From contig NZ_BDUB01000001.1 of the NCBI RefSeq assembly GCF_002218065.1, positions 2,637,270 to 2,701,269 of the forward strand: a stretch of 64,000 nt of DNA, written 5' to 3'. The DNA is from Nodularia sp. NIES-3585 (lineage in GTDB: Bacteria; Cyanobacteriota; Cyanobacteriia; Cyanobacteriales; Nostocaceae). Shown here piece after piece: positions 1-64,000 of this stretch. The translations under genes and the position numbers were made by a program. The first letter of the stretch is position 1; every line of letters starts with the position of its first letter. The notes beneath the pieces are model-generated. The model worked only from the letters and a program-made list of their open reading frames with translations. It searched no databases and had not been told where the DNA came from.

Positions 1-1032
1 ATCTTCAGCGATGACGTTATCCAGGTTAAAGGCCAAGCTGTATTCAGGAGGTGATGATATTCCACAAAGCTGGTTGAGGTAAGCATTATATCCCCATCCT
101 TGTTCTGTTTGGAAAAAATCAAATTCCCCAGGTTGTTTGATCCTGTGTCTGCTATATATTGAAGTATCTGTATGTATAATTGTTGTGGCTAGGTTTTTTT
201 GCCATGCTGAAAAGCGTTTAATTTCTTCGTTTGTTGGGTCAGATAATAATTTCATTACCTGATCAGGTGGTGTCGCTAAAACTACTTTGTCGAAAAGATG
301 CGTCACACCATCCGATAACCTGATTTGAACAGCATTATTTTGTCTGCTAATTCCGGCAACTTTTACATTCAGCCAAATATTCCCCTGAAAGCGGTCTAAG
401 ATTTTTTCAATATAGGAATACACTCCGCCTTTTATCCTCACCCACTTGACAAATATATAGTCTCGCAGTGTAGGTATTACCAGTTCTAGCGGGCAATTAT
501 CGATTAATTCAAATGGCATTGAATAGCTATACATTACTAAGAGTTTTAGCCAATAGTTTCGGATGCATTGGCGGACTAAATATTGGGAAATTGGCTTATT
601 CAATAATTCTTTTTTAGAAATAAAACGCGTTTTTATTGATAATTTAGCAGCCCCCGCATAGAGCGTATTAAGTTTAAAAAATTCAATTAACCGCTGTATT
701 CCTGTAAAATTTTTTAGAATCATCAACGCTGAAAGCAAATGACGACCATCCTGCAAAAACAATGCTGAACCAATCTTAACTGGTTCTAACTCCACTTCTA
801 ACTCTTGCATTAATTTGAGAAAGTTGTTAAATGCACGGGGAAATTCCAGCACACCACATTCTAAAATCTGATCACAGTCTGATTGATTGGGTTTAATGTT
901 TTTATTTAATGTCCGAATATGTCCACCTAAAATAGGTTGTTTTTCTAAAACTGTGACTTTATGTCCATTCTTATTTAGCAGGTATGCTGTCACCATACCG
1001 CTAGCTCCGCCTCCAATAATTGCTATTTTCAT
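1..1032 (-). CDS. FAD-dependent oxidoreductase, amine-oxidase type (partial)
   Basis: The reading frame opens at an ATG at 1032 and runs without a stop to the window edge, giving 344 residues and no C-terminus. The N-terminus is a Rossmann dinucleotide-binding strand (MKIAIIGGGASG, GxGxxG at residues 7-12) followed by an acidic strand end (VLEKQ). This is the signature of flavin amine oxidase / protoporphyrinogen oxidase-like proteins, which bind FAD and oxidise small or isoprenoid substrates. A conserved-looking stretch near residue 240 (VVLATPPDQVMKLL) fits the second FAD-domain segment. The substrate is unknown. It lies downstream of another FAD oxidoreductase on the same strand, 186 bases away, so the two may act in one pathway. 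Confidence 0.8.
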   Translation of the reverse strand, partial: MKIAIIGGGASGMVTAYLLNKNGHKVTVLEKQPILGGHIRTLNKNIKPNQSDCDQILECGVLEFPRAFNNFLKLMQELEVELEPVKIGSALFLQDGRHLLSALMILKNFTGIQRLIEFFKLNTLYAGAAKLSIKTRFISKKELLNKPISQYLVRQCIRNYWLKLLVMYSYSMPFELIDNCPLELVIPTLRDYIFVKWVRIKGGVYSYIEKILDRFQGNIWLNVKVAGISRQNNAVQIRLSDGVTHLFDKVVLATPPDQVMKLLSDPTNEEIKRFSAWQKNLATTIIHTDTSIYSRHRIKQPGEFDFFQTEQGWGYNAYLNQLCGISSPPEYSLAFNLDNVIAED

Positions 1033-1125
1033 ATCTCATTACTAAACTAATGGGATGATTTGATGGAGGAACGAACCGCATTCGCGCAGCGTATGCCCCC
1101 AGGGCTTTAGGGCGCAAAGTACACA

Positions 1126-1153
1126 AAGGAAGAAGGAAGAAGGAAGAAGGAAG
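1126..1153. repeat. short tandem heptamer repeat, 4 copies of AAGGAAG
   Basis: Four head-to-tail copies of AAGGAAG lie between the two oxidoreductase genes. Just before them is a segment of the dispersed 'GAACCGC...GCAAAGTACACAAAGG' repeat type. Heptamer tandem repeats of this kind are a known feature of heterocystous cyanobacterial intergenic DNA. Their function is unknown. Confidence 0.85.
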
Positions 1154-1218
1154 AAAATTTGGTGCGGTTCTTTAGCAGGAAATGTATTAACAGGCTAGAA
1201 AATGCTATGATCTGGTTG

Positions 1219-2754
1219 TTAGCCTTTTGGTAAGATTACATCACCTGATAATTTTTGATATAAACTGGCTCCAGTCCAAAATGTTGGCGCAAACCCTGGA
1301 TAGCCAGATGAGGCGTTACAAAAGTAAAAGTTTTTTAAAGATGTCTTGTAGTTGAGTCTACCAATGCCCATATTGCGCGGTGTGAGGTTGGAACCATAAG
1401 AGTTTCCTTTGGGACACCAACAATATCTTTCATTGGTTGTGGGACTTCCAGTGATTTTAAAGGCTAGATGATTTCTCAGATTTGGGATATAGTTTTTTTC
1501 AACGATATCTAAAATCGCATCTAAAATTTCTGCTTTTTTCTGTCTATAAGCTTTGACATCTGTATCTTTAAGTTGTTTAAAGTAATCATAATTAGCCACT
1601 GTCAAAAACTCGATGATTTGACATCCTTCTGGACTGTCTGGCTGTTCTGTCATTAAAGATGGTGTTGTAATGGCAAAACTAGGATGAGAAAAGTCATGCT
1701 TTTCATACATCTGAGCAAATGCTTCGTTCAAGTCTGGATGACTAGTATGAAAGATATTCCATTTCCCAAATCCATAGTCTCGCAAGTCAATATCTTTGAC
1801 AACGCAGTAAGCCATGAAATTGGAAGGTGAATATTCATAATTAAGCTTTTGGCGGACTCTTTTTGAGAAGTTTTCTACTCCGATCATCTGGGCAGCTTTT
1901 TGCGGATCTATATTGCAAATAATATTTTCGCCAGTGAATTCACGGCTTTCATGGGTGATTCTATCAATTGCCCTAACTTTGGTTACCTTTTTGTTAATTA
2001 CTTCAAAATCAGTGACTTCCTGATTCAGCAGAATTTCACCGCCATTATCCTCAATTACCTTGACTAATGAATTGATTACATGATCAAAATGCTGTATGGG
2101 ATAGAAAGCACCTTCTTGATATCCAGTAAATAAAATTACCCAAGCGTAAAAAGAGAGTTGATTTGGAGGTAATAAAAAATCAGGCCATTGCAGTGCTAAG
2201 AGTGTTTGGGCTGCTTGCGGTAACTTGAATTTATCGAATACATCTTGCAGCGTACTGTTGAGATACATGACAGCACTGGATACTTCACCCAAATGTGCGA
2301 ATATCTCAGCGGGAATAATTGGGGGTGATAACTTCTTGACTCCCTGGCTGGTTTTTTGCACTTCCCAGACAAATTTACTTATCTGTTCGGCATCTTGCGG
2401 AAAAAGATCAGATAGCCGCTGGATTAACTCTGCGGGTGCGGAGGGAATATCTAATGAGTAACCTGGCATTCTCATATGATCAAAGCCTTCAGGATCATAT
2501 CGAGTAAAGGTCACATCTTGATCCAAGTTCAATTTTTTCAGGACACGATTCACTGTATGTCCTTCGCCACAATCCCAAACATAATGTAATTGAGCATTGA
2601 ATTTATACTTGTTTGCCATCGTAAAGGTGTGTCCAAATCCTCCCGGATGTTCATGAGCTTCCAAGATTTGAACTTTATGGCCAGATTTTGCCATCAGTGA
2701 GGCAAATACTAATGCTGACAAGCCACTACCTAAGATGAGATAATCTTTTTTCAT
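1219..2754 (-). CDS. NAD(P)/FAD-dependent oxidoreductase, phytoene desaturase/retinol saturase-like
   Basis: A 511-residue flavoprotein. The dinucleotide-binding motif is GSGLSA (residues 9-14) with an acidic residue closing strand 2 (LEAHEHPGG, residues 31-39), as in the CrtI/CrtISO/retinol saturase superfamily. A late FAD-domain motif near the C-terminus (YFCNASSGYPGF) also fits. These enzymes saturate, desaturate or isomerise polyenes; which reaction occurs here cannot be told. I chose the ATG at 2754 (MKKDYLILG) over an in-frame start at 2811, because the extra 19 residues precede the conserved first strand. The neighbouring downstream gene is also an FAD oxidoreductase on the same strand. 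Confidence 0.82.
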   Translation of the reverse strand: MKKDYLILGSGLSALVFASLMAKSGHKVQILEAHEHPGGFGHTFTMANKYKFNAQLHYVWDCGEGHTVNRVLKKLNLDQDVTFTRYDPEGFDHMRMPGYSLDIPSAPAELIQRLSDLFPQDAEQISKFVWEVQKTSQGVKKLSPPIIPAEIFAHLGEVSSAVMYLNSTLQDVFDKFKLPQAAQTLLALQWPDFLLPPNQLSFYAWVILFTGYQEGAFYPIQHFDHVINSLVKVIEDNGGEILLNQEVTDFEVINKKVTKVRAIDRITHESREFTGENIICNIDPQKAAQMIGVENFSKRVRQKLNYEYSPSNFMAYCVVKDIDLRDYGFGKWNIFHTSHPDLNEAFAQMYEKHDFSHPSFAITTPSLMTEQPDSPEGCQIIEFLTVANYDYFKQLKDTDVKAYRQKKAEILDAILDIVEKNYIPNLRNHLAFKITGSPTTNERYCWCPKGNSYGSNLTPRNMGIGRLNYKTSLKNFYFCNASSGYPGFAPTFWTGASLYQKLSGDVILPKG

Positions 2755-2856
2755 GTGTATATCGACCGCTAAAGGTATCAGCGTGGATATGCAAAATGTT
2801 AATTTGGACAATTGTGATTAACTTTATCTTACTCAAGGATCAGGAAATATTCGCTC

Positions 2857-3777
2857 ATGCCATACTTAAATTCTGCTAGTAATATTCGTGCCAAAGTGGC
2901 TGAATATACCAATGTCAAAACTTTGTGGATCGATACAGAAGTAGCTGATTATAAATCTCGTAATCCTAGACTGTCACTGATTCAGGTATTGGATGATCCT
3001 ACAGATATGAGTGGCACTCGCGTTGATCTTTTAGATGTGCTGGATCAACCTGATATGGTGGCTGAGTTCATTGAGCAAATCATGGTAAATCCTGATATTG
3101 AGAAGGTATTTCACAATGCCAATTATGATCTCAAGTTTCTGGGTAATAAGAAAGCGATAAATATAACTTGCACTTTAGAAATAGCTCAGAAAATACCCTA
3201 CTATATCTTACCATTACCTAACTACCAACTGAAAACTCTAGCTACAGCACTGTGCAGATTTAATTATATTGACAAACAGGAACAAACCAGTGATTGGGGT
3301 CAGCGACCTTTAAGTGAAGGGCAGATTGAATATGCTTACTTAGATTGTATTTATCTGGCTCAAGTACATTTGCAGTTGTTGGAATTACAAGTAGCAAGTA
3401 ACCCAGATCCCCAAAAAGAAGATTTAATAACACTCGATGCCAGATACACAGAATTGTCAGAACATTGGCAGTTGTTAAAGTCAGAATTTGAGCATCTGCA
3501 AGAACGCTTAAAAAAAGCTATGCAGGCTCAAAATGTCAGAGAAACTTCTGTGTGTAAGTTATCTAGTTATGAGCGTCAAACTTTAAAAGTACCATTTACG
3601 GAATTAGTCAAACTGGTACAAAATCAAGAGGTAAGTTTAGATTTTCCTATCACGTTGACTCAGAAAATGCAAAAAGATTTAGGTGACAATTTGCAGGAAT
3701 TATCTGTAGATATTGACACAACTACATCTTGGCGACTGTCTACTAAAAACCAAGAAAATGAAGGTTTGCAGGAGTAA
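2857..3777 (+). CDS. RNase D-like 3'-5' exonuclease
   Basis: The 306-residue protein has the DEDDy exonuclease fold. Motif I is WIDTEVAD (D26, E28), motif II is FHNANYDLKFL (D91), and motif III is YAYLDC (Y159, D163). Such enzymes use two metal ions to trim RNA 3' ends, usually tRNA or small RNA precursors. The C-terminal 130 residues are charged, helical and only loosely HRDC-like. The ATG follows AAGGATCAGG, an acceptable ribosome site. It is divergent from the flavoprotein at 2754, with about 100 bases between the two starts. Exact substrate is unknown; it could equally be called a ribonuclease H-like protein. Confidence 0.85.
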   Translation: MPYLNSASNIRAKVAEYTNVKTLWIDTEVADYKSRNPRLSLIQVLDDPTDMSGTRVDLLDVLDQPDMVAEFIEQIMVNPDIEKVFHNANYDLKFLGNKKAINITCTLEIAQKIPYYILPLPNYQLKTLATALCRFNYIDKQEQTSDWGQRPLSEGQIEYAYLDCIYLAQVHLQLLELQVASNPDPQKEDLITLDARYTELSEHWQLLKSEFEHLQERLKKAMQAQNVRETSVCKLSSYERQTLKVPFTELVKLVQNQEVSLDFPITLTQKMQKDLGDNLQELSVDIDTTTSWRLSTKNQENEGLQE

Positions 3778-4094
3778 AGCTGCAAAATAGTCAAATATTT
3801 TATGGGAGTTGAGCGAATGTTGTTCAAAAAAGTTAAGATTAATTAAACTTTCAAATTACAAAGTAAATTCTGCATAAAGTATAAGGAAAAACATAAAAAT
3901 CTCATCTCGTTGTCTAAAATATAATTCACATTACAAATAGCTATTTTATTCGGGATAAATATACTTATGCTTTATATATAATTAAGTATTTCAACTTTAA
4001 TTTAACAATGGTACGAGAACAAATTTTGTGTTGATGCACTAACTAAATTTAGTGCTAATTCTAATCCAGGTGTAATGACGATTGAAGGTAACTT
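3778..4094. other. AT-rich intergenic region, no gene seen
   Basis: I see no open frame of note, no tRNA and no strong hairpin here. It is very AT-rich and probably carries the promoter of the TPR lipoprotein gene downstream. Confidence 0.5.
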
Positions 4095-4937
4095 ATGAAA
4101 CTGCGGCTATTTGAGCAAGAACAGGTAAAGGTTAAAAGAATATTGACTATAGCTGTGGTTACCGCATTGAGTGCAATTACCAGCGTTTCTTGTAGTCAGA
4201 ATAAAGATGTCTTGGTAACAGAAATTGGTATTAGTCCTCCTAACAGTCGGATAGCTCAAACATCCGCTGCTGGTAATCTCTATGTTCAGGCGAAAAATCA
4301 ACACCTCAGAGGTGACTTACAAGGAGCGATCGCTACCTATACCAAAGTTATTGATGTAGATTCAGATTATGCTCCAGCCTATCAGAGCCGGGGATTAGCT
4401 TACTTTGATGCGGGGGACAAACAAAGAGCGATCGCTGATTACAATCAAGCTATTAATCTTTCTCCTAATGATGCTGAAGCTTACAATAGTCGAGGAAATG
4501 CTCTGGCTTCTCTAGGAGATAACCAACGCGCGATCACCGACTATAACGAAGCTATTCGCCTCTCGCCTAGCTACGCGGAAGCCTATAATAATCGCGGAAA
4601 TGCTCGCGCCGCCCAAGGAGACAACAACGGGGCGCTCAATGACTTCAATCAAGCCATTAGCCTCGATTCTCGCTATGCCATTGCTTACAATAACCGTGGA
4701 AATGCTCGTGCGGCTCAAGGAGATGCACAGGGTGCGATCGCTGATTACAATCAAGCTATTCGCCTCAATTCCAATTTTGGCCCCGCTTATAATAATCGCG
4801 GAAATGCTCGTGCGGCTCAGGGAGACAAAGAGGGAGCGATTCAGGACTTACAACAAGCCGCAGGCATTTTTCAAGCACAAAATAGCAATGACTTATATAA
4901 ACAAGTGATGAACAATATTAGAGAAATAGGGCAGTAG
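4095..4937 (+). CDS. TPR-repeat lipoprotein
   Basis: 280 residues. A basic N-terminus and hydrophobic stretch (residues 15-32) end in SVSC at residue 33, a slightly atypical lipobox, so the protein is probably exported and lipid-anchored. From about residue 58 it consists of about six 34-residue tetratricopeptide repeats of the YNNRGNARAAQGD type, which form a scaffold for protein binding. The last three repeats are nearly identical at the DNA level with a 102-base period, suggesting recent duplication or homogenisation. GAAGG lies about 10 bases before the ATG. The partner and exact role are unknown. Confidence 0.85.
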   Translation: MKLRLFEQEQVKVKRILTIAVVTALSAITSVSCSQNKDVLVTEIGISPPNSRIAQTSAAGNLYVQAKNQHLRGDLQGAIATYTKVIDVDSDYAPAYQSRGLAYFDAGDKQRAIADYNQAINLSPNDAEAYNSRGNALASLGDNQRAITDYNEAIRLSPSYAEAYNNRGNARAAQGDNNGALNDFNQAISLDSRYAIAYNNRGNARAAQGDAQGAIADYNQAIRLNSNFGPAYNNRGNARAAQGDKEGAIQDLQQAAGIFQAQNSNDLYKQVMNNIREIGQ

Positions 4938-4993
4938 TGGCACTCAATTTGGGATTTTGGATGTAAGTTATTTCCGTCTTCCCATTTCTCTAT

Positions 4994-5338
4994 CTATTTA
5001 CCTAATAGAGATTCAAACTCAGCTTGTAAAGATGTGATGTCTGCCAGCCTAGCTACGAGGATATTCTCATTACCAGCATCAATTAATCGTACCTTCCAAT
5101 AACGAATACTCTCGGCATTATTTAACCAAAACTGCACTACAGTATCTCTTACTTGTTCGGTATTCCAACCAAATTTAACTGGTAACGGTTCCACAGTTTC
5201 TAACAAGGCATCTAATGTACATCTATGACTACTTAGATATTCTACGCCTCCTCTGTTTGGTCGCTTTATGGTCTGTTGCTGTTGACTAAAAAATTGCCAA
5301 GTAGGAGATATACCTACAATGTCAAATGTATATTTCAT
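4994..5338 (-). CDS. hypothetical protein, 114 aa
   Basis: A compact soluble protein of 114 residues with no membrane segment or motif I recognise. It begins MKYTFDIVGISPTWQFF and contains a central basic, polar region and an acidic C-terminal helix. Codon use looks like that of the neighbours, and a purine-rich GGGAGGG stretch lies just upstream of the ATG, so I consider it a real gene. It is convergent with the TPR lipoprotein gene, 56 bases away. No function can be assigned. Confidence 0.65.
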   Translation of the reverse strand: MKYTFDIVGISPTWQFFSQQQQTIKRPNRGGVEYLSSHRCTLDALLETVEPLPVKFGWNTEQVRDTVVQFWLNNAESIRYWKVRLIDAGNENILVARLADITSLQAEFESLLGK

Positions 5339-5473
5339 TCCAGCCCTCCCAATGATAAATTAGTTGTGTGGAAAATCTTTATGCGGCTTTAAAATTGTGG
5401 CTAAAAAACCTCTAAAGCTATCTAGAAAAACTATTTTTTTGCCGATGACATGGCAATATTCTTTTTTGGCAGA

Positions 5474-5500
5474 TTAGCACTCTCATCCAGCGAGTGCTAT
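5474..5500 (+). promoter_or_regulatory. CIRCE-like operator (HrcA binding site)
   Basis: The sequence is TTAGCACTC, nine bases, then GAGTGCTAT. The CIRCE consensus is TTAGCACTC-N9-GAGTGCTAA, so 17 of 18 arm positions match. A TATAAT-like -10 box begins in the last bases of the right arm (5499-5504), which is where a repressor site would block RNA polymerase. CIRCE normally controls groESL-type chaperone genes through HrcA. Here the next gene downstream is an EamA permease. The match is visible; the regulation is inferred. Confidence 0.85.
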
Positions 5501-5563
5501 AATTAGTTTAGTTATTTATTGTATTATTAATTATTTTTGAGGATTATTTGAGGGGGAAATTAT

Positions 5564-6478
5564 ATTTTTAATAATTTCTTAATAAATGGCAGAGGTGAAT
5601 TAGCCGCTTTAGCTGCTGCTGGTTTGTGGGCGATCGCTTCGGTGGTGTATGGCATGGTTGGGCAGCATATTCCACCGCTACGACTGAATTTGATCAAGGG
5701 GATAGTAGCGATCGCCCTGCTAATTCTGACCATCTTGCTAACTGGGGAATCCTTACCTGTCTGGGCCCCCATGCCAATTTTGCTGCTGTGCTTGAGTGGG
5801 GTAATCGGCATTAGTTGGGGTGATACTGCTTTTTTGGGGGCGATTAATTACTTGGGCCCACGCCGTGTTTTACTGATCAGCACCCTTGCGCCTCCCATGA
5901 CGGCGATCGCGGCGATGATTTGGCTTCAGGAAAGTTTAAATATCAGTGCTTGGTGTGGAATTTTGATCACCATTCTGGGTGTGGCTTGGGTAGTCACAGA
6001 ACGAGTTCCCGGTAATAGTGATGACTCCCCCGCGCACCTATGGCGAGGTATTGGTTTAGGCTTATTAGCCGCGATCGCTAATGCCATTGGCACAGTTATT
6101 TCTCGCGTAGCATTTACTACTGGTAACATGACATCTGTGTGGGCTGCCTTATTGCGCTTAGGTGCAGCCGAATTGATTCTTTTAGGGTGGATGTGGTTAC
6201 CCAACCGTCAAGCGTCAGCGATATCCTCTGACTACAGACAATCTGGGCGAGTGATTTTTGCCACTTGCTTTGCGGCTTTTTGTGGGACTTATTTGGGGAT
6301 TTGGCTACAACAGACAGCAATTAAATTCACGTCGGCGGGAATTGCGTCAACCTTGTTACAGACTAGCCCCATCTTTGTGATTCCTATTGCTATGTGCATT
6401 GGTGAAAAAGTTAGTTGGCGCGCGATCGCGGGTGTAATTATTGCCATTATCGGCATTGCATTGCTGTTTTTTTCCTAA
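5564..6478 (+). CDS. EamA/DMT-family membrane transporter, start codon unclear
   Basis: A ten-helix hydrophobic protein of the drug/metabolite transporter superfamily with two EamA halves (first about residues 1-145, second about 165-300); it probably exports or imports small metabolites. The first annotatable start, TTG at 5624, falls inside the first membrane helix (LAALAAAGLWAIASVVYG). The frame extends upstream to a stop at 5549-5551 without any ATG, GTG or TTG. The best extended start is ATT at 5564, eight bases after AGGGGG, giving 304 residues; ATA at 5582 is another choice. It lies 64 bases after a CIRCE operator. Function as a transporter is well supported; the start is not. Confidence 0.75.
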   Translation: MFNNFLINGRGELAALAAAGLWAIASVVYGMVGQHIPPLRLNLIKGIVAIALLILTILLTGESLPVWAPMPILLLCLSGVIGISWGDTAFLGAINYLGPRRVLLISTLAPPMTAIAAMIWLQESLNISAWCGILITILGVAWVVTERVPGNSDDSPAHLWRGIGLGLLAAIANAIGTVISRVAFTTGNMTSVWAALLRLGAAELILLGWMWLPNRQASAISSDYRQSGRVIFATCFAAFCGTYLGIWLQQTAIKFTSAGIASTLLQTSPIFVIPIAMCIGEKVSWRAIAGVIIAIIGIALLFFS

Positions 6479-6834
6479 GTAGCCGCAGTGCTGCTTGAGA
6501 TTATGGCAATTTGGCAGACAAAATTTGTCTGTTGCCGTTTTAATTGAGATATCAGCTGGGTTACTGAGGCAAATCGCTTCATAGTCTCAGAAATCCCACA
6601 CAATTGCCAGTTGCTGATCCTCGTGCTGTAAAATGCCCCTAAATGGTTGATACAGGTATTTACACACGAGTTCACCACTTCACTGCGACTGGCTAAAATT
6701 AAAACCAAAAACACATATAACTTCTCTCCAATTTGTCGGGTGGGTGAGGAAGATAGTCCGTAACCCACCACTATCTCTACAATTTTTGGGTAATTAATTT
6801 GTCTGAAGCCAGAAGCTTGCGTCTCGTTCTCTGG
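6479..6834. other. intergenic region between convergent genes, no supported gene
   Basis: A 98-codon open frame exists on the minus strand (6475-6771), but its protein has no recognisable family, no clear ribosome site and an uneven composition. I see nothing else convincing. It may hold a decayed gene. Confidence 0.4.
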
Positions 6835-7059
6835 TCAAGTATTCGATGATTTCTCCGGCTTCAGTTTTTTGATTAATTCCATATAGATATTAACCTCGTT
6901 AACTTCTAGATCATGCTCAATTCTGGTTACTCTCCAATTTTCCTTGTTTAGGTAAATTTCCTCTCCTGTTCTGGGAATAAATTGTAAGTCATAGAACTTT
7001 TTTAGATAGTTTTTTTGTTTTTCTTCCCATAATATTACTTTAGCTATTTCTTGGCTCAT
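6835..7059 (-). CDS. small hypothetical protein, 74 aa
   Basis: A 74-residue, highly charged soluble protein (MSQEIAKVILWEEKQKN...) with alternating beta-like segments (EEIYLNKENWRVTRIEHDL) and a basic tail. An AGGAG ribosome site lies 6 bases before the ATG, which supports a real gene. I do not recognise the family. No membrane segment or metal motif is seen. It stands alone between an uncharacterised intergenic stretch and a repeat-rich region. Confidence 0.65.
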   Translation of the reverse strand: MSQEIAKVILWEEKQKNYLKKFYDLQFIPRTGEEIYLNKENWRVTRIEHDLEVNEVNIYMELIKKLKPEKSSNT

Positions 7060-7096
7060 TGCTTCTCCTGTTTTGTGACTAAATGAAGGTCAAACA

Positions 7097-7279
7097 ATTT
7101 TAGATTTGGGATTTTAGATTTTAGATTGACTGCACCCATAAAGGGATGCAGCTTGGGGATTTTGGATTGACGTTAGCGAAGCGTACGCAGCGCAGCGAGT
7201 ATTTTAGATTTGTTCCACCCACCAGGGGTGGGGCTTGTACCAAAAATAATCCAAAATCCAAAATTTAAAATCTAAAATT
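7097..7279. repeat. inverted-repeat element with TTTTAGATT-type arms
   Basis: The left end (AATTTTAGATTTGGGATTT) is an imperfect inverted copy of the right end (CCAAAATTTAAAATCTAAAATT). The arms bracket about 110 bases with smaller hairpins, including GCACCC...GGGATGC and a GCGAAGCGTACGCAGCG segment. This is a composite of short dispersed repeats common in Nostocales intergenic DNA. No coding capacity. Confidence 0.7.
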
Positions 7280-7538
7280 CGGAGGGTCAGATTTTGATGA
7301 CAAGCATAGGTCAAGTTTATCTTACTAATTAAATAGAATAGCGTAGTTAAAACCACATTTTTAGAAAGGAATTATTGGTCACTGGAGATATAATCGTCAT
7401 GGTATTCTGGCCAAAGTGGGATGTTCCATTGATTTCAAATTTGTAGTATTCCCATAACTTAGCCAAATCTAACTCAACTGAGTTGGCAAAAAGCTGAGTA
7501 AGGGTTAAATAAACTACAAAAGTTCTTGATAATCAAGT

Positions 7539-7973
7539 ATGGCCAGAGCAAGAAGAAGAGCCAACGGTTTTTTCAGAGATTTTAAAGAATTTGCCCTCCA
7601 AGGCAATGTCATGGACTTAGCGATCGCCGTGATCATTGGTGCTGCCTTTGGTAGAATTGTCACTTCCTTTGTGGAGGATGTGATTATGCCATTGATCAAT
7701 CCCTGGGTTGCTGTCACTGGCGAAGATTGGAGAACAATTACTGTGGGGACAGGAATTAAAATCGGCAGTTTTCTCGGCGCGATTGTTGACTTTATCATTA
7801 TTGCCTTGATTATTTTCCTCGCCGTGCGCGCCTTACAACGATTCAAAAGACAAGAAGAAGTCGTAGAAGAAACCGCGCCACCAGATCCCAATCTGGTCGC
7901 CCAGGAAAGACTGACTGGGGCCTTAGATAGGCTGACTGAAACTTTGGAATCTCGCGATCATCAGGTTTTGTAA
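7539..7973 (+). CDS. mscL: large-conductance mechanosensitive channel MscL
   Basis: 144 residues, the usual MscL length. The N-terminal amphipathic segment (GFFRDFKEFALQGNVMDLAIA) leads into TM1 with the conserved gate sequence AVIIGAAFGRIVTSFVEDVIMP (residues about 31-52). A periplasmic loop follows, then TM2 (SFLGAIVDFIIIALIIFLAV) and a charged cytoplasmic helix that should form the C-terminal bundle. The pentameric inner-membrane pore opens under membrane tension and releases solutes after osmotic downshock. It is convergent with a DUF3352 gene, 55 bases away. Identification is firm. Confidence 0.95.
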   Translation: MARARRRANGFFRDFKEFALQGNVMDLAIAVIIGAAFGRIVTSFVEDVIMPLINPWVAVTGEDWRTITVGTGIKIGSFLGAIVDFIIIALIIFLAVRALQRFKRQEEVVEETAPPDPNLVAQERLTGALDRLTETLESRDHQVL

Positions 7974-8028
7974 AGATTGGTGCTTGGGAGGTTTTCGCCC
8001 TTGCACCCGACATCTTTTCTACCTACGC

Positions 8029-9705
8029 CTACTGAGCCGTTTTCGGTTTCAGAGCCAACAACATCTCCAATTCACTCGTAGATTTGTCGGAACTGGTGAG
8101 AGTGACACCAAAACCATGAATAATACTCAGGACTGTGTTAGCCTCAGGTGGCAGAGGTTGTGTTTGTGCCATAAAGCGATTGACTAGAGATGCAGTTTTT
8201 TCTGCGTCTATATAGAAGTAACCCGCATTGGGTTTTTGCAATGAACCAGTTACAGCTTTAAAGGTGTCGCTACTATCAAGTTTGGGAGTATTGTTCGTGG
8301 CGATCGCTTCAGCTACGGAACCACCAACTGCCAAAAACACAGTATCTTGATTTAGCCAACCATGAGATAATAAAGCTCCTTGTCCGGGTATTTGCCATTC
8401 AGTCACATCTTTACCGCCAATATTTCTTTGCGCGACGTTGAGGCGTTGAGTTTTGGCAAGGTTATCTAGTTTACTCAAAGTGGCTGTCGCCGTTGAGCGA
8501 TCGCTCGTTTCTAAGACTAATGCTCCACCAAAACCCAAATTCGCCAACACACCTTGATTCGATGGCATAGCACCAAAGGCAAATTCTTGATCCATCCACC
8601 CGAAAACATCTGTATCTAAGTCAATATTGACAAACTTCAGTTGTCCCCGCACTTGTTGTACTATTTGGTTAAATTCGGGATAATCTTGAGATTGTTCTAC
8701 TATAGCTGACCAACTCCGGCTGATGCCATTCCCAGTCATCAAAGCAAAGGTATCCAGGGGTAATTGATCGACTATTTTTGCCGGACTTGCTTGGTACTCA
8801 AATTTGTTTAATTGCGGATCTAGATTAGCGATCGCTCTCATCCGCACTCCCTGATCATCAACTCCCACACGCGCCACAATAGACTTGACTTGTTGCAGTT
8901 GTTTTAGACTTTGTGGTGGTAATTGCGTAGCCTGGGGACTTGCAGCTATCAACTGTTGCATCATTCCCGCATAATCTGGAATGTAAACTTGAGCGAGAAT
9001 GTTTTTCACATCTGCGTTAGCAGTGAGCATCCTATTTGCCCCTTCTTGACTAGCGAAAGATGGCTGTCCTTTGAAAGTTTCAATCGCCTTTTCTACAGCT
9101 TGCTTTTCTGGAGCAAATACTAAATGATTATTATTTAAAACCGCACTATATGTCAGTCTGCCATTTTCTGTAACTTCTGTAATTGTTTCACCTTTGTAAT
9201 CAGATTCCTCAACTTTAACACCTGCTTTTGACTTTAATTTATTGGCAAAACTCAAAGCGTTAAGTTTATCTTTTATGCCGACTACCATCAAAATATTCGA
9301 TTCTGGCTGTCCCTGAGATGTAGAATTAGGCTGATTCGATTGTGCCAATTTAGTAGGATTGGGCGGTAGCATAGCCACCATTACACCACCAACCCAAGGC
9401 TTTAAATCTTGTTCGTATGAAATATTACCGTCACTAAAAAAATCTTGTTGAAAATTTTCTAAGCCTTTGGCTAGTAGCTTTTGCGCTTCTGGAGTGCCAA
9501 ATTCTGACAACTTCGCCCAGGCTTCTGGCTCAGTGGTGATGTAAGTGGCCATAAGTGCAGTAGCAGGAACTAATTTAGCACTACCTAAAGCGCCTGAGCT
9601 ATCTCCAGATGGCCCCTTGAAATATATATAAGCAGCTAAACTTCCCGCCACAAGTACAGTCGCACCCACAGCAGGAATTAATAAATTTGCTTTACGTTCA
9701 GGCAT
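8029..9705 (-). CDS. DUF3352-type membrane-anchored protein
   Basis: 558 residues: a short basic N-terminus, one membrane helix (about residues 8-28, LLIPAVGATVLVAGSLAAYIYF) and a large exported domain. The domain contains the hallmarks I associate with DUF3352 proteins of cyanobacteria: conserved stretches such as LVPATALMATYITTEPEAWAKL and repeated DKLNALSFANKL-type segments. Function is unknown; it is probably a periplasmic or thylakoid-lumen protein. The ATG at 9705 precedes the membrane helix directly. Convergent with mscL. Confidence 0.75.
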   Translation of the reverse strand: MPERKANLLIPAVGATVLVAGSLAAYIYFKGPSGDSSGALGSAKLVPATALMATYITTEPEAWAKLSEFGTPEAQKLLAKGLENFQQDFFSDGNISYEQDLKPWVGGVMVAMLPPNPTKLAQSNQPNSTSQGQPESNILMVVGIKDKLNALSFANKLKSKAGVKVEESDYKGETITEVTENGRLTYSAVLNNNHLVFAPEKQAVEKAIETFKGQPSFASQEGANRMLTANADVKNILAQVYIPDYAGMMQQLIAASPQATQLPPQSLKQLQQVKSIVARVGVDDQGVRMRAIANLDPQLNKFEYQASPAKIVDQLPLDTFALMTGNGISRSWSAIVEQSQDYPEFNQIVQQVRGQLKFVNIDLDTDVFGWMDQEFAFGAMPSNQGVLANLGFGGALVLETSDRSTATATLSKLDNLAKTQRLNVAQRNIGGKDVTEWQIPGQGALLSHGWLNQDTVFLAVGGSVAEAIATNNTPKLDSSDTFKAVTGSLQKPNAGYFYIDAEKTASLVNRFMAQTQPLPPEANTVLSIIHGFGVTLTSSDKSTSELEMLLALKPKTAQ

Positions 9706-10162
9706 TATTACTAACCTTGTTTATTTAAATTGTCAGCAGTTTAAATGTAATTACGGTGAAAAACTCGTTGATTCTAACTCAAGTTTTCTCCATAAGGCAG
9801 TGATGGCTCTGATCCCTGATTAATTTGCCCAGAGTATCTTATAAATCGTAGAGGCTCAGATAAAATCAGATTTTTTAAAGAAAACATATGAATTAATATG
9901 AATAGCAGTATTTTTTTGTAAAGCTGATTTATACTGAGGATATTATGAGTCAGCATAATTCTTTTTATTGCTTAGACACTATACTTCGTCACATTCTATG
10001 GGGTTAATTATACGGTAATTGTAGCCAATACAACCAGGAAATGTCAGTTAAAATATCTAAGTTCTTAGATATGGGATTTTGGCAAGTAAATTAAGGCTAA
10101 AATGCCTATTATAATTTACTTCCAGCTACTCTAGTTTTTACCATTAAAAGTGAGTTTTTTGT
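9706..10162. other. intergenic region between divergent genes, no gene seen
   Basis: AT-rich DNA between the DUF3352 and DUF3134-like genes. An open frame of 60 codons on the minus strand has low-complexity hydrophobic sequence and no ribosome site, so I do not call it. Promoters for both divergent genes should lie here, but no box stands out. Confidence 0.4.
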
Positions 10163-10396
10163 ATGCCTAACGGCCCTTTGAGTGAAGAACCTCGTAACCA
10201 ACGAGCCACTGTAATTCGTACTAGTAATGAATTTGTTTTGCTAGAATGGCTGAAATCAAATGGTCGTCTCATAGAGCGTGAACCTCAAGAGTCTCAGCGT
10301 CTGAGCCAAGTAGAAGAAATTTCAGAGATGATTGAGCTTGATGATATCCCTTATGATCATGATGATGATGATTCAGATATGGACTTAGAAGATTAG
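10163..10396 (+). CDS. small acidic protein, DUF3134-like
   Basis: 77 residues. The N-terminal half (EEPRNQRATVIRTSNEFVLLEWLKSNGRLIERE) resembles the short DUF3134 family found in cyanobacteria, in which a 'LEWLKSNGRL' core is conserved. The C-terminus is extremely acidic (DHDDDDSDMDLED). The protein is soluble and its function is unknown. A hairpin terminator follows 7 bases after the stop, marking it as a monocistronic unit. Confidence 0.7.
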   Translation: MPNGPLSEEPRNQRATVIRTSNEFVLLEWLKSNGRLIEREPQESQRLSQVEEISEMIELDDIPYDHDDDDSDMDLED

Positions 10397-10403
10397 GTCG
10401 AAC

Positions 10404-10431
10404 AACTGGGTTTTTATGCAAAAACCCGGTT
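10404..10431 (+). terminator. hairpin terminator after the DUF3134-like gene
   Basis: AACTGGGTTTTT and AAAAACCCGGTT pair across a TATGC-type loop with one G-T pair. The T-run and A-run lie inside the arms, so the structure can end transcription from both strands. It sits exactly between the convergent DUF3134-like and acyltransferase genes. Confidence 0.7.
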
Positions 10432-10435
10432 ATTG

Positions 10436-11851
10436 CTAATTATCTTTAATGATAGTTTCCAAAGCAGTTTGTAAGTCTTTTGTCAATGCAGTCACAGCTT
10501 GACGAGACGCAGCGCGATTTCCTTGACATTTTTCCCAGATTTCAGTCACAGAAATTGGTTCACCCACAGTAATCATCGCCTTTCTCAAACCTAGGCGAGG
10601 TCTTCCAGGAAGAGTAGATTCCTGGATGCGAGAAAGCAAATCAAACATTAATAATGCCGTTTCCGCCAACCTTTCCGCCGTCGGTTTTTCCTGAATATAA
10701 TTAGCACTCACAGCCACAAAACTTTCCACTATTCTCATATGTTGCATCTTCAAATCTGCTTCTGAAGCAATCCAATCTGCTAACCCACGTTTGAAGGGTG
10801 ATAAAGCATTGATATCTGCTATATCATCCCGATAAATATAATTCCAACCAGCTTCTTCTAAACGACGACAACGATCAATAAAATTTCCATGGGCTTGTAC
10901 TCCAAAATATGCTTCAGCAACGTGTAAAGCTTTATCCATTAAACGATGCAATCTAGCAATTAAAATCTGATTCGGGCTAGCAGATTCATCAATAGATATG
11001 GTTTTGGGGATGTCTTGATGATGGAAACGGCGATAAAATTCTTCCATCTCGGTAATGAAATATTCACCCAAGCGACAAAGGCGTTGATAGTAAATTTCTG
11101 GCTGTTTATGAGTCGCAGATTTGTCAAATGGTTCCAAGCCGCTATCAGCTTCTAATTTAGTTAACAGCCCATGCAGTTTTGACCAAGGCGGCTCAACGTA
11201 GCTATATTTAATGCCAATCGGCACAATCACCACAGTCTCAGAACGGTGAGCTTTTTGCAAGTCTTCTACACACCAGAACCCTAATTGAGCCACACCTGGT
11301 TCTAGAGGACTGACAATTTCACTATGACCATTATTACCTCCTTCGGGTGCGATCGCGATCGCCATATCACCATCACTAAATAACTCTCTTGCTGTTTGAA
11401 TAGCTTGTCTATCTAATCGCCGACCACGACGAATGGGGACACCGCCAACTTTAGAGAACAACCACCCCAGCCAATCACCAGCCCACACAGTCATTCCTCG
11501 GTCATAAAGAAAGTAGCTGTGAGTGCGTTGTTGCAGTTTAATATGATGCTGGCGTGCAACTTTAGGCAAAATGTAGGAAATTAGATATAGCATACACAAA
11601 GGATCTTCTACCTCTGGATGACGAAACGCAATCAAAAAGCGAATTTTGCCCGCCTGGAATTGTTGATAAAGTTTAGCTAATGTCTCAACATTCTTACCTT
11701 CAATCTGGACAATTCCAGCAGGTAGCCATGGTTTAGTGCGAAAACGTAGCACAATAGGCAATAACCACCGAAAAATTTGCAGTATAAATGGGTTAAAGCG
11801 TTGGGGAATAAATTTGAGTGGTGGTTGGGTAGAGTTGATTGGTTTAGGCAA
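10436..11851 (-). CDS. PlsC-type 1-acyl-glycerol-3-phosphate acyltransferase-like protein
   Basis: 471 residues. The acyltransferase core shows HPEVED (H78, D83; H-x4-D catalytic pair) and the substrate motif APEGGNNGHSE (169-179). A hydrophobic N-terminal segment (about 22-36) may associate with the membrane. The C-terminal 200 residues are a family-specific helical domain of unknown role, making it about twice the size of classical PlsC. It likely transfers fatty acyl groups to a glycerolipid or other acceptor. The start is TTG at 11851: GGAG lies 7 bases upstream and no ATG is available before the core. Confidence 0.75.
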   Translation of the reverse strand: MPKPINSTQPPLKFIPQRFNPFILQIFRWLLPIVLRFRTKPWLPAGIVQIEGKNVETLAKLYQQFQAGKIRFLIAFRHPEVEDPLCMLYLISYILPKVARQHHIKLQQRTHSYFLYDRGMTVWAGDWLGWLFSKVGGVPIRRGRRLDRQAIQTARELFSDGDMAIAIAPEGGNNGHSEIVSPLEPGVAQLGFWCVEDLQKAHRSETVVIVPIGIKYSYVEPPWSKLHGLLTKLEADSGLEPFDKSATHKQPEIYYQRLCRLGEYFITEMEEFYRRFHHQDIPKTISIDESASPNQILIARLHRLMDKALHVAEAYFGVQAHGNFIDRCRRLEEAGWNYIYRDDIADINALSPFKRGLADWIASEADLKMQHMRIVESFVAVSANYIQEKPTAERLAETALLMFDLLSRIQESTLPGRPRLGLRKAMITVGEPISVTEIWEKCQGNRAASRQAVTALTKDLQTALETIIKDN

Positions 11852-11950
11852 ATGACTCTCCAGAGGGAATATGGATTAGTGTCACGCATTAGCGAAGCGA
11901 AGTACGAAGTACGTTAGGCGCAGAGGCGCAAAGGACGGAAGAGTTTGGAT

Positions 11951-12586
11951 ATGAAGATACCAGAGGATGCGCGACAGTACGCGCCAGCAACTCAACGCAA
12001 TCGTGAACCTATTTTAGAGGTACTTTTACAAGTGTTACCTACAAGTGGCACTATCTTGGAAGTGGCTAGTGGTACGGGTGAACACGCTGTATTTTTTGCG
12101 CCCCGTCTTCAGCCTCGTGAATGGCTACCTTCTGAGCAAAATCCGTTATTACGCGCTAGTGTCACGGCTTGGGCTGAAGAATGTTCATCAGATAATCTTT
12201 ATCCACCTTTGGAAATTGATGCTAGTGCGCCAATTTGGGCAGTAGAGAAAGGTACATTACCTTACTCACCCATTGTAGCTATAGTTAATATCAATATGAT
12301 TCATATTTCACCTTGGTCAGCTTGTTTGGGACTAATGGCTGGTGCTGGTCGAATTTTACCTCCTGGTGGAATACTCTATTTATATGGGCCATTCAAAGAA
12401 AACGGCGAACATACCGCATCTAGTAATGCCGCTTTTGATCAATCTTTAAGGGCGCAAAATCCGGCGTGGGGTGTGCGTAATTTAGAGGAAGTTGTGGCCG
12501 CAGCTAGTACCGAGTCTCTCAGACTTAAAGCAACTTATCAAATGCCGGCTAATAATCTTTCTCTAGTGTTTCAACGTTGTGAATAG
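11951..12586 (+). CDS. DUF938-type SAM-dependent methyltransferase-like protein
   Basis: 211 residues from the ATG at 11951 (a TTG two codons upstream is possible). The N-terminus (DARQYAPATQRNREPILEVL) and the SAM-binding region (ILEVASGTGEHAVFFAPRL) match the DUF938 family, a Rossmann-type methyltransferase group of unknown substrate. A later NINMIHISPWSACLGLMAGA segment is also characteristic. The stop codon abuts, base to base, the 3' end of a tRNA-Ala gene on the other strand. Purine-rich GGACGGAAG lies about 12 bases upstream of the start. Confidence 0.85.
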   Translation: MKIPEDARQYAPATQRNREPILEVLLQVLPTSGTILEVASGTGEHAVFFAPRLQPREWLPSEQNPLLRASVTAWAEECSSDNLYPPLEIDASAPIWAVEKGTLPYSPIVAIVNINMIHISPWSACLGLMAGAGRILPPGGILYLYGPFKENGEHTASSNAAFDQSLRAQNPAWGVRNLEEVVAAASTESLRLKATYQMPANNLSLVFQRCE

Positions 12587-12659
12587 TGGAGATTAGCAGA
12601 CTCGAACTGCTGACATCCTGCTTGCAAAGCAGGCGCTCTACCAACTGAGCTAAACCCCC
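12587..12659 (-). tRNA. tRNA-Ala (anticodon UGC)
   Basis: Read on the minus strand, the 73-base sequence folds as a full cloverleaf. The acceptor is GGGGGTT paired with AATCTCC, the D arm AGCTCAGTTGGTAGAGC, and the anticodon stem CCTGC/GCAGG around TTTGCAA (anticodon TGC). The T arm is CAGCAGTTCGAGTCTGCTG-like, with GTTCGAGTC. The 3' CCA is not encoded. It abuts the stop codon of the methyltransferase gene and is head-to-head with trhO. Confidence 0.95.
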
Positions 12660-12715
12660 ATAAAATATAAAAAGCATTTATTGCTTTAGTTAAAAATTAT
12701 ATCATTGCTCAACAA

Positions 12716-13612
12716 ATGAAGCAAGAAAATATCCAAGTGGTGGCAGCCCTTTATAAATTTGTCAAACTGCCCGATTTTGCTGAAAAACCAGAAACTCTGT
12801 TGTCTTACTGCCAATCACAAGGTGTTAAGGGGACAATTTTATTGGCAGCAGAAGGCATTAACGGCACTATTGCCGGGTCGCGTCAGGCGGTTGACTCTGT
12901 TCTGGCGTTTTTGCGTGCTGACCCGCGTTTAGCAGACTTAGAACATAAAGAGTCGTACACCGAAACACAGCCCTTTGAACGGATGAAGGTACGCCTAAAG
13001 CCAGAAATTGTGACTATGGGTTTACCAGAAGTTGACCCAAATCAGCAGGTAGGTACTTATGTCAGTCCCGAAGAATGGAATGATTTGATTCGTGATCCTG
13101 AAGTAATTGTGATTGACACCCGTAATGATTATGAAGTGAATATCGGGACTTTCAAAAAGGCACAAAATCCTCAAACTAAATCATTCCGAGAGTTTCCCGA
13201 ATATGTGAGTAACAATCTCGACCCTAGTCAACACAAAAAAATCGCGTTGTTTTGTACTGGTGGTATTCGTTGTGAAAAAGCTTCATCTTTTATGCTTTCC
13301 CAAGGCTTTGCTGAAGTCTATCACCTTAAAGGTGGTATTCTCAAGTATTTGGAATCAGTGCCAACAGAGTCAAGTTTGTGGGAAGGTGAATGTTTTGTAT
13401 TTGATGAACGGGTAGCCGTGCGTCATGGCTTAGAGTCAGGTAGTCATGAACGATGCTTTTGTTGTGGACATCCCATTTCTGCGACAGATAAGACTTCTCA
13501 TAAATATGAAGAAGGTATTTCTTGTCCTCACTGTTTTGATCACCTGACTGAAGAAAAAAGAGTGCGTCAGCAAGAGAAGTGGAAACAATATCAATTAATT
13601 CGTAATTCGTAA
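12716..13612 (+). CDS. trhO: tRNA uridine(34) hydroxylase, rhodanese-domain protein
   Basis: 298 residues, the usual TrhO/YceA length. The N-terminal ferredoxin-like domain ([11 protein letters not shown]... GINGTIAGS) precedes a rhodanese domain (about 115-215) with the active-site loop CTGGIRC starting at C180. A C-terminal cysteine cluster follows (CFCCGHP and CPHCFDH), probably a zinc site. In E. coli TrhO hydroxylates U34 of tRNAs that read four-codon boxes. The divergently placed tRNA-Ala(UGC) is a member of that substrate class. The 56 bases between them must contain both promoters. Confidence 0.92.
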
Positions 13613-13677
13613 TAGAGCCTCCGGCACGCTACGCGAACGTAATTCGTAATTTGTTCAAATTGCATCATTATTCAAGC

Positions 13678-13702
13678 CCTGGTTACGCAGCCTAGGGTTT
13701 TT
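13678..13702 (+). terminator. probable terminator after trhO
   Basis: CCCTGG and CCTAGGG can pair with one bulged base around an 8-base loop, followed by five Ts. It lies in the gap between trhO and the convergent DUF1295-like gene. Confidence 0.45.
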
Positions 13703-13714
13703 GATAGTAATCTT

Positions 13715-14368
13715 CTAAACAAGGGTTTTTTCTTCTGGCTGAGAATCTGCGATAAAAAACAGTTTTGGGAACAAAAGCCCTGAACGCTTTTTGTATTCCT
13801 CAAAATCAGAGTAACGAGATAAAGATTTGTCTTTCTTAAGCATATTGGGAATAAATATCATGCTGATAAAACCTCCAAGAATCAAGAATGGGAGCCAGTG
13901 TAGTGTCAGCATGGCGAAGGCACTATAAATCAAGATTTCTCCCAGATAATTGGTGTTGCGACAACGAGCAAAGAATCCTTCTGTTATTAGTCCCTTCTGA
14001 TATTTCAGGGTATAGTATTTCTGGGCATCGCTAGCAAAGCTGAGAAAAACACCAAAGATATTCACAGAAATGGCTAGTGCTACTAATGGTAAGGGTGGGA
14101 CTGTGCCACTACTAATCAGAATAAAAGGTGCTATCCAGTATAGGTTCACAATCACAAAAACAAAAATGCCCTGCGGGATGGAAACGAATTGCTCCCATTG
14201 TGGGTCTGGGAATATGCGGTCTTTTAGTAGCCACAGAAAGCCATAAGTACCGTGAAGTGCTAAATATACCCAAGCCCCAAGAGTGAAGTTTTGGTAAATA
14301 AACATAAGTCCCAGTACAAAAAAGAATGTTAGTCCTTTGTGAAGATTGATGGCATACTTGCTTTTCAT
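13715..14368 (-). CDS. DUF1295/ICMT-like membrane protein
   Basis: 217 residues with five to six predicted membrane helices. The C-terminal region contains CRNTNYLGEILIYSAFAML, which resembles the RHPxYxGE motif of isoprenylcysteine methyltransferase, phospholipid methyltransferases and DUF1295 steroid reductase-like proteins. The family alters lipids or isoprenoids in membranes using SAM or NADPH; which applies here is unclear. A charged C-terminal tail (SRYSDFEEYKKRSGLLFPKLF) is typical of the group. An O-methyltransferase gene lies directly upstream on the same strand, 77 bases away. Confidence 0.75.
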   Translation of the reverse strand: MKSKYAINLHKGLTFFFVLGLMFIYQNFTLGAWVYLALHGTYGFLWLLKDRIFPDPQWEQFVSIPQGIFVFVIVNLYWIAPFILISSGTVPPLPLVALAISVNIFGVFLSFASDAQKYYTLKYQKGLITEGFFARCRNTNYLGEILIYSAFAMLTLHWLPFLILGGFISMIFIPNMLKKDKSLSRYSDFEEYKKRSGLLFPKLFFIADSQPEEKTLV

Positions 14369-14445
14369 GATTTGCCTGATGATTTTTGTCGGGATTCTTA
14401 ATAATTATAAATACAGAGACAATTCAGGAATTGCCTCTACAGGAA

Positions 14446-15108
14446 TTATTTCTTGTGGGCTAGGGTTAAACCATCGGCGATGGGAACTAAACTGAGATTA
14501 ATTCGCTGGTCTTGATGCAGCTTATGATTGAGGGCGCGAATCTTTGTGGTGCGATTGTCTTGGACTTGAGTATCTGCAACTCTACCTGACCATAGAACAT
14601 TATCAATCGCAATTAATCCACCTGGACGGACTAATTGTAGCGATCGCTCATAATAACCATCATAATTGCTCTTGTCAGCATCGATGAAGGCGAAATCAAA
14701 GCTTCCTGCTTCACCTGCTGCGAGTAACTGATCTAATGTCTCCATTGCTGGGGCAATGTGTAAGTCAATTTTATCTGATACTCCGGCTTGTTGCCAATAA
14801 CGACGAGCGATCGCTGTAAATTCTGCACTCACATCACAGGCTACTACCCTTCCTTCTGGAGGTAACGCCAAAGACACTACCAAGGAACTATAACCCGTAA
14901 ATACTCCCACGTCTAAAGTTTTTTTGGCTCCCATTAATCGCACTAGCAAAGCCATAAATTGTCCTTGTTCTGGTGCAATCTGCATCATCGCCATCGGATG
15001 CTGCGCTGTTTCTTCCCTCAGTTGAGACAGAATTTCTGGTTCACGTAAAGATACTGAGAGTAAGTAGTTATATAGTTGCGGTTCTATTCCCAATGTTTGA
15101 TTTGCCAT
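14446..15108 (-). CDS. class I SAM-dependent O-methyltransferase (CCoAOMT/TrmR superfamily)
   Basis: 220 residues. The SAM site is TLDVGVFTGYSSLVVSLAL, the acidic cofactor loop CDVSAEF, and the metal/substrate motif FAFIDADKSNYDGYYE, followed by IDNVLWSGRV. This is the cation-dependent O-methyltransferase family that includes plant caffeoyl-CoA OMT, cyanobacterial catechol OMTs and Bacillus TrmR (ho5U34 methyltransferase). The sequence most resembles the small-molecule OMT group. It lies 1.5 kb from trhO, which is worth noting because TrmR acts on the TrhO product. No motif alone distinguishes the two substrates. Confidence 0.85.
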   Translation of the reverse strand: MANQTLGIEPQLYNYLLSVSLREPEILSQLREETAQHPMAMMQIAPEQGQFMALLVRLMGAKKTLDVGVFTGYSSLVVSLALPPEGRVVACDVSAEFTAIARRYWQQAGVSDKIDLHIAPAMETLDQLLAAGEAGSFDFAFIDADKSNYDGYYERSLQLVRPGGLIAIDNVLWSGRVADTQVQDNRTTKIRALNHKLHQDQRINLSLVPIADGLTLAHKK

Positions 15109-15523
15109 AATTCAGTGAAATTAAGGTTCAAATTATCAATTAATATTACTTGATTTTACGTCTTAAGGTTGAGAAAAGCACATTTGTCTTTCCATCTCTA
15201 GAATGATAAATTTCCTGAATTTCGTAGTTAACTTAAAAGCAGATGAACAGGAGAAATCCTGACATTCCAAGAGAGTTGTGTACTTGTTTTCAGTGGTCAG
15301 ATTAAGAGCGTGTTTCAGGTGTGAGGATAAAAATGTCGGTCGCGTGCAATTGCCCTCAATTAGTACGTTTGGCTTACATCCGGGGTAAAAATGCCTGAAC
15401 TTGCAAATTGTAAGTTGGGAGTTAAAGCATAAATTAAACCTTGGATTGAATTATCGATCCAGGGTTTACTTTTAGGATTTTGTCAATTGTTTTTTCTTGA
15501 TCAATTTACAGAGAAATTATCCT
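15109..15523. other. intergenic region with a hairpin, no gene seen
   Basis: No open frame is convincing. A hairpin lies at 15436-15467 (AAACCTTGGAT pairing imperfectly with ATCCAGGGTTT), about 57 bases before the SDR start. It could terminate a short upstream transcript or sit in the leader. Confidence 0.45.
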
Positions 15524-16378
15524 ATGCCAGCAGAAATCTTACAACCACCACAGGAACAAAAACCACCCGGTAAAGAATCAGAAATGAAGCCAAAACCTCA
15601 AGCTGATGATCCCCAATATCGAGGCAGTGGCAAGTTACAGGATAAAGTAGCATTAATCACCGGGGGAGATAGTGGTATTGGTCGGGCTGTAGCGATCGCC
15701 TTTGCCAAAGAAGGTGCAGATGTGGCGATCGTTTACTTGAAGGAACATGATGATGCGAAAGAAACCAAACATTTGGTAGAAAATCTTGGGCGGCGTGTGG
15801 TGGCGATCACCGGCGATATTACCGATGAAACCTTTTGTCAGCAAGCTGTAGAACAAACTGTTGATCAATTTGGTAAACTTGATATTTTGATTAATAACGC
15901 TGCGGAACAACATCCGAAAGAAAACATTGAGGAAATTAGCAAAGAGCAGTTAGAGCGCACTTTCAGCACTAATATTTTCTCCATGTTTTACTTGACTAAA
16001 GCAGCGATGAAACATTTGAGAGCAGGTAGTTCCATAATTAATAGTACATCTGTTACCGCTTATAAAGGTAATCCCTTACTACTCGATTACTCTTCTACAA
16101 AAGGTGCAATTGTCGCCTTTACTCGTTCCTTATCACAAAATTTAGTCTCTAAAGGCATTCGAGTTAATGCTGTAGCACCTGGTCCTATTTGGACACCTTT
16201 AATTCCTTCCACTTTTCCCGCAGACCAAGTTGCAACTTTTGGCAAACAAGTACCAATGGGACGAGCCGGACAACCTGAAGAAGTTGCACCGAGTTATGTG
16301 TTTTTAGCTTCCGATGATGCGTCTTATATGTCTGGTCAAGTATTACATCCCAATGGTGGCTCAATAGTCAACGGCTAA
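15524..16378 (+). CDS. SDR-family oxidoreductase (general stress protein 39-like)
   Basis: 284 residues from the ATG at 15524; an in-frame TTG at 15497 adds only nine unconserved residues. After a proline-rich N-terminal tail, the Rossmann motif is ITGGDSGIGRAVAIAFA. Then come NNAAEQHP, the catalytic serine region (INSTSVTAYKG) and the YSSTK pair (Y-x3-K), and the APGPIWTPL loop. It matches the long-tailed SDR subgroup near YhdF/YhxC, NAD(P)-dependent alcohol or glucose dehydrogenases often linked to stress. The substrate is not known. Confidence 0.9.
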   Translation: MPAEILQPPQEQKPPGKESEMKPKPQADDPQYRGSGKLQDKVALITGGDSGIGRAVAIAFAKEGADVAIVYLKEHDDAKETKHLVENLGRRVVAITGDITDETFCQQAVEQTVDQFGKLDILINNAAEQHPKENIEEISKEQLERTFSTNIFSMFYLTKAAMKHLRAGSSIINSTSVTAYKGNPLLLDYSSTKGAIVAFTRSLSQNLVSKGIRVNAVAPGPIWTPLIPSTFPADQVATFGKQVPMGRAGQPEEVAPSYVFLASDDASYMSGQVLHPNGGSIVNG

Positions 16379-16637
16379 TTTAAAAAATGAGAAATAATGA
16401 TTTTTGATGGCGGATGATCATCCTGGTATCTTCAAGATATCGGGATCTGAAATTTTCACCCCTAAACCCTATCCTGTATACGATCTGAACTTTGTAGAGA
16501 CGTTCGATGGAACATCTGTGCATTTTTCTTCACCAAATCTCTAATTTAGATTCCTCTGCCATCCGATGGATGCGTTAATAGTAAATAAATGCTAGTCTAG
16601 CTAACGACAAACACATAACAAATAACAACTACGACTT

Positions 16638-16895
16638 ATGGCATCTCCAAAACCATTGATTGGCACAGAATTAGTAGATTGTGCTAGAGCAAATGCCAAG
16701 CAGGGAATAGAAACTGCTGCTTATCAATGCGGCTATGGCGATGATATTAATACTTTTGCCCGCGAACTCAGAGAATCTTGTGAAAAAATGAATTTACAAG
16801 TTAAGGAACTGAATGAATTAATTACTGATCAGGATATGATCCTCGAATTAGGCACTGGAGAAATTGTTGCACCAGAGACAGCTTCAGAATTGTAA
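16638..16895 (+). CDS. small hypothetical protein, 85 aa
   Basis: An 85-residue soluble, acidic protein (MASPKPLIGTELVDCARANAKQGIETAAYQCGYG...). It is mostly helical, with a C-terminal segment DMILELGTGEIVAPETASEL. The even codon use and defined start suggest a real gene. I do not recognise a named domain. It is convergent with mgtE, 62 bases away. Confidence 0.65.
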   Translation: MASPKPLIGTELVDCARANAKQGIETAAYQCGYGDDINTFARELRESCEKMNLQVKELNELITDQDMILELGTGEIVAPETASEL

Positions 16896-16957
16896 AAATT
16901 TTGGAGTCAGGATGGCGGAGTTTTAATGAAATTAACTCACGCACCATAACCCACAAT

Positions 16958-18358
16958 TTATAACCTTAAAATCACTCGTGCCAAATTAAAGTAAATCACA
17001 ACACCCAGAACATCAACGGCTGTAGTAATAAAGGGTGCTGACATCAAGGCTGGGTCTAAGCGGAAGGCGCGGAATAAAAATGGCAGTGCTGAACCTGCGA
17101 CAGAAGCAATAATCGAAATAGCTACCAGACTGATACCGACAATGAATGCTACCTCTGGGCGACCTTGGAGAAAATAAGCCCAGATTGTGGCGATTGTACC
17201 TAACATTATTCCTAAAAATGCCCCTGCGATCGCTTCCCTGCCAATTACTTGCCATATCTTCAGGGATCTGATTTCATCGGTACTCATCCCGCGAATTACC
17301 ACTGTAGAAGACTGAGCGCCCACATTACCACCAGTACCTGTCAGCAAAGGAATAAACGCTGTCAGGATTACCACTTGTTGTAAGATATCTTCTTGAGACT
17401 TAATAATTGTACCCGTAACTGTATTAGTTATCAGTAAGACAAATAACCACACTACCCGTTTCCGGGCAACTTGCAGTAAAGTCATTTGAAAATAGTTGTC
17501 ACCATCAGACTGCACACCACCGCCCAAGGCGTAGATATCCTCAGTGGTTTCCCGTTGCAGAATATCAATCACATCATCAACGGTGACGATACCCACTAGA
17601 CGCTGTTCTTTATCCACCACAGGAACAGCTAAAAAATCATATCTTTGAATTAATCGAGCTACTTCTTCTTGGTCTGTATCTGTGTGAACAAACACCACTT
17701 CACGGGTCATAATTTCGCCCATGGTTTGTTCAGGTTGAGATACTACCAACTCTCTTAAGGAGACAATTCCCGTCAAACGCCTAGCAGTATCAGTAACGTA
17801 AAGGTAGTAAATTATCTCACTCACATTAGCGAGGCTGCGAATTCGCTCTATAGCCTGAGTTACCGTGAAATTTTCTTTGAGATAAATTAACTCCGGTGTC
17901 ATGATACGCCCGGCTGTATCCGCCTCATAACCCAAAAGTTGGGCTGTAGCTTGGCGTTCGGCTGGACTCAGTTGTTCTAGCAAACGATTGACAACTTTCG
18001 CTGGTAATTCGTCAAATAATCTAGCCCGGTCATCTGGAGACATTTTATCTACAATGTCACGGACATCCTGGCTTTTAAGTTCTTCAATTAAATGTTCTTG
18101 AACACTGTAATCAAGATATTCATAAACCTCGATAGCCTCAGTTTTAGGAAGCAAGCGAAAAACCAAAGCGTGCATTGCTTCTGGTAACCCTTCAATAGCC
18201 TCAGCAATATCGGCAGGTTGCACAGGTTGGAGAATAGATTTGGCTTGTTGCAAGTTCCCCGATTCTAAAAGAATTTGTAGCTGATTTCGCACTAAATCCC
18301 GCAATTCGCTACGCGTCACATTTTGGGTGGTAAAGTTTAAATTATTTGTTTCTGTCAA
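16958..18358 (-). CDS. mgtE: magnesium transporter MgtE
   Basis: 466 residues with the complete MgtE layout. The N domain (about 20-135) has the conserved SPDDRARLFDELPA segment, two CBS domains (about 140-270) include the IMTREVVFVHTDTDQEEV half, and five membrane helices follow from about 290. The signature LTGTGGNVGAQSSTVVIRG pore-associated motif is intact. It transports Mg2+ down its gradient and the cytosolic domains close the pore when Mg2+ is high. The start is TTG at 18358, with GAGGAAAG 7 bases upstream. I looked for an M-box riboswitch upstream and did not see one. Confidence 0.93.
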   Translation of the reverse strand: MTETNNLNFTTQNVTRSELRDLVRNQLQILLESGNLQQAKSILQPVQPADIAEAIEGLPEAMHALVFRLLPKTEAIEVYEYLDYSVQEHLIEELKSQDVRDIVDKMSPDDRARLFDELPAKVVNRLLEQLSPAERQATAQLLGYEADTAGRIMTPELIYLKENFTVTQAIERIRSLANVSEIIYYLYVTDTARRLTGIVSLRELVVSQPEQTMGEIMTREVVFVHTDTDQEEVARLIQRYDFLAVPVVDKEQRLVGIVTVDDVIDILQRETTEDIYALGGGVQSDGDNYFQMTLLQVARKRVVWLFVLLITNTVTGTIIKSQEDILQQVVILTAFIPLLTGTGGNVGAQSSTVVIRGMSTDEIRSLKIWQVIGREAIAGAFLGIMLGTIATIWAYFLQGRPEVAFIVGISLVAISIIASVAGSALPFLFRAFRLDPALMSAPFITTAVDVLGVVIYFNLARVILRL

Positions 18359-18523
18359 AGTCTACTTTCCTCAGCCTGTTTCAACAAGTTTGCTGCTTTT
18401 AGTTTAGGGGAATGTGTGAATGATCAAGTCAAACTTATAATTGCTGCTATTACTTTTTTCATGCAGAGGCGCATAGTTTCAGGTAGAACCGACAGAGTAG
18501 CCGTAGATAGTAATATAGAACCC

Positions 18524-18996
18524 AAGGGAAACCTCAGGGTATCAACTGCTAGATGCCTTTAAAAAAACGAACATCTTGTTATTGATTCTGAAAGAGACTA
18601 GTGTAGTCTTACAAGAATCTTTAGAGAGATCCGCAAGAAGTTATTATTAACTTTGGTGTGAGAAAAATTACTTGGCAAGCACTATCTCAAAGCAATTATA
18701 CTGTAAATATTCACGCATTGATCACAATCTTCAGAAATACTTTCTACATAAGCAAGATTTTTGCCCCTTGCGTGCAACTTTTACGGGCTTCTAGCCTGGA
18801 GTATTCAATTTTATTCATCTGTGTGATTATCTGGAAATTGAATTAACAGAAACAGAAAAAGAGGTACTGCCATTTTTTATTACAGAGATTAGATAAAATT
18901 ATTGAATTGATTAATAAAAAAGTTGTATATTTTACTAAAAGCAAGTCCTGTGAGAATTCTAAGGCATCTAGCAGTTGATACCCTGGGGTTTCCCTT
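18524..18996. mobile_element. 473-bp element with 36-bp terminal inverted repeats (MITE-like)
   Basis: The ends are 36-base inverted repeats with a single mismatch: AAGGGAAACCTCAGGG... on the left and its complement ...CCCTGGGGTTTCCCTT on the right, both including ATCTAGCAGTTGATACCC on one strand. The 400-base core has no intact transposase; a 62-codon frame at 18658-18846 is the longest. I see no clear target duplication. This looks like a non-autonomous or decayed transposable element. Confidence 0.8.
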
Positions 18997-19173
18997 TTTT
19001 AGTCATTAAATATATTCAATTGCCTTTATTTAAAAATAATTGTGTAATTCCACTGGCAAATATTATTATGCAGCCTACAATTGGCGAGAATGTTTGTGTC
19101 GTCTGCATCTTGTCTTTATTTATAGGATGTTGTGATTGAGTTTGAAACATAAAAATACTCAATCAAGGGAAAA

Positions 19174-19252
19174 TGGCATTGCTGAATTCAGATATTAGAA
19201 TCTTTTGTGAAGCGTCTCTATACCAATATTCATACCCTAATCAGCAATGCCA
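19174..19252. repeat. 79-bp element with perfect 12-bp inverted ends
   Basis: TGGCATTGCTGA at 19174-19185 is perfectly inverted as TCAGCAATGCCA at 19241-19252. It ends nine bases from the TerB-like stop codon, so its RNA hairpin may also end that transcript. Confidence 0.7.
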
Positions 19253-19260
19253 ATGATTAA

Positions 19261-19743
19261 TTAATAGGGGCTATTTTCGGGATATAAGAGGTTAATACGC
19301 TTTTGCCGTAGTGCAAATTCTTCTTTTTGTAGTTGCTCTAATTGCTCTACTATTTCTTCTTTCACCCCTATAATAGAAGCCATTTGCTTAATTTTGGTCT
19401 TTTCATCTTCATGAAATTCTCCATCAGCAGCACAAACCCTAATTGCCGTGAGAAGTAAATCTCTTTGTGCCATAGATACCTGAGGAGAGCGAGCAATGAC
19501 TTCTTCTAAATCTTCATCTGCTTCATATGTTTTTAGCTCTTCAATCACCCAGTCTGCTACTCCCCAAGATGCACAGAATCCCACCGCCCAATCCCTTTCT
19601 TCTGGTGAGATAACTCCATCTGCTTTAGCGCAACATAAAACGGATTTCATATAAATGCTACAATCTTCGTCTGTAGGAATTTGGTTAAAACCAAAAAACC
19701 AATTAAATGTCCACGATGAAGCAAGTTTTCTGATGTCAGACAT
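19261..19743 (-). CDS. TerB-like domain protein
   Basis: 160 residues from the ATG at 19743, which has AGGAG at a good distance; the longer frame to 19779 is less likely. Two helical repeats each carry an acidic metal-like motif (CAKADGVISPEERDW, residues about 38-52; and CAADGEFHEDEKTKI, about 107-121), as in the TerB/DUF533-type tellurite-resistance family. These are thought to bind divalent metals and act at or near membranes. The C-terminal tail is rich in K, E and Q. Its substrate or partner is unknown. Confidence 0.82.
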   Translation of the reverse strand: MSDIRKLASSWTFNWFFGFNQIPTDEDCSIYMKSVLCCAKADGVISPEERDWAVGFCASWGVADWVIEELKTYEADEDLEEVIARSPQVSMAQRDLLLTAIRVCAADGEFHEDEKTKIKQMASIIGVKEEIVEQLEQLQKEEFALRQKRINLLYPENSPY

Positions 19744-20270
19744 GAGTTTTACTCCTAAATAGTAATTTGCTATGGGCAAGTTTTGAGCGGAACTTTTGAA
19801 TCCTATTTCAAATCGCTTGATTGGTAAAATTCAAGCCGATTTATTAGACGGTGGCTACAAGTCCAGCCAACCGCTATGCATAAAATAGGAAAAATACGTT
19901 GAGGATTATTTAAGTGGAAACCCTTACGCAGAGAATCTTTGCTTGTTGTGGTTATTATTCTAATTTGATTCAAATGTATAATACAACACTTGCAATTATT
20001 ACAGTCCCAGACTTTGCATAAGAATGCAAGGACAGTTAAGACAGTTAAGATAATATATAATTTATATGTATATATAAATTATGTTAGATAAATCTCATTT
20101 ATGTATACTGGCTGTTATTTCTAGTTCAGGGGCTAACAGAGGAACACGAAATCTGATTCTGCCGGGAATTGTATGCACTACATGATATTCAATTCCAGTA
20201 TTGATTTTTAATTTCCGCAAGCCGCACACTTACTGGTTTATGGGTTGGTGACAATGTGATGGGTGAGAAT
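19744..20270. other. intergenic region, no gene seen
   Basis: AT-rich with a long palindromic AT stretch (ATAATTTATATGTATATA and its complement near 20055-20082). No gene, tRNA or clear terminator is visible. Confidence 0.45.
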
Positions 20271-21014
20271 TCATTCTTTTTTGGTGATTTCTGCTGTTAA
20301 CATACTTTCTCTGAGAGCTTTTTGAGCAATTTTTGTCATATATATAGTTATCGCAATAGTGGCAATTAACCCAATTATCTGCATTACCCATTGCCAGATT
20401 TGCGCTTGTGGATTAGTTGGCTGATTAGCTGCGTTCAGCATTGCTAAATCACCTGCTAAGGAACCCATATAAACGTACATAACTGTACCAGGAATAATGC
20501 CAAAAGAGCCTAATATATAATCTTTGAGAGAAACTTGTGTGACTCCAAAGGCATAATTTAATAAGTTGAATGGAAAGATGGGACATAAACGCGTCAGTAA
20601 GACTATTTTCCATCCCTCTTTGGCTACTGCTAAATCTATGGCTTTAAATTTCGGATATTTATTAATCTGGTGCGAAACCCAATCACGGGATAAATAGCGT
20701 CCGATGATAAAAGCGAAAATAGCTCCGATAATTGCGGCAATTAACACATATAAAGAACCCCAAAATAAGCCAAACAAGCAACCACCTTTGAGAGTTAAGA
20801 GAGAACCGGGAATAAATAGTATTGTTGCTAAGTTATAAATGAAAATATAAGCAATGGGGCCTAATACACCGAGACTTTGCACCCATAAAATTGAATTCTG
20901 TAAAATGACTGGAACTGGGAAGTATTGGGCAGCAATAATCAGGATAGCAACTAAAACACTAATTATTAATAATTTGAGTTTGCGATTTGATTGGGGCTTG
21001 GGCTTTTGAACCAT
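20271..21014 (-). CDS. TVP38/TMEM64-family (VTT domain) membrane protein
   Basis: 247 residues with about six hydrophobic segments. The VTT/SNARE-associated signature is clear: FIPGSLLTLKGGCLFGLFWG, then GAIFAFIIGRYLSRDWV, LTRLCPIFPFNLLNYAFG and LGSFGIIPGTVMYVYMGSLAGDL. Relatives (DedA/TVP38) include lipid scramblases and flippases; the bacterial substrate is not settled. The ATG at 21014 gives a basic tail followed by the first helix. The glycosyltransferase upstream on the same strand is separated by a dispersed repeat element. Confidence 0.9.
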   Translation of the reverse strand: MVQKPKPQSNRKLKLLIISVLVAILIIAAQYFPVPVILQNSILWVQSLGVLGPIAYIFIYNLATILFIPGSLLTLKGGCLFGLFWGSLYVLIAAIIGAIFAFIIGRYLSRDWVSHQINKYPKFKAIDLAVAKEGWKIVLLTRLCPIFPFNLLNYAFGVTQVSLKDYILGSFGIIPGTVMYVYMGSLAGDLAMLNAANQPTNPQAQIWQWVMQIIGLIATIAITIYMTKIAQKALRESMLTAEITKKE

Positions 21015-21036
21015 GCAATTTACCTGAGTGTTTCAT

Positions 21037-21141
21037 ATAGCGGTTATCAGTTAAGTGAGATACAAGAACCCCACCCCCAACCCCCTCCCCGCAAGCGAGG
21101 AGGGGGCTATGATCTACTTCATGGAAGTGCATACCGTTATA
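21037..21141. repeat. about 105-bp inverted-repeat element, copy 1
   Basis: The ends are TATAGCGGTTAT and ATACCGTTATA, imperfect inverted repeats. The core contains a strong hairpin (CCCCCTCCCCGCAAGCGAGGAGGGGG) after the ACAAGAACCCCACCCC segment. A near-identical copy lies at 59279-59381 and a core-only copy at 29753-29801. Confidence 0.85.
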
Positions 21142-21178
21142 CCTGCTATTAATATATGAGGCTGATATGAGAATTGGC

Positions 21179-21874
21179 TTAAAATTTCTTAAATTTTTCC
21201 TGACGATACCAGCTGCGAATGCGTTCAGGTGAAACACCGAGAAAGTAAGCAATAATGACTATTTGATTAAGTAGGGTAGTGTGAAATACGCCTTTTTTTA
21301 GCCATCTACGGGCTGAGGTGATAACTGGTACAGGAATGATGGAAATTTTGCCAGTACGTTTTAACCGCCGGATGAGTTCAAAGTCTTCCATGATGGGCAA
21401 ATTGGGAAAGTTGCCAATTTTTTGGAATATTTCTGTTGTTAAAAATATTGCTTGGTCACCGTAGGGCATATGATAAACACGCGATCGCCAGTTTACTCCT
21501 TTTTCTACCCATCGCAATGTCCAATGGTCGGCATCAATCTGCAAGGAGAAGGCACCAGCTACTGTTTTCGGCTGTTGGAGAGCGTTACGAACCATGTTAT
21601 CAAAGCCAGCAGGTAAGCGGGTATCTGCATGAAGAAACAGCAGGATGTCGCCACTTGCAGCTATAGCTCCGCAATTCATTTGAGCCGCACGACCAGGGGG
21701 AGATGAGATAACTTTTACACCTAAAGACTGAGCTATGCTGACGGTGTTATCTTGTGAGCCACCATCTACCACAATTAATTCTACATTTGTACTGGGTTGA
21801 GTACAGGCGATCGCATTCTCAATATTTGCGGCTTCGTTGAAGGTGGGGATAATAATCGAAATTGTGTTATGCAC
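21179..21874 (-). CDS. TIGR04283-type family 2 glycosyltransferase
   Basis: 231 residues. The GT2 nucleotide-sugar site is SIIIPTFNEAANI, followed by VVDGGSQDNT and the metal-binding LFLHADTRLP (DxD-like HAD). Then come GDQAIFLTTEIFQKIGNFP and MEDFELIRRLKRTGKI. The set matches the TIGR04283 subgroup, often paired genomically with DUF2064/TIGR04282 proteins and associated with arsenosugar-like glycosylation; such a partner lies at 47503-48147 here. The start is GTG at 21874; the protein core begins only five residues later. Confidence 0.85.
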   Translation of the reverse strand: MHNTISIIIPTFNEAANIENAIACTQPSTNVELIVVDGGSQDNTVSIAQSLGVKVISSPPGRAAQMNCGAIAASGDILLFLHADTRLPAGFDNMVRNALQQPKTVAGAFSLQIDADHWTLRWVEKGVNWRSRVYHMPYGDQAIFLTTEIFQKIGNFPNLPIMEDFELIRRLKRTGKISIIPVPVITSARRWLKKGVFHTTLLNQIVIIAYFLGVSPERIRSWYRQEKFKKF

Positions 21875-21894
21875 TGCTGAATTAAGAATTTATA

Positions 21895-21920
21895 TCACGC
21901 AGAGGCGCAGAGGCGCAGAG
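21895..21920. repeat. 26-base dispersed repeat TCACGCAGAGGCGCAG...
   Basis: The same 26 bases occur twice inside smc (26372-26397 and 26417-26442, complementary strand). Here it lies just upstream of the glycosyltransferase start. A partial copy is at about 11918-11934. Confidence 0.85.
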
Positions 21921-22007
21921 AGGAGGAGGAGTTAATTAATTAAATACCCCCTTCCAGATGGATAAGAGGAAGAGGGTTTAATTACGAATTAAGAATTAAG
22001 AATTACC

Positions 22008-22997
22008 CTAATATCCGCCTTCTTCTTCGTATTCTGGTTGTCTTTCTTTGATTTTCTTGGGAATGTTGACTGGCTTTGGTGCATCTTCCCAAGCGTCGCT
22101 TTCTAAATCGTCGTAATCGTCGTAGTCGTCGGCGTAAGTTTTGCTGTAAGGCTGGGGTTGGGGTTCGTATCTGGCTGGTGGTTCTTGATATCTATCCCTA
22201 CCTGTGGCTTCACTCCAGTTGTCTTCTTCGTCTTCTTCGTATTGAATGGGTTCGTACTGTCGCGCCCGCATGACTTGACGCTGTGGGATTTCTTCTTCCA
22301 CATAGTCTTCTGTCCATTCTTCTTCAACTACGGGTTCGGGAGCGCGAACTCTGGTTCTGGGTGGTTGTAATGGGACTCCACTGGGTAGCTGATTCGCTGG
22401 TGATACTGTGCGCGGAGTATAGCCGTATTCTTCTTCGGCTTCTCTCTCCCATGGTGCTTTACCTATGCCTAAGCGTTCGAGTACACCGACTGTTAACTGA
22501 TTAACTCGTTCTTCGGCTCCTTCAAAGACAATCAACCTGCTGGGGCCAGTGCTGACGATTTCATCTACTGAAAATTCGTAGGTGCTGAGAAATTGGTCGG
22601 GAATTTGGGGTAATCCTAACGAAGCGATCGCTATGGACTGAATTTTACCAGTTTCGCCATTAAATTTGAAACCCCGCACTCTGCCTAAGACTTCGCCTGT
22701 TTCTGTAATTACTTCCCAGTTAATCAGGTTACTTAAGGTTTCAATTTCGATGTCTTCTATGGCATCTTCGTTGTCAACTAGAATTACATCACCGATTTGG
22801 TTGACGGTGTTGAGGTACATATATCGTGGCAAACTCGAAATAGAGATCAGGCTGTCTCGTAAGCCAAGTGCCACAACCTCTCTTTGATCAATATCCACCC
22901 AAAGCTGATTGACGACACCGAGCCGTTTGCCGTTGTCGCGAGTAATCACCTGGGTGTTTAATATGTCGGAACGCCTAATTATCTGTTCAGAGGTCAT
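22008..22997 (-). CDS. PRC-barrel domain protein with acidic disordered tail
   Basis: 329 residues. Two PRC-barrel domains are visible: residues about 3-78 (RRSDILNTQVITRDNGKRLGVVNQLWVD) and about 86-160 (NWEVITETGEVLGRVRGFKF). After residue 180 the protein becomes proline-, glutamate-, aspartate- and tyrosine-rich without hydrophobic core, so it is probably disordered. PRC barrels occur in photosynthetic reaction-centre H subunits and RimM, and bind proteins or RNA; in cyanobacteria this protein has no assigned role. It lies 58 bases downstream of smc on the same strand. Confidence 0.85.
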   Translation of the reverse strand: MTSEQIIRRSDILNTQVITRDNGKRLGVVNQLWVDIDQREVVALGLRDSLISISSLPRYMYLNTVNQIGDVILVDNEDAIEDIEIETLSNLINWEVITETGEVLGRVRGFKFNGETGKIQSIAIASLGLPQIPDQFLSTYEFSVDEIVSTGPSRLIVFEGAEERVNQLTVGVLERLGIGKAPWEREAEEEYGYTPRTVSPANQLPSGVPLQPPRTRVRAPEPVVEEEWTEDYVEEEIPQRQVMRARQYEPIQYEEDEEDNWSEATGRDRYQEPPARYEPQPQPYSKTYADDYDDYDDLESDAWEDAPKPVNIPKKIKERQPEYEEEGGY

Positions 22998-23055
22998 TCT
23001 ATACCGAGTCCTGATCTCGAATCCGGTTTATCTATACACTATTATTAACAAAAAC

Positions 23056-26000
23056 TCAAGCAGATGTATGGGATGATTTTAATTTAATACCCAAAACTTG
23101 AGTATAAGCTCCTCTGGCTTGAGTAACGCCAATTGTGCGCTCGGCTGATTCTATCATCGGACGACGCAAACTCACAACTATAAATTGTGCTTGTTGGGCT
23201 TCTTGTTTAATCATTCTAGCTAATCGCTCGACGTTTGCCCCATCTAAAAACATATCTACTTCGTCAAAGGCATAGAAGGGCGAGGGGCGATAGCGTTGCA
23301 AGGCGAAGATGAAACTCAAGGCTGTGAGGGATTTTTCACCCCCGGACATGGAAGCTAAACGCTGTACTGGTTTACCTTTGGGGTGGGCGACTAAATTTAA
23401 TCCACTGTTAAAGATATCTTCAGGATTTTCTAGTTGTAAATAGCCGTCACCGTCGGAAAGAATGGCGAAAATCGATTGAAAGTTTTCGTTGACAGCATCG
23501 AAGGCTTCTTTAAAAGCTCGTTGCCGCAATGTGGTAAAGTTTTCAATGCGTAAAAGTAATTCGGTGCGTTCCCCTTCTAAGGTTTGCAATTTTTCCGTTA
23601 GTTCCTGAAGACGGTTGTTGGTGCGTTCGTATTCTTCCAAAGCCAACATATTCACGGGTTCCATCGCCTGTAAGCGTTTGGCTAGGCTTCGCAGTTCTTT
23701 TTGCAGTTCTTCTAAATCGACTTTATCGGGTACTTCTGGCAAAGGATTGGGTAATTCTGCGCCAGTTTCTCGCAGTTGGTTTTGCAAGGCTGTCAAGTCT
23801 TCTCGCCGCTTTGTTTGGGTTTCTTGGAGTTTTTGGATTTCCCATTGCAGTTGTTGTTGTTTGAGAAGTTGCGATCGCACTTCCTGTTCTGTTGCGTCGC
23901 GTTTTTGTTTCTCTGCCCCCAGATTCTGCTCCATTTGACTCAAATTCGCCTGGATTTCGCTGATTTGAGTGTTGAGTTCAGAATGCTGAGTATTCAGAGA
24001 ATTTACTTGATTTTGTTGGCTGGTTTGCTGTTCATGATATTGCTTAATTTTGGTTTCAGCTTCTTGAATTTTCTCTTGCGATCGCTGTTGCTGAATTTCC
24101 AAATTTTTTAATCTTTGCTGGGCATCCCTTAATTCTCCCTCTCGTTGTTGTAATTGTTGCTCTTGACTTTTAATGGTTACTTGGATTTCTTGCCATTCAC
24201 TAGGGGTTTGGGAATCTTCTAACTCAGCTAAAGCTTGTCGCAATTGTTGCAGTTCACTTTCTTGTCCTGGTAATTCCCGATCCAAAACTGATAACCGGGA
24301 TTGGGCGACGGTGATTTTTTCGTTGTTTTGGGTAAGTTGCGATCGCGTCCCCTCTAATTGCGCCGTTAAACCCTGAATATCCTTTTGCAACTGTGACAAC
24401 TGTAACTGCTGTTCTCGTCGCCCCTGTCTGGCTTCTGTGAGGGCTTGGGTAAGTTCTTTGGTTCTGGCGGCTAAAGTAGCGATCGCCTCGGTACAACGTT
24501 CTATAATCCGTTCAATATCTGCCAAGCGACTCTTTAAAGCCACAACTTCCTGAGATTCCGCCGATTCCCCTTTCCCAAATTTTAAGGTTGAACGCTGATT
24601 ACTACTTCCCCCAGTCATCGCGCCGCTTGTTTCTAACAATTCCCCATCTAAGGTGACAATGCGATACAGTCCGATATTGGGGCGCGCCTGTTGAATATTT
24701 GTAAAAACTACGGTATTACCGAACACATAACTAAAGACATCTTGATAACGGCGATCGCACTCCACTAAATTCACCGCATAGTCAACAAAACCATTCGCAT
24801 AACGCAACGTAGCATCCTGCGTAAACTTACTAGCTTTGACCTTATTTAAAGGTAAAAAAGTCGCCCTACCACCGCGTTTTTGTTTCAGTAACTCAATCCC
24901 GGCTGCGGCTACACTGTCATCTTCCACCACAATATGCCCCAAACGCCCACCAGCAGCGATTTCCAAAGCTAACTGATAGCGCGAGTCCACCTTCCCTAAC
25001 TGGACAACTAAACCGCAAAGCCCCGGCAATCCCGATTGTAATATAACTTTACTTGCTTGAGTTCCCTGTACTTCCTGTTGGGCTTGGGCTTGCGCCTCGA
25101 TTTTATCCAACTGGCGTTGTTTTTCCCGTTGTTCTTGGAGAAGTCGCTTTTGGGTTTCCTGTTGGATTTGTAATTCTTGTTCTGTCGCTGAGAGATTTTC
25201 GGCTAAATTTTGGATGGGTTCACTAGAAGCGTTAAACTCCGTTTCCACCCGATTACATTCAGTTTCCTTCGCGGCTAATTCCGGTTCTAAAGTCGCAATT
25301 AGCTGAGTTTGTTCGGTAATTAATTGCTGTAACTGATGATGGCGTTCCCTGAGTTGTGCTTGTTCTGTACGCTGGGGTTCCAGAGTTTGCAGTAAAGCTT
25401 CAATTTGACGATTGAAAGCCGTTTGTTGCTGTACCCAAGCTTCCGAAGCGGTGGCGATTTCTGCTGCTGCGGCGCGAGAAGCATCTAAAGCTTGTTGTGC
25501 TTCATCCCGTTGTTGCTGACAGGAGAGAATAGATTGCTGTTCGACAACCTGAGTTTGGTCAAATTCCGTTAAAGAACGCTGGTATTGTGCAACTTCCTGC
25601 TGAGTTTGCGCCAACCGCTTCACAGTTTCCTGAATAGCCGTATTTAACTCAGCTTGTCGGCGTTGGAGTTGTTTCCGTTCCGCCTCTTGAGTCGCCAGAG
25701 TTGATTGTACAGCCAAAAGTTCCTCTTCACCCAAAGCCTTGACACGGGCATTGAGTTCTTCCAATTCGGCGGATTTCTGAGAAATTTGGGAATTCAGGGC
25801 TGTGAGTTGAGAATTGAGTTCAGTAGAAGTGCGATCGCCTGTTTGAATTTCGCCAATTAACTTTTCTTGTTGTCCTTTAAGCGATCGCCAAGAAAGAACC
25901 GCCTCCCAAGACTGTTTAGCCAAAAATTCCGCCCGCAGTTTTTGATACTTTTCCGCCTTCGCCCGATCCTGAGACAAGCGATCGCGCTGAGTAGTTAATT

Positions 26001-26721
26001 CCGTCTCAATAATCCGACAACTATCTTCCTTATCCTTCACCTCATCCAGAGTTTTCTTAGCTTGGATAATCTTGCGATCGTAAGCCGAAACCCCAGCCAA
26101 CTCATCAATAATTTCCCGACGTTCCTTAGCATTCATCGAGATAATGCTAGTAACATCCCCTTGAAGCACAACATTATACCCCTCTGGATAAATTCGGAGA
26201 TTATTCAACTCCTCATGTAACTCCGTCAGAGTACAAGCCACACCATTCATATAATAATTCGACGTATAACTCCCATGATGAGTCACCCGCAACCGCCGAG
26301 TCACACTCCATTCAAGAGGGGAGTGGGGAGTAGGGAGTGGGGAGTGGGGAATTTCCTCATTTTCTTCCTCACTCTGCGCCTCTGCGCCTCTGCGTGAGAC
26401 ATCCTCATCCTCCTCCCTCTGCGCCTCTGCGCCTCTGCGTGACACATCCTCCCCCGACAAATCAAAAGTCACCGTCACGCTAGCCTCAATCGAAGCCCGT
26501 CCCCTAGAAGTTTGATTATTATTAACCAAATCCGGTAATCTATCCGCCCGCATTCCCTTAGAACTAGAAAGTCCCAAGCAAAACAGCAAAGCATCGAGAA
26601 TATTAGATTTACCCGAACCATTCGGCCCAGAAATGACAGTAAACCCCGGTAGGAGAGGGACTGAGGTAGTACCACCGAAGGATTTGAAGTTGGTAAGTTC
26701 CACGCGCTTAACGTGTACCAT
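23056..26721 (-). CDS. smc: chromosome segregation protein SMC
   Basis: 1221 residues. The Walker A site is ISGPNGSGKSN (30-40) and the coiled coil I runs to the hinge at about 565-690 (GLPGLCGLVVQLGKVDSRYQ, GGRATFLPLNKV). The C-terminal head has SGGEKSL and FYAFDEVDMFLDG. SMC homodimers with ScpAB form rings that fold and segregate the chromosome. Odd feature: residues about 88-137, in the N-terminal ATPase head between FDLSGED and EWSVTRRLRV, are encoded by non-coding-type repeats (two 26-base units giving SRRGAEAQ and a heptamer tract giving PHSPLPTPHSPL) read in frame. Confidence 0.95.
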   Translation of the reverse strand: MVHVKRVELTNFKSFGGTTSVPLLPGFTVISGPNGSGKSNILDALLFCLGLSSSKGMRADRLPDLVNNNQTSRGRASIEASVTVTFDLSGEDVSRRGAEAQREEDEDVSRRGAEAQSEEENEEIPHSPLPTPHSPLEWSVTRRLRVTHHGSYTSNYYMNGVACTLTELHEELNNLRIYPEGYNVVLQGDVTSIISMNAKERREIIDELAGVSAYDRKIIQAKKTLDEVKDKEDSCRIIETELTTQRDRLSQDRAKAEKYQKLRAEFLAKQSWEAVLSWRSLKGQQEKLIGEIQTGDRTSTELNSQLTALNSQISQKSAELEELNARVKALGEEELLAVQSTLATQEAERKQLQRRQAELNTAIQETVKRLAQTQQEVAQYQRSLTEFDQTQVVEQQSILSCQQQRDEAQQALDASRAAAAEIATASEAWVQQQTAFNRQIEALLQTLEPQRTEQAQLRERHHQLQQLITEQTQLIATLEPELAAKETECNRVETEFNASSEPIQNLAENLSATEQELQIQQETQKRLLQEQREKQRQLDKIEAQAQAQQEVQGTQASKVILQSGLPGLCGLVVQLGKVDSRYQLALEIAAGGRLGHIVVEDDSVAAAGIELLKQKRGGRATFLPLNKVKASKFTQDATLRYANGFVDYAVNLVECDRRYQDVFSYVFGNTVVFTNIQQARPNIGLYRIVTLDGELLETSGAMTGGSSNQRSTLKFGKGESAESQEVVALKSRLADIERIIERCTEAIATLAARTKELTQALTEARQGRREQQLQLSQLQKDIQGLTAQLEGTRSQLTQNNEKITVAQSRLSVLDRELPGQESELQQLRQALAELEDSQTPSEWQEIQVTIKSQEQQLQQREGELRDAQQRLKNLEIQQQRSQEKIQEAETKIKQYHEQQTSQQNQVNSLNTQHSELNTQISEIQANLSQMEQNLGAEKQKRDATEQEVRSQLLKQQQLQWEIQKLQETQTKRREDLTALQNQLRETGAELPNPLPEVPDKVDLEELQKELRSLAKRLQAMEPVNMLALEEYERTNNRLQELTEKLQTLEGERTELLLRIENFTTLRQRAFKEAFDAVNENFQSIFAILSDGDGYLQLENPEDIFNSGLNLVAHPKGKPVQRLASMSGGEKSLTALSFIFALQRYRPSPFYAFDEVDMFLDGANVERLARMIKQEAQQAQFIVVSLRRPMIESAERTIGVTQARGAYTQVLGIKLKSSHTSA
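26316..26442. repeat. repeat cassette inside smc: heptamer tract plus two 26-base units
   Basis: 26316-26350 is a GGGGAGT-type heptamer array. 26372-26397 and 26417-26442 are identical 26-base copies of the sequence also at 21895-21920. All lie in frame within smc without breaking it. Confidence 0.9.
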
Positions 26722-26807
26722 AGGCGCTGTTTAACTGGGCTGATGGCTAATGAAGAACAAGTGTATCAATTAATTAGGGTTTCGCAACAGTGGAGAAGAA
26801 TTTTATC

Positions 26808-26838
26808 GAACCGCCAAGCCGCCAAGGACGCGGAGAAA
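26808..26838. repeat. GAACCGCCAAG-type dispersed repeat, 5' of the Uma2 gene
   Basis: GAACCGCCAAGCCGCCAAGG and following bases belong to the same family as the arms at 28899-28932 and 29030-29062. The most likely start of the next gene lies after it. Confidence 0.7.
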
Positions 26839-26877
26839 GTCATAATAGAGAGAGGACTTCGACAGGACTGTTTTCTA

Positions 26878-27624
26878 ATGTATCAAACTGATCCGCCCCT
26901 TTCTCCCCAAGAAGTTTTACCCACAATGTATGATCTCATGAGTGAAGATCCAAAGGAACCTGGTTTGCCTGATCATTTTCATTTATTACAACCACGCCTG
27001 TTAGACGAAAGTTTTAACTCGCCTAGTTATCCTAGCGACAAGATATTTACTGCTAGTGATATGAATCTTTATTATGCCCCCCATCATCCAACATGGTATA
27101 AAAGACCAGATTGGTTTGTGGCTGTGGATGTTTCGCCGCTTTATAAAAATGGTGATTTACGTCTGAGTTATGTGGTTTGGCAAGAGGGAATTAGTCCGTT
27201 TATTATTGTGGAATTACTCTCACCTGGAACGGAGAAGGAAGATTTAGGGCAGACTTTGCGAGATGTGGCAAAACCGCCGACAAAATGGGAAGTATATGAA
27301 AAGATTTTAAGGATTCCTTATTATGCTATTTTTGACCGTTATAAATATGAATTTAAAATGTTTAAATTAGATGGCGGTCGTTATGCGGAAGTTATTTTAT
27401 CTGATTCCCGTTTTTGGATTCCTGAAATAGAGTTAGGTTTGGGTGTTTGGGAAGGAAATTATCATAATATTCAGCAGCCTTGGTTACGTTGGTATGATAG
27501 TACAGGTAATTGGGTTTTGACTCTGACGGAAGCGGAAAGGGAACGTACAACACAGGAAAGGCGGCAAAAAGAACGGTTGATTGAACAATTGCGGGCTTTG
27601 GGTGTAGAACCTGATTTAGATTAA
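26878..27624 (+). CDS. Uma2-family (DUF820) PD-(D/E)XK endonuclease-like protein
   Basis: 248 residues from the ATG at 26878 (MYQTDPPLSPQEVLPTMYDL), the usual beginning of this family. The frame stays open upstream to a GTG at 26713, but that part is encoded by a dispersed repeat, so I exclude it. The fold markers are RPDWFVAVDVSP, then IIVELLSPGTEKEDL, with a lysine soon after (PPTKWEVYEK), i.e. a D-ExK-like active site. Uma2 proteins are abundant in cyanobacteria with no settled role. The C-terminal 40 residues form a charged helix. The gene is transcribed away from smc. Confidence 0.85.
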   Translation: MYQTDPPLSPQEVLPTMYDLMSEDPKEPGLPDHFHLLQPRLLDESFNSPSYPSDKIFTASDMNLYYAPHHPTWYKRPDWFVAVDVSPLYKNGDLRLSYVVWQEGISPFIIVELLSPGTEKEDLGQTLRDVAKPPTKWEVYEKILRIPYYAIFDRYKYEFKMFKLDGGRYAEVILSDSRFWIPEIELGLGVWEGNYHNIQQPWLRWYDSTGNWVLTLTEAERERTTQERRQKERLIEQLRALGVEPDLD

Positions 27625-27658
27625 TGATGATTAGTTATTGTTTCTGATTTTTTCTTCT

Positions 27659-27690
27659 CTTTGTGTACTTTGCGTACTTTGCGGTTCGTT
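27659..27690. repeat. CGAACCGC...-type dispersed repeat downstream of Uma2
   Basis: CTTTGTGTACTTTGCGTACTTTGCGGTTCG is, on the other strand, CGAACCGCAAAGTACG..., the same family as the repeat upstream of the gene, in opposite orientation. The Uma2 gene is thus bracketed by inverted family members. Confidence 0.65.
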
Positions 27691-27724
27691 TAAAAAAATG
27701 ACTTTTACAAATAGCGAGAGGATC

Positions 27725-27757
27725 AGATCCCCGACTTCTTTAAGAAGTCGGGGATCT
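27725..27757. terminator. perfect 16-bp hairpin between convergent genes
   Basis: AGATCCCCGACTTCTT and AAGAAGTCGGGGATCT pair perfectly around a single T. It stands between the Uma2 gene and the convergent nuclease-TPR gene and could end transcripts from both sides. Similar hairpins are dispersed repeats in Nostocales. Confidence 0.75.
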
Positions 27758-27789
27758 TTGGGTTCTTAGTTAAAAGTGATATCAGGTAC

Positions 27790-28764
27790 TTATAATATAA
27801 TCTTTCTAATTTCTTTCATAGCATCTTGATAAGATGTTTCATCTCCTGATTTTTTATATAAATTTGCGGCAGTTTTAAAATCTTTATTTGCACATATTCT
27901 AGATTTTAAGATAGAGTGAGAAAGCCCCCGATTATAGTAAGCATCAGCATAATTGAGGTCAATGTTAATAGCTTCAGTATAATCATCAATTGCACCTTTA
28001 TTATCTCCTAATTCAGAGCGAGCATTCCCCCGGTTATTGTAAACACCAGCATTCTTTGGGTTTATTTCTAACGCTTGATTATAATGAGCGATCTCAGCTT
28101 CATAATCTTCTTTATTAAAGCATTCCTCAGCTAACTTGATATATTCATCAACTTTGGAAGATATCAAATCATCCAAATACCCACGTAAACCGCCAGCATA
28201 AAGCAATTCATCTATTCTTCCTGAAGCTTTACCACCAGCCACAGTAATCATATCAGTTGGTAAAAAACCCGCTAAAATAAGATTATATTCAGGCTGTGCT
28301 TCGCTCACTTCCTCTTGAATTAAAATACAAACCAGAACGGCATTTTTTTGAATTTCTTCTCGGCTAATTGACCATTGAATTTGATCTAAATTGCCATGAC
28401 GAGCTTTAACCTGAATACCAACAGATGAGTCAGAAGTTAAGGTAAAATCAACTTTTCCATCTCCACCAATGCGTTTTTCATAGTCAACCTCAGTTACAAA
28501 TTCACCTAAACGTGTTTTTACAACTTCCTCACCCAGCTTTCCCTTCATGTTGTTGACGAAGACATCACGAATAGGATTTGAAGCAGTTCGTCTATATTTT
28601 TCAGCCATCTCCCAGCAAAAATCCCGTAATTGCTTTAACCTCTCACCGGAGATGACAGTTAACTCACTATGCTTTCCTTCTTTGTCACAATGTAGTAAAT
28701 CACCAGATTCAAGTCTGGCGATAAAATCAGTCTGTTGGGCTTTAAGTATTGTTTTCCAGTCCAT
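27790..28764 (-). CDS. nuclease-fold domain fused to TPR repeats
   Basis: 324 residues from the ATG at 28764; a TTG at 28791 would add nine residues. Numbering from the longer form, residues 84-131 read GKLGEEVVKTRLGEF ... GKVDFTL ... VGIQVKARHG. This is the E...D...QxK arrangement of PD-(D/E)XK nucleases (E89, D115, Q127, K129). Residues 214-315 form three TPR units (AEECFNKEDYEAEIAHYNQALEINP and two more). It may cut or bind nucleic acid and use the TPRs to recruit a partner. I know no named system for this exact fusion. It is divergent from an HsdR-N-like gene. Confidence 0.7.
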   Translation of the reverse strand: MDWKTILKAQQTDFIARLESGDLLHCDKEGKHSELTVISGERLKQLRDFCWEMAEKYRRTASNPIRDVFVNNMKGKLGEEVVKTRLGEFVTEVDYEKRIGGDGKVDFTLTSDSSVGIQVKARHGNLDQIQWSISREEIQKNAVLVCILIQEEVSEAQPEYNLILAGFLPTDMITVAGGKASGRIDELLYAGGLRGYLDDLISSKVDEYIKLAEECFNKEDYEAEIAHYNQALEINPKNAGVYNNRGNARSELGDNKGAIDDYTEAINIDLNYADAYYNRGLSHSILKSRICANKDFKTAANLYKKSGDETSYQDAMKEIRKIIL

Positions 28765-28898
28765 TCGTGAAAATTTGCCTTCATTTGACAAAGAATATTA
28801 ATTTTAGTATTCCACATCTAGCTAGAAAAATTACTAAAGTAATTAGGATTATTTAGTTAAGGAACCTAACTCTTTATCAAAATCAATTTTTTTTTAAC

Positions 28899-29062
28899 GA
28901 ACCGCCAAGTACGCCAAGTACGCCAAGTGAAGAAAGAAAGGGAAGAAATTCTTAGCTAAACCATATTGGGATTAGTGCAAGATTAGGAATACAATTAAGA
29001 TATAGCAGTCCTAAATCATTTCTGAACCTCTTCACTTGGCGACCTTGGCGACTTGGCGGTTC
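28899..29062. repeat. 164-bp element with about 33-bp inverted ends (GAACCGCCAAG... family)
   Basis: The left arm (28899-28932) reads GAACCGCCAAGTACGCCAAG... and the right arm (29030-29062) is its inverted counterpart, differing at a few positions. The 97-base centre has no frame. It fills the gap between the two divergent nuclease-fold genes and would contain or adjoin their promoters. Confidence 0.8.
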
Positions 29063-29119
29063 AATAAATTCATAAATAAAATAGGATGACTATATGGGTA
29101 AATCATTAGGAATAAACCC

Positions 29120-29758
29120 ATGACTACTACTCTCGATGCAAGAAATCTCAGTTTACAAGATGTTCAACGCTGTTTGAAATTTGAAGAACAGTTTAATGAT
29201 TCAATTACATCATTACTGTCTCTAGAATCTCTCACAGAATTTGAACAACAAGAATTGTTGAAAATCCGTAATTTATTTCGCAGTTATTACGCAGCAGGTA
29301 AAATTGCAGAAGGTCAAATAAAATTTCTGTTTATCGCACCCTTGATGAATTTAGCTGGCTTTTATCAATCCAGCATTCAAATTACTTTAGAGGAAAATAT
29401 TGCTGAGATTTTTGTTGAAGATGAAGATACCAGCATCAAAGGGCGAATGGATATCTTAGCTGTTCATAAATCTTTAGCAGAAACAGTAAATACACCTTTT
29501 TGGATATTAGTAATTGAATCTAAAAACAGCAGTATTAATGCTTTAGAAGGTTTACCGCAATTACTCACTTATGCTTATACCAGTTTAGAAAAACAAACAT
29601 CAGTTTGGGGTTTAACTACTAACGGTATGGATTACCAATTTGTTTATATACAGCAAGGAAATCCTCCCATTTATCAATTATTGCCAAAACTAGATATAAC
29701 TCGTTTAGAATCTGCAATTGAGTTGCTGCAAATTCTCAAATCTATCTGTATATCATAG
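29120..29758 (+). CDS. HsdR-N-like nuclease-domain protein
   Basis: 212 residues. The core DTSIKGRMDILAVHKS ... TPFWILVIESKNSS gives D-(x)n-ExK, the PD-(D/E)XK site seen in the N-terminal domain of type I restriction HsdR proteins, and the following LPQLLTYAYTSLEKQTSVWGLTTNGMDYQF matches that fold. No helicase domain and no HsdM/HsdS partners are nearby, so it is not a complete restriction system. Stand-alone versions are common in cyanobacteria. Role unknown: nuclease, defence or repair. Confidence 0.75.
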   Translation: MTTTLDARNLSLQDVQRCLKFEEQFNDSITSLLSLESLTEFEQQELLKIRNLFRSYYAAGKIAEGQIKFLFIAPLMNLAGFYQSSIQITLEENIAEIFVEDEDTSIKGRMDILAVHKSLAETVNTPFWILVIESKNSSINALEGLPQLLTYAYTSLEKQTSVWGLTTNGMDYQFVYIQQGNPPIYQLLPKLDITRLESAIELLQILKSICIS

Positions 29759-29801
29759 CCCCCTCCTCGCTTGCGGGGAGGGGGTTGGGGGTGGGGTTCT
29801 T
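29753..29801. repeat. core-only copy of the 105-bp repeat, probable two-way terminator
   Basis: The CCCCCTCCTCGCTTGCGGGGAGGGGG hairpin and the GTGGGGTTCTT segment match, in reverse orientation, the core of the elements at 21037 and 59279. It lies between convergent genes and starts at the stop codon of the HsdR-N-like gene. Confidence 0.8.
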
Positions 29802-29805
29802 ATAT

Positions 29806-31821
29806 TCACCTATTTAGTAATAGATTAAGTTCTCTTTGTGCATCTTGAAGACTATTTCTTTCCCCACTTTCTCGGAATAGTCTAATAGCTTGTTGGAAAT
29901 CCGCGATCGCACCTGCTCTATTTCCCTGTTTCACACGATTCACTGCTCTGTTATAATAAGCTAAACCGTATTTAGAATTAATCTCAATTGCCTTGGTATA
30001 ATCTGCATTAGCAGCTTGCAGATACCAGATTTGAGAATTAGCATTACCACGGTTATTAAAAGCCGCCGCATCCTGAGAATTGAGTTCAATGGCTTTAGTA
30101 TGATCTTCAATTGCGCCTTTGTAATCACCAAAGGAAAAGCGGTGAATACCTCGATGATTATAACCAGCCCCCCATTCAGGATTCAGTTTGATAACTGTGT
30201 TATAATCTTCAGTAGCTTCTAATTTGTAACCCAATTCACTCTGCATATCCCCTCGTCTGAGATAGGCTACTGTGTAATTAGGATTGCGGTTAATTGCTTG
30301 AGTAAATTCCCTAATGGCTGCATACTTTTGATTATTGCTAGCGTGAATTAAACCTTTTTGATAATAAGGTCTAGCATCATCAGGATTAATCTTAATTATG
30401 GCATCAAAGTCTTCGATTGCTGTTTTTTGAATTCCCAGACGACGGCGGAGAATACCCCTTTCTAAATAAGCTTCAATATAATCAGGTTTTAATCTGATAG
30501 CTGTGCTAAAATCTTCATTAGCCTCTTTATTCTCCTGCAACTTCACCAGGGCTAAACCACGCCCATAATAAGCGAAGACATTACCGGGATTTAATTCAAT
30601 AGCTTTGGTGTAATCAGCAATTGCTTCTTTGTATTTGCCTAATTCATATAAAGAAAAGCCTCGATCATAATAAGCATTGGCATTTTGAGGATTTAATTCA
30701 ATGGCTTTACTACTATCTGCCTTTGCTTGCTGATATTCTCCTAACTGATAAAAGGCATTACCTCGTTTATTGTAAGCCAAAGCACTTTTTGAATCAAGTG
30801 CGATCGCCTGAGTGAAATCCTCAACTGCGGCTTGATAATCTCCGGCTTGATATTTTTTTAATCCCTGCTGATATAATTGCTCAAAATTAACTTCAGTAAC
30901 TACAGGTTGTCTTGATTGAAAAAACCACGTTGCGGTCACAAGTCCTAAAAAACTAGCTATCCCGGCTAAAATTAACCAAAGTTTTGGATGAAGCTGTTTT
31001 GGCTGAGTATATTTATGAGTTTTCAAGTTCTGTATATCGTTTAAAACTTCACTTACAGACTGATAGCGCTTGCGGTAGTCAAAGCGTACCATTTTATCAA
31101 TAATTTTTGCTAACTTTTGACTAACTTTTATATTTTTGTTCCGCCAAATAATTTCGCCTGTTAGCACACTTTTTTGATTTTGCAACCTAGCTATTTCATT
31201 GGCTGGTAAACCGATCAGTGCGGCGATCGCAACTATTCCTAAAGCATATATATCACTGTTATACTGTGGTTCACCGCGCAATTGTTCCACTGGGACATAT
31301 TCCAGATTACCAACAATAGTAGTTACAAATTCCTGAACACCACCAAAATCAACCAAAACTAACTTCTGATCTGAATCTCGACGAATGATATTTGCTGGTT
31401 TAATATCCTGGTGAATCACTCCACGACCATGAACAAATGCCAAAATTTCTAATACTTCTGATAAAACACCAATTACCTGTTCTTCTTCCAGAGGTATTCC
31501 CAGGCAAATTTCTGCGGTTAAATTATTCCCAATAATGTATTCTTGAACGAGATAAAATTCTTCATTATCTTCAAAATAATTAACTAAATTTTGGATTTGG
31601 TCGTGTGACTCTCCTAGCTGCTGTAACTTTTTTGCCTCATCTGCAAATAACCCGCGCACAGTTCTTAATTCTTGGAGATTATCACTACCAGAATTTAGTT
31701 GTTTGACTACAAATTTGCTACCCGGAAGGATAGCATCTTCGACTAAATAGGTTTGTACCATCTCCTCTACATTCAGAACTTTGAGGATTTGATAACGTGC
31801 ATCCAAAATTTGACCATTCAT
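29806..31821 (-). CDS. serine/threonine kinase-like protein with TPR repeats
   Basis: 671 residues: kinase domain (about 8-265), one membrane helix (about 285-302, LWLILAGIASFLGLVTATWFF) and about ten TPR units (310-660). Catalytic residues are present: K40 (VVKQL), HQDIKPANI (D139, N144) and DFG (158-160). The glycine-rich loop, normally GxGxxG, reads LNVEEMVQTYLVED here with no glycine, and the APE-like motif is VEQ. The kinase may therefore be atypical or weak. The TPR part would lie outside the membrane if the topology is the usual one. Its trigger is unknown. Confidence 0.85.
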   Translation of the reverse strand: MNGQILDARYQILKVLNVEEMVQTYLVEDAILPGSKFVVKQLNSGSDNLQELRTVRGLFADEAKKLQQLGESHDQIQNLVNYFEDNEEFYLVQEYIIGNNLTAEICLGIPLEEEQVIGVLSEVLEILAFVHGRGVIHQDIKPANIIRRDSDQKLVLVDFGGVQEFVTTIVGNLEYVPVEQLRGEPQYNSDIYALGIVAIAALIGLPANEIARLQNQKSVLTGEIIWRNKNIKVSQKLAKIIDKMVRFDYRKRYQSVSEVLNDIQNLKTHKYTQPKQLHPKLWLILAGIASFLGLVTATWFFQSRQPVVTEVNFEQLYQQGLKKYQAGDYQAAVEDFTQAIALDSKSALAYNKRGNAFYQLGEYQQAKADSSKAIELNPQNANAYYDRGFSLYELGKYKEAIADYTKAIELNPGNVFAYYGRGLALVKLQENKEANEDFSTAIRLKPDYIEAYLERGILRRRLGIQKTAIEDFDAIIKINPDDARPYYQKGLIHASNNQKYAAIREFTQAINRNPNYTVAYLRRGDMQSELGYKLEATEDYNTVIKLNPEWGAGYNHRGIHRFSFGDYKGAIEDHTKAIELNSQDAAAFNNRGNANSQIWYLQAANADYTKAIEINSKYGLAYYNRAVNRVKQGNRAGAIADFQQAIRLFRESGERNSLQDAQRELNLLLNR

Positions 31822-31968
31822 AAATTCCTCAGTGATTTCATTTGTACTATTCTATGAGACATCAACCGAAATTAAATATGCGTCTGACGATATCTATTGC
31901 CATGTTCGTTAACAGAATTGTAGTCTGAATCACTGAGGGTAGAAAAATCACCAATGACTAATAACCAA

Positions 31969-33792
31969 TTAAACTGGGATGACAAATTTTTCGCTACCAG
32001 CTAACCCAAAAGCGGCGTGAATTACTTGCAAAGCTTTCACACCTTCTTCTTGTGCTACCACACAGCTAATTTTAATTTCTGAAGTAGCAATCATTTGAAT
32101 ATTGATTTGATATTGGGCTAAAGCCTCAAACATTTTAGCCGCAATCCCTGGTTGTCCGACCATCCCAGCCCCAACGATACTTACCTTCGCGATCGCATTA
32201 TCTAAGACAACTTCACCCCATCCTAATTCTCCAGCTACTTGAGTCAGCATTTGCTGTGTACTTTCCCCATCTATCCGCGAGACGGTAAAAGCAATATCTC
32301 GTTTGGGAATACCGTCTACAATGCGACAGCGCTGTGATTGAATAATCATGTCAACACTGACATTGTGCTGTGCTAATAGTCCAAACAATTTCGCCGCCAT
32401 TCCCGGCCGATCTGGGACTTGACGAATTGCTAGACGTGCTTGGTTCATATCTAAGGCGACACCACGGACGGGGGGAGGAGTGGGGAGTGGGGAGTGGGGA
32501 GTGGGGGAAATTTTATTTGGTTCCTTGTCTTCTTCAATTTCAAAAGCTTGACGAAGTGCAGCCACGGCGCGATCGCATTCTGTTGCATCTACAACACAGC
32601 TGACTTTAACTTCACTAGTAGAAATCATTTGAATATTCACTTGTGCTTCCGCTAAGGTAGCGAACATTTTCGCCGCTACCCCAGGACGACCAATCATTCC
32701 TGCGCCAGCGATGCTGACTTTGGCAATATTCTGTTCTACCATCACTTCCGCTTCGTCCGAGTTGGGGTGAGATTGATTTCTCAATGCTGGGGCGATCGCT
32801 GCTGCTACGGCTTCAGCCCGTTTTAATATTGGTGCTGTGACCGTAAAGGCAATGTCATTACTATTACCTTCATGTATTGACTGAATAATTAAATCTACAT
32901 CGACATTTTGCCGAGATATTTCCCCAAATAACCGCGCAGCGACCCCTGGCTTATCCGGTACGCGCAACAATGCGACTTTTGCTTGGTCGGTGTCAAATTC
33001 GACATTATCTACAGGACGGGCAATTTCTAAATTCACAAGCGATCGCCCTTGGGGTTTCGGTGATATTACCCAAGTACCAGGATCATCACACCAACTCGAT
33101 TTCACCACTAAAGGAACACCATAATTCCGGGCAATTTCCACAGCGCGGGGATGTAAGACTTTTGCCCCCAGGCTGGCTAATTCCAGCATTTCATTGCAGG
33201 TAATTTCATCCATTAACTGGGCTTGGGCCACCAAGCGGGGATCTGTAGTTAATATCCCTGGGACATCGGTATAAATTTCACAGAAATTCGCCCCAATTGC
33301 TGCTGCGATCGCCACCGCGGAAGTATCGGAACCCCCACGCCCCAAAGTCGTAATTTCCATATTTCTCAGGCTAGATATCCCCTGAAATCCAGCCACTACA
33401 ACCACTTTCCCTTGAGCAATATGATGGCTCAGACGTTCGGTTTCAATATGTAAAATCCGGGCGCGGGTGTGTTCAGCTTCCGTAACAATCCCGACTTGAG
33501 CGCCAGTCATAGAAATTGCTGGTTGTCCGATTTCTTGCAATGCCATACTGACCAAAGCAATAGTCACTTGCTCACCAGTAGAAAGCAGCATATCCATTTC
33601 CCGGCGGTTGGGATTTTGAGCAATTTCCTTCGCTATTTTCACCAGTCCATCGGTGGTTTTACCCATAGCCGAAACCACTACCACCACAGAGTTTCCCGCC
33701 TTAACAGTTTTGTAAACACGCTGTGCAACAGCTTGAATACGTTCTACTGAACCAACAGATGTACCACCGTATTTTTGAACTATCAGCGCCAT
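31969..33792 (-). CDS. lysC: aspartate kinase (aspartokinase)
   Basis: 607 residues. The kinase domain starts ALIVQKYGGTSVGS and contains TTLGRGGSDTSAVAIAAAIGA (about 151-171). Two pairs of ACT domains follow (about 265-425 and 455-600), giving four ACT units as in other cyanobacterial aspartokinases. It makes aspartyl phosphate, the first step to lysine, threonine and methionine, and the ACT domains bind the feedback amino acids. Between the two ACT pairs, residues about 429-440 (SPTPHSPLPTPP) are encoded by a GGGGAGT heptamer array read in frame. Confidence 0.94.
   Translation of the reverse strand: MALIVQKYGGTSVGSVERIQAVAQRVYKTVKAGNSVVVVVSAMGKTTDGLVKIAKEIAQNPNRREMDMLLSTGEQVTIALVSMALQEIGQPAISMTGAQVGIVTEAEHTRARILHIETERLSHHIAQGKVVVVAGFQGISSLRNMEITTLGRGGSDTSAVAIAAAIGANFCEIYTDVPGILTTDPRLVAQAQLMDEITCNEMLELASLGAKVLHPRAVEIARNYGVPLVVKSSWCDDPGTWVISPKPQGRSLVNLEIARPVDNVEFDTDQAKVALLRVPDKPGVAARLFGEISRQNVDVDLIIQSIHEGNSNDIAFTVTAPILKRAEAVAAAIAPALRNQSHPNSDEAEVMVEQNIAKVSIAGAGMIGRPGVAAKMFATLAEAQVNIQMISTSEVKVSCVVDATECDRAVAALRQAFEIEEDKEPNKISPTPHSPLPTPPPVRGVALDMNQARLAIRQVPDRPGMAAKLFGLLAQHNVSVDMIIQSQRCRIVDGIPKRDIAFTVSRIDGESTQQMLTQVAGELGWGEVVLDNAIAKVSIVGAGMVGQPGIAAKMFEALAQYQINIQMIATSEIKISCVVAQEEGVKALQVIHAAFGLAGSEKFVIPV
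32473..32507. repeat. heptamer tandem array inside lysC
   Basis: About four GGGGAGT/GGAGTGG units. The same array type is found inside smc at 26316-26350. Confidence 0.85.
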
Positions 33793-34085
33793 AAGTTTAT
33801 ATTTAAAATCCTGCCTACTTTCATCAAAACCCCACCACTTCTGGAAAGCCTGGAAAGTATTGCCAGTTGTTTAGTCTACTAATTTATCAGAACTATGCCA
33901 GACAAAAAACCGATAATTTAGGTTTTGTGGGTTATGTTTTGCTTGCTGTATCTAAATTTAAGGAAATTCCAGTAAGTTCGCGGCTAGTAGCGAAGATAAG
34001 AAATAGTATACTCCTCCGTAGACAACCATTGAACACAAAAATCAATCACAGCAAAAACTTCCCGTCAGCGTTCAGCACTGTGAAA

Positions 34086-34769
34086 ATGGATAAATTAGAA
34101 TTAGCGACACTAGGGAGAGGATACATTGATCAAACTCCTTATGGCATTTTTGAATTCCGCGGTCATGAAGTAATTGTATTACCTACGGTTTTAATTGAAA
34201 CTAATAATACTGGATTCTTTTCGGAATTAATAGAAGAACTAGCTCACAAGGTTCTGCAAAGCCAAAATCAATGCCGAGTCTTTGAAATGGGTATGGGAAC
34301 TGGTGCTGCTATCTTGACAGTTGCCAAAATCAAGGGAGTAGTAGCCAGTGCTTCAGATATTTCGCCAATGGCTGCTTTGAATGCTAAAGCTAATGCTTTG
34401 TGGTGGGGTGTAGAGTGTGACATTTACCAAGGAAATCTCTTTGAGAATGTTCCAGAAGGAAAATTTGAGATTATTTCTTGGAACATCCCATATTTTAAAG
34501 AGAATCCGGGAGGAATTGAAGATGTCAAATTTCGATCTGGGTTTGATCCAGATTATCAGTATCTCACACAATTTTTAGCTGATTGTCAGAGCCGATTAGC
34601 TGAAAATGGACACCTAATGCTAGGTGTTGACTACCTGATGTGTGATTTAGATACCATTTATCAACTTATAGATCAAGCAGGTTTTAAATCCCAGGTTTGG
34701 CGTGAAATGAACATGACATGGGGAGTGATGGATGTTGTGTGTGCTTTTTTATTGCTTGAACGCAAATAA
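34086..34769 (+). CDS. HemK/PrmC-like SAM-dependent methyltransferase
   Basis: 227 residues from the ATG at 34086 (MDKLELATLGRGYIDQTPYG); an in-frame TTG at 33867 would add 73 poorly conserved-looking residues. The SAM site is VFEMGMGTGAAIL, then ASDISPMAALNAKANA, and the catalytic-loop motif appears as SWNIPYFKENPGG. PrmC enzymes have NPPY there (glutamine N-methylation of release factors); here the second position is I, so the target may be a different protein or a small molecule. The N-terminal GRGYIDQTPYGIFEFRGHEVIVLPTV resembles the PrmC linker. Confidence 0.75.
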   Translation: MDKLELATLGRGYIDQTPYGIFEFRGHEVIVLPTVLIETNNTGFFSELIEELAHKVLQSQNQCRVFEMGMGTGAAILTVAKIKGVVASASDISPMAALNAKANALWWGVECDIYQGNLFENVPEGKFEIISWNIPYFKENPGGIEDVKFRSGFDPDYQYLTQFLADCQSRLAENGHLMLGVDYLMCDLDTIYQLIDQAGFKSQVWREMNMTWGVMDVVCAFLLLERK

Positions 34770-35051
34770 AACTTTGGCGCTTGATCTTTAAATAATACAA
34801 ATAATCGCCTTTTATACAGAGAAAATCGATTTTACTCTAACTTTGGATATAGTGCATTTTTTACTTAAACTTGTCTCTGTAAAATAACTGTTATTCATGT
34901 AATTTCTCAACAAAGTATCGAAAATTGACCCATCTGTTTTATAATATATAGACATCAGCATAATTTTTTTTACTAAATCTGTAGCGGTCAACAGCTATAT
35001 GTATAAAGAGCTGTTCCCGGGCTGTAATACAGTAAAATTGAGGAATGCAAA

Positions 35052-37253
35052 ATGTCAAATAGCCCAGGGTTGTATATTCTACTAGTCAGCGTTCATGGCT
35101 TAATTCGTGGCAAAAATTTAGAATTAGGACGAGATGCTGACACGGGGGGACAAATTAAATATGCTGTAGAACTGGCTCAAGCTTTAGCAGCAAACCCACA
35201 AGTAGAACGCGTAGACCTGGTAACCCGTTTAGTTAATGATCCAAAAGTTAGCTCTGATTATGCTCAACCAATAGAAGTTCTGAGTGACAAAGCCCAAATT
35301 ATCCGTGTTAACTGCGGGCCACGTCGCTATCTCCGCAAAGAAGTTCTCTGGCCGCATTTAGATAATTTTGCAGATGAATTGCTTAAGCACCTGCGCCAAG
35401 TAGGAAAATTACCCCATGTGATTCATAGCCATTACGCCGATGCTGGATATGTAGGTTGTCGGGTGGCTGGTTGGTTAGGTGTCCCACTTGTGCATACTGG
35501 TCATTCCCTCGGACGTGTGAAACAACAAAGACTTTTAGAGCATGGTACTAAAAGGGAAACCATTGAAAGCACTTATCACATTAGTACACGCATTGAAGCA
35601 GAGGAAGCAACTCTGGCCAGTGCAGCATTAGTCATCGCCAGTACCCATCAAGAAGTGACGCAGCAGTACGGTATTTACGACCACTATCAACCAAATAGAA
35701 TGGTTGTCATTCCTCCTGGTGTAGCACTTAAAGAGTTTTACCCTGTGCCAGAAAATTGGCAGGAACCACCAATTTATCAGGATTTAAAAAGATTTCTCAA
35801 TCATCCCGAAAAGCCCATGATCATGGCGCTTTCTCGTCCAGCTGTGCGGAAAAATGTGGCTACTCTGGTCAAAGCCTATGGTGAAGATCCAGAATTGCGT
35901 CATTTAGCGAATTTAGTCCTGATTTTAGGCAATCGGGATGACATCACCACGATGGAATCAGGTCCACGTCAGGTACTTACAGAAATTTTCCAGTTAATCG
36001 ACCGCTACGACCTTTACGGATACGTCGCCTATCCCAAACACCACCGTTCCGATGAGGTGGCTGACCTCTATCGATTGTTAGCGAAAACACGGGGAGTTTT
36101 TATCAATCCGGCCTTAACTGAGCCATTTGGTCTGACCTTAATTGAAGCTACAGCCTGTGGTGTACCAATTATCGCTACATCCGACGGTGGACCGCGAGAT
36201 ATCCTAGAAGCTTGCGAAAATGGGATGTTGATTGACCCTCTAAATATTAAACAGATTCAAGATGGTCTGCGAACAGCACTCACAGATCGGGCGCAATGGG
36301 AAACTTGGTCGAAAAATGGCTTAGATCGAGTTCGAGATAATTTCTCTTGGTCTAGTCACGTAGAGCGTTATCTTGAACAGGTGCAGCAGTTACCACAACG
36401 ACGAGTCCAATCTGTGCTGAGTCCCCTAGTCAAAGCCTTAGCAACTGACCTACCTGATTGGAATATTCCCGACCAAAACCGCTTACCAACCGCAGATCGT
36501 TTTCTAGTGTGCGAAATCGATAACACCTTATTAGGCGACCAGGAAGCCTTACACAAACTCATTGAGCGACTGCGGAACGAAGGTCACTCAACTGGAGTGG
36601 GAATTGCTACCGGGCGCAACTTGGAAAGTTCCTTACAAATGTTAGAAGAATGGCATTTCCCCAGACCAGATTTGCTGATTGTCGCGGCTGGTAGTGAAAT
36701 CTATTATGGGCCGCAGGTAGTGCCGGATAGCAACTGGCAAAGACACATTAGTTACCATTGGAATGCTGACGCTGTTCGTCAAGCAATGGAGGAACTACCC
36801 GGAGTCGGGCTGCAACCCCCGGAAGCTCAAGGTAAGTTTAAACTCAGCTATTTTATTGATGAAGCCAAATCCTTAAGTTTTAAGGAAATTATGCGTCACC
36901 TGAGACGGCGTAGACTCCACGTTAAAGGAATTTACAGCCATAATATGTATCTTGATTTATTACCCATCCGGGCTTCTAAAGGTGATGCTATTCGTTATTG
37001 TGCCTTAAAGTGGGGATTACCCATTAAACGATTCTTAGTAGCAGGTGCATCTGGGAATGATGAATCAATGCTGTCTGGGAATACATTAGGTGTGGTTGTG
37101 GGTAACTACAGCGCCGAGATGGAAAGGTTGCGTGGCTATCCACAAATTTATTTTGCCGAAGGACATTATGCTTGGGGAATTTTAGAAGCCCTAGATCGTT
37201 ATGACTTTTTTGGTACTTTGTCTAAAACAGAACCAGAAATGATCGCAGTTTGA
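35052..37253 (+). CDS. spsA: sucrose-phosphate synthase with HAD-like C-terminal domain
   Basis: 733 residues. The GT-B glycosyltransferase domain (1-about 470) starts LYILLVSVHGLIRGKNLELGRDADTGGQ and contains HSHYADAGYV, GHSLGRVKQQRLL and the acceptor region EPFGLTLIEATACGVPIIAT. The C-terminal 245 residues are sucrose-phosphate phosphatase-like (HAD): motif I is CEIDNTLLGD where SPP has DLDNT, so the nucleophilic Asp is Glu; motif IV GASGNDESML is intact. It makes sucrose 6-phosphate from UDP- or ADP-glucose and fructose 6-phosphate; sucrose is a compatible solute and carbon carrier in filaments. Confidence 0.92.
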   Translation: MSNSPGLYILLVSVHGLIRGKNLELGRDADTGGQIKYAVELAQALAANPQVERVDLVTRLVNDPKVSSDYAQPIEVLSDKAQIIRVNCGPRRYLRKEVLWPHLDNFADELLKHLRQVGKLPHVIHSHYADAGYVGCRVAGWLGVPLVHTGHSLGRVKQQRLLEHGTKRETIESTYHISTRIEAEEATLASAALVIASTHQEVTQQYGIYDHYQPNRMVVIPPGVALKEFYPVPENWQEPPIYQDLKRFLNHPEKPMIMALSRPAVRKNVATLVKAYGEDPELRHLANLVLILGNRDDITTMESGPRQVLTEIFQLIDRYDLYGYVAYPKHHRSDEVADLYRLLAKTRGVFINPALTEPFGLTLIEATACGVPIIATSDGGPRDILEACENGMLIDPLNIKQIQDGLRTALTDRAQWETWSKNGLDRVRDNFSWSSHVERYLEQVQQLPQRRVQSVLSPLVKALATDLPDWNIPDQNRLPTADRFLVCEIDNTLLGDQEALHKLIERLRNEGHSTGVGIATGRNLESSLQMLEEWHFPRPDLLIVAAGSEIYYGPQVVPDSNWQRHISYHWNADAVRQAMEELPGVGLQPPEAQGKFKLSYFIDEAKSLSFKEIMRHLRRRRLHVKGIYSHNMYLDLLPIRASKGDAIRYCALKWGLPIKRFLVAGASGNDESMLSGNTLGVVVGNYSAEMERLRGYPQIYFAEGHYAWGILEALDRYDFFGTLSKTEPEMIAV

Positions 37254-37277
37254 TGGTGAATCGAGAATGTTTGCTCG

Positions 37278-37327
37278 TAGTCAGGACTTTAGTCCTGACT
37301 TGAGGGACTGAAGTCCCCACTACAAAC
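37278..37327. repeat. double-hairpin dispersed repeat (GTAGTCAGGACTTTAGTCC...)
   Basis: TCAGGACT/AGTCCTGA and GGGACT/AGTCCC hairpins flanked by GTAGT and ACTAC. A related copy is at 48992-49041. Located between convergent genes; a likely two-way terminator. Confidence 0.8.
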
Positions 37328-37342
37328 TATTCAAAATCAGGT

Positions 37343-38734
37343 TCATTGAATTTTGAGGACAACTAATGTCATGTCATCAGTGTTTTGCTTTTCAGCACCG
37401 ATAAATTGTAACACTTGGTCAAACAGATAATCCACAATCTCCTGTGGGTTATTGTAATACCTGCAAGCTGCATTAAAAGCAGCAACAAAATTTTCTTCGT
37501 CGAAGCGATCGCCACTAGCCGCCGCCGCATCAGTTAAACCATCTGTATAATAAATTACTGTATCCCCAGTTTCTAACTGTGCTTGGGCATCTTCATATTG
37601 GCTATTGTGATCTAAACCAATCAGCATTCCCAAAGTATCCAAGCGGGTAATAGTTTTCGTGGCTGCGTGCCACCACAAGGGAGGATTGTGTGCCGCATTA
37701 CTATAAGATAAAACTCGATTATAGGGATTATATTCTGAGTAAAATAGCGTCACAAAGCGGTGGGAATTTTCTAAATCCGCATACATAACGCGATTCAAAT
37801 TTTGGAGAATTTTACATGGGGAATTACCATGCAATACCTCTCCACGCAGCATTCCCCGCATCATCGTCATAATTAGTCCGGCTGGGACACCTTTACCCAT
37901 GACATCGCCAATTACCAAACCCCAGCGCCCATTTTCCTGATCAGTTTTGCTATTTAGCTGCACCTGATTGCTATTAGTGGGAATAAAATCATAGTAATCT
38001 CCACCGACACGATTAGCTGGTTTACAGCGTGCAGCTAGAGTTGCACCTGGAATAATTGGGCATTGGCGTGGTAAAAGTCGCCGTTGAATTTCTGCGCCAA
38101 TTTCTAGTTCTTGGTCTAAGCGTTCTTTTTTCCGCAGTTCTACGGCTAATTCGTCGTTTTCAATGGCGACAGCTGTTTGATCTGCTACCAGCCTAACTAA
38201 CTTTTGTCTGGTTTCCGTCCAGCTATATTCCGGGTCACGGCTGAGTACATAAAGCCACCCTCGTTCTGTATGCTTCACCAAAATCGCTGTGCCAAAGATT
38301 TGCACATCTGGCCCTAAGTAGCGATGCATTTGGTCATCCAAAATCCCCGTTGCTGTTGCTAAAGGGGCTGTATTAGACAGCAGTGTGATTTGACTACTAG
38401 CGGTTTCTAGGGCTTTGCGGATGTTCTTACGCTGACGACTATCCTGCCAGTGTAGCTGTTCTAACCTAATTTGACCGTTAGGTTTATGTAGAAACAAAGC
38501 ACTACCATCTGCATCTGTAACCCTGGTTGCCATCAGCGGGATCAGCTCCAAAAATTGGTTTAAATTATTGAAGCTTCTCAGGGCAAATCCTAGAGAACTG
38601 AGTAAATCTTGGATTTTATTCTGTTCTCGGTGCAGCCGGGCCACGAGTTCTTTGAGTGCCACGACTGGGGTGACATCCGTCGCAGCACTACTATTACTAT
38701 CGGTGGGTTGAGAGGGCAGTTGAGACACAGGCAA
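37343..38734 (-). CDS. GAF-SpoIIE (PP2C-type) serine phosphatase
   Basis: 463 residues. After a coiled N-terminal segment, a GAF domain occupies about 55-200 (NLNQFLELIPLMATRVTDADGSALFL). A short coiled coil (ENDELAVELRKKERLDQELEIGAEIQRRL) leads into the SpoIIE/PP2C phosphatase with VGGDYYDF, GDVMGKGVPAGL and YTDGLTDA metal-binding acidic motifs. It is probably an RsbU-like phosphatase acting on an anti-sigma-factor antagonist or response partner. The start is TTG at 38734 or GTG two codons later. Partner genes are not in the window. Confidence 0.9.
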   Translation of the reverse strand: MPVSQLPSQPTDSNSSAATDVTPVVALKELVARLHREQNKIQDLLSSLGFALRSFNNLNQFLELIPLMATRVTDADGSALFLHKPNGQIRLEQLHWQDSRQRKNIRKALETASSQITLLSNTAPLATATGILDDQMHRYLGPDVQIFGTAILVKHTERGWLYVLSRDPEYSWTETRQKLVRLVADQTAVAIENDELAVELRKKERLDQELEIGAEIQRRLLPRQCPIIPGATLAARCKPANRVGGDYYDFIPTNSNQVQLNSKTDQENGRWGLVIGDVMGKGVPAGLIMTMMRGMLRGEVLHGNSPCKILQNLNRVMYADLENSHRFVTLFYSEYNPYNRVLSYSNAAHNPPLWWHAATKTITRLDTLGMLIGLDHNSQYEDAQAQLETGDTVIYYTDGLTDAAAASGDRFDEENFVAAFNAACRYYNNPQEIVDYLFDQVLQFIGAEKQNTDDMTLVVLKIQ

Positions 38735-39388
38735 AGGTATTATTGCACTTGATATAGTTAGAGTTTAGATTACTTATAAATAAAGTAAGTTAGTTGCGAA
38801 TTGCTAAATTATATTGGGGCAATATTTATCGTTTTAGCAAGAGTAAAAAGACGTAAGAGGTAGCTGGAGCTAAGTATTATATTTGCTTATTACATCTATG
38901 GCCAAACATTGATGTATGTTTAGTCAAAAAGCCTTAGGCGAAAATCCGCAAATTCTCTCATAACCTATAAAACCTTAAATTTTTCCAGAACTTAATTAGC
39001 AAATCATACATCTTTAAACCCAAAAAAATCCTTTGTCAACAAAATAATTTTTTGCCCCTTGGGGATTTTCTCCTGGAACTGTGAAGCCTCAAGGATTATA
39101 ACCTTGATTATTGAGTCTTGTTGGTGTCTTTGGGTCTTGGTGGTGAACAAATCAATTATCTTAACCACTAAGGGACTTCCAAATCCTTATTTGTAGGGTG
39201 TGTTGTCGCGTAGCGCAACGCACCATCCTAGATTTCAGGTGCGTTATGATGGCGTTTAGTCCTAACGCACCCTACCAAATGAAAAGTTTTGGAACTTGTG
39301 TGTACACCATAGCTCCTAGCACAGATGCTGCGCGGTAAGCGCAGCAATGCCCGTTAGATGCCGACCGTAGACTCAAAAAAATTCCGAC
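38735..39388. other. intergenic region with one dispersed repeat, no gene seen
   Basis: The only structured item is the repeat at 39193-39275. The rest is AT-rich and no frame is convincing. Confidence 0.5.
39193..39275. repeat. GTAGGGTGTGTT...AACGCACCCTAC repeat, copy 1
   Basis: Terminal inverted repeat GTAGGGTGTGTT / AACGCACCCTAC with internal GCGTAGCGCAACGCACCATCC. A diverged copy is at 59922-60002. Confidence 0.8.
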
Positions 39389-41038
39389 TTAGCCACTCAG
39401 GAGAGCTTCAACAAACTCGTAGCTGGAGAAAGGACGCAAATCTTCGATGCCTTCGCCAGCACCAATAAAGCGAATGGGCAAGCCTAGCTGCTGCACAACG
39501 GCTAGGGCGACTCCTCCCTTGGCTGTACCATCGAGCTTGGTTAATACTACACCACTGAGTTGGGCGGCTTGGGCAAAAACTTCAGCTTGACGCAATCCAT
39601 TTTGACCTAGAGTAGCATCTAAAACCAACAGGGATTCTATTTTGGCATTAGGGGCTTTTTTGTCAATAATCCTGCGGATTTTGGCGAGTTCGTCCATTAA
39701 GTTTTTCTTATTTTGCAGTCGCCCGGCAGTATCTACTAATAGTAATTCAGTTTCTCTGGCTTGGGCGGCAGCGATCGCATCAAATACGACGGCGGCGGGG
39801 TCTGTATTCTTCCCCGGATTGGCAATGACTTCTACACCGCTTCTGCTACCCCAAACCTTCACCTGTTCCACAGCCGCAGCCCGGAAGGTATCTGCTGCCC
39901 CAATTAAGCATTTGTAACCAGATTTTTGGGCGAGGTGGGAGATTTTGCCGATAGTGGTGGTTTTACCCGCGCCATTAACTCCAGTAATTAACCAAATATT
40001 TAAGGTTTCTTTTTCTGGGGTAAAGCTGGAACTGTGGGCTGTTTGCAGCGGTGCATCTAACATATCCCGCAAGATTTGTTTCAGGTAGGCGATCGCCTCC
40101 TCTGGCGGGGTGACTTCTGCTAACAGTTTTTTCTGGAGCGCACTAATGATGTAATCTGTGGCTTCTACACCCACATCAGCTTGCAGCAGAGCGGTTTCTA
40201 TTTCGTCCACAGCCGCTTGGTTGAGTGGACCTTGACCCACAATTGCCTTCAGTTGGTTGAGGATGTTACGACGGGTTTTGCCTAAGCCTTGGCGGAGCTT
40301 TTTCAGCCAAGTAATTTCCTCAATAGAAACGTCTTCTGGTCGTCTACCTTGGGCAGCCAATACTTCTGCTGACCAGACAAAACCTTCATCAAAAGCTAAT
40401 CCGTCAATATCTTCGGCTGTTTCTGTGGTGGTGGCTACCGGTTGTAATACTTCCGGTTCTGGCACTTCCATAGCGCTGGCCATCAGCCGTTCTTGCTTGG
40501 CTTGCCGTTCTGCCGCCGCCCGTTCTAAAAAGGATAAATTAGTCTGTGCTGTTGGCTCTGGTGTAGTTTCATCTGTAGTAGATGACTGCTCAATTGCGGC
40601 TACTACCTCTGGTGGTGCTGTTTCGCTGACTTCACTTACCGTAGGTGGCTCGGTTTCTATTTCCGCAGTTGCAGTTTCTAGCGTTTCCGGTGCTGCTGGT
40701 GCTACCACATCTGCTATATCAGCAGTTTCTAGCGTTTCCGGTGCTGCTGGTGCTGCCACATCTGCTATATCAGCAGTTTCTGGCATTTCCGGCACATCTG
40801 CTGTATCAAGAGCAGTTTCTACGTCTGGAGATTGTTGTTTTTGCTGGATATTCTTATAAGCAGATTTAGCAAAGGCCAATAAATCTGCCGTTGAATCTTG
40901 TGTAGTGTCTGCCGTGGGGGTGGGAGTTACGGCTGGCTCTGGTTGAGGTTCTGGTGCTGGAGGAGTTTCTCCCGGTTTTTGTTCAGATGGGGTATCAGAG
41001 GAATCGTTATATTTACGGCGGAACCAATTAAAAACCAT
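39389..41038 (-). CDS. ftsY: signal recognition particle receptor FtsY
   Basis: 549 residues. The C-terminal NG GTPase domain (about 240-549) has GVNGAGKTTTIGK, DTFRAAAVEQ, LLVDTAGRLQNK, TKLDGTAKGG and the closing GAGEGIEDLRPF. It receives SRP-ribosome complexes at the membrane. The N-terminal 230 residues (A domain) are acidic and low complexity, including two tandem copies of a 17-residue unit (ETADIADVVAPAAPETL, 51 bases). The gene follows nusB on the same strand, 182 bases downstream, a neighbourhood also seen in other cyanobacteria. Confidence 0.95.
   Translation of the reverse strand: MVFNWFRRKYNDSSDTPSEQKPGETPPAPEPQPEPAVTPTPTADTTQDSTADLLAFAKSAYKNIQQKQQSPDVETALDTADVPEMPETADIADVAAPAAPETLETADIADVVAPAAPETLETATAEIETEPPTVSEVSETAPPEVVAAIEQSSTTDETTPEPTAQTNLSFLERAAAERQAKQERLMASAMEVPEPEVLQPVATTTETAEDIDGLAFDEGFVWSAEVLAAQGRRPEDVSIEEITWLKKLRQGLGKTRRNILNQLKAIVGQGPLNQAAVDEIETALLQADVGVEATDYIISALQKKLLAEVTPPEEAIAYLKQILRDMLDAPLQTAHSSSFTPEKETLNIWLITGVNGAGKTTTIGKISHLAQKSGYKCLIGAADTFRAAAVEQVKVWGSRSGVEVIANPGKNTDPAAVVFDAIAAAQARETELLLVDTAGRLQNKKNLMDELAKIRRIIDKKAPNAKIESLLVLDATLGQNGLRQAEVFAQAAQLSGVVLTKLDGTAKGGVALAVVQQLGLPIRFIGAGEGIEDLRPFSSYEFVEALLSG
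40670..40771. repeat. two tandem 51-base repeats inside ftsY
   Basis: The units at 40670-40720 and 40721-40771 differ at about two positions, and a partial third unit follows. They encode the acidic A domain. Confidence 0.85.
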
Positions 41039-41220
41039 TGCAGCTATAGGTATTAGTTGTGAGTTTGAGTTATTAGTTATTAGTTAAAAGTTTAATTGAA
41101 CTAGTAACTATTTCCTGGGGTGATCACCTCCCACCTCTCAAAGCCAGTTTGCCCAATAGGGGAAAAGCACCCGAAACAACTGGCTTCTGCTCACAACGGT
41201 GGTCAACTTAGGATGAAAGA

Positions 41221-41850
41221 CTACACGGCTGCTTTTTGTTCTGTAACTCGGCGCAGAACACCATTAATAAACCGATGTCCTTCATCTCCACTGTAGCGTT
41301 TGGCTAGCTCTACAGCTTCGTTGATAGCTACTCTGTCTGGCAGGTTAAAAAACCTCATTTCTCCCACAGCGATTCGCAAAATATCTCGGTCTATTTGGGC
41401 TAGGCGAGTCACTTGCCAATCTACTAAGGCAGAAGAAATTTCTTGGTCGATAATTACTCGGTGTTCGCTGACTATTTTCACGAGTTCGATAGCATATCTG
41501 CCCACTTCCTTATCTTGATTTGCTAGTTGAATCAATTCTGGGAATTCAACTGCCGCTCCGAGTTGATTGATGGCAGTTTGGGTGTAGTCTATAGCCTCTT
41601 TGAGGAGGTTTCTGGCAGTATTGAGGTCGGAAGCACGAGTTTGACTAGTTAAGAGGCGCTCGTTACTGCGTTGTAGTTCTCCAGTGGCGTTGTCTAGAGT
41701 GTCTTGCACTTCTGATCTCAGAGTGCGGACTGTGGCTAGCACTAATTTAGGCAGATGTTCTTCTGTCAATCTTTTAGGGTTAATTGGCAACTGGCTGAGA
41801 CTTAAAAGTGCCAATTCACGAGCAATTTGCTGGGGTTTTCGTTCTTGCAT
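41221..41850 (-). CDS. nusB: transcription antitermination factor NusB
   Basis: 209 residues. The N-terminus has [17 protein letters not shown] and the C-terminal NusB core [50 protein letters not shown] is complete. It is longer than the E. coli protein because of a middle helical insertion (about 55-130), normal for cyanobacteria. NusB with NusE binds boxA RNA and supports rRNA antitermination. It lies just upstream of ftsY; an IS607 element separates it from a DUF502 gene. Confidence 0.93.
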
Positions 41851-42035
41851 GGAAATAAGTGCCTAGGCACTAATGATTAGCGGTTAGTAATGGAGCCTTG
41901 TGGCAAAGTCAGATAATCATACTATCTATTTACTGGTAACTTTGCCGGAATGATTTTAAATTTCGTCATTAGTGACTAATGACTATTTATTAGTTGTTCA
42001 GGGTGCATACTCCGATACTTTTTTGCTAATATTCA

Positions 42036-43094
42036 TTAACAAATACACTCTTTAAGAGAGGGCGTATCAACCAATGCACGAAGGAAAATCCCTCGCGCAC
42101 CATTCATGTCCCGGCTCATCACCTGCCCGTCAGATGGAGACTTAACGAATTTAGCACCACCAAGGTTGGGGATGATTTCACCAGTCCAACTGACTGTTTT
42201 TGATGTGTACGCTTCGTTGACATCCATAACTACTTTATTAGTCTCAAAAGCCTTGTGCTTAAGAAACTGCTTAAATCGGTAGTGTCCGAGTGTTAACATT
42301 TGGCGCACTGACTTTGACCTAATTCGTCGCTTCGCCTTCTTAGACATTTGAGATGTTTCAAAGGTTGGCAGTAAAATAATGTCAAAGTTATCAACCAAAA
42401 ATCGAGCAGTTTTCTTGTGAAATTCGTCTACAAGGTTTTTGATTTTACCTCGCAGTCTACTGGCGGCAAGCTTCATCCTTCTTCTTTGTTTGCACTTGGC
42501 TTTAGTAAATTTAGAAATTAACTTATCCAGACGAAAGCATAGCTTCTGAATTTGCAAATTAGCAGCTGTTCCAATTTCACCAAAACTACATTCAGAAAAG
42601 AAGGTGATAAATGTTCTGATGCCGGGGTCAAGTGCTACAACACGTCCTTGGTTATCAGACTTCTGTTGTGGCACATCCTGTGGAACTGTCAAATAGTAAT
42701 CACGGTATGCAAACACTAAACGACAGTCGCCAAAGCTTTGCGGTAAGGCTTCTTTAAAGGTTGCCTCACCTAATATAGTGTGGTAAATTCCCACATCTTT
42801 TACCGCCGATTTGGGAATGTAGCAAGATTGCACAGTGTCCTTTCTTGATCTAAATCTAATCTTGCTCATACCACCACCGTTTTTCAACTTTTTCTTGGCA
42901 TTGCTCACAGACTTACAAGCATCTTTGATGGCGATTGATTTAATTTGATAAGGGACTGATTTACTCCATTCTGGTAGTCCATTCAATATGTCAGTCTTAA
43001 TCGCTTTCCAGTTAGCCTTAAGGCTAGAGTCTTGCAGCAATTTGACAGTAGTGTTGTAGACAAACCTGGATACACCAAACCACTGTTTAACCAT
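42036..43094 (-). CDS. tnpB: TnpB RNA-guided nuclease-like protein of IS607 (zinc-finger-less)
   Basis: 353 residues from the ATG at 43094 (MVKQWFGVSRFVYN). RuvC motifs: VVALDPGIRTFITFF (D), ILLPTFETSQMSK (E) and SRDMNGARGIFLRALVD (D). The usual TnpB zinc finger is missing: where CSxCG is expected the sequence reads YTSKTVSWTGE, and the second cysteine pair is replaced by VKSPSDG. The conserved N-terminal strand (KKSRKIRIFLTTAQRR) lies upstream of this ATG in the same frame, without a start codon of its own. TnpB proteins cut DNA guided by an RNA made from the element's 3' end. Confidence 0.8.
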   Translation of the reverse strand: MVKQWFGVSRFVYNTTVKLLQDSSLKANWKAIKTDILNGLPEWSKSVPYQIKSIAIKDACKSVSNAKKKLKNGGGMSKIRFRSRKDTVQSCYIPKSAVKDVGIYHTILGEATFKEALPQSFGDCRLVFAYRDYYLTVPQDVPQQKSDNQGRVVALDPGIRTFITFFSECSFGEIGTAANLQIQKLCFRLDKLISKFTKAKCKQRRRMKLAASRLRGKIKNLVDEFHKKTARFLVDNFDIILLPTFETSQMSKKAKRRIRSKSVRQMLTLGHYRFKQFLKHKAFETNKVVMDVNEAYTSKTVSWTGEIIPNLGGAKFVKSPSDGQVMSRDMNGARGIFLRALVDTPSLKECIC

Positions 43095-43680
43095 CCGCCT
43101 CTGCGCCGTTGTGAGGAAGATCCGGATCTTCCTTGATTTTTTTACTGTACTTCCTGAGTCCGTGCATCCGACAAGAGAAGATGTGGAGGATGGAGAGAAG
43201 ATCCGAGGTAAGCTCTGACTCTGGGCAGTGTACAGTGTTGTCGAGGACCACGATTTTTCCACCGTTTTGCTCGACCATGTACTGAATAAGCTCGAATCCA
43301 AACCTTGCGAGTCGGTCACGACAGGCAACAACAAGCGTGAGCTTATCTCCCCGCATAAGTTTGTCCAGTAAGGCTTGCAGTCCTTTCCTTTTAAAGTTGA
43401 TTCCACTGCCGATGTCTTTGATGATTTCGGCATCTGGGTAGAGTGATTGCATATAAGCAATTTGTCTTCCAAGGTCGTCTCGTTGTTTGCTTGAACTAAC
43501 TCGGCAGTAGCACACAAGGGAAGTTCTAGTTGCACCGCAAATGTAGGATTCAACGTTAAAAAGTCTTTGTCCTGCTTCGTTTTTGATGCTTTCAATCTTG
43601 CCATTGTCTGCGTACTTCCTTAAAGTGTTTGGGTGCAGTCCCAGTTTTTTGACTGCTTCTCGTAGTGGTACATAAGCCAT
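43087..43680 (-). CDS. tnpA: IS607-type serine recombinase TnpA
   Basis: 197 residues. The N-terminal MerR-like helix-turn-helix reads VPLREAVKKLGLHPNTLRKYADNGKI. The serine recombinase domain follows: VCYCRVSSSKQRDDLGRQIA (catalytic Ser within RVSS) and VVACRDRLARFGFELIQYM. It catalyses excision and integration. The gene overlaps tnpB by a few bases (its TAA at 43087-43089 follows the tnpB ATG at 43092-43094). An A7 run (43135-43145 region, AGTAAAAAAATC on the minus strand) lies near its end. Confidence 0.9.
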   Translation of the reverse strand: MAYVPLREAVKKLGLHPNTLRKYADNGKIESIKNEAGQRLFNVESYICGATRTSLVCYCRVSSSKQRDDLGRQIAYMQSLYPDAEIIKDIGSGINFKRKGLQALLDKLMRGDKLTLVVACRDRLARFGFELIQYMVEQNGGKIVVLDNTVHCPESELTSDLLSILHIFSCRMHGLRKYSKKIKEDPDLPHNGAEADG

Positions 43681-43823
43681 ACCACTATATTAGCATTTGT
43701 AAGCATATATGATCGATTGTTAGCAAATAATTAGCTATTGACTAACCTTCCCATGCCTACGCCACGGCAGCTATTGTGGGTGTGGTTAACTCAGGGCTAA
43801 TGACTCCGCGTAGCGGCATGATT

Positions 43824-44597
43824 TTAAGTTTCGTCGTAGGGGATAATTGGCAATTTGGTTTCTAAGGGTTTTGCTTCTAGATTTCGCTCGTTCGCTAGAA
43901 CCAGAGGAGGTAAAGGTGTATTCTGAGCGATGATGCCACCAGAAACTAATACTTTGAATGCGTCTTCTATGGGCATGGATAGGTTGACGACTTCATCCTC
44001 TGGAACGATGGCATACCATCCTGTGGTGGGGTTTGGGGTACTGGGAATGAAAATACTGAGCATGGGACGCGGCAGATGAGCTTGAATATCGTTACTCATC
44101 GTGCCTGTGACGAAGGCGATCGCCCATATGCCTTTTCTGGGATATTCTACTAAGATCACACGCCGAAATTTGTCGTTTGAATCCTTGAGTAAGGTGGCCA
44201 ACAGCTGTTTCAGGGTTTTGTATACCTGCCCAGCTAAGGGAATTGCTTGCAATACTCGCTCACCAAAATCTAATAACCAACGCCCAGCAATATTGCGAGC
44301 CATCAACCCTATTAAAAGAATGCTTAATAGAGGTACGGCAAGTCCCACGGCTAGATTCAATATATTGACTAGTATAGGTTGGAGACCGTCAAAGGGATTC
44401 AGTTGTTTGGGAATTTTGGTAAGAAAGTTGATTACCCAATTAGCGATAGTAATAGTTAGCCAAATAGTTGTGGCTAAAGGAATTACTACCAACAACCCAG
44501 CAATCAAGTCATTCTTTAAATCCTGTTTTAAGTGATTAATTCCCAAGTCCCTATGCTCCTGTTTTAGGTTACTGGAACTTTTGTTATTAGTTTTCAT
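43824..44597 (-). CDS. DUF502 membrane protein
   Basis: 257 residues. Two membrane helices (about 30-58, NDLIAGLLVVIPLATTIWLTITIANWVINF, and about 80-100) are followed by the soluble DUF502 domain with RVILVEYPRKGIWAIAFVTG and FIPSTPNPTTGWYAIVPEDEVV. The family is a conserved membrane protein in cyanobacteria and plants (COV-like), possibly in vesicle or cell-envelope functions. It is co-oriented with nusB-ftsY but separated from them by IS607. Function is not established. Confidence 0.9.
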   Translation of the reverse strand: MKTNNKSSSNLKQEHRDLGINHLKQDLKNDLIAGLLVVIPLATTIWLTITIANWVINFLTKIPKQLNPFDGLQPILVNILNLAVGLAVPLLSILLIGLMARNIAGRWLLDFGERVLQAIPLAGQVYKTLKQLLATLLKDSNDKFRRVILVEYPRKGIWAIAFVTGTMSNDIQAHLPRPMLSIFIPSTPNPTTGWYAIVPEDEVVNLSMPIEDAFKVLVSGGIIAQNTPLPPLVLANERNLEAKPLETKLPIIPYDET

Positions 44598-45352
44598 ACC
44601 AGTATATTTGTCAAAATACGAAGACGTTGCTCGTAGGTTTTAATACTTCAAGCAGCTGCCCAAGATTGTAAGCATCTGAGCTAATACTATCAAAATAGAC
44701 ACTTTTTTCTAGAAAAATACTGTTTTTCTAGACGGGTGGATATGGACACTTACCAACCAAGATTATGGCTGATTTGACTTTGAGGATGTTACTTTTTTTA
44801 TCAGACTTGTAAACGTTTGTTGCAAGTTGCTGACATACTACTCATCTTACCGCGCTCTATTAAAACCTGCTGATATTTGGTGTGAATGTGAAAGTACAGC
44901 TCAAGCAGGATGCTAATCAGGTTGTGAAGTGGTTACTGATTTTTCTGCAACTTTATAAAGATAGGACTTACGCATTGACAATAAATAATAAATATGTGTG
45001 GCGCTAAGAAGCACATATTTATTAGGGGTTTAGCAATGCTAAACCCCTACCACGCGGGTATATTTACTATCAACGTAATTATTGTTTAAAGCCTGAAATT
45101 GGCTATTACTGTAATAGTATACCATAATTAATTTGTACAGTGCGTAAGTCCTAAAAGATTAATTTATTGTAAGTTGCCAAATTCTCCTTTGATGTCAGAC
45201 TAGGGATGTGGGAAAGGCAGATGTTGGCAAACATCCTGATAATCGGCTCAAACGTCAGTTGACACTCCCCGCGATAAATCGACGGGGCTTTCAACCCAAT
45301 TTTTCGGTAAACTCAAACTGCATCAAACTTTTTTGCTGTTGTTGTAACGCTC
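44598..45352. other. intergenic region containing a MITE-like element
   Basis: Apart from the element at 44962-45153 I see no gene. Frames at 45208-45423 overlap the next gene and look like shadows. Confidence 0.5.
44962..45153. mobile_element. 192-bp MITE-like element with TAGGACTTACGCA ends
   Basis: TAGGACTTACGCA at 44962-44974 is perfectly inverted as TGCGTAAGTCCTA at 45141-45153. A hairpin sits inside (GGGGTTTAGCAATGCTAAACCCC). No coding capacity. Elements with these ends are abundant in Nostocales genomes. Confidence 0.85.
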
Positions 45353-46234
45353 TCAAACGCTCTCAATGGTTTGGGCTTGACTCTGTTCTGCATCAGATAG
45401 CCCTATTTCTAAACTGGGTGTAGGCATATTTTTCATTTCCCACACTTTCAGCAAAATCAGGTATTCGTAAAATGCCTGCAATGTACACCAAGCCATCCCA
45501 GCGCGTCCATCTAGACAACCCCTCAAAATAAAATACATATACAGAAAGCGCAGAAATGGTCTGGCGGGTAAACGTAAAGATAAATCTTTTAAAGCCCGTC
45601 GTCGTTCTATTTCTGTTTTACCCAGGAATAAATCTTGCCAGTTCACTTTACCTTGTTCAATTTGATGCAAGGTTTCTTTGGCTTCATCTGTAGAATAACG
45701 GTTATGCTTTTCAATCCAACGGCTTAAACCCTTGCTACAAGTGTAATGAGGATATGTTTCTTTGATGAAACTGGTAGCACCGTTACACACTTCCCGTTCA
45801 GTGTGTCCATAATCTGTAAACCAGACTTTACCGTGGCGGAACAAACGCATTTGATAGCGGGGATATTGGGTGCTGTAGCGAATCCAATGATTCATAAACA
45901 TCACACGTTCTGCGACGTAGTAGCCTATATAGTCGGGGTTTTTAGTAGCCTGTAGGCACTCGGCAAAGAGTTCTGGTGTCATGCGTTCATCGGCTTCGAG
46001 AATATATACCCACTCATATTTTGGAGGAATAGATTCTAACATCCAGGTGCGTTGTAGTCCGTGGCTTTCAAAGGCGTGTTGGACTGTGCGAACAGGGTAA
46101 CGACTGGAAATTTCTACAGTGCGATCGCTACTGCATGAGTCTACAACAATAATGTCATCAGATAGCATTGCCGACTCAATACAAGCCGCAATATCTAGCT
46201 CTTCGTTATATGTCAGGATATAAATTGATAACAT
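45353..46234 (-). CDS. family 2 glycosyltransferase, WaaE/KdtX-like
   Basis: 293 residues. N-terminal SIYILTYNEELDIAACIESA, then VVDSCSSDRT and the metal/nucleotide motif YILEADERMTPEL. The later HRYS-type YSTQYPRYQMRLFRHGKVWF and DYGHTEREV match the KdtX/WaaE group that adds glucose to lipooligosaccharide or other polysaccharide backbones. The C-terminal helical region may bind the membrane (FLRFLYMYFILRG). It is downstream of HpsJ on the same strand and may add to the hormogonium polysaccharide. The link is positional. Confidence 0.85.
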   Translation of the reverse strand: MLSIYILTYNEELDIAACIESAMLSDDIIVVDSCSSDRTVEISSRYPVRTVQHAFESHGLQRTWMLESIPPKYEWVYILEADERMTPELFAECLQATKNPDYIGYYVAERVMFMNHWIRYSTQYPRYQMRLFRHGKVWFTDYGHTEREVCNGATSFIKETYPHYTCSKGLSRWIEKHNRYSTDEAKETLHQIEQGKVNWQDLFLGKTEIERRRALKDLSLRLPARPFLRFLYMYFILRGCLDGRAGMAWCTLQAFYEYLILLKVWEMKNMPTPSLEIGLSDAEQSQAQTIESV

Positions 46235-46277
46235 TGCTCAGTTTTTAAAGGAATTTGTTAACTGCTTCGATCAACCC

Positions 46278-46309
46278 TTGTAGAGACGTTCCATGGAAAG
46301 TCTCTACAA
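46278..46309. repeat. TTGTAGAGACGTT... palindromic dispersed repeat, copy 1
   Basis: TTGTAGAGACGTTCCATGGAAAGTCTCTACAA is nearly self-complementary. Related copies are at 48242-48272 and 59829-59857; a diverged copy is near 16491. Confidence 0.8.
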
Positions 46310-46322
46310 TATTTGTTGTTAC

Positions 46323-47165
46323 CTAGCGTGCGGCTACTTTACGTTTACTACCTTGTAAAGCACCCATACTCCGTAAACCTGTCCAGCCAATGATCATGTA
46401 ACCAATGGATAACAGCAAACTACTAATACCAATTCGCAGTCCAGACTTCCAAGCGTTGTCTCTGGCTTGTTTTTGGGCTTCGTCCCGACGTTGGCGAATT
46501 TGAATTATTCTTTGATCTGCTAGGGTTTGAGGGTTTGTTTGCTGGTCGATAAAGGTATCTAGTTCTTGGGGATTTTCTTTAAACTTCCTGAGTAATTCTT
46601 TTTGCGCTGCGGGAAGTTGAGGGTTATTTAGTGCTTGTTGGTATGTTTGCTCATTTTTGAGCAGTTCGGTAAACTGATTTCTGGCTTGGTTTCGCAGCTG
46701 TTCTAGTTGCGCTTTTCCTTGTTCGTTGCTGATTTGGGCTTGGAATTGGGATAACTGATTTTGCAGTTGATTTTCTGCCTGTTCAGCATCTTGGCGAATT
46801 TGAACGACGTTTTGAGCGCTAGCTTGTCGGACATTATTCAAGTGCAAGGGAAAAATTAGCAAGAAAAATAACCCTAAGATACTGGAGAGTACCAGCACGG
46901 GAAATCTGATATCTATAGGTTTAGGGCGATCGCCGCTATCACCAACACCATCAATCCAATAGCCGACGAATAGCATCCCTATACCAACCAAAGGCACAAT
47001 GCCTCTGTCAACTAATGCTGTGGCTAGATTGATTTGCCATGTCCGATCAGTTGGTTGGAAGGGCAATAACAGAATTAAAAAATCTAGTAAAAAGGACAAA
47101 ATTAAAATTATCCCTACTACCTTGAGTGTGAGGGCAGCATTTCCAGAAGCAATACGATTAGTCAT
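46323..47165 (-). CDS. hpsJ: HpsJ-family hormogonium polysaccharide secretion protein
   Basis: 280 residues. Three N-terminal hydrophobic segments (about 13-36, 52-68, 90-106) precede a long glutamine-rich coiled coil (about 110-240, QDAEQAENQLQNQLSQFQAQ...). One more helix lies near 248-268 (LRIGISSLLLSIGYMIIGWTG). The arrangement matches the HpsJ family described in hormogonium polysaccharide secretion. HpsJ is a membrane protein of unclear biochemical role. Its position downstream of the hpsA-G genes on the same strand agrees. Confidence 0.75.
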   Translation of the reverse strand: MTNRIASGNAALTLKVVGIILILSFLLDFLILLLPFQPTDRTWQINLATALVDRGIVPLVGIGMLFVGYWIDGVGDSGDRPKPIDIRFPVLVLSSILGLFFLLIFPLHLNNVRQASAQNVVQIRQDAEQAENQLQNQLSQFQAQISNEQGKAQLEQLRNQARNQFTELLKNEQTYQQALNNPQLPAAQKELLRKFKENPQELDTFIDQQTNPQTLADQRIIQIRQRRDEAQKQARDNAWKSGLRIGISSLLLSIGYMIIGWTGLRSMGALQGSKRKVAAR

Positions 47166-47502
47166 AATTTTGCAAATTTTTGGTGTATCAGAGCAATTAT
47201 CCTATTTGAAGTTACTTGAATATCGTTTCTATAACTGTTGTATGAAACTTATTTCATGAACCTAACTGTTATACAAAAGTATCAGGTAGTTATACACTTG
47301 TATAGATTTTATGCAACTAGGTTTTAAACTACACTACGGTAACATTTGTTTTCGGAACTGTCTTCAGGAAACACTAGGTAATTGAAGATACGAAGCTAGC
47401 CGGGGAATGAAAGTCTGGCAGAATATGAAGAAGATATAAAGAGATACTTTGATTCATTTTTATCAGAATTTTTTGGTAACTTTTCACTTCCATACCTCAA
47501 CA
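47166..47502. other. intergenic region, no gene seen
   Basis: I see no frame, tRNA or strong hairpin. It is AT-rich and likely has the promoter of the downstream hpsJ gene. Confidence 0.4.
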
Positions 47503-48147
47503 TTATTTAGTTTTTATCTTCAAGGTTTGTTCCCAAATTGGTAAATCCTCTGGAAGGTCAATATCAGCTAAAGGAGGCAAGTATGCCAGTGATATTGTCA
47601 GCTTTTGGGCAATATTCACAGTTTGCTGTAATACTTGATTAGTTCCCCAATCGATATTAACGAATAATTCTGGAATCAGGTGACACAAACCAATTAAGTA
47701 ATAACCACCGTCAATGGCTGGGCCAAGTGTGAGATCATAAGTGTGTAGCTGCTCAAAGGCTTGGGTAAGGATGTCAGAATTGATTCCCGGACAATCTATG
47801 CCAATGATTATGACTTGTTCTGCACCAGAGTCAAAGGCATGAGCAAGCGATCGCTCCATCCGCGAACCCAAATCACCTTCACCCTGAGAGTGGTATACTA
47901 AATCAGACCCCAGCCAGTCTTCCATGAGTTGCGAGTTACCACCAGCAAACCGCACTTCCCAAGATATGTCCGTGGATTTTTGCAGTTGTTGCACCTGAAA
48001 TATGGTACGCTCAGTCATCTGCCGTTGTAAATTGGCAGCACCCACATCACCCAAAGCAGGTATGAGTCGGGTTTTCGTCTTCCCTGGTTCTGGGTAGCGA
48101 GTAAAAATAATTAAGTGCTGTTGGGCAATGTCTAATGATTTCAGCAC
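47503..48147 (-). CDS. DUF2064 / TIGR04282-type glycosyltransferase
   Basis: 214 residues. The N-terminal LIIFTRYPEPGKTKTRLIPALG is the hallmark of DUF2064 (TIGR04282) proteins, a nucleotidyl/glycosyl-transferase fold. The acidic metal motif is IIGIDCPGI, followed by LGPAIDGGYYLIGL. They often accompany TIGR04283 glycosyltransferases in putative arsenosugar or related glycosylation loci; such a protein lies at 21179-21874. The start is GTG at 48147. It sits inside the hps neighbourhood on the same strand, but the role there is unproven. Confidence 0.88.
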   Translation of the reverse strand: MLKSLDIAQQHLIIFTRYPEPGKTKTRLIPALGDVGAANLQRQMTERTIFQVQQLQKSTDISWEVRFAGGNSQLMEDWLGSDLVYHSQGEGDLGSRMERSLAHAFDSGAEQVIIIGIDCPGINSDILTQAFEQLHTYDLTLGPAIDGGYYLIGLCHLIPELFVNIDWGTNQVLQQTVNIAQKLTISLAYLPPLADIDLPEDLPIWEQTLKIKTK

Positions 48148-48241
48148 GGAGTAGTCCCAATTTAGTTAGTGAAATATAACTAGACTACTACATATAATTC
48201 AGAATCCCGACCGAATTCAAATATGCATTTTCGGTTAACGC

Positions 48242-48272
48242 TTGTAGAGACGTTGTATGCAACGTCTCTACA
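48242..48272. repeat. TTGTAGAGACGTT... palindromic dispersed repeat, copy 2
   Basis: TTGTAGAGACGTTG TATG CAACGTCTCTACA: perfect 13-base inverted arms. Confidence 0.85.
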
Positions 48273-48380
48273 TTCTTTGTCAGAGATGTTTTTTGCAAAA
48301 CTGGAATTCTCAACTCATCTGCTGCTGTCAGCGCTGACGATTATGATCGTATTTCACAACTCTTGGGAAATAAATTAATA

Positions 48381-48932
48381 TCAATCACATCCACTATCCT
48401 TCGCAGTCCTCATTGCGCCTAGTAAGGTTGAAACAATGACGCACCTTGGGGAAACGTCAGTATTTCGAGGTGTAAAGGTAATTTTTCCCATTCGTCCATT
48501 GACAGAACCATCATACTTGAACTGTACCCGATACTTCCCAGAACCAGTGGTATCTTCAGCGAAGTTGGAAGTAAATCTAATTGCTGTAGAGTCGCCTTGA
48601 ATCAAAGGTTGTCCATTTGACGTTTGACATTGGTTGTCTGAAGGGGTGCGATGTACAGCAGCTAATACTTTATTATCATCAACCCAAAAACAAGCTTGCC
48701 AACCAAGTTTTTCCCGTTTAGCATTACTTTGGGCATCGCGTAATAGTGTCAATGCCGCACTTTGTGCAGTGTTTACCTTCTGTCGATTGACAAATCCTAA
48801 CCAGCTAGGAGCTGCGATCGCTGATAATATACCAATCATTACCAGAGCTACCAATATCTCTAATAATGTGAAGCCACGAGGGTGGCCATCTCTCAATAAG
48901 TTTTTGGGATCAAATAAATGTGGTAAATGCAT
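48381..48932 (-). CDS. FimT/GspH-like pseudopilin, HpsD paralogue
   Basis: 183 residues. The class III prepilin signal is RGFTLLEILVA (cleavage after G, Glu at +5), followed by one hydrophobic helix and a globular GspH-like domain. The region after the helix (APSWLGFVNRQKVNTAQSAAL) and the C-terminus (RCVIVSTLLGAMRTAKDSGC) closely match the HpsD-like pseudopilin at 52236-52898. The two arose by duplication. It would be processed by PilD and added to a pseudopilus. It may be the gene called hpsH in other strains; I am not sure. Confidence 0.8.
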   Translation of the reverse strand: MHLPHLFDPKNLLRDGHPRGFTLLEILVALVMIGILSAIAAPSWLGFVNRQKVNTAQSAALTLLRDAQSNAKREKLGWQACFWVDDNKVLAAVHRTPSDNQCQTSNGQPLIQGDSTAIRFTSNFAEDTTGSGKYRVQFKYDGSVNGRMGKITFTPRNTDVSPRCVIVSTLLGAMRTAKDSGCD

Positions 48933-48991
48933 AGAAATTAACTTGAATTAGATAAACATACAAGAAACTTGAACTCAGTCGGCGGACGCTC

Positions 48992-49041
48992 GTAGTAAGG
49001 GCTTCAGCCCTTCATTCAGGACTAAAGTCCTGACTACAAAC
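48992..49041. repeat. double-hairpin dispersed repeat, copy 2
   Basis: GTAGTAAGGGCTTCAGCCCTT...CAGGACTAAAGTCCTGACTAC, related to 37278-37327. It separates the glycosyltransferase and FimT-like genes. Confidence 0.8.
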
Positions 49042-49065
49042 CTTTAACTATTTACACCGAATCAC

Positions 49066-50043
49066 TTAGGTTTTTAAATTAACTGTTTTTCGACTATCTA
49101 AAAAATTAGTAGATAAATTATCAGGTAAAAAAATGATTATGCTAATTTTTAATAATAATTTTAATGTAAATTTTGTTCGTTTAAATCTGGAATTATCATA
49201 AATAAAATACTTCCACAAAAAACCAGCAGCAGCTATACCCTTTTGTCTGTTGTGTGGTCTATTTAAAGCTTTGCAAGTTAGATATTTATACAGGTTAGTC
49301 ATGCTCGAATTGAGAATAGTTTGATTATTTAACCCTTTGGCATGGTAACCATTTGTAATCACTTGCAAACAATATTTTTCCTGCTTGGCAAGATTAGAAG
49401 AAACCGAATTAGCACTGAGGCGGTATAATATTTGTACTGAAGGAACAGCTACAAAAGAATATTGCGCTGCTAATCTTAACCACATATCCCAATCTTGAGC
49501 AGCTGGTAAAGATTCATCAAATCCACCTAATTCTAGTACAGCTTCCCTACGAATCAAAGGATTAGAACCACTTTCTAAAAAGTTAGTTATTAACAACTGC
49601 TCATAAACATCTCCATTCGCAGTAATGTGTGTACCAGAAAGAAATCTTTCGCCATTTTCGTTAATATAATCAGTCCAACTATAAGCCACTTGAGCATCTG
49701 GATTATTTTGCAAAGCCTGTAACTGGACTTGCAGTTTATCAGGTGTCCAAATATCATCTGCATCAAGAAAACTGACAAATTCTCCAATTGCATGGTGTAG
49801 TCCACGATTGCGAGTCACGTTTCCGCCAGCATTGGGATAAGAAAATACTTTAATTCTGATGTCCTTAATTTGCGAAACTATATCTAATGTCGAATCTTGG
49901 GAACCATCATTAATAATAATTAATTCAAAGTTAGTAAAAGTTTGATTGAGAACGGATTTAATTGTGGCTTGAATAGTTTTTTCACAATTATAAGCTGGAA
50001 TAACTACAGAAATCGTTGGCGACTCTTTATTTACTTCATTCAT
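49066..50043 (-). CDS. hpsG: family 2 glycosyltransferase, probable HpsG
   Basis: 325 residues. GT-A motifs: ISVVIPAYNCEKTIQATIKS, IINDGSQDSTL, the DxD-type SFLDADDIWTPDKL and ESGSNPLIRREAVLELGGFDE, then AAQDWDMWLRL. It resembles O-antigen and exopolysaccharide glycosyltransferases. The C-terminal 70 residues are basic and hydrophobic. It is the third in a run of three GT2 genes, only 3 bases after the preceding one, so they are co-translated. HpsE-G in Nostoc punctiforme are three GT2 proteins in this order, on which the name rests. Confidence 0.8.
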   Translation of the reverse strand: MNEVNKESPTISVVIPAYNCEKTIQATIKSVLNQTFTNFELIIINDGSQDSTLDIVSQIKDIRIKVFSYPNAGGNVTRNRGLHHAIGEFVSFLDADDIWTPDKLQVQLQALQNNPDAQVAYSWTDYINENGERFLSGTHITANGDVYEQLLITNFLESGSNPLIRREAVLELGGFDESLPAAQDWDMWLRLAAQYSFVAVPSVQILYRLSANSVSSNLAKQEKYCLQVITNGYHAKGLNNQTILNSSMTNLYKYLTCKALNRPHNRQKGIAAAGFLWKYFIYDNSRFKRTKFTLKLLLKISIIIFLPDNLSTNFLDSRKTVNLKT

Positions 50044-50046
50044 CTT

Positions 50047-51033
50047 TCACGTTATTTTTCTGGTTATATCGTTTAAAAAACATCTAAATGAATAAAAAGG
50101 ACTCAGCATACTGCCTAAATAAAACTCCATTTCAAAAAGCAAAGTAATATCAGTTTTTAACTCATGATTATGTTTAATAAAATGTTTGACTATTCGGCGC
50201 AAATTACCCAAAATAGTTCTGATTAAAATTATGGGTTTTTCCCAATTCTTCGCATTAATTAAGCGCAATTGAAAAACACACAAACCACAGCCACGGGCTA
50301 GTTTGAGCAAGTAATCTTTTTCTAATCGCCAATGTGGTATTTGATGATAAGTGTGCATAGCGGGATTGTACCAAATTTCCCAGCCAGCATTGTGAATGTG
50401 AAGTAACGGTTCATAGTCATCACCCTGCACAAAAACACCAGGTAACTTTCCACTCAACTTAGGTTTTTGAGGAACGTTATCAAACCATGCGTTTTTCCTG
50501 ACAACTAGCGCTGCACCAGGAGGAAGATTTAATCTCTCCGGCTCAAATAAATGCGCCTTGTCTCCATGCTCTCTGATAGCTAGAAAGGCCTGTATCTTTT
50601 GAAAATCTTCTGGTGGTTTAACCTCAAATTCTCCATGAATTTGACCACTCCAAGCCCCAGCTTGAGGATGTTCAATCGCAAAATCGTAAGCTGCTGCCAG
50701 CCAGTCAGATGCAGGAAGGTTATCATCATCTAAAAATGCAATAAGATGTCCTCTAGCTTCACGTACTGCCCGCAATCTTGCGTAGGCAGCACCCTGTTGA
50801 GGTTCCATAAAATATTTTAAAGAACATTCGTTGCTAAATATTTCCTGATAATTACTAATTACTTCAGATGTATTATCAGAACTATTATTGTCAATAATAA
50901 CAACTTCCCAATTAATTTTTTTCACATTTACTTGCTTCAAAAGTAAATCTAAAATCTTAGGTAACCGTGTTGCCCCATTGTAAGTCGGAATAGCTAGGGT
51001 AACATCTAAAGATTTTGTTAACACTTCTGCCAT
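50047..51033 (-). CDS. hpsF: family 2 glycosyltransferase, probable HpsF
   Basis: 328 residues. VTLAIPTYNGATRLPKIL, VVIIDNNSSDNTSEV, then LIAFLDDDNLPASDWL and PPGAALVVRKNAWFD. It aligns along its length with the neighbouring gene at 51047-52015 (shared AIPTYNGA-RLP, QQGAAYAR, FLDDDN, VKPPE-F--I-AFLAI), so the two are tandem paralogues. It should add sugars from nucleotide donors to the hormogonium polysaccharide. It follows that gene after 13 bases. Confidence 0.8.
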   Translation of the reverse strand: MAEVLTKSLDVTLAIPTYNGATRLPKILDLLLKQVNVKKINWEVVIIDNNSSDNTSEVISNYQEIFSNECSLKYFMEPQQGAAYARLRAVREARGHLIAFLDDDNLPASDWLAAAYDFAIEHPQAGAWSGQIHGEFEVKPPEDFQKIQAFLAIREHGDKAHLFEPERLNLPPGAALVVRKNAWFDNVPQKPKLSGKLPGVFVQGDDYEPLLHIHNAGWEIWYNPAMHTYHQIPHWRLEKDYLLKLARGCGLCVFQLRLINAKNWEKPIILIRTILGNLRRIVKHFIKHNHELKTDITLLFEMEFYLGSMLSPFYSFRCFLNDITRKIT

Positions 51034-51046
51034 AAAATTTTATATC

Positions 51047-52015
51047 TTATTCCTTATTCATTTTTAAATATCCATTTCTCCACAAATAAAAGGGGCTAAT
51101 TAAACTACTCAATAAAAGTTGTAATTCACAATTTGCCACCAGATCATGTTTAAAATTGTTGCGATGTTTTAGTAAATGTAAAGCTATTTTGCGTAAATCA
51201 TTTATCGCATAAGCAAAAGATACTAATGACTGATAAAAAGGTTTAATATTTACCATTCTTGTGACGTAACGGCTAAGTCCAATACCTCTGAAAAATGGAA
51301 TCAAATAAGCTTTTTCTAATCTAGATTTTGGTATTTTATGATAAATTTCCATTTCTGGATTGTACCAAATTTGCCAACCTGCTTTTTGTATGTAACACAG
51401 CATCTCTAAATCTTCGCCAGTCAGCATATTGCCAGTAACTCTGCCTGTCAAAATTGGGTTATTTGGGACACTTGTTAACCATGCTTGTCGCCGCACAACA
51501 AGTCCAGCAGAAGGAGGTAGTAATTTTGTATGGGGTTTATATAGCAGTGGAATATCTCCACGCTCTGTAATTGCCAAAAAGGCAGAAATTCGGTGAAAAT
51601 TTTCTGGTGGTTTTACTTCCCAATCTGGGTGAATTTGGCTACCATAAGCTCCCACATGAGGATGCTCTTTGGCAAAGGCGTTAGCTGCTGCTACCCAGTT
51701 GGATAAGGGGTAGTTATCATCATCAAGAAATCCTATAAATTTGCCTCTAGCTTCCAAAACTGCTCTTTTCCTAGCATAAGCTGCTCCCTGTTGGGCTTCA
51801 AAGCAATACTTTAAGGGATAAGAACATTGCCAATTTTCTTGATAGCTTTTGATAAGTTCAGCTGTGTTATCTGTGCTGTTATTGTCTACAACAATGATTT
51901 CCCAAGCTAAATTTTCGGTGTTGATTTGATTTCGCAGTCGTTCTAATAGTTCAGGTAAGCGACTTGCACCGTTGTAGGTTGGTATAGCTACGGTAAAATT
52001 AAGTTTAGTAGGCAT
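51047..52015 (-). CDS. hpsE: hormogonium polysaccharide glycosyltransferase, probable HpsE
   Basis: 322 residues. FTVAIPTYNGASRLPELLERL, IIVVDNNSTDNTAEL, GFLDDDNYPLSNWV and LLPPSAGLVVRRQAWL define a GT2 enzyme. It carries TGEDLEMLCYIQKAGW, the segment that positions the acceptor base in this class, and a C-terminal HLLKHRNNFKHD-like tail. It is the first of the three glycosyltransferases after the pseudopilin genes, the position of hpsE in Nostoc. Its product is thought to be the slime polysaccharide that supports gliding. Confidence 0.82.
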   Translation of the reverse strand: MPTKLNFTVAIPTYNGASRLPELLERLRNQINTENLAWEIIVVDNNSTDNTAELIKSYQENWQCSYPLKYCFEAQQGAAYARKRAVLEARGKFIGFLDDDNYPLSNWVAAANAFAKEHPHVGAYGSQIHPDWEVKPPENFHRISAFLAITERGDIPLLYKPHTKLLPPSAGLVVRRQAWLTSVPNNPILTGRVTGNMLTGEDLEMLCYIQKAGWQIWYNPEMEIYHKIPKSRLEKAYLIPFFRGIGLSRYVTRMVNIKPFYQSLVSFAYAINDLRKIALHLLKHRNNFKHDLVANCELQLLLSSLISPFYLWRNGYLKMNKE

Positions 52016-52235
52016 AGCTCCCCTGATTTAACTTAAATAAGTTTTATTGCCCTAATATTAGTAAGATTTAAAATCTGGTTAGGCACAAATTAGGGCTATT
52101 TTTTGAGCAGCTACAAAATTAATATATAAAACTAAATAAACTGCCCCTGATATTTTTATTATCCTATTTAGGACGTATTTTATATACCGTGTTTATACGG
52201 GCTTTATTATACTTTTGTAATAAAATAAAGGTGAT

Positions 52236-52898
52236 TTACTCATCACCACATTGATCATCTTTTTCTGTGAGCATTGAGCCTAAGAGAGTTTTCACTATCA
52301 CACATCGCTTTATATTAGAATTGCGTACGGCTACCACAATTTTTAATCCTGGTGCTTCTGTTGAACCGTCTGGTGGTGTACCCAAGTCAGCATTTGGCAA
52401 AGTTCCCATGTAGTCAAATTTGATTGTTTTTTCGCCACTGAGATCAGCGATAGTAGCACCAGCAATATTCTCTCCAGTTATATTGGTTAGCACCAATATT
52501 TCTTCGGGATTAATTCCCACATCCTCGCCTAAGTTGCGCCAATTACTACTTGGTGTTCCTTGATAAATTGCAATTTGGGGAATATCATCCTGAATTTTCA
52601 AACTGACGCTGTAATCACGTTTTGTTCTTTTAGCTTCTCGCTGTGCTTCTTGTAGTGCTGCTAACACAACATCATTAGCTTTATTCACCCGTTGTCGATT
52701 CACAAAACCCAGCCATCCGGGAGCCGCTATGGCTCCTAAAATTCCAATTATTAGAGCTGCTACTATGAGTTCTATGACGCTAAAGCCAGAATCTGGTTGT
52801 GCGGATCTCAATTTATAGTTACTGATAACCAGACATCGTTGTTTTATTTTGTGGTTCTTGCTATGCATATATAGTGATATTAAATTTTGCTTGTTCAT
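52236..52898 (-). CDS. hpsD: pseudopilin HpsD-like (GspH/FimT type)
   Basis: 220 residues. After a basic leader, SGFSVIELIVAALIIGIL is a class III prepilin signal (G at -1, Glu at +5), followed by APGWLGFVNRQRVNKANDVVL and a GspH-like globular domain. A C-terminal CVIVKTLLGSMLTEKDDQCG motif with two cysteines could form a disulfide. The leader is unusually long (about 36 residues) if the ATG at 52898 is used; ATGs 10 residues in (MHSKNHK) would shorten it. It would be processed by PilD. Third pseudopilin gene after hpsB and hpsC. Confidence 0.78.
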   Translation of the reverse strand: MNKQNLISLYMHSKNHKIKQRCLVISNYKLRSAQPDSGFSVIELIVAALIIGILGAIAAPGWLGFVNRQRVNKANDVVLAALQEAQREAKRTKRDYSVSLKIQDDIPQIAIYQGTPSSNWRNLGEDVGINPEEILVLTNITGENIAGATIADLSGEKTIKFDYMGTLPNADLGTPPDGSTEAPGLKIVVAVRNSNIKRCVIVKTLLGSMLTEKDDQCGDE

Positions 52899-52989
52899 AA
52901 TTAGCAGTCCTCAAATAAGAACTTCAGCCCTGACTACGAATTGAATAACAACAATTTTACTTAGTTATAAATTCTTTTATTATCAGCAC

Positions 52990-53940
52990 TCATTGAGTAA
53001 ATAAGAAGCTGCGTCCTTGTACTCGTATGCTTGCAGTAGGAAAATAAGTACTGTTATTAGATGTGTAATCTAAGTTATTACTTTGCAGACGAGCCAGCGC
53101 ATTACCCCTTAAAAATACTTGTGCTGTTGTGTTAACTCTATCAATGCAAGCATAAAATCCGGTTCTTTCTGGTGATATTTGTGACCATGTAACAGGGGGG
53201 ATAAGAGTATTAGGGGGGCATATTACAGGTGGTACTCCTGACACTGTATTTTGTGTTTGATCAATAAAGTCAACAAGTACTGCTGAAGCAGGAAAATCTC
53301 CTGCGCCTTTCTCCCAAGAATTCATCTTTTCTGCTAGATTTCCTACACCATCAAGGTCAAATGGGGCAAACCCTCCACTAGGACAAATGATATACTGTGT
53401 AGCATCGTCAGAATCATCACCACAACTGTCACCATCTTCACCATCAATTCTGGCTACACCATCTTTAATTTGCCATCTGGCAATACGAGCAGCATTAGAC
53501 CAAGTACGGTTACTATCTTTAATTAAGTAATAGGCAACCAAAGAGTAGACAAAACTATCATCTGACCCCGCACCAACGGGAATTGCATCTTTAATCAATT
53601 CTCGTTTCCAAAAGACAAGAACAGGTACACCATCAGCAGGAATGAATATTTCATCGTCAATAGCTTCAATTCCATCAGCATCATAGATATAAATTGCTTG
53701 TTGTAAATCACGCGAGATATAATCCAATGCAGATTGGATTTCTTGCTCAGAATTTGCCTTAGCTTGCTCTCGGCGATCTGTGTCTAAAATGTTGATCATG
53801 AATCCTAGCAAAGGTGTAATTACAAGGACTGATATGATCATGGCTACGAGTAATTCAATCAGGGTAAAACCGCTAACTGGCTGAACTATCTTAGAGCGTT
53901 TCAGTTGATTACTAAGCAGGAATTTTAGCGTCCTCATCAT
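52990..53940 (-). CDS. hpsC: hormogonium polysaccharide secretion pseudopilin HpsC
   Basis: 316 residues from the ATG at 53940 (MMRTLKFLL); a GTG at 53973 would add 11 residues. The prepilin signal is SGFTLIELLVAMIISVLVITP, with Glu at +5, and the long globular domain is rich in D, G and aromatic residues (about 300 residues), as in PilW/GspJ-like minor pilins. It should be an inner-membrane pseudopilin that, with HpsB and HpsD, links secretion of slime to a type IV pilus-like machine. Second gene after hpsA. Confidence 0.83.
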   Translation of the reverse strand: MMRTLKFLLSNQLKRSKIVQPVSGFTLIELLVAMIISVLVITPLLGFMINILDTDRREQAKANSEQEIQSALDYISRDLQQAIYIYDADGIEAIDDEIFIPADGVPVLVFWKRELIKDAIPVGAGSDDSFVYSLVAYYLIKDSNRTWSNAARIARWQIKDGVARIDGEDGDSCGDDSDDATQYIICPSGGFAPFDLDGVGNLAEKMNSWEKGAGDFPASAVLVDFIDQTQNTVSGVPPVICPPNTLIPPVTWSQISPERTGFYACIDRVNTTAQVFLRGNALARLQSNNLDYTSNNSTYFPTASIRVQGRSFLFTQ

Positions 53941-54005
53941 AACTTCATTGTTCCCTTGAATGAATAGATACACAGCGATTAAATGATGCCAATCATCCTA
54001 ATGTT

Positions 54006-54677
54006 TTAGTCACAGCCTCCGTCTGCAACACCAAGACGTTGACATAAAGCCCTAAACGAAGTTTCAGGAGTACCAATATCAGTTGTCATTTCTATGAGGG
54101 GTGATTGGCGACTACCTAATCCACCTGTGAAGGTCATTTGAGTAGTTTTTGTATCGCCGTTACTGGCAGTTATATCTTGAGCAAAATCAATGTCTGCCCG
54201 ATAAACCCGAATTCCTAAACGGTAGCCATCATTTGCCCCAGAACTTTGAACAATCCGAGCCGCCTGTATGTAGAACAAATTATCATCATCGGCAGAACAA
54301 TCTGGATCATCAATAATGCCATTCTTTTTAAAACAATATAATTGCGTTGAATTTGCGGGAACTCCCATTTTGCTAATGTTAATTAAATAGTCCTCGGTAT
54401 CATCTTCAACGTTTCTTGCTTCATCTGTTAGAACAGGGTCAATTGTCTCTGGTAGTGCAATTGATCCTGTTCTGACACCATCAATGTATGTTCTTACAGC
54501 TTGTGTTGCTAGTTCTATTCTGCGAGCTTGAACTCTGGTTGCTGTAGAAATAACGATTACAGGGGCGATCGCTGTTAATAAAATACCAGCAACAACCAAT
54601 GCTACAATCGACTCAATAATAGTAAACCCAGATTCATCACCAGGGCAGCTATTCTGCTGTTGTTTTTGCTTAATCAT
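54006..54677 (-). CDS. hpsB: hormogonium polysaccharide secretion pseudopilin HpsB
   Basis: 223 residues. The leader MIKQKQQQNSCPGDESGFTIIESIVALVVAGILL has the G/F cleavage site and Glu at +5 (IIE). The globular domain is GspI/PilV-like in size. Expected to be processed by PilD and inserted in a pseudopilus tip. It lies 30 bases after hpsA and 65 bases before hpsC, in the same operon. The paired C-terminal cysteines (ALCQRLGVADGGC) suggest a disulfide. Confidence 0.83.
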   Translation of the reverse strand: MIKQKQQQNSCPGDESGFTIIESIVALVVAGILLTAIAPVIVISTATRVQARRIELATQAVRTYIDGVRTGSIALPETIDPVLTDEARNVEDDTEDYLINISKMGVPANSTQLYCFKKNGIIDDPDCSADDDNLFYIQAARIVQSSGANDGYRLGIRVYRADIDFAQDITASNGDTKTTQMTFTGGLGSRQSPLIEMTTDIGTPETSFRALCQRLGVADGGCD

Positions 54678-54707
54678 TGCTAATCACCAGGTTTTCAAAT
54701 TTTATTC

Positions 54708-57700
54708 TTACGGACAAGAAGGACGTTGATCTGTATCAATTGCTGGCTCCCCTGCGTTGTTTTCAGCACACAACAAAGTTTCCACCCAAGGGTCATCTCG
54801 GCCAACTTCTCGGAAGAACTCATCTGGCAGATCCTCTGGAGTTCTCACCAATTTTTGGGCAAACAAATCAGGTGCCTGGGATAGCAACCCTACATCATAA
54901 CCCCATTGCCGTGTAGGAGCTATGTAAAAAGGCGCTCTACGACTGTTACCAGTAATTGGATATGACTCTGATGAATCTGATAAAAATGATCTGAATGGCC
55001 CAGTGGCGTAGGCACTGCGCTTGAATTGGATAAAAGACCCACTAATCCTTGCTTTGATAGCATTATCTATGCGGCTAGGTTGGTTCCAGTTCTCGATAAA
55101 CCGCACAAAATTAGGCAAGCCACCATTATCTTCAGTGGGACGTGCAGGGGTATCTCCTGCTGCTGCCGCTAAATTGAATGTCGTTTCGGTAGCTATTTGT
55201 AGCCAGTTTCGCGTGGAGCCAGTGTTTAATATCGTTGTGTTGTTTTGATCATTGTCATTGGTCGGGTTTTGAATTTGTAAAACTGGATCTAGCCGTGGAT
55301 TATTGCGTGTATTTGCTGTTAACGCCTCAGCCAAACGTGGCGGAGTATTTTCATTGTTTGCAGTGGTTGTTCTAAACCATAAGGCATTATTTCGTGAATC
55401 TGGTCTATTTCCTGCTGAAAAAGAGCCTAGAGGGAATTGATTGATCTTTCCATCTTTGATGCCCAAAATAGTTGGTCTAAGACTATTAAGCTCCAATCGA
55501 CCATTCAATAAAGATAAAGGGTCAACATCTGGTAAACGCTTAAAAGCAACCCGACGAGGATACATTCGAGTGTTATTATCCGTAATAGCTGTTGTACCCG
55601 CATTTAAAGTTAATATTGACCAATCCAAAGTGCCATCAATCGCAATTTGCGGAACTGTATCCGCCCCACCACGCAGCCAAGAGCGTCTATTAGCTGGATC
55701 TCCTTCTCCAACATAGTGAACATACCAGTCATCTACTCCACATTCAGAGACAGGTAGCTTTGGACAAACTTCCATTAAATACTCTGGAGCATTTTTTCTT
55801 CTCTGTATTGGTGTGACAAAGTTGTTGAGATAAGAACTACCTTGAACAGTCTGCCCGTCAATAGTAATCCCAGGTTCAAGGTCTTTGGCTATACCACTGC
55901 CGTCATACCAATCAGCGTTGGTAACGTAAGAGTTGGGAAAAAAACCATTCTCTGTAAAACGGGTAATGGAAGTTGCATCCCCTAAATTATTATTCAGATC
56001 GTAGTCTCCCTGGTTGCGGAAACCTTCCCGAAAGTTACTAGAAAGTAGGGTGATGGCATCAGATAACACACTTGCAGGTCGCCATTCGTCCCCAGGATCA
56101 CAATTCGGTAGTCTTTGGTCACCTGAACGACAGGCAAACTGAGGATTACGTTGAGCAGCTGTGCGGCTATAGAAGTTACCCCAGCTATCTGCCAAGGGGT
56201 TGGTGAACTCTTCTTGGGTATGTATATTAAAGTCACCCTTAATGTATACAGGCAAGTTTGAGGCTAGAATTAACCCTCTTTCCACATCTCTATAACTATT
56301 TGTACGCCAAATTTTTTCACCGTTGGTCAACATAATGGCGTTAGGACGGCGAGTCGGGTCTAGGATGAAATCTACTGGACTTTCTGTTTCCTGGTTGTTT
56401 CCTGCTGCGGCGCTCAAATCTAAAAGTGCATCATCACGAGTGGCATAAATAATGCCGCTATTAGGAAGTAAATATTCTGTTGCTGTTGAGACACCACCAC
56501 TGATAGTTGTTCCTCTCAGATCATTAATGTTCAATACAGTGGCGCGAATTTCTAGGGGTTGACGCTGCTCTCTGGGAAGATTGTAGTCTGCTGCTGGTGG
56601 TACAATAGCGCCACCTTCTGCATTTCTAAATGTTTCTAAAACCAATGGTGTATCAACTGTATTATCTGAGTGAATCGCCTTAATCTGTCTGGCATCAAGA
56701 AAAGCTGTTTCTCTAATTGCACCGTGAGGAATCACAGGATCACTCTGAACGGCAATAGTGTCATCTAAAATTTGTAGGGCGCAAAGTGCAGATTCAACCG
56801 CAGACCTTTCGGAGAGAGTACGATTAGCAGCAGTTTTGTCCAAAGCTGTTTGGAGTGGCTTATTCACCCAACGTCCATTGGGATATCTTAAGTCGGCTTG
56901 ATAACTCAGCACATTTGCATAAGTAGTTTCACCCGTGGCAATATCAGGAGCAGCGTAAACTACACCGTTGTTAGATGCACCAGGTGCAGCAACAGTTCCT
57001 GGATTCCAGGGCAGTGAGTTTAAGTTCTTGGCTCTATCTACATTAGTAGGATCATAGTAACTACTAACACAAGCAATAGGTGCGGGTGCTGTTTGGCTGT
57101 AGCTGGCAACGTTGTAGTGATAAACCGCAGTTGCCCGCATCCGCAGATAGGGAGTGTTGGCGTTTGGTAGTTGAATTACTGGATCTATACCGCCAGCAGC
57201 AGTTGCAGCTGTCGGAGAAGCAACTGGCATCATGTCTGACCAAATTTTTTCAGGTACAGGTACGCCGGTAGAATCAGGAACTAAAACTGAATTGAAGTCA
57301 GCAGATGTAGATGTAGTAGTCAAACCATCAGGTAAATAAATACCTGCCCCAGTCACTACACGCAAACCACCAACTGGCTCTTGTGGATTAGTGGGTATTT
57401 TAGCTGCTGCTAATTCCCAATCTTGATCTCGGCTTGTGGCTCCCAAATCAGCTAGTGCTTCTATGCGAGTGCGACGAGTGCGAGTTCCATCTCCATCGTC
57501 CCATTCGATACCAGCAATCTCTTGAGTATCTTGTGGATTTTTACCAACAAAACTGCTTCCGTTCCACCAGAGTTCAGGTAGATTATTCCCAACCAAAACC
57601 CTGTCACCCAAAGTTTGCTCTTTATCTATTGTTTGTCGTTTAATTGGCTCCGTCGCACTAGGTAAAAGCTTGTCAGTCCTAATATTCAGTGCCAATTCAG

Positions 57701-59243
57701 TATAACCAGTCCCCGTTTTACCATCATCAGGGTCAGTGGGATATATCCAAACATCTGGCGGACGTAAAGTGTTACCGCTTCCTTGCAGGACTGTAGCTGG
57801 CGGCGTATAACCAACCACAGGATCGTCACCAAATGCGACTTCTGCATAAGGTACGCGACGGGTACGCCTTCTAAAGTAAATTCCTAGTTGTTGTCTACGA
57901 AATCGTTCATTTTCTTCTGCGGTGTAACTAGGTAAACCAAGGGCTTCCTTTTGTCTCTGAATGCCATCTATTACTTCCTGCGGGTCAGTGGTGTCAAGGT
58001 TAGCCATCTGAGCGTCAACTAACAAATTGATACGTTCTACGTAAGCTAGGCTGTTATATGCTATGGTTGATGGACCAGCAGTGACTGATTTGTTAGTCTT
58101 AATGGTAGTATTTGTACCAGTTAGAGTCGGATTAACTGCGTTACCTTGGTACAAATGCAACACAGCACTATTAGTTAAGTCAGTAGCATCCGTAAAACCT
58201 CCTGCGCCTAAGTTTCCACCAATAATAATTTTGGCGTTGTCATCGTCGTAGAAACAGGAATCCTTACTGCTAACTTGATACAGCTTGACAGCAGCACTGC
58301 CTACGGGAGCAGTAATGAAATTACTATTAGTAAAAATCCGACCGTTCAGGTTGAAGTCGGTACCAGGAGCAAGGGCGATATCGTCTTCATAAACAACAGC
58401 ATTATTAACTATAGGAAGTTGCACTCGGTCTTGTTGATACTCTATGGCAGAAAAACCTCGATTGCCTTGGTAACGTTCATAATTAACTATTTCTGCACCT
58501 GTTGGTTCACTAGTAATCGGAACGGTTGCCGTGTAAACAAAAAAGCTTTTCTTCAATTTACCTTCAATATTAAACCAGCCAGTATTGCCTACCAAGGTGG
58601 CACTTGTTCCTAAAGTATCAGCGCAAGTTCCACTGACACTACCAGCACTCATTGGTGGAGTTCTTGCTTCCAATCGATTTCTAGCACGGTCACTATCAAG
58701 GGGGGTTTTGAAGTAAATTCCGTAAAGAGTGTAACTATCGAATTTACCGTTGTTGTCGGTATCGACTGGGTATCTCCAGGCTGTATTCAGAGTTTCCCCG
58801 CCCTCCTCAAGTTGCAAAGGTGTTTCATCACCGAACGTATATTCAGGTAAGTTTCCAGCCAAAGTGTCCTCTAGTGCTACATCTGTTGGTATAGCGCGTG
58901 GTAGTCGTCCGTCTTGAAATAGTTTGTCTATTTTCGCTCTAGCCCGATCAATTGCTGGTGCAGCAGCGTTTAGAACAGCCTGATTTACTCTGACGTTGCT
59001 GGCATTTTTGGAGCGTTCAAATGAGCGAAATAGAATTGCTGTGGTCAATAAAACCACTACTATTGATACCATTGCCACTGTTGGCAATACAAAACCAGCA
59101 TTTGCAGAACTTCTTTGTCTATTCGTGACAAATAAAGTTCGTAGTAGCCAAACAATTTTCTTTTTAATTGGAGATAAAAAATGCTTACTAACTTGTTTAG
59201 TTATTTTATTAATTATCTTGACTAGCTGGCGTTTTCGAGTCAT
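54708..59243 (-). CDS. hpsA: hormogonium polysaccharide biosynthesis protein HpsA
   Basis: 1511 residues, the giant size typical of HpsA. A basic N-terminus leads to NAGFVLPTVAMVSIVVVLLTTAILF (about 48-72), a PilX-like membrane helix; it lacks the Glu at +5 of true prepilins. The rest is an exported, Asp/Asn/Gly-rich region with few cysteines and no enzyme motif I can name. In Nostoc punctiforme hpsA heads the hps cluster and is induced in hormogonia. The protein probably acts as a large extracellular or pilus-associated component. It is the first gene of the seven-gene run and has a 770-base upstream region. Confidence 0.85.
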   Translation of the reverse strand: MTRKRQLVKIINKITKQVSKHFLSPIKKKIVWLLRTLFVTNRQRSSANAGFVLPTVAMVSIVVVLLTTAILFRSFERSKNASNVRVNQAVLNAAAPAIDRARAKIDKLFQDGRLPRAIPTDVALEDTLAGNLPEYTFGDETPLQLEEGGETLNTAWRYPVDTDNNGKFDSYTLYGIYFKTPLDSDRARNRLEARTPPMSAGSVSGTCADTLGTSATLVGNTGWFNIEGKLKKSFFVYTATVPITSEPTGAEIVNYERYQGNRGFSAIEYQQDRVQLPIVNNAVVYEDDIALAPGTDFNLNGRIFTNSNFITAPVGSAAVKLYQVSSKDSCFYDDDNAKIIIGGNLGAGGFTDATDLTNSAVLHLYQGNAVNPTLTGTNTTIKTNKSVTAGPSTIAYNSLAYVERINLLVDAQMANLDTTDPQEVIDGIQRQKEALGLPSYTAEENERFRRQQLGIYFRRRTRRVPYAEVAFGDDPVVGYTPPATVLQGSGNTLRPPDVWIYPTDPDDGKTGTGYTELALNIRTDKLLPSATEPIKRQTIDKEQTLGDRVLVGNNLPELWWNGSSFVGKNPQDTQEIAGIEWDDGDGTRTRRTRIEALADLGATSRDQDWELAAAKIPTNPQEPVGGLRVVTGAGIYLPDGLTTTSTSADFNSVLVPDSTGVPVPEKIWSDMMPVASPTAATAAGGIDPVIQLPNANTPYLRMRATAVYHYNVASYSQTAPAPIACVSSYYDPTNVDRAKNLNSLPWNPGTVAAPGASNNGVVYAAPDIATGETTYANVLSYQADLRYPNGRWVNKPLQTALDKTAANRTLSERSAVESALCALQILDDTIAVQSDPVIPHGAIRETAFLDARQIKAIHSDNTVDTPLVLETFRNAEGGAIVPPAADYNLPREQRQPLEIRATVLNINDLRGTTISGGVSTATEYLLPNSGIIYATRDDALLDLSAAAGNNQETESPVDFILDPTRRPNAIMLTNGEKIWRTNSYRDVERGLILASNLPVYIKGDFNIHTQEEFTNPLADSWGNFYSRTAAQRNPQFACRSGDQRLPNCDPGDEWRPASVLSDAITLLSSNFREGFRNQGDYDLNNNLGDATSITRFTENGFFPNSYVTNADWYDGSGIAKDLEPGITIDGQTVQGSSYLNNFVTPIQRRKNAPEYLMEVCPKLPVSECGVDDWYVHYVGEGDPANRRSWLRGGADTVPQIAIDGTLDWSILTLNAGTTAITDNNTRMYPRRVAFKRLPDVDPLSLLNGRLELNSLRPTILGIKDGKINQFPLGSFSAGNRPDSRNNALWFRTTTANNENTPPRLAEALTANTRNNPRLDPVLQIQNPTNDNDQNNTTILNTGSTRNWLQIATETTFNLAAAAGDTPARPTEDNGGLPNFVRFIENWNQPSRIDNAIKARISGSFIQFKRSAYATGPFRSFLSDSSESYPITGNSRRAPFYIAPTRQWGYDVGLLSQAPDLFAQKLVRTPEDLPDEFFREVGRDDPWVETLLCAENNAGEPAIDTDQRPSCP

Positions 59244-59278
59244 GGCTGCTTTCCTGTCAAGTGGTTGGTTAAGGGTTT

Positions 59279-59381
59279 ATAGCGGTTATCAGAGTGAGAT
59301 ACAAGAACCCCACCCCCAACCCCCTCCCCGCTAGCGAGGAGGGGACTATGATTTACTTCATTCAAGTGCATACCGCTATAT
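59279..59381. repeat. about 103-bp inverted-repeat element, copy 2
   Basis: Starts TATAGCGGTTATCAG and ends GCATACCGCTATA, with the same CCCCCTCCCCGC...GAGGAGGGG hairpin core as copy 1 at 21037-21141. It lies 36 bases upstream of the hpsA start codon, inside its leader or promoter. Confidence 0.85.
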
Positions 59382-59828
59382 AGCACTTTCGCATTTACAG
59401 ATCATGCCTGCTGACATTTACAGGCAGTTTTGTTTATAACAAGTTTTCCTATTTAAATAACTCAGAAAAAAAAGACAATATCAATACATGAAAAATGCTT
59501 TTTTAAAGTTATGGCATTGATAAAGTTTTGAGATTTTAAGGAAAATACTGATTTTTGCCAGAGATTTAATTTATGAACTATTAACTCAATAACCCCGTAA
59601 TTACACTTGTATTTTGCTAAACTTTATTTTCGCAACAGTCAAGTATACAGGTATAGTTAGCGGAGTAATCTTATACTACCCACTTGGTTAAAAAAATATA
59701 TCAAGTTAAGATAAAGTAATGTGAAGCAATTAAAAAACCCCCCCATTTGGCGAGGTTCTGGTGGTAACTATTTTCTGGCGTTGCTGATTTGAAGTGTGAA
59801 CACAATTTGTGATGATGTCAAAATCCCT

Positions 59829-59857
59829 GTGGAGACGTGACATGGAACGTCTCTACA
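59829..59857. repeat. GAGACGT palindromic dispersed repeat, copy 3
   Basis: TGTGGAGACGTGACATGGAACGTCTCTACA, a diverged copy of the family at 46278 and 48242. Confidence 0.7.
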
Positions 59858-59921
59858 TTTAAATTCATACTTGTTTTCAGCAACGCCTATGTTCTTATTT
59901 GAAGTCTCGTTAATTACTCCA

Positions 59922-60002
59922 GTAGGGTGCGTTATGGATTTTAGTCTTAAAGCACCGAAAGTCCTGGATGGTGCGTTAGCCTGACGGCATAACACACCCT
60001 AC
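59922..60002. repeat. GTAGGGTGCGTT...ACACACCCTAC repeat, copy 2
   Basis: Related to 39193-39275 by its inverted GTAGGGTG/CACCCTAC ends and internal GGATGGTGCGTTAG segment. Confidence 0.8.
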
Positions 60003-60014
60003 AAGTTCAAAAGC

Positions 60015-60251
60015 TTAGTAATGATTCAGATTGATTCCAGCTTCTTTGGCCATTGCTTCTAACCCTTTGACTTCTAGGGTTTTGATGGCTTTGGTGGAAA
60101 GTTTCATTCTGACCCAGCGATTTCCACCAGCCCACCAAACACGCTTGTTTTGCAGGTTGGCGTGTTGCAGGCGTTTGGTACGACGGTGTGAGTGAGAAAC
60201 TGCAAAGGCGTTATTTGCTTTTCTACCAGTTAGTTCGCAGCGACGAGACAT
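60015..60251 (-). CDS. rpmB: 50S ribosomal protein L28
   Basis: 78 residues, full length. [29 protein letters not shown] and [23 protein letters not shown] are diagnostic. The protein binds 23S rRNA in the large subunit near the E site. The single cysteine of the family (C5) is present but the zinc-type cysteine set is not. GGAGATAATTGTC precedes the ATG. It stands alone, upstream of the hps region and on the same strand, separated by about 770 bases, so it is not part of that operon. Confidence 0.97.
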
Positions 60252-60610
60252 GACAATTATCTCCAGTTTACTTTTTTAATACAACCTTTCTATTTTAGTC
60301 CCCATACAGGGGTTCCAAATAACGGATATTTAATTTTCAATAATCAAATACAGAACCTCACCCCCAACCCCTCTCCTTACCAACTATCCGTTACCCGGAT
60401 CTTTCTTAATAATCCAATAAGATACTTAACATAAGCGGAAAAAGCTTGCTAAGTATAGTGTGGAGAGAACAGAATCGGGTAATGGATAGCCGCCAGTGAG
60501 GAGGGGAACAAGATTTAATCAGAAATCTTGTTTTTAGGGCTGGAAACTCTCTTTGGCTCAGGATGTGTGTACACCGTAGCAAGCGTTGGGGGAGGAGGTT
60601 AATAACCCGA
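60252..60610. other. intergenic region, no gene seen
   Basis: Contains a degraded version of the AACCCCTCTCC segment of the 105-bp repeat (about 60356-60384). No convincing gene; a 78-codon frame at 60406-60642 overlaps the next gene and looks random. Confidence 0.45.
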
Positions 60611-60976
60611 CTATTCATCAAAATTGTGACTTTGCTTGTCAATATAAGATGCTAGCAGTTCTTTGACTTCCACGACATCACTGATTAAAAGATCATAATC
60701 AGACGAATCGAGCATATGCAACTCAAAGCAAAGCAGCAGATAATATTCCACCTCAATCACTGCATCCCTGGCCATTTCCAGAAAATCCAGTTGCATTTCA
60801 TAGTCATCGCGATCGCATCCCTGAGCTATCTTAATAGGAATGGCAGCACAAGCTAAACGGATTTGTTGTGTTAGCCCCAATAATTCCTCTTCTGGAAAGG
60901 TTTTAGTAATTTCATAGACTGCAACTGTTAGTTCGTGGGCTTTTTCCCATTCTTGCAGTTCTCTAAAGTCTGTCAT
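60611..60976 (-). CDS. four-helix-bundle protein (23S rRNA-intervening-sequence type)
   Basis: 121 residues. FRELQEWEKAHELTVAVYEITKTFPEEE followed by LTQQIRLACAAIPIKIAQGCDRDD is the typical start of the S23/four-helix bundle family, first found encoded in 23S rRNA intervening sequences. Stand-alone genes like this one are common in cyanobacteria; they form pentameric or smaller helical bundles. The function is not established. The protein carries a clear acidic tail (NFDE). It is monocistronic as far as I see. Confidence 0.88.
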   Translation of the reverse strand: MTDFRELQEWEKAHELTVAVYEITKTFPEEELLGLTQQIRLACAAIPIKIAQGCDRDDYEMQLDFLEMARDAVIEVEYYLLLCFELHMLDSSDYDLLISDVVEVKELLASYIDKQSHNFDE

Positions 60977-61101
60977 ATCTATAATTGGTATCCTTGAGGA
61001 TTAATAGGGTGACCAATGCCTATCTATAATAATATGCCACTATTAACCCACCTACCGACATTAACTAGAATCCAAATCACGTAAAAATTTGTCCTTTTTA
61101 T

Positions 61102-61908
61102 TTACATTAATGGCTGCAACTGGCCTAAAAATTTCAGGATGGCGGAAATTACCGTATCCGAAGACTCAATCAAAATGCCATGACCTCCACGGTCTAACAC
61201 TAGCAGTTCAGCGTGAGGAATACCTTGAGCTAGTTGTTCAGAAAACTTAACTGGGGTGAGAATATCCTGTCTGCCCACTAAAATCAGAGTGGGACAGTGA
61301 ATTTTATGCAGTCGGTCTTGTGTATCACTGCTGAGGATAGCTCTACTATGATGATAAATTGTATGTGTCGCTGGTGCAAAGGGATAATTTACTGCCCACT
61401 CGATTAGTTGTTCCACCATGTCTGGAATAGCATAAAATTCATCAGTAAATACCCAGGGAAATAGGACTTTTTCATAAAGCTTTAAGTCTATATTACCGGG
61501 GAGGTCGCCCCATGTCTCAATTACATGATTGAATCTGCCATCACCCTTAGCCAGAGTAGAAAGCAAAATTAAACTTTTGACCCTTCCAGGGTGTGTTAGT
61601 ACCAGTTCTTGGGCAATTTGACCACCCATGGAATGACCTACTACATTTACCTGGTCGATACCAATGTGATCAAGTAAGGCCGCTACATCCTTTGCCATCT
61701 GCTGAATACTATAAGGACTATCAGGGGCAGAACTTCGCCCCATCCCGCGATTATCCAGACGAATAACTTGATATTGGTCAACAAGCGATGGCATGATTAA
61801 CGACCAATAGGAGTGATCGCAGAGGAAACCAGCAATTAACAATAAAGGTTCACCCTGTCCTTTGATATCGTAGAACAAATCAATATCGTTTACGTGAACT
61901 TTTGACAT
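61102..61908 (-). CDS. alpha/beta hydrolase
   Basis: 268 residues. The nucleophile elbow is VGHSMGGQ (S93), the acid is D215 (LVGRQDILTP) and the histidine H243 (RGGHGILIE). The oxyanion loop has LIAGFLCDHSYW and the second strand pair LDNRGMGRSS. This is a typical carboxylesterase/lactonase-like hydrolase; the substrate is unknown. The gene is divergent from the ABC transporter, with about 40 bases between starts, so the two may be co-regulated. Confidence 0.9.
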   Translation of the reverse strand: MSKVHVNDIDLFYDIKGQGEPLLLIAGFLCDHSYWSLIMPSLVDQYQVIRLDNRGMGRSSAPDSPYSIQQMAKDVAALLDHIGIDQVNVVGHSMGGQIAQELVLTHPGRVKSLILLSTLAKGDGRFNHVIETWGDLPGNIDLKLYEKVLFPWVFTDEFYAIPDMVEQLIEWAVNYPFAPATHTIYHHSRAILSSDTQDRLHKIHCPTLILVGRQDILTPVKFSEQLAQGIPHAELLVLDRGGHGILIESSDTVISAILKFLGQLQPLM

Positions 61909-61947
61909 AAAGAGTAAATAAGTACCTGTAAAATTTTAACTTTGATT

Positions 61948-62706
61948 ATGCAACAACAAAAGCCAATTGCTGTTGAATTCCGGGATGTCACCTTTAGTCG
62001 TAACCATCGCCCTCTAGTATCTCATCTCAATTTCTCCATTAGGCAGGGAGAAGCCTTAGTTTTACTCGGACGTAGTGGTAGCGGCAAAACTACTACTATG
62101 AAGTTAATCAATCGCCTCTTCACACCTACACAAGGTGAAGTATTATTTAATGGCATTCCTACAACTGAATGGGACGAAATTAAATTACGGCGCAATATTG
62201 GTTATGTGATTCAAGAAACTGGTTTATTTCCCCATTTCACTGTAGAACGTAATGTGAGTTTAGTCCCAACTTTACTGGGTTGGCAATCTAAACAAATTAA
62301 AATCCGGGTTTATGAATTGTTACAGATGGTAGGCTTAGATCCGGCACAATTTGCGGGGCGCTATCCTCATGAACTTTCGGGAGGACAAAAGCAACGAGTA
62401 GGTGTAGCTAGGGCATTAGCAGCTGATCCACCAGTATTATTAATGGATGAACCTTTCGGCGCACTCGATCCCATTACCCGCTTAGAACTGCAAGCAGAAT
62501 TTCGCCGCTTACAACAGGAATTAAAGAAAACAGTGGTCTTTGTCACCCACGATATTCAAGAAGCCTTTGTTTTAGCTTCCCGAATTGGTTTAATGTGTGG
62601 GGGAGAATTGGTAGTATTAGGGACAAAGGATGAATTTAAGCGATCGCAACATCCAGAAAGCCTAGCTTTTCTCGAATGTCTGCAATCACTGGAACAGAGT
62701 TTATGA
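61948..62706 (+). CDS. osmoprotectant-type ABC transporter ATP-binding protein
   Basis: 252 residues from the ATG at 61948. Walker A is LLGRSGSGKTTT, the signature ELSGGQKQRVGVARALAADP, Walker B VLLMDEPFGALDP and the switch VTHDIQEAFVLA. The sequence (VEFRDVTFSRNHRPLV...) is of the OpuCA/ProV-like group for glycine betaine, choline or related quaternary amines. It lacks C-terminal CBS domains, so it is shorter than many OpuCA proteins. Its stop overlaps the permease start (ATGA at 62703-62706), which gives translational coupling. Confidence 0.9.
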   Translation: MQQQKPIAVEFRDVTFSRNHRPLVSHLNFSIRQGEALVLLGRSGSGKTTTMKLINRLFTPTQGEVLFNGIPTTEWDEIKLRRNIGYVIQETGLFPHFTVERNVSLVPTLLGWQSKQIKIRVYELLQMVGLDPAQFAGRYPHELSGGQKQRVGVARALAADPPVLLMDEPFGALDPITRLELQAEFRRLQQELKKTVVFVTHDIQEAFVLASRIGLMCGGELVVLGTKDEFKRSQHPESLAFLECLQSLEQSL

Positions 62707-63335
62707 AAGACTTTTTTTTGATCAAGTATGCCCCAGAAATCCTGCGCCATACCTTAGAACACTTATTTATGGTGAGTATTGCGATCGCAACGGCTACACT
62801 CATTGGTATTCCGCTAGGTATCCTCATTACCCGTAAAACTCACCTGCGCCAACCGATTCTCGGTATTGCCAATATTCTGCAAACTATCCCCAGCTTGGCA
62901 TTATTTGGGTTACTGATTCCAGTCCCGGTAATTGGCGGGCTTGGCGTTGTACCAGCAATTTTCGCCCTGACTTTATATTCCTTTCTGCCCATAATCCGCA
63001 ATACTTATACTGGTATAACTGGCGTAGATCCAGCGATTAGGGAAGCTGGGAGAGGTATGGGAATGACAGATAGGCAATTGTTGTTACAAGTAGAGATTCC
63101 CTTAGCAATGGGGGTAATTTTAGCTGGTGTGCGAGTAGCAACAGTAATTTCTATCGGTATTGCCACTATCGCCGCAGCCATTGGTGCTGGTGGTTTAGGT
63201 GTGTTTATTTTTCGCGGAATTTCAGTAGTAAATAATCAATTAATTTTAGCTGGTGCAGTGCCGGCGGCATTTATTGCATTACTCGCTGACTTGGGCATTG
63301 GTTGGCTAGAGCAAAAATTAAAAGTTAAAATTTAA
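62703..63335 (+). CDS. osmoprotectant-type ABC transporter permease
   Basis: 210 residues from the ATG at 62703, which overlaps the ATPase stop; an earlier ATG at 62676 is less likely. About six hydrophobic segments are present. ILQTIPSLALFGLLIPVPVIG and VDPAIREAGRGMGMTDRQLLLQVEIPLAMGVILAGVRVATV carry the EAA loop that contacts the ATPase. It matches OpuCB/OpuCD-like permeases of quaternary-amine transporters. It shares an operon with the genes on both sides. Confidence 0.9.
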   Translation: MKDFFLIKYAPEILRHTLEHLFMVSIAIATATLIGIPLGILITRKTHLRQPILGIANILQTIPSLALFGLLIPVPVIGGLGVVPAIFALTLYSFLPIIRNTYTGITGVDPAIREAGRGMGMTDRQLLLQVEIPLAMGVILAGVRVATVISIGIATIAAAIGAGGLGVFIFRGISVVNNQLILAGAVPAAFIALLADLGIGWLEQKLKVKI

Positions 63336-63393
63336 AGATTAAAACTCTGGCAGATAATGTCATAAATGCGAGGGTTTTAATTAATAGAAAATC

Positions 63394-64000
63394 ATGAAAA
63401 GATTGTTGAGTTTGTGTTTATTAAGCTTTGTATTAGCCATAGCGCTCGCTAGTTGTAACTTCAATGCTAATACGCTCGGTGCTGGTGATATTGTTGTTGC
63501 TTCTAAAGATTTTACTGAACAAGATATTTTAGGTGAAATGTTAGCACAGCAAATCGAAGATAGTACTCATTTAACAGTAACTCGTCGTCCGCGTTTGGGT
63601 GGTACTTTCGTTTGCCATAGCGCTATTCTTGCCGGACAAATTGATGCCTATATCGAATATACAGGCACAGCTTTTACTGGTATTTTAGAACAAAAACCAA
63701 TTGATGATCCACAAGTAGTTCATCAGAAAGTAAAACAGGCTTATGCGGAACAGTTTAAATTAGAAGTGATGCCCAGCTTAGGATTTGAAAATACTTTTGC
63801 CATGATTATTCGCGGCGAAGATGCTAAACGCTACAACATTCAAACTCTTTCAGAAGCTACTAAATATACACCTCAATGGCGCGGTGGGTTTGGCTACGAA
63901 TTTTTGGAACGAGAAGATGGTTTTCCAGGATTAGCAAAAACTTACGGTATGAGTTTTGCCAGACCTCCTCAAATTATGGACTTGGGTTTAATATATCGGG
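63394..64000 (+). CDS. osmoprotectant-type ABC transporter substrate-binding lipoprotein (partial)
   Basis: The frame opens at the ATG at 63394 and is still open at the window end (at least 202 residues). The lipobox LALASC gives a cysteine at about residue 21, and the mature protein starts GDIVVASKDFTEQDILGEML, the strong hallmark of OpuAC-type binding proteins, followed by AYIEYTGTAFTGIL. It should bind glycine betaine or choline outside the membrane for the permease. The gene lies 58 bases after the permease. Confidence 0.88.
   Translation, partial: MKRLLSLCLLSFVLAIALASCNFNANTLGAGDIVVASKDFTEQDILGEMLAQQIEDSTHLTVTRRPRLGGTFVCHSAILAGQIDAYIEYTGTAFTGILEQKPIDDPQVVHQKVKQAYAEQFKLEVMPSLGFENTFAMIIRGEDAKRYNIQTLSEATKYTPQWRGGFGYEFLEREDGFPGLAKTYGMSFARPPQIMDLGLIYR

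Follow-up and report, generated by a model that had tools for sequence, protein, structure and literature searches.

A palindrome of the CIRCE type in the genome of Nodularia sp. NIES-3585 is very probably an operator of HrcA, whose conserved client would be a divergent gene of 114 codons on the minus strand, and repression of this gene by HrcA as well as its induction by heat are predicted from comparative sequence data. The DNA examined, called here the window, is a stretch of 64,000 nt (assembly GCF_002218065.1, contig NZ_BDUB01000001.1, positions 2,637,270-2,701,269 of the forward strand). The site is rare in the genome, which contains a single hrcA gene, and is constantly paired with the 114-aa gene in the family of the window and in scattered lineages outside it. 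A chaperone is the customary client of a CIRCE, without being a defining one. A palindromic operator is, moreover, directionless and may serve either flanking gene or both, so that the EamA transporter gene on one side, the 114-aa gene on the other, or the two together are possible clients. The features of the locus are collected in Table 1.

Table 1. Features at the operator locus, in positions of the window.
Feature	Position	Strand	Remarks
114-aa gene, conserved partner of the operator	4994..5338	-	unannotated; protein spans 4997-5338
Putative leader of the 114-aa gene	5339..5473	-	135 nt stretch from operator to start
CIRCE-like operator	5474..5500	.	17/18 arm positions, nine-base spacer; conserved upstream of the 114-aa gene
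Promoter-like pattern toward EamA, TTAGCA-18 nt-TATAAT	5474..5503	+	pattern score 10/12
EamA/DMT transporter	5564..6478	+	accessory neighbour; start uncertain, 5564 = ATT, first ATG/GTG/TTG in frame = TTG 5624

The operator reads TTAGCACTC-TCATCCAGC-GAGTGCTAT and follows the CIRCE consensus inverted repeat, TTAGCACTC-N9-GAGTGCTAA, with a single mismatch among the 18 arm positions. The preliminary description of this DNA was thus accurate in reporting a near-perfect CIRCE with the exact nine-base spacing, and also in reporting a TATAAT-like box that overlaps the right arm (TATAAT, 5498-5503). All 18 arm positions agree with the consensus in another genome of the same genus (G002, L044). With up to three mismatches allowed, this site is the sole match in the window, against a chance expectation of 0.03, and three of 100 shuffled windows gave a match. 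The genome-wide survey of CIRCE sites suggested in the preliminary description was carried out at the same tolerance on all four contigs (5.77 Mb), using the reversed pattern as a control. Four places were detected, namely two perfect CIRCEs, the operator with its one mismatch and a further place with three mismatches, which makes the operator one of three strong CIRCE sites genome-wide; the reversed pattern gave no match in the whole 5.77 Mb. One perfect site stands in front of a GroES frame, the other in front of a GroEL frame. There are two groEL genes in all, and each groE locus keeps its own perfect CIRCE. The single hrcA gene is located at C1:5357089-5357796.

The transporter had been described as the sole gene downstream of the palindrome within range. 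The 114-aa gene, however, begins 135 nt away on the opposite strand, divergent from EamA, with an ATG at 5338-5336 and a GGGAGGG ribosome site at 5350-5344. The idea of a CIRCE that fronts a gene other than a chaperone gene survives in so far as the client is not known as a chaperone, but its assignment to EamA was wrong. The transporter itself contains a confirmed EamA domain (PF00892, E 1.2e-33). Over positions 5564-5626, its open frame has no ATG, GTG or TTG before the conserved GELAAL, and an open frame devoid of these codons is also seen at 17 of the 94 EamA loci that bear a site; 66 of the 94 keep an in-frame ATT-TTT-AAT or ATT-TTA. This retained ATT hints at a possible AUU start of EamA, an idea weakened because the same AT-rich stretch is kept at loci without EamA.

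Conservation was assessed in 145 genomes of the window's family (f1), which was taken as the Nostoc/Nodularia group and includes Nodularia, Nostoc, Anabaena and Anabaenopsis. The 114-aa gene was found once each in 134 of them, leaving 11 without it, and hrcA is present in 144, nearly always once. The counts of sites are based on 279 loci containing the 114-aa gene, 201 from the family and 78 from outside. After removal of 67 duplicates and of L276 (G150), which offers just 167 bp upstream with no site seen in them, the family set comprised 133 loci from 133 genomes. A site with at most three mismatches lies within 450 bp upstream of the gene in 132 of these 133 loci (130 at two mismatches or fewer, 91 at one or fewer), and the exception, L092, has two sites slightly further away, at -512 and -557. 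Twenty rounds of dinucleotide shuffling gave a mean of 0.0 sites in the family and outside sets alike.

Outside the family, the pairing is scattered. A class-wide search matched the 114-aa gene in 166 of 388 genomes, 22 of these in the family, and the outside set, which is not a random sample, was drawn from 69 of the 144 matched outside genomes together with nine EamA loci. Here a site is found at 12 of the 78 loci with three mismatches or fewer (11 at two or fewer, seven at one or fewer); the 66 loci that have none within 450 bp count against the assignment to the 114-aa gene. The twelve belong to groups f2, f8, f10, f18, f30, f48, f52 and f59, and the CIRCE is perfect in G199, G181 and G456. 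When sites with up to two mismatches were counted throughout 75 genomes, exactly three, one of them at the 114-aa gene, were obtained in G199, G181, G456, G427, G030, G173 and G196, and most outside genomes that have no site at this gene contain two. Seven others (G432, G414, G412, G436, G494, G521 and G544) have three sites with none at the 114-aa gene, which counts against this pattern; their third site may belong to another chaperonin gene. On a protein tree of 97 rows, site presence changes at least nine times; with 53 of its 93 inner branches open, the tree fits recurrent gain as well as recurrent loss. Conservation of the operator and the 114-aa gene on this scale makes a function likely.

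The two candidate clients are separated naturally in several genomes. Twenty family genomes without an EamA match at 1e-60 were scanned with a relaxed CIRCE pattern: two sites were seen in each of the four that have no 114-aa gene (G010, G014, G044 and G062), and three or more in each of the 16 others. Twenty regions surrounding third or extra CIRCE-like sites were fetched, 17 from the scanned genomes and three from others. The 114-aa gene is present in 16 of these regions, 13 times with no EamA, twice with EamA fragments (L203, L209) and once with a full EamA (L204); the remaining four (L211, L216, L217, L218) hold groEL. Conversely, G040 and G088 contain an EamA gene without any site (L124, L125), and their 114-aa gene is found elsewhere with two sites each (L249, L250). 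The site stays with the 114-aa gene when EamA parts from it, and the operator therefore goes with the 114-aa gene. In addition, the nearest upstream frame is co-directional and stops before the site in seven of 14 site-bearing wider regions (L366, L371, L372, L376, L377, L378 and L385), which designates the 114-aa gene as the gene fronted by the site. The regions L203 and L209, in which an intact 114-aa frame and an operator stand beside EamA fragments, have the appearance of a decaying transporter next to a retained pair.

A search for EamA homologues in the 145 family genomes (E <= 1e-60) found the transporter in at least 89 genomes and 94 places, a lower bound given that G008 was missed despite its full EamA. 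An operator-like site was detected by arm pattern upstream of 91 of the 97 EamA loci examined. Among 22 loci added from the wider order, sites were present in L157-L159 only, all from one genus. Over these 119 EamA loci, the divergent 114-aa gene lies within 1.5 kb of all 94 site-bearing ones, some of which come from the same species, and of six of the 25 site-less ones. Outside the family, the two genes are adjacent at six loci that have no site.

These data bear directly on the two explanations in which the transporter is a client. HrcA might repress both genes from a shared divergent region, a tentative reading with a smaller but real chance of being correct. It draws on the position of the site at -135 or -136 from the conserved GEL codons in 49 of 91 EamA loci, and on the promoter-like pattern that faces EamA in this genome. 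This pattern is the best one at the operator and counts against the assignment to the 114-aa gene; four promoter-like patterns occur in the operator region, where shuffled sequences have 2.5 on average, and no strong one was found there on the strand of the 114-aa gene. The TATAAT recurs in L005, L006 and L009 but is missing from L007, L008 and L010, and is thus not conserved. A two-sided operator is also at odds with the site-less EamA genes of G040 and G088, with the six outside loci in which both genes adjoin without a site, and with the 15 sites beside which EamA is absent or broken. Co-repression of EamA could nevertheless still hold where it adjoins a site. That EamA alone is the client is very unlikely, even if the site is conserved upstream of most close EamA orthologues of the family: the 13 EamA-free regions, the two genomes just cited and the co-directional neighbours in seven wider regions all argue against it. 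EamA as a necessary client was rejected on the first two of these grounds, and with it the earlier proposal that a transporter had joined the heat-shock regulon.

Two further explanations concern the reader and the origin of the site. Some regulator other than HrcA, with a CIRCE-like target, could be involved, which is improbable. Many relatives have a degenerate arm on the side of the 114-aa gene, so that a different regulator stays conceivable: forms such as TTAGCAGTT (read toward EamA) and TTAGCAATT are common as left arms at the 114-aa/EamA locus and absent among the perfect groE sites listed. Many relatives also have two or three tandem operators, mostly in steps of 44-46 bp, with one arm conserved and the other degenerate (for instance L086, L088, L089, L093, L095, L097, L204, L205, L215, L249 and L250), an arrangement that is likewise absent among the perfect groE sites listed and could reflect cooperative binding or a different reader. 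The copies of L215 are identical and 57 bp apart. In a conservation profile of the 91 sites from the 97 EamA loci (85 distinct), the arms reach 1.62 and 1.93 bits and the spacer 0.41, values inflated for the arms by the choice of rows by arm pattern; the counts of 132/133 and 12/78 are independent of this profile. A point against HrcA as the reader is G017 (L207, L385): this genome gave no HrcA match (PF01628), yet it has the 114-aa gene as well as three CIRCE-like sites. A match to this family is present in G081 (L255), of the same genus. In favor of HrcA stand the canonical arms in the window and in G002, the imperfect arms that also occur at the chaperonin loci L211, L216 and L218, the near-universal hrcA of the family, and the perfect sites outside it in G199, G181 and G456. 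As to origin, the preliminary description had considered that rearrangement might have parted a groE promoter and its gene. Such a displaced promoter, or a chance match, has almost no probability left. Displacement was rejected because no groE gene of the genome is without its operator, both groEL genes having a perfect CIRCE of their own, and because the third site is conserved family-wide. Chance was rejected on the expectation of 0.03 in the window, the reversed control and the absence of sites in shuffled sequences at the 114-aa gene.

If the palindrome is the HrcA operator of the 114-aa gene, transcription of this gene would start at or near it, the simplest model by analogy with the groES transcript of Synechocystis, whose first nucleotide is also the first of the CIRCE loop (PMC2662882). 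Distances between the start codon of the 114-aa gene and its nearest site peak at 133-142 nt in the family, a range that accounts for at least 42 of the 87 loci with EamA and at least 26 of the 45 without it; in most outside cases the distance is near 180-240 nt. The leader RNA shows no excess structure in this genome (z 0.95; 165 of 200 shuffles fold equally well or better), the K-box consensus occurs in none of the 279 upstream stretches, and an Rfam search of positions 4900-6600 of the window gave no match.

The protein offers few clues of its own. The copy from the window has no Pfam match up to E 10 and no NCBIfam match above the cut-off (best E 0.053). Across 85 diverse members of the family, mean column identity is 56%, five residues are invariant (M1, F5, L42, W58 and W71) and C40 is nearly so. 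The matches of these members to Pfam (12 families, at most four members each, best E 2.6e-4) and to NCBIfam (10 families, at most four members each, best E 0.0034) are weak and scattered, and do not agree on any identity. In a profile search against solved structures, YbaQ (2eby), a helix-turn-helix protein, was the one match with an E-value under 0.01. It aligns with residues 30-93 at E 2.2e-4 (0.0011 when the single sequence was used), a weak match to be taken as a lead only. Structure prediction from a shallow input of seven sequences had a mean pLDDT of 46, no viral relatives were found, and the neighbourhood of the gene in 20 wider regions revealed no shared partner hinting at a function. 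The operator alone suggests a role in stress.

Two other CIRCEs of this genome, at C1:2122650 and C1:5207557, belong to groESL and the second groEL. The operator shares their 9-N9-9 palindrome, and the single hrcA gene would likewise supply its putative reader. It differs from them at one arm position, in its unannotated small client and in its tandem copies in many relatives. Its distance to the start codon is also longer: 135 nt, where groES has 27 nt and groEL, whose start is not fixed, has 8 or 32 nt. In Synechocystis, the published HrcA regulon comprises groES, groEL1 and groEL2; repressor and operator type are the same, but no such small gene is named in the accessible text of these reports (PMC2758279, PMC7760821). 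Microarrays of an hrcA mutant are reported to have also recorded changes in genes without CIRCE (PMC7760821). In related cyanobacteria, a diverged CIRCE accompanies groESL1.2, a third chaperonin operon (PMC5381637); this CIRCE and that of the 114-aa gene are both additional to those of groESL1 and groEL2, but the former fronts a chaperonin operon. The groEL-adjacent CIRCE-type sites mentioned above come from G062, G067, G009 and G050 (L211, L216, L217 and L218), and in the last three genomes are additional to two perfect sites elsewhere, in line with the third operon described in PMC5381637. The accessible text of the literature covered, which includes PMC2662882, PMC4755962, PMC7760821, PMC1978210, PMC8400943, PMC5381637, PMC7734504 and PMC2758279 and mostly excludes subscription journals, yielded no mention of a cyanobacterial CIRCE in front of EamA or of a comparable small gene.

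These comparisons are best read as placing the 114-aa gene in the cyanobacterial HrcA/CIRCE regulon, as an additional member with wide conservation. In unstressed cells, HrcA bound to the palindrome would block the promoter of the gene. Under heat or a similar stress, HrcA would lose its activity, as it does at groE, and the 114-aa protein would be made alongside GroES and GroEL. A bolder proposal, for which the chances fall somewhat short of even, is that this is an unrecognised cyanobacterial heat-shock protein and represents an ancient branch of the HrcA regulon in addition to groESL and groEL2. It might then be a partner of the chaperonin or, in view of the weak YbaQ match, a small DNA-binding regulator under HrcA, and the multiplied tandem operators in many strains of the family would make its control tighter or cooperative.

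The locus illustrates that a palindrome read one way only may lead to the assignment of an operator to the wrong gene. Cyanobacterial CIRCE appears in the accessible literature as a switch of chaperonin genes, and a new client would enlarge a very small regulon. Studies of HrcA would gain a target other than the known chaperones, and the operator gives the 114-aa protein its first functional lead, toward heat or protein stress.
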